From a bacterium (lineage in GTDB: Bacteria > Armatimonadota > UBA5829): a DNA stretch of 34,137 nt. Shown in pieces: positions 1-34,137 of this stretch (the stretch's first letter is position 1; every line of letters starts with the position of its first letter). Location: positions 1 through 34,137 of the forward strand of contig JAJFTD010000115.1 in NCBI GenBank assembly GCA_021373255.1, given 5' to 3'. The translations under genes were made by a program, and so were the position numbers. The notes beneath the pieces were generated by a model, which saw only the letters and a program-made list of their open reading frames with translations, made no database searches and was not told the DNA's origin.

Positions 1-2133
1 TATAACAACGCCCAGCGATTTCCAGCAGACATTAATGCTGCGTTGGAATACACAAAAGGCATACAAGAACGTCTGAAAGAGTTGTCTCACGTTGATCATC
101 TGCTGCTTATGAATGGTGTAGACCACCTTGAGGCCCAGGGCAATGTTGGAGAGATCATCAATGAGCTGAATAAGCGATTGGACAAAGGGAAGTTAGTTCA
201 TTCAACGCTTCCTGCGTATATGGACGCTGTGCGAACTGCACTTGATGAGAGTAATACGCAAGTAGATATAGTCGATGGTGAACTGCGGCAAGCCAGCAAA
301 GAAGTTATGCTCGCCGGGACATTATCCAGCAGAATGTATATCAAGCAAGCAAATGAGGTCTGCCAAACAGAATTGGAAAAGTATGCTGAGCCGATATCTA
401 CATTCGCACGCATGCTTGGCTTCGCATATCCGAAAAGTTTTCTTGACTACACTTGGAAGCTGCTCATGCAGAATCACCCGCACGATTCTATTTGTGGATG
501 CAGCGTGGACCAGGTTCATCGTGAAATGATACCGCGTTTTGATCAGGTCCGGCAGGTGACTGGGGAACTGACTCAACGCGCATTGGCTAACATATCTCAA
601 TGTATTAGCACATCAGGTGATACACTAGTCATTTATAACCCGCTGAACTGGGCGCGGACTGATAAAGTAACTGCAACTATCGACTTCCCGTTGGGTGAAA
701 AGAAACGAGAAAATCCCAAGGCAGACCCAGACCTGGATGTTAAGGCCATAAAAATCACAGATAACCGCGGTGTAAGTATTCCGTTTGCTGTGATCAGCAA
801 TAGTAAGATCGCCAAGAACGTCTACAGCCCAATCGAACTGCCTATGGTTCAAATAATCCGGCGGTTTGTCATTGAATTTGTAGCAGAAGATGTCCCTTCA
901 TTCGGTTATAAAACCTACTCTGTAGAGAAGTGCGATCAATGGCAATCTTGGCAGGATTCTTTTGCATCTCAGTTTGCTGCGGAGAAAGCAATCTCTAATG
1001 AGTTCGTGAAACTATCTATACATGAAGGATCGATGCGTTTGGAAAGGTTGCAGCCAAGCGTAGAGGGTGGGGCGTGTGACTTATATGATGACATCAACGA
1101 ATTTGAAGATGTAGGCGATGCAGGGGATGAATATATCTATATTAAACCAAATGCCGACCTTGCTGTCACAAGCCGATGTTCAAACTTACAGGTAAGCCTG
1201 GCTAGTCATAACCCAATTTCAGCCACATTAAAAGTGAGTTGCACAATGCGAATCCCTGGCCAGTCCGATACTTCCGGCAGGTCTGATGTTAATGTAGAAT
1301 GTCCTATTACGTCTTGCATGACGATTACACATGGAGTTCCCCGCGTAGATATTCAAACACAAATCGATAACCGTGCAAGCAACCACCGCCTGCGCGTGCT
1401 TTTCCCTACTGGAATAGACTCCGATGTGTCGCACGCTGAAGGACAGTTTGATGTATTAACCCGCCCAATCCATTCGCAATACACTGCGAATGGTGATTCA
1501 GAGCCACAACCTCAACAGCGGTGGGTGGATGTCTGTAATGAGCAGCGGGGTTTATGTGTTATCAATAAAGGTCTGCCTGAATACGAAGTCTATACAGATG
1601 ACACTCGCACGATTGCACTGACGCTTCTTCGATGTGTTGGACACATGAGCCATAATAGTGATATGCCAGGCAGCTTAGAAACCCCCGAGGCACAATGTAT
1701 AGGCACTCATTCATTCGAATATGCGCTTTATCCACACTCTGGTAGCTGGGATTCGGCACAGGTGTGGAGGCAGGCACACCAGCATAATATCCCACTAATG
1801 GTTACCCAAATATCCGCGCACCAGGGCTGTCTCCCGGCATGCCACACGTTTCTTGAGATTAGTCATACTGGACTGGTTGTTTCATCAGTAAAAATGGCAG
1901 AGAACTGCGAGGACCGTGTGATAGTGAGACTCTACAACACCACCAACAACACTATCGACGACGCATGTATTCGGCTAAACGGCGCTAAATGTGCTTATCT
2001 TCTAAATCTGAATGAGGAGATCACTGGAAATGTGCGTTATGAAGATGACGCTGTGGTATTAAGTGCTGGCGCGAAAGAGATTGTGACACTGGGTTTCGAT
2101 CTGACGAAAGAAATATACAGCAGGAGGCCTTGA
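1..2133 (+). CDS. Alpha-mannosidase, GH38 family (5' end outside window)
   Basis: The reading frame is open back to the first base, so this is the C-terminal ~710 residues of a longer protein. The motif QNHPHDSICGCSVDQVHREM is a GH38 hallmark; its HD-type histidine corresponds to the fourth zinc ligand of the active site. The other three ligands and the nucleophile lie upstream of the window. After this come the helical middle domain and a long beta-sandwich C-terminal region (from roughly codon 200 onward), as in bacterial MngB-like or lysosomal-type enzymes, which hydrolyse alpha-mannosides from glycans or mannosylglycerate. No signal peptide can be judged. The stop codon overlaps the -35 box of a promoter for the next gene. 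The family is clear; the exact substrate is not. Confidence 0.9.
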   Translation, partial: YNNAQRFPADINAALEYTKGIQERLKELSHVDHLLLMNGVDHLEAQGNVGEIINELNKRLDKGKLVHSTLPAYMDAVRTALDESNTQVDIVDGELRQASKEVMLAGTLSSRMYIKQANEVCQTELEKYAEPISTFARMLGFAYPKSFLDYTWKLLMQNHPHDSICGCSVDQVHREMIPRFDQVRQVTGELTQRALANISQCISTSGDTLVIYNPLNWARTDKVTATIDFPLGEKKRENPKADPDLDVKAIKITDNRGVSIPFAVISNSKIAKNVYSPIELPMVQIIRRFVIEFVAEDVPSFGYKTYSVEKCDQWQSWQDSFASQFAAEKAISNEFVKLSIHEGSMRLERLQPSVEGGACDLYDDINEFEDVGDAGDEYIYIKPNADLAVTSRCSNLQVSLASHNPISATLKVSCTMRIPGQSDTSGRSDVNVECPITSCMTITHGVPRVDIQTQIDNRASNHRLRVLFPTGIDSDVSHAEGQFDVLTRPIHSQYTANGDSEPQPQQRWVDVCNEQRGLCVINKGLPEYEVYTDDTRTIALTLLRCVGHMSHNSDMPGSLETPEAQCIGTHSFEYALYPHSGSWDSAQVWRQAHQHNIPLMVTQISAHQGCLPACHTFLEISHTGLVVSSVKMAENCEDRVIVRLYNTTNNTIDDACIRLNGAKCAYLLNLNEEITGNVRYEDDAVVLSAGAKEIVTLGFDLTKEIYSRRP

Positions 2134-2158
2134 CGCATAGCAATTCCTACAGTATAAT
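2130..2158 (+). promoter_or_regulatory. Sigma-70-like promoter for gdhA
   Basis: TTGACG at 2130-2135 and TATAAT at 2153-2158 are separated by exactly 17 bases. The -35 box contains the stop codon of the mannosidase gene. Transcription would start near 2165, upstream of the terminator hairpin at 2200-2240 and of the dehydrogenase start at 2296. Confidence 0.55.
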
Positions 2159-2199
2159 CCGAAATAGCAGCAATGTGGCTGTTGTAATTGTGGGCATAG

Positions 2200-2245
2200 A
2201 GGCCCCTTCTGTAGAGAGTTATTTTCTATGGGAGGGGCCTTTTTA
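2200..2245 (+). terminator. Strong intrinsic terminator between the mannosidase and gdhA genes
   Basis: Arms 2200-2217 and 2223-2240 pair over 18 positions (14 Watson-Crick, four G-U) around a 5-base loop, followed by TTTTTA. It ends mannosidase transcripts, but because a promoter lies just upstream (2130-2158) it also sits inside the gdhA leader and could attenuate that gene. Confidence 0.8.
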
Positions 2246-2295
2246 GCGACGGTGCTAACGCCTGCGATGATCTAATCCTAAGGAGGATTGCCAAA

Positions 2296-3564
2296 ATGAC
2301 TAAGCAGTCAGTGGCCGATAAGGCCAACCCGTTCGAGATTGCACAGGCGCAGCTCGACAAGGCAGCCGCAAAGTTGGGGCTGGATCCGGCAGTTCACGCA
2401 GTTCTAAGAGAGCCTCTTCGTGAACTCCATGTGACCCTGCCGGTGAAGATGGACGATGGGTCCGTCAAGGTATTCAAGGGATTCCGCGTGCAGTATAACG
2501 ATGCTCGTGGACCCAACAAGGGAGGCATCCGCTTCCATCCAGAGGAGACCATTGATACGGTCAGAGCTCTGGCGGCGTGGATGACCTGGAAGACCGCAGT
2601 TGTCGACATCCCGCTTGGTGGCGGGAAGGGCGGCGTAATCTGCAACCCCAAGGAACTGTCTGATATGGAGCTGGAGCGACTCAGCCGGGCATACATTGAC
2701 CAGGTTGGTCGAATCATCGGGCCTGATAAAGACGTTCCTGCCCCCGACGTCTATACCACCCCTCAGATCATGGCGTGGATGATGGACGAGTACTCCAAGA
2801 TCACCGGTGGCTACAACAACCCTGGCGTGATCACAGGCAAGCCGTTGGCTATCGGTGGATCCGCTGGACGCGGTGACGCTACCGCTCGCGGAGGCGCATA
2901 CTGCACCCGTGAGGCAGCAAAGCACCTCAATATCGACCTGAGCAAGGCCAAAGTGGCGATTCAGGGTTTTGGCAATGCCGGCCAGTATGCCGCCACACTC
3001 TTCGCCAGTCTTCTGGGCTGCAAGATCGTTGCCGTTAGCGATACCAAGGGCGGTATCTACAGCGAGAACGGTATTGACCCCGAGGCCGTTGTAAAGCACA
3101 AACTCTCGACCGGTTCTGTCGTCGGATTCCCCGGCACCAGGCCGATCAGCAATGAGGACCTGCTTGAGCTGGCAGTGGATGTTCTTGTCCCGGCCGCTCT
3201 TGAGAACGTCATCACCGCTGACAATGCCAACAACATCCGCGCGAAGATCGTATGCGAGCTCGCCAATGGTCCTACTACCCCCGAGGCCGACGAGATTCTC
3301 TACAAGAACGATGTCTTCGTGATCCCGGACTTCCTGGCGAATGCTGGTGGTGTTACTGTTTCCTACTTTGAGTGGGTGCAGAACTTGAGCAACTACTATT
3401 GGGAAGAGGAAGATGTCCATGTAAAACTGGACAAGAAGATGACTCAGTCGTTCAAGGACGTTCTGGTCATGTCCCTCGACTACAAGGTAGACATGAGAGT
3501 TGCCGCATACATGGTCTCTGTTCAGCGTGTAGCTGAGGCGATGAAGCTAAGAGGCTGGGTCTGA
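2296..3564 (+). CDS. gdhA: Glutamate dehydrogenase (Glu/Leu/Phe/Val dehydrogenase family)
   Basis: 422 residues, the usual length for hexameric NAD(P)-dependent glutamate dehydrogenase, which interconverts glutamate with 2-oxoglutarate and ammonia in the cytosol. The N-terminal domain has the substrate-binding lysines near residues 75 and 99, the catalytic-lysine motif PLGGGKGG (K111) and the catalytic aspartate in DVPAPDVYT (D151). The Rossmann domain has GFGNAG at about 224-229. The substrate-site serine appears in TVSYFEW. These features favour glutamate over branched-chain amino acids. An AGGAGG site lies 9-10 bases before the ATG. It stands alone between two terminators. Codon use is more GC-rich and regular than its neighbours, consistent with high expression. 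Confidence 0.93.
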
Positions 3565-3606
3565 GGTTGCTGGAGCTTAAATGCTTCAAAATGAATAGAT
3601 AATACA

Positions 3607-3636
3607 ACGCCCGGGCTAAACAGTCCGGGCGTTTTG
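3607..3636 (+). terminator. Intrinsic terminator of gdhA
   Basis: Arms 3607-3614 (ACGCCCGG) and 3625-3632 (CCGGGCGT) pair perfectly and are followed by TTTT. The stop codon of the convergent radical SAM gene (3616-3618) lies in its loop, so the two genes share this boundary. Confidence 0.75.
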
Positions 3637-4677
3637 AGCTTTATTAGGCGAATAAGTGCAATAAGGCTCCTCTGATAGATAATCCCCAGTTTCAGCATAT
3701 GCTCTAGCTCGGCACCCGCCGCAGATATTCTTGAACTCACACCCGCCGCACTTGCCTGTCAGCAGCGATGGGTTCCTGAGCTTTGTAAACAGCTCAGACT
3801 CCTCCCATATCTTCTGAAACGGAGTGTCGAGTATGTTTCCTGCGCTGAGTGGAAAATATCCGCACGGGTAAACGTCACCCCTGGCTGATACGAAACAAAC
3901 AGCCGAGCCTGCCAGACACCCCTTTGATACGGCTTCAAGGTGGCTTTTTGGCGCATTATCAGGCGTCTTCACCCCACCGCGCTGCCTCGATACTCTAAAA
4001 TAATGTGGCGCACATGTAGCTTTGAGACTGATGGGCGAAGTGAGAGAAGCGTCATACAGCCAATTGAGCACATTCTCATATTGCTCAGGGCTGATCATCT
4101 CAGTATCCGCAATTTCCTTGCCGCAGCCCGTGGGGACAAGCAAGAACAGGTGCATAGCGCATGCACCAAGCGACATCGACATGTCCAGAATGCGTGGCAG
4201 GTCAGCAATGCTCGCGCGAGTGACGGACACATTGACCTGGAAAGGTATCCCTGCTGATTTGATATGCTCAATTCCATTAACCGCGCCTTCGAATGCGCCG
4301 GGAACACCTCTGAATGCATCATGGCTGTCATTGTCCGCTCCATCGATGCTCACACTTATCCGTTGGATTCCTGACTGTGCGAGCTTGAGCGCGTATTGTG
4401 ACGTGAGTGTAGTGGCGTTGGTTGCGAGCACCATTCGCAGTCCGAGATCAGTGCCGAGAGACGCAATATCAAATATATCGTCACGCACAGTTGGCTCACC
4501 GCCGCTCAATATCACCACCGGCTTGGCGAACTGCGCAATATCCCGAAGCAGCATAGCTGACTGATCGAATGACAGCTCATCAGGCGGGCGCTGTTCGGTC
4601 GCACATGCACGGCAATGTATGCATTTTAGGTTACAAGCGGTTGTAGTTTCCCAAAAGACTAAGCGGAGTTGGTTCAT
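3616..4677 (-). CDS. Radical SAM/SPASM protein, AhbD/NirJ-like
   Basis: 353 residues. Near the N-terminus CNLKCIHC is the CxxxCxxC cluster motif that cleaves S-adenosylmethionine, followed by LSGGEPTVRDD. The C-terminal ~90 residues carry a SPASM-type cysteine set (YPCGYFPLSAGN, CGGCEFKNICGGCRARA, PYCTYSP) that would hold a second 4Fe-4S cluster. The WETTTACNLKCIHCRA start and the C-terminal pattern resemble heme-synthase AhbD and its relatives AhbC and NirJ, which act late in siroheme-dependent heme synthesis. No other heme genes are in view, so it may instead modify a peptide or another cofactor. It is a single gene, convergent with gdhA. No strong ribosome site precedes the ATG. Confidence 0.8.
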   Translation of the reverse strand: MNQLRLVFWETTTACNLKCIHCRACATEQRPPDELSFDQSAMLLRDIAQFAKPVVILSGGEPTVRDDIFDIASLGTDLGLRMVLATNATTLTSQYALKLAQSGIQRISVSIDGADNDSHDAFRGVPGAFEGAVNGIEHIKSAGIPFQVNVSVTRASIADLPRILDMSMSLGACAMHLFLLVPTGCGKEIADTEMISPEQYENVLNWLYDASLTSPISLKATCAPHYFRVSRQRGGVKTPDNAPKSHLEAVSKGCLAGSAVCFVSARGDVYPCGYFPLSAGNILDTPFQKIWEESELFTKLRNPSLLTGKCGGCEFKNICGGCRARAYAETGDYLSEEPYCTYSPNKAQNARTV

Positions 4678-4746
4678 AGGTCAAGTTTACAGCATCCGGG
4701 GCCAGTTATGCAAAATCAAACTTGTTGACTCATCTTTACGACTTAC

Positions 4747-4784
4747 GGTGAACGACGGCCGGTGTCAACGGGCCGCCGTTCACC
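4747..4784. repeat. 14-bp inverted repeat downstream of the KGG gene
   Basis: Arms 4747-4760 (GGTGAACGACGGCC) and 4771-4784 match with one mismatch around a 10-base loop. There is no clear T-run on either strand, so it may be a weak terminator for the minus-strand KGG gene or an operator. The rest of 4678-4870 should hold the radical SAM promoter; I see no convincing boxes. Confidence 0.5.
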
Positions 4785-4870
4785 AAAAAGCACGTTTTAC
4801 CATCCGAAATCTGCATTACTCGTAAGAATATCGAACACACAAAGTGTCCGGTAAGAGCGAACAATGCAGT

Positions 4871-5062
4871 TTAGGACTCGGACTTTTTCTTTCGTCCTCC
4901 GCCGTGGCTGGCTTCGCCGCCTTTTCGGCCGGCTACACGTGCTTCATCGCTAGTCCACTCATGGGCCGTACCCTTAGCGTGGGCTGCACGACCACCTTTG
5001 CGAGCGATCTCTCTTTGCTTGTCGGGATCCATTGAAGCGAACCCTCTGAGCCGAGTAGACAT
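4871..5062 (-). CDS. KGG-repeat stress-induced protein
   Basis: 63 small, charged, glycine-rich residues. Two copies of the KGG motif occur (IARKGGRAAHAKG and AGRKGGEASHGGG), the pattern of the GsiB/con-10-like stress-induced family, whose members are hydrophilic and probably disordered; their biochemical role is unsettled. The frame could start further upstream (5110), but the ATG at 5060-5062 has GGAGGTG seven bases before it, so I use that start. It has a lysine-rich tail. It is divergent from the secreted protein at 5322. The interval 5063-5321 would hold both promoters, which I could not place. Confidence 0.8.
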   Translation of the reverse strand: MSTRLRGFASMDPDKQREIARKGGRAAHAKGTAHEWTSDEARVAGRKGGEASHGGGRKKKSES

Positions 5063-5321
5063 TCGTACACCTCCCTCCATCCATGGACAAATAAAGGCAG
5101 AGCTAATCACCTCTTTGCTTTTACCCCAGCTCGTATTGGGCTAAACTGAGCAAGTTCTGATATTTCAATGCCAATCGGTCCAGATATTGTCGCAAAATGA
5201 GCTATATACGCTTGTATGGAACTACGGCAAAGAAAAGACGTCTACTATTTATGGTATAAAACATTATTGCCAACCGAACCCGATTGCCTTGCGGGTTGTG
5301 GGGAAGAAGGAGAAGGCAAGT

Positions 5322-6290
5322 ATGATTAAGAGAGAGTTACCAGCTTTTCTTGTATTATTTGCATTAACCGCTATAGGAGCTAATGCACAGGATGTGCCGC
5401 CACCCGCGCCTCCGTCGATTCCTGCAGCTTCTCGACCAGGTATGCCAATGCTTCAACCGGGTGCCCGCCCGCTTATGGTTGGACCATCAGACGCTACGCA
5501 GTTTTCAAAAGTCATAAAGGGAAAGATCGTGCTTATGGCTATGATCACCAAAGATGTGCAGGCTGCTTCAGTTGATTTTCAGCTTGATGGCAAGCAAATT
5601 GGCTCCGCTAATACCAGGCCTTATAGATTTGAGATAGATACTGAGACTATACCTGACGGCGAACATATAATCAAAGCCATTGGTCATGATGAATCTGGAA
5701 AAGATGTCTGGAATGCATCTACAAAGGCGCAAGTCGCAAACAAAGTAAACCCGACACCTATTTCATCACAGAATAACCCTCCTGCAGCTCTTGCCCCACA
5801 GATGCCCTCACAACCGGCATTACCCGTTACAAATGCGCAGCATACGCCAGTCCCTGGTCAATCGGCTGCCTTTGAAAACTATAACAGCCCGAAGTATGGA
5901 TTTTCGGTAAAGTATCCTACAGGGTGGGGTGTGAAAGATGTCACTGCCGGGATCAAGGGCAAAGAGGCTGGTGAGTTTTGGGTGGCTTTTGGAAGTGCGC
6001 CGATTGTGGTGAATATTCACGGCAAGAAGATGAAGCCCGGCACTGATCCAGATAAGTTTGCGAAGTTCAATCCCTATGTGCAGAAGTGGCAGAGGACAAC
6101 AGTCCTCGGTTCTCCCGCATTCATAACTACTGATGGCACGCCTGATGTGAAGCGGGTGATACACAGGCTGATAATGCTGAAAAACGGCACAGCGTGGATG
6201 TGCAATTGCATAGATACCACCGGCAAATCCGCATCAGACAGCTCAAAGATTTTGGACGATGTAGTGAACAGCTTGCAGATAACGCAGTAA
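5322..6290 (+). CDS. Secreted protein with Ig-like domain and PsbP/DUF1795-like domain
   Basis: 322 residues from the ATG at 5322, preceded by AAGGAG; a longer upstream reading lacks both a ribosome site and a sensible N-terminus. Residues 1-22 are a signal peptide (MIKRELPAFLVLF...ANAQ), followed by a proline-rich stretch. Residues ~60-130 look like a bacterial Ig-like fold (VDFQLDGKQIGSANTRPYRF, IPDGEHIIKAIGHD). After a second Pro/Gln-rich linker, residues ~185-320 resemble PsbP-like/DUF1795 domains (NYNSPKYGFSVKYPTGWGV). Probably a periplasmic or surface protein of unknown role. It ends at the shared terminator at 6323-6363. Confidence 0.7.
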   Translation: MIKRELPAFLVLFALTAIGANAQDVPPPAPPSIPAASRPGMPMLQPGARPLMVGPSDATQFSKVIKGKIVLMAMITKDVQAASVDFQLDGKQIGSANTRPYRFEIDTETIPDGEHIIKAIGHDESGKDVWNASTKAQVANKVNPTPISSQNNPPAALAPQMPSQPALPVTNAQHTPVPGQSAAFENYNSPKYGFSVKYPTGWGVKDVTAGIKGKEAGEFWVAFGSAPIVVNIHGKKMKPGTDPDKFAKFNPYVQKWQRTTVLGSPAFITTDGTPDVKRVIHRLIMLKNGTAWMCNCIDTTGKSASDSSKILDDVVNSLQITQ

Positions 6291-6322
6291 CGTCAGAATC
6301 ACTGAGTCACTGAACAGTTATG

Positions 6323-6363
6323 AAAACGCTGAATGACAAAGCTCATTAGTCATTCAGCGTTTT
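6323..6363. terminator. Bidirectional terminator
   Basis: Arms 6323-6336 and 6350-6363 form a perfect 14-bp stem ending AAAA on one side and TTTT on the other, so it can stop transcription on both strands. It lies between the convergent secreted-protein gene and the nitroreductase gene. Confidence 0.85.
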
Positions 6364-6399
6364 ATTACTTTTATCTATTCAGCAGTAAAACCGAATAGG

Positions 6400-6891
6400 T
6401 TAAAACTTCTCCCAGTGCAGCACCTGCTTAAGCGATTTCTTTGGCGGAGTTGGTGTGCTATCAGAGTAACCCAGGGTAATCAGGCTTACCAGCGTAATGT
6501 TGTCCGGCACGTTTAGAACTTCAGCAATCTGGGGGCAGTAATCTTTCTTGTCACCTGCCACCCAGCACGACGCCAGCCCATGTGCTCGCGCAGAAAGAAG
6601 TAAGTTCTGCGTGGCAGCGGAGCCATCTTCTATGTAATATTTCACTTTCTCACAAAACACAGCGATACAGCACGATGCGTCTGCTATGAACTTACCGTGA
6701 TCGGTAATTGCAGCTATTTTGCCCAGCATATCCCTATCTGTGATTGCAATAAAGTGCCATGGCTGGATATTGATTGCCGTGGCTGCAAGCCTGCCACAGT
6801 CCACGATATCTTCTATCACTTCACGAGGTATCTCACCATGTTTGTATGATCTCACACATCTGCGTGTTTTCAAGCATTCCATAGCATCCAT
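6400..6891 (-). CDS. Nitroreductase-family flavoprotein
   Basis: 163 residues from the ATG at 6889-6891, which has GGAGG seven bases upstream; an in-frame earlier ATG has no such site. The N-terminal MECLKTRRCVRSYKHGEIP is the FMN-phosphate-binding start of small nitroreductases, followed by AATAINIQPWHFIAI and a C-terminal CWVAG...SLITLGY segment. Such proteins use FMN and NAD(P)H to reduce nitro groups, quinones or enone-type substrates; the natural substrate is unknown. The protein is at the short end of the family. It is cytosolic, single-gene, divergent from the TIM-barrel gene at 7080. Confidence 0.88.
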   Translation of the reverse strand: MDAMECLKTRRCVRSYKHGEIPREVIEDIVDCGRLAATAINIQPWHFIAITDRDMLGKIAAITDHGKFIADASCCIAVFCEKVKYYIEDGSAATQNLLLSARAHGLASCWVAGDKKDYCPQIAEVLNVPDNITLVSLITLGYSDSTPTPPKKSLKQVLHWEKF

Positions 6892-7079
6892 ATAGGTTTC
6901 CTCCATACAAAATAGTGCATATTGCCAGTCTACCATCATCCTTCGTCGAATCAACTATTGACCCCTTCGCAAAGTTGAACAGGAATATGTGCACTTTCTC
7001 ACTAAGTAACTGATAGAGCGACTCGCATATAATTCTATATCTATGCTGATTTGGCGGGTCAATTGTAATGGGGTGATTA

Positions 7080-7940
7080 ATGGGGTTTAGTTACGCAGCA
7101 TTTACAGTGATGATGCCGGAGTACTCTGTCGAAGAGTCGGCAGCGCTTCTTAAAGAACTGGGTTACCAAGGGATAGAGTGGCGAGTACACAGCGTGGCAT
7201 CGAGTCCGGTTGGAGTAACGGACTATTGGCGAGGAAATAAAGCAACATTTGATGTACATACTATCGTAGAAAAGGCTCCCTATATCCGAAAACTCGCTGA
7301 AGACAACGGCCTTGAGAACATCGCGCTGGGTACATATTTAAGCTATAAGCATCTTGATGATGTAAAGCGATGTATGGAAGCCGCAGTTATAATGGGATGC
7401 AGAGATATCCGTGTTTCTCCACCTAACTACACTGGCAAAGTCAATTATAATGACCTCTACGAAGAAGCTGTTGATGGTTATCATAAAATCGAAGACTTGG
7501 CAAAGCAGCATAAAGTACGTGCCAACATAGAGCTTCACCCCGGAAGTATTTGTTGCAGCGCTGGCCTTGGGTATCGTTTTGTATCTAATTTCGATCCCGA
7601 CTGGGTAGGAGTCATTCTTGACCCAGGCAATATGGTGGCAGAGGGTTATGAAAACTGGCAGATGGGGCTTGAGCTTCTGGGACCGTATCTGTCATATGTG
7701 CATGTAAAGAACACAGCATGGGTAAGGCTGGATACGCACAATCACGAGACTCGCTGGCGTAATGTCGCATCATCAATGCGAGACGGATTTGTGCCTTGGA
7801 GGCTGGTTATGACGGCGCTGGATAAGGTAGGATACAAGGGCTGGCTTGCGCTGGAAGACTTTGCCCCAGGTGAAACCAGAGCAAAGTTAGCCGATGATAT
7901 TGACTACCTCAGGAGTTTGGAATCCGCACTAGGCTTGTGA
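7080..7940 (+). CDS. Sugar phosphate isomerase/epimerase-like TIM barrel (AP endonuclease 2 superfamily)
   Basis: 286 residues with the xylose-isomerase-like barrel pattern. Likely metal ligands are E151 (ANIELHPG), D181 (VILDPGN), H208 (YVHVKN) and E259 (LALEDF), the arrangement of divalent-metal-dependent sugar isomerases and epimerases in this superfamily. No signal peptide, so cytosolic. Substrate cannot be told from sequence; relatives act on ketohexoses, inosose or hydroxypyruvate. The start is ATG with a modest GGGGTG upstream. A TATAAT at 7028-7033 has no good -35 partner. The 140-bp gap before the next gene suggests separate or read-through transcription. Confidence 0.82.
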   Translation: MGFSYAAFTVMMPEYSVEESAALLKELGYQGIEWRVHSVASSPVGVTDYWRGNKATFDVHTIVEKAPYIRKLAEDNGLENIALGTYLSYKHLDDVKRCMEAAVIMGCRDIRVSPPNYTGKVNYNDLYEEAVDGYHKIEDLAKQHKVRANIELHPGSICCSAGLGYRFVSNFDPDWVGVILDPGNMVAEGYENWQMGLELLGPYLSYVHVKNTAWVRLDTHNHETRWRNVASSMRDGFVPWRLVMTALDKVGYKGWLALEDFAPGETRAKLADDIDYLRSLESALGL

Positions 7941-8080
7941 GAGCTTTATGAGTGGTCCGACTGCTGCGGCAGGCTAAATAACTGCTTTTGGAATATGGGA
8001 CAATCGGGTAGAGACCAGTAGTAATCGGCCGTAGAGATTAACTACGTGCTCGATGCAATTGATACATGGAGGTGCATCGA

Positions 8081-8947
8081 ATGAGGGTTACCTCGCCGTA
8101 TTCCGCTGGTCCGACACTGAGAACCCGGCGATTCTTATTAAATCTGGCTATTGCTGCAGGATGTATATTATCGACAGGATTTCTGACTGCTGGGCTATTA
8201 GTCGATTCTGTACCAATTGAAGCTGTGCCCGAACCCATAATTGATCCACAACCACCGGATAGCACTTTCATATGGCCGGTAGTTCAGGGTAAACAGTGGC
8301 ACCCACCTCATCGTGTCAGGGTGTGGAAGACCAGATATCGTGGACGCAAGTTCAGAGTAACGCAACTCCCCCGCTGCGAACATATCGAAGCAATTATCTC
8401 CTACGAACCCGGCGGGGAAACGCTTGGACGCGCTAAGAAGAGATTTAGTGGTGTCGCGGCGTGCACCGGAAGTTTTCACAACTCCCGCACCTATGCCCTT
8501 GCTGATTTTGTCCAGAAGAACGGATGCGTAGTTTCAGGAGCTCGAACAGGTCGCTGCTTTGTGTCATTTGCGGAAGATGGTTCCATAGAAATATCACGTG
8601 ACTATTGTGATGTAAAGCGCAGAGCGGGAGTGAGCGCACTGGCGCTGGGCCAGAGGCTCATACCTTTGCAAAGGGATGGCTTTTCCACAGCGTTTATGAA
8701 CCGGGTAACTTCTCGAATGGCTCTGGGTATGGATGACAACTGCATATACATAGTGCAGGGGAAATCCGATATCTGGCGGCTTGCAGGATTTATGAGGCAC
8801 AGGCTGTTATGCAAAACTGCGATCAACTCAGATGGTGGCCATGTGGTCCGCGGTAGAGCGCCTGTTCACATCGTGTTTCGATGGCGAAGTCAGTCCTCAT
8901 GGATTTCTGTTTTGGCAGGCAGTAGTCGTGCAGAGGGAAAGGGTTAG
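8081..8947 (+). CDS. Membrane-anchored phosphodiester glycosidase (NAGPA)-like protein
   Basis: 288 residues starting at the ATG at 8081, which has GGAGGTG four bases upstream; an ATG 15 bases earlier overlaps that site and is less likely. Residues ~20-45 form an uncleaved anchor or signal sequence (LLNLAIAAGCILSTGFLTAGLL). The remainder resembles the NAGPA domain: GVAACTGSFHNS (usual GVNGGFF region), SRMALGMDDNCIYIVQGK, and AINSDGGHVV in place of the usual NLDGGGSS. The final glycine/serines of that motif are altered, so activity is uncertain. Family members act on phosphodiester-linked sugars outside the cytoplasm. Its stop is 15 bases from the antiporter start, so the two are probably co-transcribed. 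Confidence 0.6.
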   Translation: MRVTSPYSAGPTLRTRRFLLNLAIAAGCILSTGFLTAGLLVDSVPIEAVPEPIIDPQPPDSTFIWPVVQGKQWHPPHRVRVWKTRYRGRKFRVTQLPRCEHIEAIISYEPGGETLGRAKKRFSGVAACTGSFHNSRTYALADFVQKNGCVVSGARTGRCFVSFAEDGSIEISRDYCDVKRRAGVSALALGQRLIPLQRDGFSTAFMNRVTSRMALGMDDNCIYIVQGKSDIWRLAGFMRHRLLCKTAINSDGGHVVRGRAPVHIVFRWRSQSSWISVLAGSSRAEGKG

Positions 8948-8962
8948 GACAGTTCACGCACA

Positions 8963-10120
8963 ATGGAAGCGGGTCATTCGCTGCTATACCTGATAGTAAT
9001 AATAGCGGCAGCAAAACTAGGTGGAGAAATATCTGAACGTATCCGATTGCCGGCTACATTGGGCGAGCTTTTGGTGGGTGTTCTGCTGAGCTTTACAAGT
9101 ATCCGGGCGGCTGCTGATGACTCTGCGATCCTGTTTGTGGCTTCCATTGGGATTATACTGCTCCTGTTTGGAATAGGCCTTGAAAGCGGACTTGATGACT
9201 TCATAAGGGTAGGGCGGTCGGCATCTTTGGTTGCAATCATTGGGGTGGTTGTACCGCTTGTCACAGGCTATGTTGTTTCGCTTGCACTGCTTGGGGATTA
9301 TCGCCAGGCACTCTTCCTGGGTGCCACACTCACCGCCACCAGCGTCGGCATCACTGCAAGGGTGTTATCAGATCTCGGCCACATGGGCTCTATAGAAGCA
9401 AAGATCATAATAGGTGCCGCTGTGATCGATGACATACTCGGCCTGCTCGTTCTCTCCACTGTGTTGCAGATTGTCTCAACAGGCACCCTGGAGCCGTCGA
9501 TTATAGCGCGTTCAGCGGGTATCGCGATAGTGTTCCTAGTTGGTGCGGTGTGGATAGGGATACGTTTCGCCGGGATATTCGTTCCAATAGCAAGGAGTCT
9601 GAGAACACATGGGGTGCTCGTCAGCTTTTCATTTCTCTTTTGTATAACTCTTGCTTATATGGCGCAGTTGCTGGGATTGGCCGAAATCATCGGAGCTTTT
9701 GCAGCCGGCCTGGCGTTGGAAACTACTGATGACAGCGTGAAGATCCAGCGCAAGATCAAGCCACTGGAAGACATATTTCTGCCGGTATTCTTCGTGGTAG
9801 TCGGGCTGCAGGTCAGCTTTGCTGGTCTTAATCCAGCTACAGCAGGCGGCAGGCAAGCTATTATCCTTGGGGTCGTGCTTCTGGTGCTTGCGATAGTTGG
9901 AAAGTTAATTTCTGGTTTGGGAGTGCTCAAACCTGGAGCAAACAAACTTGCCATCGGTGTGGGCATGGTCCCTCGTGGTGAGGTCGGATTGATATTTGCC
10001 AGCGTGGGTTTGCGAGAGGGCATTATTAGTGGTAGTGTATACGCTGCTGTAATTTTTGTAGTGTTCATCTCTACATTGATAACCCCCACGTGGCTGAGTC
10101 ACGTATTTTCTCGCCGGTAA
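8963..10120 (+). CDS. CPA2-type Na+(K+)/H+ antiporter
   Basis: 385 residues with about 12 hydrophobic segments and no cytosolic RCK/TrkA domain. The pair of acidic residues in GAAVIDDILGLLVLS is the ion-binding site of the CPA fold; TLTATSVGITARVLSDLG and GMVPRGEVGLIFASVGL are the other conserved blocks (NapA/KefB-like). Expected to exchange cytoplasmic cations for protons in the inner membrane. It follows the NAGPA-like gene by 15 bp; the ribosome site is weak, suggesting translational coupling. Confidence 0.92.
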   Translation: MEAGHSLLYLIVIIAAAKLGGEISERIRLPATLGELLVGVLLSFTSIRAAADDSAILFVASIGIILLLFGIGLESGLDDFIRVGRSASLVAIIGVVVPLVTGYVVSLALLGDYRQALFLGATLTATSVGITARVLSDLGHMGSIEAKIIIGAAVIDDILGLLVLSTVLQIVSTGTLEPSIIARSAGIAIVFLVGAVWIGIRFAGIFVPIARSLRTHGVLVSFSFLFCITLAYMAQLLGLAEIIGAFAAGLALETTDDSVKIQRKIKPLEDIFLPVFFVVVGLQVSFAGLNPATAGGRQAIILGVVLLVLAIVGKLISGLGVLKPGANKLAIGVGMVPRGEVGLIFASVGLREGIISGSVYAAVIFVVFISTLITPTWLSHVFSRR

Positions 10121-10178
10121 TATAGGCAGGTTGCCTATTGACAGTCGTGATAGACTGGAAATGGCGATGGAGTAAACT

Positions 10179-11381
10179 ATGCCATACTACCGGCGAAATC
10201 TATATATTTTATCAGTGACAATATTCCTGGCAGCGGTGAGCTGGAACCAGGTCATGCCGTTTCTTCCACTCTTCCTCAAACAATTGCACGCGAAGGGTAA
10301 TCTGCTGGGTTGGATCAGCATTGTCTTTGCCGCCCAGTCAACTGCAAGTATCATTGCGCAACCATTCTGGGGCAAACTAGGCGACTATTACGGCCGCAAG
10401 GCTATGATCGTGCGTGCAGGTGTGTGCCTGGCTGGGATATACTTTGGAATGAGTTTGTGCACTGCCCCCTGGCAAGTGGCTGTGTGCAGATTTCTAAACG
10501 GCGCGCTCACGGGGTTCATCCCAGGTTCTGTGACCTTGATTGCCACTAATACCCCAGAAGAATACGCTCCCAGGTCTGTAGCTTCGGCTCAGGCAGCCTC
10601 TGCTGCAGGGCTAATAGTTGGTCCGGCTATTGGTGCATTTCTGGCGGAGTTGGTAGGGTATCGTGGATCGATGCAAGTTTCAGGAGCGGCTGTTCTTTTC
10701 TCAACGTTTGTAGTGTGGTGGTTTGTCAAGGAACCGAATAAAGTTAAGCCTATTGAGAAGACCAGCCTTTTGCAAGATATGATCACTGCCCTGCGCTCAC
10801 CGGTGCAATTGGCGATCATGTGGGCACTTATGATTGCGGCGATGTTCGGTGCGGCTATCAGCCCGTATCTTACACTGTATTTGAAAGATATGCGTGCTGC
10901 GGAGTGGATCGTGGGAGTTGTGTTCTCACTTCCGGCTGTGGCGTTTGTAATCAGCGCGCAGGTATGGACTAGATTCGGCGAGCAAAGGGGTTGGGAGCGC
11001 GCCATTCTGATCGGATTGGTCGGTGGCGCGGTTGGATCTGCACTATTAGCGGCAATGCCTGTAGTATGGTTGTTTGGTATTATGTATTTCATAGCCGGGC
11101 TTTGGCTTGCTTCGATATCACCATCTACAGCAGCGATCACATGCACGAGAGTAAACGAAGATTTCCGTGGAAGGGCTTATGGAGTGCAGCAGTCTGCCAG
11201 CACGTTAGGCGCTTTAATTGCCCCGCTTGCAGCCGGGCGTATTGGAGCCGAATTCGGGATCAGATCGATTTTTGTGTTTGTGGCTGTAGTTATGCTAGGC
11301 GGGGCTTTTGTATTCAGGATGCTGATCAGGAGGTATATGTCACTTCGCAAACTGAACAGCGGTCAGGATTGCGAGGCCTAG
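10179..11381 (+). CDS. MFS transporter, drug-efflux type
   Basis: 400 residues, about 12 membrane segments. The loop 2-3 signature is GKLGDYYGRKAMIVRAG (motif A). The N-terminal NQVMPFLPLFLKQL and AQSTASIIAQPFWGKLGD are typical of MdtG/TetA-like proton-driven exporters. Substrate unknown. GGAG lies upstream of the ATG. It follows the antiporter gene by 58 bp with a small inverted repeat (ATAGGCA, 10122-10128 with 10132-10138) between them. Its last 42 bp overlap the 3' end of the minus-strand coiled-coil gene. Confidence 0.9.
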   Translation: MPYYRRNLYILSVTIFLAAVSWNQVMPFLPLFLKQLHAKGNLLGWISIVFAAQSTASIIAQPFWGKLGDYYGRKAMIVRAGVCLAGIYFGMSLCTAPWQVAVCRFLNGALTGFIPGSVTLIATNTPEEYAPRSVASAQAASAAGLIVGPAIGAFLAELVGYRGSMQVSGAAVLFSTFVVWWFVKEPNKVKPIEKTSLLQDMITALRSPVQLAIMWALMIAAMFGAAISPYLTLYLKDMRAAEWIVGVVFSLPAVAFVISAQVWTRFGEQRGWERAILIGLVGGAVGSALLAAMPVVWLFGIMYFIAGLWLASISPSTAAITCTRVNEDFRGRAYGVQQSASTLGALIAPLAAGRIGAEFGIRSIFVFVAVVMLGGAFVFRMLIRRYMSLRKLNSGQDCEA

Positions 11382-12206
11382 CGCGCCCTGTTTAGGTGTC
11401 TTTTTGATGCTTCTAGCCATCTCAAGTGTTGTATCGCTCATCTGCCTTGATGTCTGGTTCATTTCCTGCATAGACGATGTAAGCTGTGGAATACTCTCGC
11501 TGAGTGGTTGAAGCATAGCGAATGCGTTTTCAAGGGTTGTGTTGGTCTTGTCCAGCGTTGGCTTCATTTCTTGCAGAGTTGAGAACTGGTTGTTCATTGA
11601 GTGCAGCAGCAAGCGCATTTCATCAAGCCCACCACCGACTTTGTCTATACCCGTTGTCACCTGGCCAACACCTGTGGCAGTCTTATCAAGGCTTGAACTT
11701 GTCTTAGCAAGGAGTTGTTGAACTCCTCCTATAGAAGGCAGTGCCCCAGCCATCTTATCCATTGTGCCGGTCATCCTGGTCATCTCGGAGTGCATTCCAT
11801 CGACGCTCCGGCCTAACGTGCCTATCTGTGCTGCTGAGTCTACCATACATTGATTCGCGCCAATAAGTCTTTGATTTGTTATCTCTAGCTTATGGTCCAT
11901 CCCCTTGGATACGGCAAGCGCGTCCTGCCCCGTCTTTGCGAGCATTGGAACATAACGCATATACTTTTCCATTTTATCAATTCGTAAGTTCGCTTGATCA
12001 AGAATTTCAAGTTTACCAGAGAGTTTACCGACATCGCGAGACAGCTTGTCAAATTTATCCAACTTAGCTGATGCCTGCTTAAATTCGCCTACTACAGTCT
12101 GGAGCAAATACAGAGCGTATATTACTCCAAAGATCACCACCAATGCGGCAATTTTCTCTATTGTAACAGCCGGTGCTGTGTGGCTGTGGACTTTATCAAT
12201 ATTCAT
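11340..12206 (-). CDS. Membrane-anchored coiled-coil protein of unknown function
   Basis: 288 residues. A single hydrophobic segment at about 15-37 (IEKIAALVVIFGVIYALYLL) is followed by some 225 residues of polar heptad-like sequence rich in M, L, T, S, Q and G, with repeated short units (TSSSLDKTATGVGQVTTGID, MKPTLDKTNTTLENAF). A short hydrophobic C-terminus ends the protein. It looks like a signal-transducer or tape-like rod, but no HAMP or MCP signature can be seen. GGAG is spaced seven bases before the ATG; the start overlaps the end of the SRPBCC gene by 11 bp, so the two are translationally coupled. Its 3' end overlaps the MFS gene on the other strand by 42 bp. Confidence 0.7.
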   Translation of the reverse strand: MNIDKVHSHTAPAVTIEKIAALVVIFGVIYALYLLQTVVGEFKQASAKLDKFDKLSRDVGKLSGKLEILDQANLRIDKMEKYMRYVPMLAKTGQDALAVSKGMDHKLEITNQRLIGANQCMVDSAAQIGTLGRSVDGMHSEMTRMTGTMDKMAGALPSIGGVQQLLAKTSSSLDKTATGVGQVTTGIDKVGGGLDEMRLLLHSMNNQFSTLQEMKPTLDKTNTTLENAFAMLQPLSESIPQLTSSMQEMNQTSRQMSDTTLEMARSIKKTPKQGALGLAILTAVQFAK

Positions 12207-12660
12207 CTTCAGACTCCACTATCGTCTTAATCCGACTAAGCGTCATATCCATCAGGCCCTTGATAAGGTATCTACGGACAATACACCGTCCGGGTAGTGT
12301 GCGAACTATAGGATATGATAATGTCAGTATGTGAGTAACACTAACACGCACGCCATCTCCCATGGGTTCAATACGCCATTCTACGTATATCCCCCGTGTA
12401 GGCCCGCCTACGTGCCGGTAGTATACCCTTCGTTCACCTGCATCAAGCCTTTGCACAGCCGTGCACCACACAGGTATGCGCCCTCGCATAGCCGACATTT
12501 CCACGAGCCGACCACCATCTTTCATACCCTTAACAGTGACTGACCGATAGTGTGGCAATATTAGAGGCCACCGTTCTATATCCGCCACCACATTCAATAT
12601 TATGTCCGGGTCGGCGTGCATAATAGTCTCATCAAAAGTACGGGTGCAGAGCCTTGTCAT
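12196..12660 (-). CDS. SRPBCC/START-like protein (polyketide cyclase/COQ10 family)
   Basis: 154 residues. DPDIILNVVADIERWPLILP near the N-terminus, a central set of beta strands (VYYRHVGGPTRGIYVEWRIE, GVRVSVTHIL) and a long C-terminal helix (GLMDMTLSRIKTIVESE) match the hydrophobic-cavity fold of COQ10-like and aromatase/cyclase proteins. These bind lipids, quinones or polyketides; no polyketide genes are nearby, so lipid or quinone binding is more likely. It is coupled to the coiled-coil membrane protein by an 11-bp overlap, suggesting a joint role at the membrane. Confidence 0.8.
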   Translation of the reverse strand: MTRLCTRTFDETIMHADPDIILNVVADIERWPLILPHYRSVTVKGMKDGGRLVEMSAMRGRIPVWCTAVQRLDAGERRVYYRHVGGPTRGIYVEWRIEPMGDGVRVSVTHILTLSYPIVRTLPGRCIVRRYLIKGLMDMTLSRIKTIVESEDEY

Positions 12661-12772
12661 GCCTAAAGCACCTGCCTATTGATGTTGATGTAGGTTGGAA
12701 GAAGATATGAGAGGATGATATATACTATAGCTCTAGTGGATCGTTTGATTTGAAAATAGCCATTGCCTGTTA

Positions 12773-12877
12773 TTTTGGGAAACACTTTTCCCGAAATCTC
12801 CGTGCGTCCGGCTCTCGCGGTTCTTTCAGAACCACTGTCGCCCGAGGGGCGGTATCGGGAAAAGGGTTTCCCGATAC
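12773..12877. other. Array of four hairpins in a 378-bp gene-free stretch
   Basis: Between 12661 and 13038 I see no convincing gene. Four back-to-back hairpins lie at 12773-12796 (10-bp stem, one G-U), 12819-12833 (GGTTCT/AGAACC), 12839-12851 (CGCCC/GGGCG) and 12852-12877 (GTATCGGGAAA with its exact complement around AGGG). The first and last share GGGAAA/TTTCCC stems. This could be a structured RNA in the leader of the SRPBCC gene, a REP/BIME-like repeat, or a small non-autonomous element. Confidence 0.5.
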
Positions 12878-13038
12878 AACCTATAGACTTGTGAAATGAC
12901 ATCCCCACACAATAGTCGTGCAAGAATGTAGAGGTTTGTATTAGCCGGTTAAGGTTGAGAAGAAAGTTCATTGCACCCCGCCACCCACAGGTTTCTATAC
13001 CCGTGAAGGCGTTGTGTTAACAAACATTCAGCATTAAT

Positions 13039-16000
13039 CTATGCGGCGAACAGGCCCGCGTCCCACATGGAGTCACACAGTGTGTCTGTGAAGCTGCCTA
13101 CCGGCATTGGACGTCCTATGAAGTAACCCTGTACCTGGTCACATTCTATCGACCGCAGGAATTCTAATTGTTCCAGTGTTTCCACGCCTTCAGCAACTAC
13201 TTCCAGTTTCATAGAATGAGCCATAGCAACCACAGCGCTGGCGATTGCGGCATCGTCGGGGTTGGCGGTGATGTCTTTTACGAATGATTGGTCTATCTTA
13301 ACAGCGTCAATTGGCAGTTTCTTGAGATAGCTCAGGGATGAATAACCCGTGCCAAAGTCGTCAATGGAGATCCGCACTCCCATCGACTTAAGTTGATTCA
13401 GGAATGACGACGCAAGATCAGGATTCTTAACTAACATACTTTCAGTAATCTCAAGTTCAAGATACATTGGGTCAAGCCCAGTTGTGTCCAGTGCATTCTT
13501 CACCGATTCTATTAGATCCCTGTCCTGGAACTGCCGCGCGGATATATTTACAGAGATCCCGATTGCAGGGAATCCCTGGTCCTGCCATGCTTTGTTTTGA
13601 GCACAAGCGGTGCGCAAAACCCAGTCGCTTATCGGCAGTATAAGGCCGCATTCCTCAGCTAGCGGTATAAACTGTGCAGGAGAAACCATACCAATGTTAG
13701 GATGCTTCCACCTGATAAGGGCCTCGGCACCGAGGGTCATTCCCGTGTCAAGTTGAACCTTCTGCTGATAATAAAGCATCAGTTCTTCTCTTTCAATAGC
13801 CCTGCGCAGGTTTGTTTCCAGAGTCATCTTCTCCATAGCCGCGGAATTGAGCCCTTTGGTATAGAACTGGAAGTTGTTCCTGCCCTGTTCTTTGGCACGG
13901 TACATCGCGGTGTCCGCACTCTTCACAAGCGTTTCCACATCCAAACCGTCACATGGATATGTGCTGATGCCCATACTAGGCGAGACAAACATCTCATGCC
14001 CATCAATTAAAAAGGGTTCAGAGAATGACTGCAGTACTCTTTGCGCCGCAATTGCAGTGTCCTCCGGCTTTGTTATATCCGACACTATGACTGTGAACTC
14101 ATCTCCACCCATCCTGGCGAGTGTATCACCTTGCCTAATGTACCCCGCTAATCGATGAGCAACCTCTTTTAGGAGCATATCGCCTACGTTGTGTCCCAGT
14201 GAATCGTTAATAAACTTGAACCTGTCGAGGTCGATAAATATAACTGCCAGCATTTCATCATTTTTCTGCACATGTGCAAGCCTGTGTGTGAGCCTGTCAC
14301 TGAATAGAAGCCTGTTCGGAAGACCAGTGAGCGGATCGTGGTAAGCAAGGAAGTCGAGTCTTTCTTCATAAACTTTCTTATCTGTGATGTCACGCTTGAT
14401 AGCTACAAAATGTTCAATAGAGCCATTGATACTCCTGACAGGAGTGATTGTCATGTCCTCGGTGTAGTAGCTCCCATCTTTGCGCCGGTTAGTCACTTCG
14501 CCGTGCCATGTATTACCTTGATTGATAGTTTTCCAGAGGTCGGAGTAGAAGTCGCCACCTTGTTTTCCAGACTTTAATACATTCGGCTTATGTCCAGCAG
14601 CTTCCTGGAAACTATAACCGGTTTGCCGTTCAAAGGCGGGGTTTACAAACTCAATCATGCCTTTAGCATTGGTAATTACAATCTGATCGCTGGTGGCATT
14701 CATCGCTGATGTTTGAATGCGAAGGAGCTTTTCAGCACGTTTTTGCTCAGTTACATCCTCGATGCATAACAGGACTAATCGTTTACCATCTATGTAAAAG
14801 AGTGCGGTAGTGAGGAACACATCCATCTCACGTAATTGACCATTAGCGTTGATAGCTATTGTCGCATTTATTCGTTCGCTGTTGAATCCCGTCTCCAGTA
14901 TGTTTGCCACAGCCAAATGGATCTTGCATTCTGTGCAAGCCATTCCAGATCCACAGCCTGTTGGGCCATCGTTTACGTGAACACAACTTAGTGCGTTTCC
15001 ATATGCGAGACCGATAAGTTCATTGGGCTCAACTTGAGTAATTCTACCAACGTTCAGGTTCGCTTTATGGACTTTACATTCATCATCAACAAGAAGAAGC
15101 GTGCCGGGAGCATTGTAGAATATGGCAGCCAATTCAGATTGGCTTTCATTCAGATCGTCTTCCATCTGCTTCCGCTGCACAGCAAGAGCGTATAGTGACG
15201 CCAGCCGCGCAACCACATCCATATCATGTTCGGTATAATCACGCCCTGGGTTCGCAAGGGCAATAAGCCCCACCAATCGATCTCTTGTGAGTGCCGGGAA
15301 CGCAAGGAGCTTTTCTATCGGGATATGGCCTTTTGGCACACCAACTGAGCGTTCATCCGTGGATGGTGAGTTTGATAATACCGGCTTTCTATTCTTAAGA
15401 ACCCATCCCCATAAGTTGTTGAACGATTTGAACCTGATATCCTTATCCGGTATCTGGCATGTATCCCATACGCTCTGGGACATTGTAGATGAAACCAATG
15501 TTCCATCCGTCGGGTCCATGTAGCCTACGAATCCAAAATCGCTGCCTGTAAGTGATTGCCCATGTTTGAGTACCAGGTCTGAAATTTCGTCAACACTTGC
15601 AGATGCGAGAAGTGCCTCTGATAACTCGGCGAGAGCTGAGTCTTCTCTAGCCTTTCTTGCCAATTCTTCGAGCGCGCTTCGTCGCACCGTAATATCCTCA
15701 CCTGAGCACAGTGTGCTGCATATCCGGCCAGCCTCATCACGTATAATGGTGTTGTGCCAGGCAATTACACGTTGTTCACCGCTTTCCGTGATTACGGAAC
15801 TCTCGTAATAATCAACCATTTCCAGCTCGCCTGATAAAAGGCGAGTATATGATCTCTTTACTTGTTCTCTAATATCTTCAGGCACGAATCTATCGAACCA
15901 GTTGGCTCCTATAATTTCATCCTTTTTGCATCCGAGAACCTCACGGCCCAGCTTATTCATCATCTGAATGAGCCCATTAGTATCAATGACGATCATTATA

Positions 16001-16560
16001 ACCTTGGCTGCATCGAGGTAAGTCTGTGCTCTTACTTTTTGCTCACGAAGAGCATCGGCTGTAGCTCTTTCCTCGGAAACATCGGTCCAGATAGATGCGA
16101 TGCTTTCTACATTACCTTCCAGGCCAAATACAGGATTGAGCACTACATACCAGGTAACTTTGATCCCATTAGGTTTAATGCAATCGGCCTCAAACCCACA
16201 TTGAGCGCCTTCAAGGACAAGATGTAATGCATTTTCAACGATTGGCCTGGTTGGCAGTGGCCATGAATCGACAAAGCGTTTACCGATCACATCGCTCTCG
16301 CGCCACCCCATGCGACGTAAGCATGCTGGGTTTATACTGAGGTAGTGCCCATTGCGATCAAATGCAGCTACACCATTCGGGGAGCCATCCATGAGTCCCT
16401 TATAGTGTGATTCTGAGCTTATGATACGTGAGCGAAGCCTGGAAAGGTAGATGTTGGTGATTATGGCAACAATCATACAGCACGATAACAACGCACCGCC
16501 AACGAACAGGCAATGCATATACGTGAGCTGGATAGAGTGCCATTGGAGGAGATTACACAA
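13039..16560 (-). CDS. Membrane PAS-PAS-GAF-PAS-PAS-GGDEF-EAL cyclic-di-GMP enzyme
   Basis: 1173 residues. One membrane segment (~17-39) and then PAS (~50-165), PAS (~178-292), GAF (~305-460), PAS (~470-605), PAS (~615-730), GGDEF (~733-905) and EAL (~918-1165). The cyclase motif GGDEF is intact at 818-822, with the product-inhibition RxxD site at 809-812. The phosphodiesterase domain keeps EAL (946-948), SVNISARQF, LEITES, IDDFGTGYSSL, VKIDQSF and AEGVE, so both activities look possible. The third PAS domain carries a Cys cluster (C526, H528, C536, C542, C545). The frame starts at TTG 16560; ATG at 16518 is the alternative, and neither has a clear ribosome site. It is a single gene. Confidence 0.93.
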   Translation of the reverse strand: MCNLLQWHSIQLTYMHCLFVGGALLSCCMIVAIITNIYLSRLRSRIISSESHYKGLMDGSPNGVAAFDRNGHYLSINPACLRRMGWRESDVIGKRFVDSWPLPTRPIVENALHLVLEGAQCGFEADCIKPNGIKVTWYVVLNPVFGLEGNVESIASIWTDVSEERATADALREQKVRAQTYLDAAKVIMIVIDTNGLIQMMNKLGREVLGCKKDEIIGANWFDRFVPEDIREQVKRSYTRLLSGELEMVDYYESSVITESGEQRVIAWHNTIIRDEAGRICSTLCSGEDITVRRSALEELARKAREDSALAELSEALLASASVDEISDLVLKHGQSLTGSDFGFVGYMDPTDGTLVSSTMSQSVWDTCQIPDKDIRFKSFNNLWGWVLKNRKPVLSNSPSTDERSVGVPKGHIPIEKLLAFPALTRDRLVGLIALANPGRDYTEHDMDVVARLASLYALAVQRKQMEDDLNESQSELAAIFYNAPGTLLLVDDECKVHKANLNVGRITQVEPNELIGLAYGNALSCVHVNDGPTGCGSGMACTECKIHLAVANILETGFNSERINATIAINANGQLREMDVFLTTALFYIDGKRLVLLCIEDVTEQKRAEKLLRIQTSAMNATSDQIVITNAKGMIEFVNPAFERQTGYSFQEAAGHKPNVLKSGKQGGDFYSDLWKTINQGNTWHGEVTNRRKDGSYYTEDMTITPVRSINGSIEHFVAIKRDITDKKVYEERLDFLAYHDPLTGLPNRLLFSDRLTHRLAHVQKNDEMLAVIFIDLDRFKFINDSLGHNVGDMLLKEVAHRLAGYIRQGDTLARMGGDEFTVIVSDITKPEDTAIAAQRVLQSFSEPFLIDGHEMFVSPSMGISTYPCDGLDVETLVKSADTAMYRAKEQGRNNFQFYTKGLNSAAMEKMTLETNLRRAIEREELMLYYQQKVQLDTGMTLGAEALIRWKHPNIGMVSPAQFIPLAEECGLILPISDWVLRTACAQNKAWQDQGFPAIGISVNISARQFQDRDLIESVKNALDTTGLDPMYLELEITESMLVKNPDLASSFLNQLKSMGVRISIDDFGTGYSSLSYLKKLPIDAVKIDQSFVKDITANPDDAAIASAVVAMAHSMKLEVVAEGVETLEQLEFLRSIECDQVQGYFIGRPMPVGSFTDTLCDSMWDAGLFAA

Positions 16561-16666
16561 CTAGACGGATTCCCTTCCGAACAATTTCTATCACTACCAG
16601 TATCGGTATGAAATCCGCTCTTTTTGTAGGTGCAATACCCTGAATTGTCACATTTACGAAACATTG

Positions 16667-16711
16667 AGAGAAAACCCCTACTCGCTGGGATGCCTCAAAG
16701 CGGGTAGGGGT
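16667..16711 (-). terminator. Intrinsic terminator of the CHAT-sigma-anti-sigma operon
   Basis: Arms 16674-16685 and 16700-16711 form a 12-bp stem with one G-U pair. Read on the minus strand, the hairpin is followed by TTTTCTCT. It lies 28 bp past the anti-sigma stop codon and separates this operon from the GGDEF-EAL gene. Confidence 0.75.
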
Positions 16712-16738
16712 ATCTACTTTTATATATAGCTGATGGGA

Positions 16739-18097
16739 TTACTGGCTGATTCCAGCGGCACCGTAGAGAAGTTTCTTAGCAAGGTCAGAGTGTCTGTTAG
16801 CTCTGCGAAGTGCTCTGTACTCCTGTTGTGCTTCATCAGTAAGCCCGGCTGATTCATATGCCACACCAAGCGCCAGATGCGAACCAGGAAGACTATTTTT
16901 CACTTTAGCTATCAATCTTGAGTCTTCGTCTGAAATCACTCTAAACTTCGCTGGTGTTGATTCAGCCCAGGAATCACTCTCGCTAAATCTGACTCCAACA
17001 CGCCACGTATATACCTGGCCTCGCTGAAGTGGTTGAGACGGGGTGAATGAAGCTGCCTGGGTGACTTCGTCCACTACTACTCGCCCGGCACTATCATAAA
17101 CTCTGACCCTGTAAGACTCAGCAAGGTCAACACTTTTCCACACCAGGCCAGGTCTATTGCTCATCAAAACTTTGCCTTTAGGGCCGACAAGTTTGGGTGC
17201 AGTTGGAAGAGGGCTGAAATCGCCTCCGCCTCTTGTTGCGATTGAAGCCATAGCCATCTGAACCGGTTTGTCAAGTTTGATCTTGCCTGTGCGGAGTTTC
17301 TCATCAATCGCAGCAGCCACACGGGCCTCAAGTGCTGTTCTTACGGGCTGTCCATTTGCATTGGCCATAGCTAACTTGCCATTTTGCTGTATAACTTTGT
17401 AAGAACCATCACTAAGCATGGTTTTAGCAGTAGGCTTAACCGTATTCGGGTTTTCTGCAACCATACTCGGTTTTGGTGTGACAGGATTTGGTGTTAATTC
17501 AGGTGTTGGCTGAACCCCTACCGTCGCAGGTTGAGGCTTCGTAGACGGCGCAGTTGTCGTAGCCCCCGGCATTGAATGCTCAACAGCCGTTGGGTTCACT
17601 GCAACAGACACAGGTGCTTTTGAGACGGCATGCATATTGGTTATGCCGAATGCAATAACAGCCAGAACAGCCGCACCAGTTACGCCAGCAAGCGTTCTCT
17701 TCCAGATTCTGATGCCATGCCTCTCGTGATGTTTGCTCATTCCCGGCCGCACGATAACATTCTGCCGCATTGTCGCATGAGATCTCAACTCTCTTATCCG
17801 GTCAATATCTCTGCAGCACATCTCGCAAAGGTTCGCGTGGGATTCAACTCCGGCACGTTCGTCTAGCGGCAACGCGCCATCCACATACGCTGAAAGCACA
17901 CCATAGTCAGGACAATCCGCTATATCCATTACAGCCGTGCCGAAATCACGTTTGGCGCTGTTGAAACCAGGCAGTTCGCGTAGCTGAGCTTTGCACTCAG
18001 GACATCCAGCGAGGTGTTCGTCAACAGCCAGCAACTGTTCAGGATCCAGTTTGCCTTTTATGAATTGTATTAACTCTTTCTTGTCTATGCACTTCAT
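16739..18097 (-). CDS. Membrane anti-sigma factor with two zinc fingers and large outer domain
   Basis: 452 residues from the ATG at 18097 (GTG 18118 is an alternative, seven codons longer). Two zf-HC2-type fingers follow the H-x3-C-x2-C pattern: H28/C32/C35 and H87/C91/C94, the second with an extra adjacent Cys. These usually hold an ECF sigma factor inactive. A single membrane segment lies at about 135-153. Outside the membrane come a Pro/Thr-rich linker (~165-230), a charged helical part, an Ig/Fn3-like beta domain (~310-400, with YRVRVYDSAGRVVVDEV and YTWRVGVRF) and a TPR-like C-terminus. The gene directly follows the sigma-factor gene. The long linker is a plausible place for regulated cleavage. 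Confidence 0.8.
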   Translation of the reverse strand: MKCIDKKELIQFIKGKLDPEQLLAVDEHLAGCPECKAQLRELPGFNSAKRDFGTAVMDIADCPDYGVLSAYVDGALPLDERAGVESHANLCEMCCRDIDRIRELRSHATMRQNVIVRPGMSKHHERHGIRIWKRTLAGVTGAAVLAVIAFGITNMHAVSKAPVSVAVNPTAVEHSMPGATTTAPSTKPQPATVGVQPTPELTPNPVTPKPSMVAENPNTVKPTAKTMLSDGSYKVIQQNGKLAMANANGQPVRTALEARVAAAIDEKLRTGKIKLDKPVQMAMASIATRGGGDFSPLPTAPKLVGPKGKVLMSNRPGLVWKSVDLAESYRVRVYDSAGRVVVDEVTQAASFTPSQPLQRGQVYTWRVGVRFSESDSWAESTPAKFRVISDEDSRLIAKVKNSLPGSHLALGVAYESAGLTDEAQQEYRALRRANRHSDLAKKLLYGAAGISQ

Positions 18098-18186
18098 TGT
18101 CTTATACCTGCGCCTCACACGTTAAGCAGACGCAAGGTTCTCCGCCATGTTGCCAATAATGATCTCAACAGAATATAAAAATGTCT

Positions 18187-19245
18187 TTATGCCAGCGCCT
18201 GTTCTTCGTCAAGAGACAGGGCAGACTTGCGAGTTCTTCTTCTGATCCGTCCCCAGGCCTTAAACCTAACGCTGGGTACCGCTCTTGCCTGCACACCCAA
18301 CTCTTCAGCGGTCTCAGCATCGGGCAAAGGCAGTTTTGCGATCAGTGATGCTAACTGTGCGGGGGAAAGATCCAGAGAATCAGCTACGCATCTCATACCA
18401 ACAGCCGCCACAAGAGCCATCACCTGATCAGCGCCCATCCCATAGAGAAGCGCCTTTCTCTGCTTTATAGATAGTTCCAAAAATTCTTTCCAGAACCAAT
18501 CTATCACATGGCTGAACCAGCCCGCATCCACTACTTGTTTTTCCACATCCGTATCTGGCGAGATCAGCCAATCAACAGGCGCTCCGCCCTCCTCGTCACC
18601 ATCGGGTTGTGCGTCGATTGAGAGTGGTTCAGTGGTGCGCGTTTGCGTAAGGTCCGCAATACAACTAGTAAGCGCATCCACATCTACAGGGCCGCCGCAG
18701 TAATCCAGAACCGCCGCTGCGACCTGGTAAACGGGCAGTTCCTGCGGGTCTTGATTCTGAAGAAAACCTGTTCTGAACTTGCGTGAATTGTCGGTGATTT
18801 CCCTGCACTTTGAGCTTGCCTGCTTGCTGGAACCTAACCATTTGGCAAATCCACAGAGCCGTGAACCCGTATCCGCACTTTCCCAAAGCGCGAAGCCATC
18901 GACATTTGCCTTGCCTGAGAAGATTTCAAGTATCTCCAGCTTGAGGTTATACCACGTGGGCCGCTTTCGACGAATGGCGTCACAATATCGATTGTGTACC
19001 GCGCGGCGGATGAACGCTTCGATGTTGTCGATGCTGGTGTCCGACTCGCCGTTCTTGAGCGCGTTGATCTTAGTCCAAATCGCTAAAATGCAGTCTTCCT
19101 CAAAGTCTTCCAGGTCAGACGTCTCTTTTTTTGACGCAGCCCTGTGCACGAGGTTGCCGACCACGTTAGAGAGTTCTTCCCAATATTGATCGCCCTTGAT
19201 TCCAGGCGTATGTATATAAGCCTCAAGCAGCCTCTGTGCGTCCAT
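18187..19245 (-). CDS. ECF-type RNA polymerase sigma factor with long insertion
   Basis: 352 residues from the ATG at 19245, with GAGG five bases upstream (a TTG one codon earlier is possible). Region 2 is at about 45-97 (FEEDCILAIWTKINALKNG, FIRRAVHNRYCDAIRRKRP), which binds core polymerase and the -10 element. Region 4 is at about 257-340 (LSIKQRKALLYGMG ... LSPAQLASLIAKLP, SVRFKAWGRIRRRTRK). About 155 residues separate them, much more than in ordinary ECF factors, and contain YQVAAAVLDYCGGPVDVDAL, possibly a small helical domain. Similar long sigma-like proteins next to zf-HC2 anti-sigma genes are familiar from Acidobacteria-like genomes (my recollection). It lies 38 bp after the CHAT gene and 89 bp before the anti-sigma gene. 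Confidence 0.78.
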   Translation of the reverse strand: MDAQRLLEAYIHTPGIKGDQYWEELSNVVGNLVHRAASKKETSDLEDFEEDCILAIWTKINALKNGESDTSIDNIEAFIRRAVHNRYCDAIRRKRPTWYNLKLEILEIFSGKANVDGFALWESADTGSRLCGFAKWLGSSKQASSKCREITDNSRKFRTGFLQNQDPQELPVYQVAAAVLDYCGGPVDVDALTSCIADLTQTRTTEPLSIDAQPDGDEEGGAPVDWLISPDTDVEKQVVDAGWFSHVIDWFWKEFLELSIKQRKALLYGMGADQVMALVAAVGMRCVADSLDLSPAQLASLIAKLPLPDAETAEELGVQARAVPSVRFKAWGRIRRRTRKSALSLDEEQALA

Positions 19246-19283
19246 CAACCCTCACTGCCAACTCTACATTCTTAATTACTTCG

Positions 19284-22200
19284 TCACCACGGATTTCCAT
19301 ATAAAGCAAAGCAAGCCCAATAGAACGGGTGGGCGAATTGTGCTGAGTTTATAAGTGACATCTGTGCACGCCTGAGGGCCTCGTATCTGGACATGCCCCT
19401 GTTCAGGCTGCGGTAGAAGTCGCTCATTATCTTCGACGCAGCATCATCAGATACCTTCCACTGACCACCCATTACAGACTTCGCTCCCGCCAATGAAAAT
19501 ACCTCGGCGGCTTTTGAAGGACCGGAAGAAACAGGATCACTGGATGATATTGAATTGCACGCCGAGAGCACCACAAGATCCAAATGCGTGTTTTCTATAT
19601 CCGATAAATCGTCGATTGTGATGCTTCCGTCCGAGTCTCCTTCCGAAGCCAGCATCATTTCAAACTTAGCCGGATTCGGATCGATCCTGTAGTGTGCGGC
19701 GATGTGAAGTATGCTCGCATTCTCACATTCCTTCAAAAAATTACTAGCATTAGCCCGTGGTCCGAGATACCACTGGCAGTTTATATAAACCGCTCTTATA
19801 GCTTTGGCTTCTTCTTGAGCCCCTTTGAGGTTGCTTTCAGGATCAGCAAAAACAGCCAACCTGTCGGAAGTGGGATCAATAGCCTTGCTATCCCGGCTGA
19901 GCAGATTAGAAAGCGTTCCTCTGGACAGATAACTAACACCGTAGTCCTGTATCAAGAACCTGGGCGTATCACTGCTCCCCGGCGATACCAGTGCCTGCAT
20001 CGGAATACCTGCAAACTCTGAGGGTACGGCAAATACAAGTAATTGAGAATCTACAAGATCGGGCTTTACAGGCGCAAGCAGAGCATCGTAAAGCGAAGAC
20101 AGCGGGCGTGTAATATCCGAGAAAACAGAAACCCGCCAATCGTTAGCCGCAGGAATGGGTATGCCCGCGCTCAAACTCTCCTCACAACTCTTCAAGGCTT
20201 TGCGCAGCTCAGCGACTGTTTTATCTACGTCCTGACGAGGTACTGCTAGTTCCCGACATGTGGGTTTGCCATAACTGCATGTAAACACATATACAGAAGA
20301 GTCTGTAACCATATACTCGATCACCGTGGCTATACGAGACAACGTCGCGCGGGATCTGAATAGATCGAGTGGGTCAACAGGCAGGGCGTTGTAGGTGGAC
20401 GGATACTGCTTTGCCAGCATCCAGCATGTCTGCGTATAAGCAGCCCAGTTGTCTGCCAGCAACCTTTCCTTGCCTGGCGTATCTTCGGGTGATGTAATTT
20501 GATCTCCGCCGAGTATATCCAGGCTGCCTGCAAAGCTTGCTACAGCAGTATCGGAGCCATTATTCATACTTCTAATAAGGTCGGGCAACCACAGATAGCG
20601 CTTAGCCTTGAGCATCAACTTCCGGGCATCGTCTAGTTTGTCTTGATGAACACATGCGGACGCTAAGTCCCTGTATAGGCTCTGTAAAGTCTCACTTCGC
20701 TTTGGATCAAGACCCGGATCGACGTTTTCTTGCGCGTATTTAGATTCAATATCTTCAAGTGCAGCTTCGAGAGTATTCCTTGCCTCATCTATTTTTTTTG
20801 CAGAGGTTTGTGTAGAAGCAAGCTCCAATGCCACATCCCCAGCCGCCCATGAGTCGCCCACCTGAGTAACATACCTTATTCGTGCATCTTGGAGGTCTTT
20901 TATGGCTTGATCATATTGCTGATGCTTTGCGAGCAGGAGTCCACGTGCCTCAAGAACTCGTGCCGCACCACGCACGTTTCCAGCCCCCTCAATTATGGGG
21001 ACTAGTTCAGTAAAGCCTTCAATGGCGTTCTGCAAGTCACCAATGTCAATAAATGCCTGGACCATATCCTGTACTATTTCCGCTGCCAGTGTCTTCTTTC
21101 CGGCTTTCATTGCAGTAGTGGCGGCTTCTCTTCGCACTTCAAGCGATTCTTGAGGTATACTTTGCTGGTCCAAAACGGCTGCGAGTGACCGCAGGTAGGA
21201 AATGCGTCGATCAACTAACCCCGATTTTCCTGAGGCATCCGCCAATCTGCGCCAAGCCAATGCGGATTTTTTGAGATCTTCAAGAGCTTGATATGCCCAT
21301 GCACCTTTTTCAGCCTTTACCAGAAGAGGATCTCGTGTCTTTTGAGGCATGGACGGTGACTTCTCAAGTGTGGTCATTGCCACATCGCCTGAAGAAGCGG
21401 CTTCGGTCAAAACACTTTCTCGCTTACGCAGAGCTTCCTGAGCGTTGGCTGGCTGATTAGCTGCCGAATAAGCAGAGGAGAGCTTTTCGTAAGTTCTCGC
21501 CAATAATATGGGGTCCGCAAGAACCTGACTTGCTCGCTTCGCTTCCTGCAGGAGATCCACGGACCTTGCCACATTGCCGTTATCTGCAAAAAGATCAGCG
21601 ACCTTTATAAGATTAGTGATTAATATGCCATAAGAGTTGCTGGCGTGGGCCCAGGTTCGCAACTGATCGAGACCATACGCTGTCATCATTTCTAATGCTT
21701 TTGTGGTTTCGCCCGCAGCCCTCAGCGCCTCTCCAGCCTTCATGAACTCGATCCCCGCCATATCCCTAAAGCGATAACCGCTGGAGTCCTGACTAGACAG
21801 CAACACCCACTGCCGGGCCGCCTGGGTGTAGTTATCAGTCGCTGCCGAGTAGCGGCCGGTCCAAGCATTGAGCGTTCCGTAGTCATCATAGACAACCGCG
21901 CTCGACTGTGTGCAATCATAAGCTGTAAACACCCACGCTGCACGGCTGTAGCAGGTCTCAGCCTGACGGAATCGGGTCATATCATAGAAATAATGATCGC
22001 CTAATTGCTTAAGCACCAACGCTTCGGAAATGTCTAACTGTAGCTTCTGGCAAATTTCAACGAGGGCAGTAAGGGAGTTTGTGGCCTCCACTGGATACGA
22101 TTCTCGGTAGTCCATAGCCATCTGATATTCTCTGCGAATATCCGAAATCAATGCTACCCGTTCATCACGAGGCGGTACATCAGCTTTACCAACCTGCTGC

Positions 22201-22562
22201 AATGCGACTGTAAGCATCTGGTCAGCCCAATCCAACACAGGGTCGTTTAACTGTTTGTTGAGTGCGGGGATCACTGTATTGATGTTTTTTACATCCGCAG
22301 GCGCACCCGAGGATTTTGACATAAATCGATATACGATAAGATCGAGCGCCAATTGGGTCGATTCAAGCCGGGAACTGTTTACAGAGTTGGAAACGCGCGT
22401 GGGCAACTGCGCCTTTGTTGATTGAGACAACTGGGCGAGGATTTTCGTTTTTTTGCCGGCTGATTGGCACCACCCGAACGGAGCTGTGGCCAGTATAATC
22501 AGAACCGCTGTTGTAAGGAGCAGGATTAATTTGCGAATCAACGTATCGGCCTCGGCACACAT
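19284..22562 (-). CDS. Exported TPR-CHAT caspase-like protease
   Basis: 1092 residues from the ATG at 22562. A TTG at 22541 with GAGG eight bases upstream would give the tidier signal peptide MIRKLILLLTTAVL and may be the true start. The hydrophobic segment ends at a plausible cleavage site (APFGWCQSA). Residues ~185-660 are helical TPR-like repeats. The C-terminal ~350 residues are a CHAT domain: the catalytic dyad is H957 (ILHIAAHYRID) and C1002 (LDLVVLSACNS), 45 residues apart, then GAKSVMGGQWKVSDDAA and the family's final FYWACFALYGNPW. Both catalytic residues are present, so an active cysteine protease is expected, apparently outside the cytoplasm. First gene of the CHAT-sigma-anti-sigma set. 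Confidence 0.88.
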   Translation of the reverse strand: MCAEADTLIRKLILLLTTAVLIILATAPFGWCQSAGKKTKILAQLSQSTKAQLPTRVSNSVNSSRLESTQLALDLIVYRFMSKSSGAPADVKNINTVIPALNKQLNDPVLDWADQMLTVALQQVGKADVPPRDERVALISDIRREYQMAMDYRESYPVEATNSLTALVEICQKLQLDISEALVLKQLGDHYFYDMTRFRQAETCYSRAAWVFTAYDCTQSSAVVYDDYGTLNAWTGRYSAATDNYTQAARQWVLLSSQDSSGYRFRDMAGIEFMKAGEALRAAGETTKALEMMTAYGLDQLRTWAHASNSYGILITNLIKVADLFADNGNVARSVDLLQEAKRASQVLADPILLARTYEKLSSAYSAANQPANAQEALRKRESVLTEAASSGDVAMTTLEKSPSMPQKTRDPLLVKAEKGAWAYQALEDLKKSALAWRRLADASGKSGLVDRRISYLRSLAAVLDQQSIPQESLEVRREAATTAMKAGKKTLAAEIVQDMVQAFIDIGDLQNAIEGFTELVPIIEGAGNVRGAARVLEARGLLLAKHQQYDQAIKDLQDARIRYVTQVGDSWAAGDVALELASTQTSAKKIDEARNTLEAALEDIESKYAQENVDPGLDPKRSETLQSLYRDLASACVHQDKLDDARKLMLKAKRYLWLPDLIRSMNNGSDTAVASFAGSLDILGGDQITSPEDTPGKERLLADNWAAYTQTCWMLAKQYPSTYNALPVDPLDLFRSRATLSRIATVIEYMVTDSSVYVFTCSYGKPTCRELAVPRQDVDKTVAELRKALKSCEESLSAGIPIPAANDWRVSVFSDITRPLSSLYDALLAPVKPDLVDSQLLVFAVPSEFAGIPMQALVSPGSSDTPRFLIQDYGVSYLSRGTLSNLLSRDSKAIDPTSDRLAVFADPESNLKGAQEEAKAIRAVYINCQWYLGPRANASNFLKECENASILHIAAHYRIDPNPAKFEMMLASEGDSDGSITIDDLSDIENTHLDLVVLSACNSISSSDPVSSGPSKAAEVFSLAGAKSVMGGQWKVSDDAASKIMSDFYRSLNRGMSRYEALRRAQMSLINSAQFAHPFYWACFALYGNPW

Positions 22563-22621
22563 CGTGGACAACCGGAGCGCAAAATGCGGCGCATCTTAAC
22601 AGATTCTAGCACATCAGGCGA

Positions 22622-22635
22622 GTTCTTGCCAGAAC
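22622..22635. promoter_or_regulatory. Palindrome between the CHAT operon and pagL
   Basis: GTTCTTGCCAGAAC is an inverted repeat (GTTCT, 4-base spacer, AGAAC) in the 150-bp divergent interval. On the minus strand it lies about 20 bases upstream of a TAGAAT box, so it overlaps where the CHAT-operon promoter should be. It may bind a dimeric regulator, or its GAAC half may be part of an ECF-type -35 element. Confidence 0.35.
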
Positions 22636-22651
22636 ACAAGTCTCTGGAAAC

Positions 22652-22680
22652 TTGACTCAATGACTTTGCCAGACTAGCAT
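22652..22680 (+). promoter_or_regulatory. Possible promoter for pagL
   Basis: TTGACT (22652-22657) and TAGCAT (22675-22680) are 17 bases apart, 33 bases before the start codon. The -10 box is weak. GGAAACTT at 22646-22653 overlaps the -35 box and resembles an ECF -35 element. Confidence 0.35.
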
Positions 22681-22712
22681 ATAGTTAATAGATACAGGAT
22701 GTAGTAAATAGT

Positions 22713-23276
22713 ATGATAAATAGAATCACACTACTCGCAGTATTTCTTATAATTACTTGCACACATCTATCTGCAGAAGCAGATGATATGAAGTTTAACT
22801 CGTTTTTGCCAGGTGACCGTGAAGTCTCTATTTCAGCAGGTTGGGGCCAGAATTACGATATCCCGCGTGAATCTCAGCACATCTCGCTTTACACTATGAA
22901 TCTTCGCTACGCAACCTTTGTATCTAGAGAATCCCAATTGGGCTATAACATTGGTGGTGGAGTAGACACTGTTGATGATGGCTCAACAATCTGGGGTAAT
23001 GCAGATTACCGGCATTATTTTATTAGAAGAGGAAGCACCGCATTCGCATGGAATTTCCGCTTTGGGTTCATGTATTTTCCTAATGGTGTAGAAGAACTCG
23101 GCGGAAACCTGAACTTTAATGAACAGTTTGGAATCACTTTCCAGCAAGCCGTTACATCTAGCTCCGCAATAACATTCGACTGCTCTTTTTCACACACCTC
23201 AAATGCCGGCCTTGCCGATCCTAACCTGGGTGTAAATGCCACATTCTTCAGCTTAGGATATTCCTGGTTCAAATAG
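22713..23276 (+). CDS. pagL: PagL-like lipid A 3-O-deacylase (outer-membrane barrel)
   Basis: 187 residues with a signal peptide (MINRITLLAVFLIITCTHLS, cleaved near residue 20). The mature part is alternating beta-barrel sequence ending in an aromatic-rich terminal strand (LGYSWFK). The PagL signature HTSNAGL gives the catalytic His161 and Ser163. The third catalytic residue, a glutamate in Pseudomonas PagL, is not obvious; the equivalent stretch reads NLGVN. The expected reaction is removal of the 3-O acyl chain of lipid A in the outer membrane, implying the host makes LPS. It is divergent from the CHAT operon and followed by two envelope proteases. Confidence 0.75.
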   Translation: MINRITLLAVFLIITCTHLSAEADDMKFNSFLPGDREVSISAGWGQNYDIPRESQHISLYTMNLRYATFVSRESQLGYNIGGGVDTVDDGSTIWGNADYRHYFIRRGSTAFAWNFRFGFMYFPNGVEELGGNLNFNEQFGITFQQAVTSSSAITFDCSFSHTSNAGLADPNLGVNATFFSLGYSWFK

Positions 23277-23385
23277 AGCTATTACCGCCAAGGTTTGTGC
23301 GTGTGCGAATTTGTGGCACGTACATAAGGGAAAATGCGTCTAAGATTATTGAGTAATCGTATACATAGATAGGCGGTGATCATAG

Positions 23386-24153
23386 ATGCAAAAGTCACAC
23401 AGCATTGTGATTTTAATAATGGTTTTGCTTATTACAGCAGCTGCGGCATTGCCCAGCTATGCGTTAATGCTGGTATCGCGGTCGATGGAAGTTAGTGTTG
23501 GAAAACAGGTCCAGCAGGATGTGATTCGGCAGTATGGGGGATTGAGCACTGATCCCATTGCCACACAACGTGTTGCCAGAATTGGCAGGCAGGTAGCAGC
23601 AGTATCGCCGAGAAGGGATGTTACCTATACCTACCAAGTGCTCAACTCCAACATCATTAACGCATTCGCTGCTCCGGGTGGGCCTGTGCTTATCACGAAG
23701 CGATTGGTTGATATGCTTACTGATTCACAGTTGGCGTTTGTTCTTGCACACGAAACTGGACATATAGCAGCCCAGCACGGCAGAGACGCGATAAACCGCG
23801 CTTTGCTTGCACAGGGCATAGGTTCGCTGCTATTTGGTAGTTCAAGCAGTGCAATTACGCAAGGTGTAAATATCATGTACACGCTATACAATCGTGGTTA
23901 CAGCAGGTCGCAGGAATACCAGGCCGATACATATGGAGTGCAGATAATGGCTGGTGCCGGTTATAATCAAGAAGCTGCAATTGAAGCCCTTGCGAAGCTG
24001 GGAATGCAGAGGACGGGTGGAATAAATAGATACCTTTCCACTCACCCTGATGTGCCTGATAGAATAAATCGAGTAGCATCGCTGATTGGCATATCTCAAG
24101 CAAGAGAGCAACAATTGATAAGACAGGCACAGGCTCAACCTGGCGCACGGTAA
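23386..24153 (+). CDS. Periplasmic M48 zinc metalloprotease (BepA/LoiP-like)
   Basis: 255 residues. An N-terminal hydrophobic segment (~7-26, ending SYA) acts as a signal peptide. The HETGH zinc motif is at 122-126, and the third ligand is E177 in YSRSQEYQADTYG. This is the soluble M48 domain seen in outer-membrane quality-control proteases such as BepA and LoiP, without the TPR part. GGCGGTGAT precedes the ATG. A terminator-like hairpin follows, so HtpX downstream is probably transcribed at least partly on its own. Confidence 0.88.
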   Translation: MQKSHSIVILIMVLLITAAAALPSYALMLVSRSMEVSVGKQVQQDVIRQYGGLSTDPIATQRVARIGRQVAAVSPRRDVTYTYQVLNSNIINAFAAPGGPVLITKRLVDMLTDSQLAFVLAHETGHIAAQHGRDAINRALLAQGIGSLLFGSSSSAITQGVNIMYTLYNRGYSRSQEYQADTYGVQIMAGAGYNQEAAIEALAKLGMQRTGGINRYLSTHPDVPDRINRVASLIGISQAREQQLIRQAQAQPGAR

Positions 24154-24168
24154 ACTTGTAGAGTTATA

Positions 24169-24202
24169 ATAACCCAGGGCAGGTAAATCCACCCTGGGTT
24201 AT
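24169..24202 (+). terminator. Terminator-like hairpin after the M48 gene
   Basis: Arms 24169-24179 (ATAACCCAGGG) and 24192-24202 are perfectly complementary over 11 bp. The following sequence is A/T-rich (ATATAAAC) but has no T-run, so termination may be partial. Confidence 0.5.
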
Positions 24203-24312
24203 ATAAACAATAAGTAAAGTAGGTAGGAACTCTCAAACGCTGGAAAGCGTAGTACGATTAGTAGTCATGTTGGGTGAGCAGAGGCTCACTATTTGTGATA
24301 TTGAGGCGGAAG

Positions 24313-25158
24313 ATGAACTGGTTCAAAACTTTTCTCCTGATGAGCGCTTTAATCGGGCTCGCACTGTTGGTGGGAAACTTAGTAGGCGGTCGATCAGGAA
24401 TGCTGATAGCGTTCGGAATAGCGGTAGCTATGAATTTTGGCAGCTATTGGTTCAGTGACAAGATCGTATTGAAGATGTATGGCGCCAGGAAATTGGATGA
24501 ATCACAGGCACCACAGTTATTCGGCATAGTCCGCAGACTCACCCAGAGTGCCGGCATGCCTATGCCCAAGGTATACCAGATTCCCGCAGATCAGCCCAAT
24601 GCCTTCGCTACTGGCCGTGATCCCAACCATGCAGCAGTAGCCGTTACCGATGGGATTATGCGTATCTTGGATACCGATGAGCTTGAGGGAGTACTCGGTC
24701 ACGAGTTGGCTCATGTGAAGAACCGCGACATCCTCATCGGAACAATAGCCGCCACAATGGCTGGGGCGATTATGATGTTAAGCAACATGGCCCGATTTGC
24801 GATGATCTTTGGTGGTATGCGAGATGACGACAGAGAGGGTGGCAACCCAATAGTAATACTGCTCGTTGCAATGATAGGTGCATTAGCCGCAACGCTCATC
24901 CAACTGGCAATATCAAGATCCCGTGAATTCGGAGCCGACGCGGGTGGGGCGCAGATATCAGGCAAACCCTGGGCCCTGGCCAACGCACTCCGAAAATTGG
25001 AACAAGGCCGGGAAATGGTCCCAATGGAAGCCAACCCCGCCACAGCTCACATGTTCATAGTAAACCCATTCTCAGCCAGGGGCATAACAAATATGTTCAG
25101 CACACACCCTTCCACAGAAGAAAGAATCGCCCGCCTGGAGAGGATGGGACTAGCATAG
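24313..25158 (+). CDS. htpX: HtpX membrane zinc protease
   Basis: 281 residues from the ATG at 24313, which has GAGG six bases upstream; an ATG 13 codons earlier lacks this. Two membrane segments near the N-terminus (~6-44) and two more around 139-195 flank the M48 site HELAH at 130-134; the third ligand is the Glu of SRSREFGAD. HtpX degrades misfolded inner-membrane proteins with its active site on the cytoplasmic side. With pagL and the periplasmic M48 protease it makes an envelope-maintenance neighbourhood. It is the last chromosomal gene before the integrative element. Confidence 0.92.
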
Positions 25159-25185
25159 AATTTCACCATAAACAATGCAAAACTG

Positions 25186-25215
25186 TTGACACACCGCCAC
25201 TGAAGTTGTTATAAT
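25186..25215 (+). promoter_or_regulatory. Consensus promoter of the left tRNA-Asn
   Basis: TTGACA (25186-25191) and TATAAT (25210-25215) are 18 bases apart, both perfect consensus boxes, 17 bases before the tRNA. The right-hand tRNA copy has no comparable promoter right in front of it. Confidence 0.8.
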
Positions 25216-25228
25216 TTTTGCGTCAACA

Positions 25229-25309
25229 ATGTTCCTCGGTAGCTCAATTGGCAGAGCACTTGGCTGTTAACCAGGGGGTTCGTGGTTCGAGTCCACGCCG
25301 GGGAGCCAA
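25229..25309 (+). repeat. Left attachment repeat (attL) containing tRNA-Asn
   Basis: An 81-bp segment repeated at 34004-34084 in the same orientation with two mismatches (25286/34061 and 25298/34073). It covers the whole tRNA plus a few flanking bases on each side. The integrase gene lies 167 bp further in. Confidence 0.85.
25233..25308 (+). tRNA. tRNA-Asn (anticodon GTT), left copy
   Basis: 76 bases with encoded CCA. The acceptor stem TCCTCGG pairs with CCGGGGA, the anticodon stem CTTGG/CCAGG holds loop CTGTTAA, and the T-arm CGTGG/CCACG holds loop TTCGAGT with the conserved T54. A strong promoter lies just upstream. This is presumably the working gene, with its 3' half supplied by the integrated element. 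Confidence 0.97.
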
Positions 25310-25393
25310 TTTTTTGTACGGACCTCAATTCGTGCTCAAACTCCCCCCGATTCGACTCCCTTAACCACCCAAGTGCTATTTCAAAGAATGTGC

Positions 25394-25435
25394 AACCGCC
25401 CCTGGTTTTGCGATTTTACGTAATCGCCCTTGGTT
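25394..25435 (+). promoter_or_regulatory. Pair of candidate recombinase arm sites, left end
   Basis: AACCGCCCCTGGTT (25394-25407) and AATCGCCCTTGGTT (25422-25435) are 28 bases apart. They match, in the same orientation, two copies near the right end (33915-33963). Each is itself a partial palindrome (AACC...GGTT). They lie between attL and the integrase gene, where arm-type integrase or excisionase sites are expected. The rest of 25310-25475 holds no gene. Confidence 0.5.
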
Positions 25436-25475
25436 CCGTTTTGCCGTGACTTTAGACCCATTGAGGTGACGAATC

Positions 25476-26444
25476 ATGGCACGAACTAACGTAGTGAGAA
25501 TCCCAGGTTATAACAGTGTAGTTGAAGACCTCCAGGCGGCTGTAGACAGCTTCTTTGCCTACTGCAAGGGCAAGAACCTCAGCGAACGCACCATTGAGTA
25601 TTACGGTCACAGACTGCAGGCATTCAGGCGCTATCTGGAAGCCGCAGGAGAGTCCACCGCTCCCAAAGACTTCACCCCACAGACCATACGCGCGTTCTTG
25701 ACGGATGAAGCCGACAAGAAGAGTTCCACCACTGCCAGTCACAGTCACATTACTCTGTCTACGTTCTTCAACTATATGATGGATGAGGGCTACCTGGAGT
25801 CCAGCCCCATGGCGAACGTAGACAGGCCCAAACGCCGTAAGACGGTCATACACACGTTCTCAATGGACCAGGTAGACAGTGTGCTGTCCACGTGCGGAAA
25901 GGACTTCTTAGGCGCCAGGGATAGGGCTGTCGTGATGATGCTGGTTGACTGCGGACTTCGCGCGTCAGAGGTTGCCGGTCTTGAGATGAATGACTTCAAC
26001 TGGACTGACTGCACGGTGTTGGTTCTTGGCAAGGGGGATAAGGAGAGGGTGGTTCCATTCGGGAATGCCACACGACAAGCTCTTAATGCCTACGTCGCGC
26101 GCCGAGGTGAACTTGATACAGACGCATTCTTTGTTAGTTCTCTCGGTGGACAGATGGACCGTTACAGGATTCGAGATATCATAGAACGCAGGTGCGAGCT
26201 TGCCAATATCAAAGGCATTAGATGCAGCCCCCACACATTCCGGCATACCTTCGCCGTGTCCTATCTTCGCAATGGCGGTGATGTGTTCAGTCTTCAAAAG
26301 ATGCTTGGGCATACAGACCTTACAATGACCCGCAGGTATGCTGAACTATCCCAGACAGACGTACAGGACAAGCACCGCCTCTATTCTCCTGCTGATAGGC
26401 TTAATGCTGCGAAGCAGACGAAGGGGCGGAAGAGACTGAAGTAA
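25476..26444 (+). CDS. Tyrosine recombinase/integrase
   Basis: 322 residues with the XerC/D-like two-domain layout: SAM-like core-binding domain (~16-105) and catalytic domain (~125-305). All catalytic residues are visible: R162 (CGLRASEVAGL), K186 (LGKGDKERVVP), H253 and R256 (SPHTFRHTF), H279 (LGHTDLT) and nucleophile Y288 (TRRYAEL). GAGGTGAC precedes the ATG. Its position 167 bp inside a tRNA repeat identifies it as the enzyme that inserts and, with a helper, excises the element. There is no N-terminal arm-binding domain of the lambda type beyond about 15 residues. Confidence 0.95.
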   Translation: MARTNVVRIPGYNSVVEDLQAAVDSFFAYCKGKNLSERTIEYYGHRLQAFRRYLEAAGESTAPKDFTPQTIRAFLTDEADKKSSTTASHSHITLSTFFNYMMDEGYLESSPMANVDRPKRRKTVIHTFSMDQVDSVLSTCGKDFLGARDRAVVMMLVDCGLRASEVAGLEMNDFNWTDCTVLVLGKGDKERVVPFGNATRQALNAYVARRGELDTDAFFVSSLGGQMDRYRIRDIIERRCELANIKGIRCSPHTFRHTFAVSYLRNGGDVFSLQKMLGHTDLTMTRRYAELSQTDVQDKHRLYSPADRLNAAKQTKGRKRLK

Positions 26445-26452
26445 TGAATGCC

Positions 26453-26486
26453 GAGTGAGCTGACTATGAACACAATCAGCTCACTC
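26453..26486. terminator. Hairpin between convergent integrase and zinc-protein genes
   Basis: Arms 26453-26463 (GAGTGAGCTGA) and 26476-26486 are perfectly complementary over 11 bp, with 12 bases between. There is no T-run on either side, but the position between two converging stop codons fits a shared transcription boundary. Confidence 0.5.
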
Positions 26487-26489
26487 AAC

Positions 26490-27335
26490 CTATTCGGCTT
26501 GCCTGCGACTAGCCCGCTTCCTGCAGGCATCATTACAGTATACGTGGCCCTTTCGTGTGGGGACAAACTTTTTGTGGCAGATAGGACATTCTACCTCGTT
26601 GCTAACCATTGCATGAGCGAATTGTAGCCATAGTGCGCCATGTAGGGATGTAGGTTCTGCAACGAGTAATTGCGTTCCTGCGATACTGTTTTGCATCTGG
26701 TAGTAGATATGCCCTCGCAAGTTGTCGTTAACTAACTTGCGGATTGCTTCCCTTGCTGGTTTGAGTAACGAACCTGGGGGTAGCTCGCTGAAAAAATGCT
26801 CCACAGCGTATGAGGATACAATGCCATCATCAAAACGTCGAAACTCAAGCATGCTTTTCATGCGGACACGGTCATAATATGGGTAGCTGAACTCGGGATG
26901 GGTATCACTCTCCCAATGTATGTATTTTGCTAGTGTACATGCATCAATGTGGCTACTTTCAGTACGAATGGCATCCATCATCGCGACGCAGATACTCATG
27001 GCTGTAACATCGTAGTGCCAAGAGCTTGCGGTTTCTACTGTCTCGCCAAGTTCGCGGTCATAGTGAGTATCTAGCCCCAGCATCCCGTATTTATTGGCAA
27101 ATGACAGAACTTCTACCCGAGATTTAATGTTGAGTCGTGCAAAACGTCGAAACAGTCCCAGATTTCGCATTATCGGAACATACTTATACGAAGTTGTAAT
27201 TCCTTTACTAGACGGACCAGAAACAGAATGTGATTCCAGTAAACACAAGACCGTCTTGTGTTTGAAGAGATACTGCTGCCACTTGTAGCCATCGATTGTA
27301 ACTTGCTGCAGGTATTCTGCGTCGTGTGTCTCCAT
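26490..27335 (-). CDS. Unknown protein with C-terminal zinc ribbon
   Basis: 281 residues. Most of the length is helical-looking sequence with no family that I recognise. The C-terminus has CPICHKKFVPTRKGHVYCND followed by ACRKRASRRQ, a C-x2-C-x11-C-x3-C zinc site with a basic tail, like the FCS/CGNR-type fingers that bind nucleic acid. GGGGGAG lies just before the ATG. It is transcribed divergently from the excisionase-like gene out of a shared, palindrome-bearing promoter region. That position is typical of an element regulator or an accessory (possibly defence) gene. Function not assignable from sequence alone. Confidence 0.65.
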   Translation of the reverse strand: METHDAEYLQQVTIDGYKWQQYLFKHKTVLCLLESHSVSGPSSKGITTSYKYVPIMRNLGLFRRFARLNIKSRVEVLSFANKYGMLGLDTHYDRELGETVETASSWHYDVTAMSICVAMMDAIRTESSHIDACTLAKYIHWESDTHPEFSYPYYDRVRMKSMLEFRRFDDGIVSSYAVEHFFSELPPGSLLKPAREAIRKLVNDNLRGHIYYQMQNSIAGTQLLVAEPTSLHGALWLQFAHAMVSNEVECPICHKKFVPTRKGHVYCNDACRKRASRRQAE

Positions 27336-27436
27336 AAGCTCCCCCTCGAATGACTCGCCAATGGGCGCTGAAAGACGCTAATAATGTGGTAAATCTTTCG
27401 TCAAGGCGCCGTATGTCACGCGACTAACTGGCACAC

Positions 27437-27477
27437 TTCACAGGGTATATTAACTGATGTATAATATACCTGTCAAG
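27437..27477. promoter_or_regulatory. Overlapping divergent promoters with palindromic operator
   Basis: On +, TTCACA (27437-27442) and TATAAT (27460-27465), spacer 17, face the excisionase-like gene. On -, TTGACA (27476-27471) and TAATAT (27452-27447), spacer 18, face the zinc-ribbon gene. GGTATATTA (27444-27452), 9 bases, TAATATACC (27462-27470) is a perfect 9-bp inverted repeat lying across both -10 regions, so one dimeric repressor could control both directions. Confidence 0.6.
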
Positions 27478-27502
27478 CATAATGTGTTAGGAGGTGATAC
27501 AG

Positions 27503-27688
27503 TTGAACACACAAACATTACCAGTTGAAGAAGCCGCGAAAGTGTTAGGTATAGGTCGAACGGCAGCATACGCGGCAGCACGACGGGATGAGCTTCCTGT
27601 AGTGCGAATCGGCGGAAGAGTTCTAGTGTCGAAACCGGCGCTGGAGAAGATGCTCGCTGATGCGGGCAGAAAGGAGATGGACAAATGA
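27503..27688 (+). CDS. Excisionase-like helix-turn-helix protein
   Basis: 61 residues from TTG 27503, with GGAGGTG six bases upstream; GTG at 27494 lies inside that site and is less likely. LPVEEAAKVLGIGRTAAYAA is a MerR-type winged HTH start and LPVVRIGGRVLVSKPALEKM is the wing, as in HTH_17 excisionase/AlpA-like proteins. Probably directs excision by the integrase and may regulate the divergent promoter. First gene of a tightly packed + strand set. Confidence 0.85.
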   Translation: MNTQTLPVEEAAKVLGIGRTAAYAAARRDELPVVRIGGRVLVSKPALEKMLADAGRKEMDK

Positions 27689-27789
27689 GGTCACAAACAA
27701 TTATGTCCCACGGGTCGCGCCGCCAAGCTTTGACCGTGGGACAAACCGACACCCCCTCTGAAAGGAGGTACACCACCAGTGTACCCTAA
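27685..27789 (+). CDS. Possible 34-residue coupled small protein
   Basis: The ATG overlaps the stop codon of the HTH gene (ATGA), with AAGGAG nine bases upstream, and the frame runs to a TAA that overlaps the next gene's GTG start by 11 bases. The product (MRSQTIMSHGSRRQ...) is basic and polar, with no recognisable domain. The overlaps at both ends argue for translation; the presence of an inverted repeat inside it (27704-27743) argues that the segment may act mainly as RNA or DNA. Confidence 0.35.
   Translation: MRSQTIMSHGSRRQALTVGQTDTPSERRYTTSVP
27704..27743. repeat. 10-bp perfect inverted repeat inside the element
   Basis: TGTCCCACGG (27704-27713) and CCGTGGGACA (27734-27743) flank a 20-base GC-rich loop. 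No T-run follows. It may be a transcript hairpin that tunes expression of the following genes, or a protein-binding site for replication. Confidence 0.55.
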
Positions 27790-28186
27790 AACGCGAAGAG
27801 ATTCAAGTGGTAATGGCATACCTGTTTACGTAGACACACCTTGCGGCAGGAAATGCATCGGTTATGTAGTGACAGAAGGCGGACACCGTATACTTCAAAA
27901 GGCCCGTGTTTCTGAAGAACGCCACTTCTGCAAGAAACACAGAGGATGGGGGCTTGAGTTGAGCGTTGTGCAGCAAGCCCATGACTTAGGTGTTGATGCT
28001 GTAAGAATCATCACAGATGACACCAGAATCACTGAAGAGGCGCCTCTAGGTGCGTATGAGCAGTATGGTAAGGTAGACAACCTTGGCGGCTTTGGAAGCC
28101 AGATTTTTCTACCACGTAAGTACTTCACACGTCTGGATTCTGAGCAAGGTTTACTCTTTGGGCCATCTGACTGGGGAGGTGCATAG
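27779..28186 (+). CDS. Unknown small protein of the element
   Basis: 135 residues from GTG 27779, preceded by AAAGGAGG. The sequence starts MYPKTRRDSSGNGIPVYVDT, has two closely spaced cysteines (CGRKC) and a third in FCKKHRG, and then a mixed alpha/beta stretch (VVQQAHDLGVDAVRIITDD). No known family recognised. The stop codon shares its last base with the GTG start of the replication-like gene, so the two are translationally coupled, which suggests a role in replication or its control. Confidence 0.6.
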   Translation: MYPKTRRDSSGNGIPVYVDTPCGRKCIGYVVTEGGHRILQKARVSEERHFCKKHRGWGLELSVVQQAHDLGVDAVRIITDDTRITEEAPLGAYEQYGKVDNLGGFGSQIFLPRKYFTRLDSEQGLLFGPSDWGGA

Positions 28187-28956
28187 TGGCTAGAGGAAGA
28201 TTTATTTCAAAGTGCATTGTGGGCGATAAGGCCATTAGCGACCTATCTTCCGATACTAGCCGACTGGCGTTTACATGGCTTATCGTTCACGCTGACTGTG
28301 AGGGCCGGGTCTTTGGTGACCCGGCCATGGTCGCTTCGATGCTATTCCCTAGAAGACGTGACATTACTCCAAAGAAGATGGCACGTTTTATAGATGAATG
28401 GGCAGAGCATGGTTTGGTCGTTCGATATCAAGTAGAAGATGATACGTTTCTTGAGTTGCCTTCATTCAAGAAGCATCAGCAAGGCCTAAGACCAGACCGT
28501 GAAGCGGCGTCAATTGTACCTCCAAACCCAAACAATCCTGAAGCGTCAATATGGGCTAACTCCGAACCTACTCCGGAGGAAGACGGGAATAGCTCAAGCA
28601 TAAGTATAAGTCAAGGTCAACCTAAAGGCGAAGCCAAAGGGGAAGTCAAAGGGGAAGTATCAAGCATAAGCATCAAGTCCAATGATAGAAATGATTTTGA
28701 CCCTGATGCTGATTTCGCTATCGCTCTTATTGAGCAATTTAGGAGACTAAATCCGGGTGTCACTCCGTGTAGTTCTGATTGGGAGCATGCTAGAGGTATG
28801 GCGAGGGCTGATAAGTTTGACTTGAGGATTGCATTGCGTGAGATGGAAGCAGTCCAAGAACGCGCTACTAAATGCAACCCATCGTTTCATGCATCCAGCC
28901 TGTTGTACTATGTTGATAGTGTCGGCAGAGCATTAGGCTACAAAATAGGTCCATAA
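28186..28956 (+). CDS. Phage-type replication protein (replisome organizer-like)
   Basis: 256 residues. The N-terminal ~105 residues (SRLAFTWLIVHADCEGRVFG, ASMLFPRRRDITPKKMARFI, ELPSFKKHQQGLRPDRE) follow the winged-helix pattern of phage replisome organizer/DnaD-like N-terminal domains, which load the host helicase at an origin. A Ser/Lys/Glu/Gly-rich low-complexity linker with repeated KGE(A/V) units (~120-165) leads to a C-terminal helical domain (FRRLNPGVTPCSSDWEHARG ... HASSLLYYVDS). Starts with GTG overlapping the preceding stop. Suggests the excised element can replicate. Confidence 0.7.
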   Translation: MARGRFISKCIVGDKAISDLSSDTSRLAFTWLIVHADCEGRVFGDPAMVASMLFPRRRDITPKKMARFIDEWAEHGLVVRYQVEDDTFLELPSFKKHQQGLRPDREAASIVPPNPNNPEASIWANSEPTPEEDGNSSSISISQGQPKGEAKGEVKGEVSSISIKSNDRNDFDPDADFAIALIEQFRRLNPGVTPCSSDWEHARGMARADKFDLRIALREMEAVQERATKCNPSFHASSLLYYVDSVGRALGYKIGP

Positions 28957-28979
28957 CTGCGCTAATGTTACACGTGTTG

Positions 28980-29012
28980 TGGCTCCAATAGTTACACAAG
29001 CTATTGGAGCCA
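28980..29012. repeat. 12-bp perfect inverted repeat
   Basis: TGGCTCCAATAG (28980-28991) and CTATTGGAGCCA (29001-29012) with a 9-base loop, lying 24 bp after the replication-like gene. No T-run follows on +, so it is either a weak terminator or a replication-related palindrome. Confidence 0.6.
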
Positions 29013-29078
29013 ACCACGTTGTTTGAGCGTGAAACCGCACAAAATCCCAAATGATTTAGGTATCAGCGGAGGTACACA

Positions 29079-29588
29079 TTGCCAAGATACGGATGGAGAC
29101 AAGTAGCAGAAGACTGTATTTCGCTAGATATAAATAGATGGGTCAAAGAAGGCGCCATAGGTGCATATAAGCACGTTACCGGTGGTTGGAAGTGGATCTG
29201 GAACGTAAACGGGGAGGAGAGGTCATCAATAGGCTATGAAACAAATACACTTAATCCGCATGACCGATGGATAAGGTTATGCTATCGAGTTAAGGGAGAG
29301 GAAGAGTCTATTGATTATAAGGTAGAGTTGACAACCACACCTGTACACTTTGGTGGTGAGCGGTGGTGGTTCCTCTGCCCTCTTTGCCATAATGGGCGCC
29401 GTTGCAATAGACGGGTAGGGAAGTTATACTTGCCATCCGGAGGGAAGTACTTCGGCTGTCGGCAGTGCTACAACCTGACATACACATCGTGCAACGACAG
29501 CCATCGTTTTGATGGGTTATTCAGGTTGATGGGTGCTAAGATGGGCATGTCGGCTAAAGATGTGAAGAGGACTCTTGATGGTAGGTAG
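29079..29588 (+). CDS. Zinc-ribbon protein of unknown function
   Basis: 169 residues from TTG 29079, with GGAGG upstream. The N-terminal half contains a DIxRWxKEG-like segment and a beta-rich region. The C-terminal half has a ribbon: CPLCHNGRRCNRRVGKLYLP, then FGCRQCYNLTYTSC. Cysteines C-x2-C...C and C-x2-C could hold zinc. Proteins with this FxCRxCYxLxY signature are, as I recall, common in integrative elements and plasmids without an assigned function. Last gene of the rightward set; a gene-free stretch follows. Confidence 0.65.
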   Translation: MPRYGWRQVAEDCISLDINRWVKEGAIGAYKHVTGGWKWIWNVNGEERSSIGYETNTLNPHDRWIRLCYRVKGEEESIDYKVELTTTPVHFGGERWWFLCPLCHNGRRCNRRVGKLYLPSGGKYFGCRQCYNLTYTSCNDSHRFDGLFRLMGAKMGMSAKDVKRTLDGR

Positions 29589-30023
29589 TCTGTAAGACTG
29601 TAAGTGCTACGCGCGCGTAAGACGTTGAAAAAACGCAGATTTATGCAGTTTTCTTCGGGTCATAGCAGAAGCGAAGGAAAACCCCATGCGTATGGGCACT
29701 GGCTACGCGCGCGTAGCACTACGCTTTTTCCTCCCTTTTCATCCTTTTCCACGCCAAACCACATCCATGGGGGTTATCCCACACGCGCGAGGACTGCAAG
29801 AGAGTGCTAGAAAACGCATTCGATTACTTCCAACCACGGATAAGCACATTGAGATTATTCTGCCTAAATTGGGTCTATTGTTGACGGTGAAAAATCAAGG
29901 CCGTCATGAGGGCTTGTGCTTGAGGGTAGGGACTCCTGAAGACTTGCATCCCCCGTGGGGCATGTATGGGGCTATCCTATGCCATATATAGACAGAAGTA
30001 TCCTAATATAAGAACAGAAGACA
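29589..30023. other. Gene-free interval with two CG-alternating palindromes
   Basis: TACGCGCGCGTA occurs twice, at 29608-29619 and 29704-29715; the second extends to the 16-bp perfect palindrome GCTACGCGCGCGTAGC (29702-29717). The copies are 96 bp apart. A 101-codon frame through here (29686-29991) has no ribosome site and looks accidental. The interval also serves as the 3' boundary of the beta-helix gene. Candidate roles: origin or replication-terminus site, or sites for a dimeric DNA-binding protein. Confidence 0.5.
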
Positions 30024-33000
30024 CTACCGAATTATTACTATCGAATTGGCAGATACGGGTCTTAGTAACCTGACGACTACATCCCCTGCAATAGAATCAT
30101 GTACAACCCTGCAACTGCTGACTCCAAGGATACTGATAATTGAACCGTCCGCTGGCGGTAGATTGCTGAATGGCCAGTCTACTCTTACGCCTTTAATTGC
30201 TGGTATTCCGTCATCAATGCCAGCGCCTCCATCTAGGTAAAAATATGTAGTTGTCGATTGTGAAACTCGGCCTATCATTTTCACAAGTAACCCGATGTTG
30301 TTTACACCTCCTGACGAGACAAGCTCTCGTTGATAATAGGGTTTACCGTCATCATTGCTCTTTCTCACTGCGTGCCAATCACTTACTCCATCTTGGAAAC
30401 CGAGTTGCCCACCACCAAGGGACCTTTCTGTCATAAACCATGGTAGGGGAACTTCTTCGTTACCACTATCTCCAATCCATGTAGAAGTAATCAGTCTCTC
30501 CCCGTCTGTCGTAGTGAGATTACCTTCTATAGTGACCTTCTTGCCGACACCAGGAGCAGTTCCAGATATACCGATACCCATGATTCTGTCTGCTGTTTCC
30601 ACATAGAACCTGCCGGGCAGTGACGCGGTAACGACGCCATTCGAGAACCTTACTACAGAGCCATCAGGTAGTGATTTGATGTCCGCCAATCTTTCATACT
30701 GCCCGAATGCCTCGAAGCAGCCCACATCTATAGTAGGAACGCCATCACTGTTGCCGTCTACAGGACATTGGTGTCCGTCGAGGTCCGTGTTGAGCAACCA
30801 CGTTTCTTGTATGCCTTTGTCGATACAAGGCGAGTCTGACTTCAAGTGATAGTCACCATGAGCTGCATCAAAGAACCGTGGGTCGGCAACGATATCACCG
30901 CTTCCTTTGGCTGCCTTACCGTCATAGTTCGTGCCGGAAGGATTGTAGAAGCAGTTGGAGCGGAGCTTGAGGGTCACGTCTGCCGTTGTGTATATCCCGG
31001 AAGAATTGGATGCAATAATGTTGTCGAGAATATCGAATGACGTATTTATGGATTCGCCGTAGATACCGCCCCCATTCACGGCGGTGTTGCCAACTATTGT
31101 ATTCTGCGCACCTAATAATGGATTGCCGCGAGTATACACACCACCACCGTTTCGGCTGGCCTGATTGCCTGATATGAGATTGCTGACGAGCAAAACGCCG
31201 CTACCAAATACACCGCCTCCATCACCTTTGTAGTACGTGTCGCCAGCACTGTTGTCTTTAATGATATTGTGCTCTATCATTGGCCACGCGGTACAAACGC
31301 TGTAGATGCCTCCGCCGGCATTTGTTGCACTGTTGCCCGATATAGTATTAAACTGAATGGGCATAAAGTCACCAGCATAGTAGCAGTAGATACCCCCGCC
31401 GCTGGTCCCTCGATTTGATGTGATGACGTTCTTTGTTATGGTGGGAAGAGAGAAGTCCTGACACCTTATACCTGTACCCGTATTTTTGCTAATAAGATTC
31501 TCCGTGATGATAGCTGATGAATAAGAACAGGCGACCCCTCCCGCCGTGCCCTTGTTCTGGCTTATGGTATTATCCACAATAATAGGTGAGGCCCAGGAGC
31601 AGTAGACGCCACCTGCGGCGCTATATGTGGTTAGACCATTATTAGTGATTACGTTGTTAGAGATGCGAGGGCCTGAGTAGTTGCAACTGACTCCGCAACT
31701 TCCGTTCTGAATGATGAAACCATCAACGGTTGCAAGCCCAAATCCTATGTTGTTGGCCACAACGACACTAGAAGTTGGTGTTCCCGCTATGATGGTTGGG
31801 TGGACAAGCGCGTTTCGCTCAGACCGCAGTGTTTCGCGGCCTGCAAAACCTCCAAAAACATGGGCATTCATCTTTAGGTTGAGGCTCGTATTGTAGCTGC
31901 CTTCGGCTACCCAGACGTCACCGCCGCCGATTGCAACTGCATCAACAGCGGCCTGCATAGTTCGTTTGGCCATTTGCCAGCTTGAGCCATCGAGAGCGTC
32001 ATCACCGCTGGGGCTGACTCGGATGACCTGAGGCTGATAGGATGATTGGCTTTTGTCGGACTCGTACGCTCCGATGTCCACGCGGTCTAGTTGTATGCGC
32101 GGATTCCCTGCCATGTCAGTCCAACTCGACTCGACAACCCCATTATCGCCTGCATTAACGCAAGGGGAGTCTGGCATCAGCGTGACATTGCCATATTCGG
32201 GTGCCACAAGTCGCGGGTCAACTGAGACATTGCCGTTCTTCCCAGTAGCATCAGCCAAGCCGTTGTAGTTCAGACCGTCGGGATTGTAGATACAGTTGTT
32301 TCGGAGCGTGACCAGACCATCAGGCTGTCCCCCGCCGTGATTCGCCCATATTCCGGAAGAGTTGAATGCGACAACATTGCCCACAATGACTGCAGCAATG
32401 TAGGAGTAGCACGAGACGCCGCCGCCATAGCAGTGGTAGGTTGCGTTTCCAACTATCGTGTTGTTCAAAACAGAGCCCATTATACATTCAATTCCTCCGC
32501 CGTAGAATCCCGCGCTATTGCCGCGTATCACATTACTGGAAACAGTGATGAGTGCTCCGTCGCATAGGATGCCGCCACCACTTTCACTAGCGACATTCCG
32601 CTCGATTCGATTGTTGGCGATAAATGTTCGGCTGTCAGTGCAGCAATACACTCCGCCGCCTGAACCACCGTATCCAAGGAAATCACCGGCTGAAGTTGTG
32701 TTACCGCTAATGATATTCGCCGTTATAGTAGCCGATACCGGGGCCTCACAGTAGATGCCTCCTCCGTAATATCGAGAACTGTTATCCGATATGGCATTCC
32801 TGGTAATGTTCGGCGAACAAGTTCCGACACAGCAGACGCCTCCACCGTACCCTTCACCCTCAGTTGGTTGGCCATAACCATAAGGGGGCCAGCCTGTATT
32901 CCAACCAGTCGCAGCGTTGCGAACTATGTTGTTGTCGGTTATGGTGGGCGACGCATCCTTGCAGTATATGGCCCCACCATTTCCTCCATAGCCGATTCCC

Positions 33001-33539
33001 ATGTAGTAAGGCATTCCGTTTGGGTCTACGTACAGAAACTGCCATTCTGCATGGCCAGTAGCTGTGCAACCGGTTATGACATTGCCGCTGATTGTAGGGC
33101 CAGCTGCTTCGCAGTAGATGCCTGCGCCGTAATATGCGGAACCGTGCTGAATCGTGAAGCCATCAATGATGGTATCTGAAGCCGCCATCTTTGCGATGGT
33201 AACCACACTACCGGAGGATTTTCCGTCGATGACTGTGGGATTACTTGCAGAATTTCGTTCACTTCTGTGGGTCTCTGTGCCTGAGAAACCGCCGTATAGA
33301 CGCACGCTACTATTGAGGGTTATACGCTCTTCGTAGATGCCTGTACAGACCCATATTTCATCGCCGCTTCCTGCTAGCTGCATTGCGCTGCTCAAAGTCT
33401 TCTTCGCAGATGCCCAACTGAGTCCTGAACTATTGTCATCGCCAGTAGGTTTGACATAAATGACGGCTGCTTGTAATGGTAGCCCTGTAAATAAGCTGCA
33501 AACAAATAGCATGCTTATCCAACTGCGTATCCTAGACAT
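30024..33539 (-). CDS. Large secreted parallel beta-helix protein (element cargo)
   Basis: 1171 residues with a signal peptide (MSRIRSWISMLFVCSLFTGL, cleaved after ~24). Two tandem right-handed beta-helix units follow, each opened by the same DUF1565-like module: IYVKPTGDDNSSGLSWASAK (~27) and IRVSPSGDDALDGSSWQMAK (~505), each then having YGGFSGTETHRSERN or FGGFAGRETLRSERN. The helices consist of 20-25-residue rungs (GGGIYC, ISGNxI, NNxI patterns). The last ~230 residues look like an OB-like beta domain plus a terminal beta region. Likely an exported surface protein that binds or cleaves polysaccharide; no catalytic residues can be picked out. AGGAG precedes the ATG. Oriented opposite to the replication genes. 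Confidence 0.85.
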   Translation of the reverse strand: MSRIRSWISMLFVCSLFTGLPLQAAVIYVKPTGDDNSSGLSWASAKKTLSSAMQLAGSGDEIWVCTGIYEERITLNSSVRLYGGFSGTETHRSERNSASNPTVIDGKSSGSVVTIAKMAASDTIIDGFTIQHGSAYYGAGIYCEAAGPTISGNVITGCTATGHAEWQFLYVDPNGMPYYMGIGYGGNGGAIYCKDASPTITDNNIVRNAATGWNTGWPPYGYGQPTEGEGYGGGVCCVGTCSPNITRNAISDNSSRYYGGGIYCEAPVSATITANIISGNTTSAGDFLGYGGSGGGVYCCTDSRTFIANNRIERNVASESGGGILCDGALITVSSNVIRGNSAGFYGGGIECIMGSVLNNTIVGNATYHCYGGGVSCYSYIAAVIVGNVVAFNSSGIWANHGGGQPDGLVTLRNNCIYNPDGLNYNGLADATGKNGNVSVDPRLVAPEYGNVTLMPDSPCVNAGDNGVVESSWTDMAGNPRIQLDRVDIGAYESDKSQSSYQPQVIRVSPSGDDALDGSSWQMAKRTMQAAVDAVAIGGGDVWVAEGSYNTSLNLKMNAHVFGGFAGRETLRSERNALVHPTIIAGTPTSSVVVANNIGFGLATVDGFIIQNGSCGVSCNYSGPRISNNVITNNGLTTYSAAGGVYCSWASPIIVDNTISQNKGTAGGVACSYSSAIITENLISKNTGTGIRCQDFSLPTITKNVITSNRGTSGGGIYCYYAGDFMPIQFNTISGNSATNAGGGIYSVCTAWPMIEHNIIKDNSAGDTYYKGDGGGVFGSGVLLVSNLISGNQASRNGGGVYTRGNPLLGAQNTIVGNTAVNGGGIYGESINTSFDILDNIIASNSSGIYTTADVTLKLRSNCFYNPSGTNYDGKAAKGSGDIVADPRFFDAAHGDYHLKSDSPCIDKGIQETWLLNTDLDGHQCPVDGNSDGVPTIDVGCFEAFGQYERLADIKSLPDGSVVRFSNGVVTASLPGRFYVETADRIMGIGISGTAPGVGKKVTIEGNLTTTDGERLITSTWIGDSGNEEVPLPWFMTERSLGGGQLGFQDGVSDWHAVRKSNDDGKPYYQRELVSSGGVNNIGLLVKMIGRVSQSTTTYFYLDGGAGIDDGIPAIKGVRVDWPFSNLPPADGSIISILGVSSCRVVHDSIAGDVVVRLLRPVSANSIVIIR

Positions 33540-33594
33540 AAGCGTCTCCTATAAGTAGCTTGCATATGACGGACTCAAGCACACAATTCAACAT

Positions 33595-33652
33595 AAAAAA
33601 AAGCCGCAGCATTCCTACCCAGGAACAGCTACGGGCCGATTTCATTATACCA
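33595..33652 (-). promoter_or_regulatory. Short promoter-terminator unit in the beta-helix leader
   Basis: On the minus strand, TGG-TATAAT (33652-33644) is an extended -10 promoter. It is followed within about 8 bases by an imperfect GC-rich hairpin (33636-33603) and a run of eight T (33602-33595). Transcription from it would end after about 40 bases unless antitermination let it continue into the beta-helix gene at 33539. I see no gene in 33540-34003; it also holds the right arm-site pair. Confidence 0.5.
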
Positions 33653-33839
33653 TGCAAAAGTAGCGCGCTATACCGCTCTATATCAACAACATCGTATAAA
33701 TGCTAACTAATGGGTAATGAATGTAGTCAGACTAAACGTTGTATTCGAATCTTTACCTGCAAGTCTACTGTTGGCTGGTTCTAGGTAGGTTCAGTGGGTC
33801 GTAGTTTGAATTGTGTTGTGAGTATAGACAAAGAACCTC

Positions 33840-33868
33840 TTGACACGTAATGAAACGGATGATAATAT
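33840..33868 (+). promoter_or_regulatory. Promoter reading toward the right tRNA copy
   Basis: TTGACA (33840-33845) and TAATAT (33863-33868) are 17 bases apart. Transcripts would pass over both right-end arm motifs before reaching the tRNA at 34008, about 135 bases later. Confidence 0.45.
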
Positions 33869-33914
33869 ACAGACACACGGTAACACGAACCATGGGCGCT
33901 TGTGAATGTCTTGC

Positions 33915-33963
33915 AACCGCACTTGGTTCAGGGTTATGCGTTCTTTGGTAACCGCACTTGGTT
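33915..33963 (+). promoter_or_regulatory. Pair of candidate recombinase arm sites, right end
   Basis: AACCGCACTTGGTT occurs twice, identically, at 33915-33928 and 33950-33963 (35 bases apart), in the same orientation as the two relatives at the left end (25394-25435). They lie 45-90 bases inside the right tRNA repeat. Confidence 0.5.
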
Positions 33964-34003
33964 TTGAACTAAGTGGTTAGAATCGTGCTTGGCGCGGACT
34001 ATC

Positions 34004-34084
34004 ATGTTCCTCGGTAGCTCAATTGGCAGAGCACTTGGCTGTTAACCAGGGGGTTCGTGGGTCGAGTCCACGTCGGGGAGCCAA
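34004..34084 (+). repeat. Right attachment repeat (attR) containing tRNA-Asn
   Basis: Second copy of the 81-bp repeat at 25229-25309, same orientation, with T-to-G at 34061 and C-to-T at 34073. Marks the right boundary of the element; chromosomal sequence should resume at 34085. Confidence 0.85.
34008..34083 (+). tRNA. tRNA-Asn (GTT), right copy, with changed T-loop
   Basis: 76 bases, identical to the left copy except for position 54 (T to G, 34061) and position 66 (C to T, 34073, giving a G7-U66 pair). T54 is nearly invariant because it pairs with A58 to fold the T-loop, so this copy may be poorly functional. It also lacks a close consensus promoter. It may be a decaying remnant of the original 3' half. 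Confidence 0.85.
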
Positions 34085-34137
34085 ACTCCACTTTAGTGGC
34101 TTTCCACCTGGGCAAATCCCAACCCGCAGTTTTCCGA

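Follow-up and report, generated by a model that had tools for sequence, protein, structure and literature searches.

A predicted sigma factor switch with a separate exported CHAT protease in Armatimonadota

The DdvA/DdvS system of Myxococcus xanthus was reportedly studied by Bernal-Bernal et al. in Science Advances in 2024 (adp1053, cited in PMC12288465). DdvA, described as a transmembrane anti-sigma factor in the titles of PDB entries 8ROT, 8RW5 and 8RLZ, holds the ECF sigma factor DdvS (PMC4374960), which controls a CBASS-CRISPR island (PMC12288465). In a second system, Craspase (Cas7-11, Csx29, Csx30 and CASP-sigma), a TPR-CHAT protease cuts the inhibitor of an ECF sigma factor (PMC10028731). 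Moreover, CHAT and subtilase genes are found near the sigma genes of the ECF54 group and in other ECF sigma operons, and ECF54 sigma factors were proposed to act without an anti-sigma factor (PMC8999054).

We analysed a stretch of 34,137 nucleotides of Armatimonadota DNA (the window; contig C188 of a 4.19-Mb assembly), on the minus strand of which three genes, here called CHAT, SIG and ANTI, follow one another in this order with gaps of 38 and 89 bp. The features of the locus are given below with window coordinates and strand.

16667..16712 (-): rho-independent terminator 3' of ANTI; dG -21.8 kcal/mol, z -4.4, followed by TTTTCTC
16739..18097 (-): ANTI, predicted transmembrane anti-sigma factor, ATG start; zf-HC2 2e-12, start chosen from orthologue starts
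16772..17146 (-): predicted outer Ig/fn3-like domain and TPR of ANTI; Pfam Ig_Rha78A_N / TPR_14 (weak)
17639..17695 (-): predicted transmembrane helix of ANTI; hydrophobicity peaks at residues 142-160, with positive charges flanking the N side
17816..17914 (-): second ZAS finger of ANTI, C69-H94-C98-C101; zf-HC2 and orthologue alignment
17993..18091 (-): first ZAS finger of ANTI, C10-H35-C39-C42; zf-HC2 and orthologue alignment
18129..18155 (-): putative ECF-type promoter of ANTI, TGGCAACAT-N14-CGTC; upstream of ANTI in 8 genomes
18187..19245 (-): SIG, predicted ECF-type sigma factor with a long sigma2-sigma4 insert; TIGR02937 6e-4, model matches sigma factors
18526..18915 (-): insert of SIG, residues ~112-241, with a beta hairpin, a helical part and a disordered tail; AlphaFold model
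19284..22562 (-): CHAT, predicted exported TPR-CHAT caspase-like protein, 1092 aa from ATG; Pfam CHAT 4e-51, TPR_12 3e-11
19557..19559 (-): codon of the putative catalytic Cys1002 of CHAT; invariant in the orthologue alignment, kept in distant exported CHATs
19692..19694 (-): codon of the putative catalytic His957 of CHAT; invariant in the orthologue alignment, kept in distant exported CHATs
20523..22163 (-): TPR superhelix of CHAT, residues ~134-680; AlphaFold model and Pfam TPR
22464..22562 (-): predicted signal peptide at the N-terminus of CHAT, approx. residues 1-33; this end is hydrophobic in every orthologue
22603..22632 (-): probable housekeeping extended -10 promoter of CHAT (TGTGCTAGAATC); recurs upstream of orthologous CHATs
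22713..23276 (+): PagL-like outer-membrane protein, recurrent neighbour of CHAT; Pfam PagL 2e-12

CHAT, the sole CHAT gene detected in the source genome, belongs by its domain, its His/Cys dyad and its TPRs to the clan CD proteases with TPRs. Comparison of its AlphaFold model (pLDDT 84) by VIA-align revealed a fold similar to separase (Z 27.4), Csx29 (Z 26.9), DdvA (Z 18.1) and gingipain (Z 17.2). His957 and Cys1002 showed no variation in an alignment of 13 orthologues and the dyad is retained in the exported CHATs of further families, which suggests that catalysis is under selection. Export of CHAT, predicted from its N-terminus to lead to the same side of the membrane as the outer domain of ANTI, is supported by the orthologues.

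The match of SIG to the NCBIfam ECF model TIGR02937 was weak and spread across residues 31-334 around the insert, and a Pfam scan at a threshold of 0.1 returned no sigma factor call. The AlphaFold model of SIG (pLDDT 80) comprises a sigma2 domain (residues ~1-111), the insert (112-241), of which residues 205-241 are modelled as disordered, and a sigma4 domain (242-342). Sigma factors were the best structural matches of this model: sigma2 superimposed with E. coli SigmaE (4lup) over 92 residues (Z 9.5, 3.5 A) and sigma4 with isolated sigma4 domains (3hug and 3vep, Z 7.2-7.5). Having sigma2 and sigma4 and lacking sigma1 and sigma3, SIG is, as modelled, a divergent ECF-type sigma factor with an atypical insert. 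Part of the insert showed a weak likeness to the N-domain of the RNA polymerase delta subunit (E 0.012), which we regard as a lead only. A scan of viral contigs with SIG as query gave no match.

In ANTI, zf-HC2 was matched twice and both fingers follow the pattern C-x24-H-x3-C-x2-C. Seven of the eight finger ligands are invariant in 15 sequences, the remaining one, C10, being conserved in at least 90% of them. The transmembrane helix is present in all nine ANTI sequences checked, and the Pro/Thr linker is variable and of low conservation. TPR_14 is common to 14 of the 15 orthologues with weak scores. A GTG at 18118 is a possible start, less likely than the ATG as judged from the starts of orthologues. 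Finger motif and membrane helix place ANTI among the zinc-finger (ZAS) transmembrane anti-sigma factors, and adjacency and domain content predict that it binds and inhibits SIG. The earlier note had described precisely such a set, namely a TPR-CHAT protein with an intact dyad and a signal peptide, a sigma factor carrying a long insertion and a membrane anti-sigma factor with two fingers and a long outer Pro/Thr linker, encoded by same-direction genes with these two gaps and a shared terminal terminator; all of this was borne out.

A comparison of sequence profiles with the PDB identified DdvA as the best match for both CHAT (8rot, E 4e-7) and ANTI, the latter by a weak match to the DdvA anti-sigma domain (8rlz, E 0.012), with RsiW and RslA also matched. 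CHAT and ANTI therefore look like DdvA split in two, and by these profiles DdvA, which the earlier note had not named, and not Craspase, is the nearest known relative. Both systems contain an ECF sigma factor, a transmembrane zinc-finger anti-sigma domain and a TPR-CHAT domain, and DdvA aligns with a His and a Cys at the catalytic sites of CHAT. In Myxococcus, anti-sigma domain, transmembrane segment and TPR-CHAT domain form one polypeptide, whereas they are distributed over two separate genes here; in addition, ANTI has two fingers and an Ig-TPR outer domain of its own, SIG has its long insert, and the CBASS-CRISPR island is the target in Myxococcus.

The earlier note had taken Craspase as the established parallel and the locus as its CRISPR-free relative. 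In Craspase, too, a TPR-CHAT protease of similar fold (Z 27) adjoins an ECF sigma factor and its inhibitor. However, the Craspase protease is triggered by RNA and bound to Cas7-11, whereas CHAT carries an export signal, and the anti-sigma factor here is a transmembrane zinc-finger protein, as far as tested of another kind: ANTI has zf-HC2 and a transmembrane segment, and its profile matched anti-sigma factors in the PDB, with Csx30 not among them. A search of the source genome, listed as 100% complete, for a RAMP-family protein such as Cas7-11 gave no match, and Craspase is a parallel of the logic, not the home of this set. DdvA/DdvS, with its TPR-CHAT inside a transmembrane anti-sigma factor, and the ECF54 groups, in which CHAT and subtilase genes occur, are nearer.

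With the ECF54 group the set shares a CHAT gene near an ECF sigma gene, an arrangement seen with an S8 subtilase in families f11 and f17 of the phylum. It differs from such operons, in which the ECF sigma factor is short and ordinary, a subtilase is present and CHAT has no export signal; the long insert and the weak Sigma70_r2 score argue against placing SIG in ECF54. A cyanobacterial operon on Nostoc plasmid pNsp_b (L204) likewise has a sigma-70 gene, a middle gene (DUF1822) and a CHAT gene in one direction; its sigma factor and DUF1822 protein were considered as relatives of SIG and ANTI and rejected, as no relationship was detectable. Finally, the regulated intramembrane proteolysis of RseA (by DegS and RseP) and RsiW also concerns a transmembrane anti-sigma factor with an outer domain; a first cut outside is proposed here as well, and M50 proteases are present in the genome. 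In contrast to these systems, the site-1 cut would be made by a cysteine protease of the caspase clan that carries TPRs, in place of a PDZ serine protease.

Analysis of the upstream regions revealed that ANTI has its own putative promoter. The sequence directly 5' of ANTI (18155-18129) reads TGGCAACATGGCGGAGAACCTTGCGTC, and a 27-base frame, TGGCAA[C/G]AT-N14-CGTC, occurs 5' of ANTI in eight genomes, four with ANTI after SIG and four with ANTI elsewhere; G007 and G013 have weaker forms. In 18 genomes the strict pattern gave 11 sites, eight of them at ANTI, as against two for the reversed control pattern, and a looser version added almost no further sites. The remaining sites are one each in G001, G005 and G008, of which the G005 site, within a cluster of ribosomal-protein-like genes, and the G008 site look incidental. 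The copy in G001 (G001:C55:17845-17871, L165) lies shortly 5' of a gene for a 253-aa protein, the upstream neighbours of which look phage tail-like by eye. A search for further regulon members with this pattern led to hardly any gene other than ANTI. Judged by sequence, the layout is that of an ECF promoter, it is almost private to ANTI, and it is kept even where ANTI has left SIG; this promoter has not been part of the earlier description and is new here. SIG is likely the sigma factor that reads it.

The extended -10 element upstream of CHAT recurs in G001, G003, G004 and G005, in weaker form in G007 and G011, and TGTGNTANAATC is also found upstream of unlinked CHATs. Control of CHAT by the same ECF promoter as ANTI was considered and rejected, because the motif is absent 5' of CHAT and the TGTGNTANAATC element stands there instead. 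Most simply read, CHAT and SIG would be expressed constitutively, and new anti-sigma factor would be produced by way of the active sigma factor. The proposal of one operon, made on first inspection of the locus, accordingly holds for gene order, gaps and terminator; its transcription is less simple than that of a single unit, because ANTI has its own conserved ECF-type promoter.

Searches for SIG, ANTI and CHAT in 81 genomes of the phylum, followed by reading of the loci, revealed the order CHAT-SIG-ANTI intact in seven genomes of the same family (G000, G001, G003, G004, G006, G009 and G010) and in one of the distant family f15 (G037), where the identity of SIG is 29%. Conservation only among close relatives, which the earlier note had named as grounds for giving up its proposal, was thus not observed. 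All three genes are absent from genus g5 (G008, G012 and G014). CHAT and SIG stand together with ANTI elsewhere in G002, G015 and G017 (ANTI being unlinked in family f2 and in G002), and SIG and ANTI stand together with CHAT on another contig in G011 and G007, the SIG of G007 being truncated where its contig ends; genus g4 has CHAT unlinked. In G005, where SIG was sought and not found, CHAT and ANTI with its promoter lie apart and a different gene is directly 3' of CHAT; another sigma factor may read the ANTI promoter there, or SIG may be missing from the assembly. In G013 the contig stops short of the place where CHAT would be expected. These patterns of joint presence and absence, together with the departures, indicate that the genes are largely either all there or all missing and that they need not adjoin one another. 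That the three genes form a conserved functional unit and not a chance neighbourhood is supported by these comparisons; the unlinked CHAT (G007, G011), the unlinked ANTI (G002, G015, G017) and the missing SIG (G005) show that linkage is not absolute, and we count them against the switch mechanism proposed below.

A profile search detected the SIG family in 27 of 291 genomes. CHAT genes were found beside a SIG/ANTI-like pair in two genomes of f27 (G099 and G101); in G159 (f16) and G069 (f9) one lies near such a pair, and in G232 (f36) CHAT adjoins ANTI. Genes of peptidase C14 caspases lie near such pairs in G159, G069 and G125 (f34); such genes near a long-insert sigma/anti-sigma pair are seen at loci L195, L193 and L060, and at L195 there are two of them, with a WD40 protein. 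The CHATs of f8 (L137 and L138) also adjoin a long sigma factor, the dyad columns being not reliably alignable in these proteins. A genome has on average about 1.1 CHAT genes among some 3,800, and for a gene picked at random a CHAT would be expected within 6 kb well under 1% of the time. The association of CHAT and SIG therefore greatly exceeds chance, also when the relatedness of the genomes is taken into account; this is a rough estimate and not a formal test. In every case tested (f1, f2, f9, f15, f16, f27 and f36), the CHATs accompanying a pair of sigma factor and transmembrane anti-sigma factor have a hydrophobic export-type N-terminus, whereas the CHATs of other sigma-CHAT operons (f11, f17 and f19) have no export-type signal. 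These findings support a recurrence of the CHAT/sigma association across the phylum.

The phylum also contains a second type of CHAT operon, with a short ordinary ECF sigma factor, a small zinc-finger-like or unknown protein and a CHAT without export signal. An S8 subtilase is encoded at three of the loci tested (L106, L107 and L121), and L108 and L122 have similar layouts; by gene content this type matches the surroundings described for ECF54 (PMC8999054). In other branches of the SIG family, a Ser/Thr kinase gene stands beside the SIG homologue (L058 and L062) or the family member has an N-terminal FHA domain (L059:8570-10000, G045), which suggests phospho-control there.

A PagL-like gene and two genes of M48 metalloproteases occupy 22713-25158, divergent from CHAT. 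The PagL-like gene is also next to CHAT in G003, G006 and G010, in two of these reading into CHAT, and an M48 metalloprotease gene is beside CHAT in G015. Past the terminator, at 13039-16560, a long protein looks by eye like a PAS/GGDEF/EAL signalling protein; it is not beside ANTI in the relatives examined.

The reading we prefer, and on which we would place even chances, is an ECF sigma/anti-sigma switch in which a separate exported CHAT acts on ANTI, most likely by a cut. In its favour we count the conserved order and the joint absence in genus g5, the distant SIG relatives beside CHAT or C14 caspases, the export-type signals of the accompanying CHATs, the two DdvA matches, the invariant dyad, the ANTI promoter, the M50 proteases, the envelope-type neighbours and the example of Craspase, whose TPR-CHAT protease cuts the inhibitor of a sigma factor. 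ANTI would sit in the inner membrane, its cytoplasmic zinc fingers holding SIG, and CHAT would be exported to the side of the Ig-TPR outer domain of ANTI. Recognition of an envelope signal by the TPR superhelix would activate CHAT, which would then act on ANTI, the likeliest action being a cut in its linker or outer domain (site-1 cut). Membrane and cytosolic proteases, among which the M50 site-2-type proteases present in the source genome are candidates, would finish ANTI and release SIG, and the ECF-type promoter would provide new anti-sigma factor that resets the switch. The genes, their conservation and joint absence, the dyad, the signals of topology and the ANTI promoter are what the analysis shows directly; we infer the binding of SIG by ANTI, the cutting of ANTI by CHAT, the reading of the ANTI promoter by SIG and the envelope nature of the signal. 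The recurrence of the set in distant families suggests a protease that senses envelope trouble and flips the switch, and the separate exported CHAT is likely its sensor or its first-cut protease. The more specific form, in which CHAT is an extracytoplasmic, TPR-sensing, caspase-clan site-1 protease dedicated to a transmembrane anti-sigma factor, is tentative and somewhat below even. In this form CHAT would take the part that DegS has elsewhere, and the set would belong to a larger family in which CHAT or C14 caspases gate sigma/anti-sigma pairs.

The precedent of DdvA may be non-proteolytic. CHAT might be a co-sensor which binds the outer domain of ANTI and shifts its grip on SIG without cutting, as a split-off periplasmic part of DdvA. 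The PDB titles, by which TPR-CHAT belongs to the anti-sigma chain itself in DdvA, speak for this, as does the Ig-TPR unit at the end of ANTI, which is suited to protein binding. We consider it rather unlikely in view of the selection on His957 and Cys1002 suggested above, and because other families have C14 caspase genes close to this sigma/anti-sigma pair; as DdvA itself aligns with the His and the Cys, the contrast provided by the dyad is not decisive. It is still less likely that CHAT is an output of the switch, or is merely co-transcribed, and acts as an exported protease on other envelope proteins with no effect on ANTI. CHAT is separable from SIG-ANTI, and many bacterial CHATs are solitary or stand beside two-partner secretion genes, as this idea would have it, but the apparent housekeeping promoter at CHAT, opposed to the ECF-type promoter at ANTI, the joint absence in genus g5 and the association in distant families argue against it.

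A different question concerns purpose and overlaps with any of these mechanisms. The set could sense phage attack and drive immune genes as DdvS and CASP-sigma do, both nearest characterised systems controlling defence (PMC12288465; PMC10028731). We regard this as improbable: CHAT, SIG and ANTI gave no match to the PADLOC families, the RAMP-family search was negative, and sites of the strict ANTI promoter pattern are nearly confined to ANTI. Because of the PagL and M48 neighbours and the lack of defence matches, a role in the envelope is favoured over phage defence.

Switching by ECF sigma and anti-sigma factors is known; what we judge to be new in the preferred reading is that a separate exported CHAT protease probably serves as its sensor or makes the first cut. 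Proteins of the CHAT and caspase-like kinds are common in bacteria, and few have known substrates. The CHAT-SIG-ANTI set offers a candidate substrate (ANTI), a promoter by which the switch could be read (that of ANTI) and, in DdvA, a natural fusion for comparison. If such a cut is demonstrated, the enzymes that make the first cut in anti-sigma factors would include proteases of the caspase clan besides the PDZ proteases, and a wider logic linking CHAT with sigma factors would have Craspase and DdvA as two of its branches.
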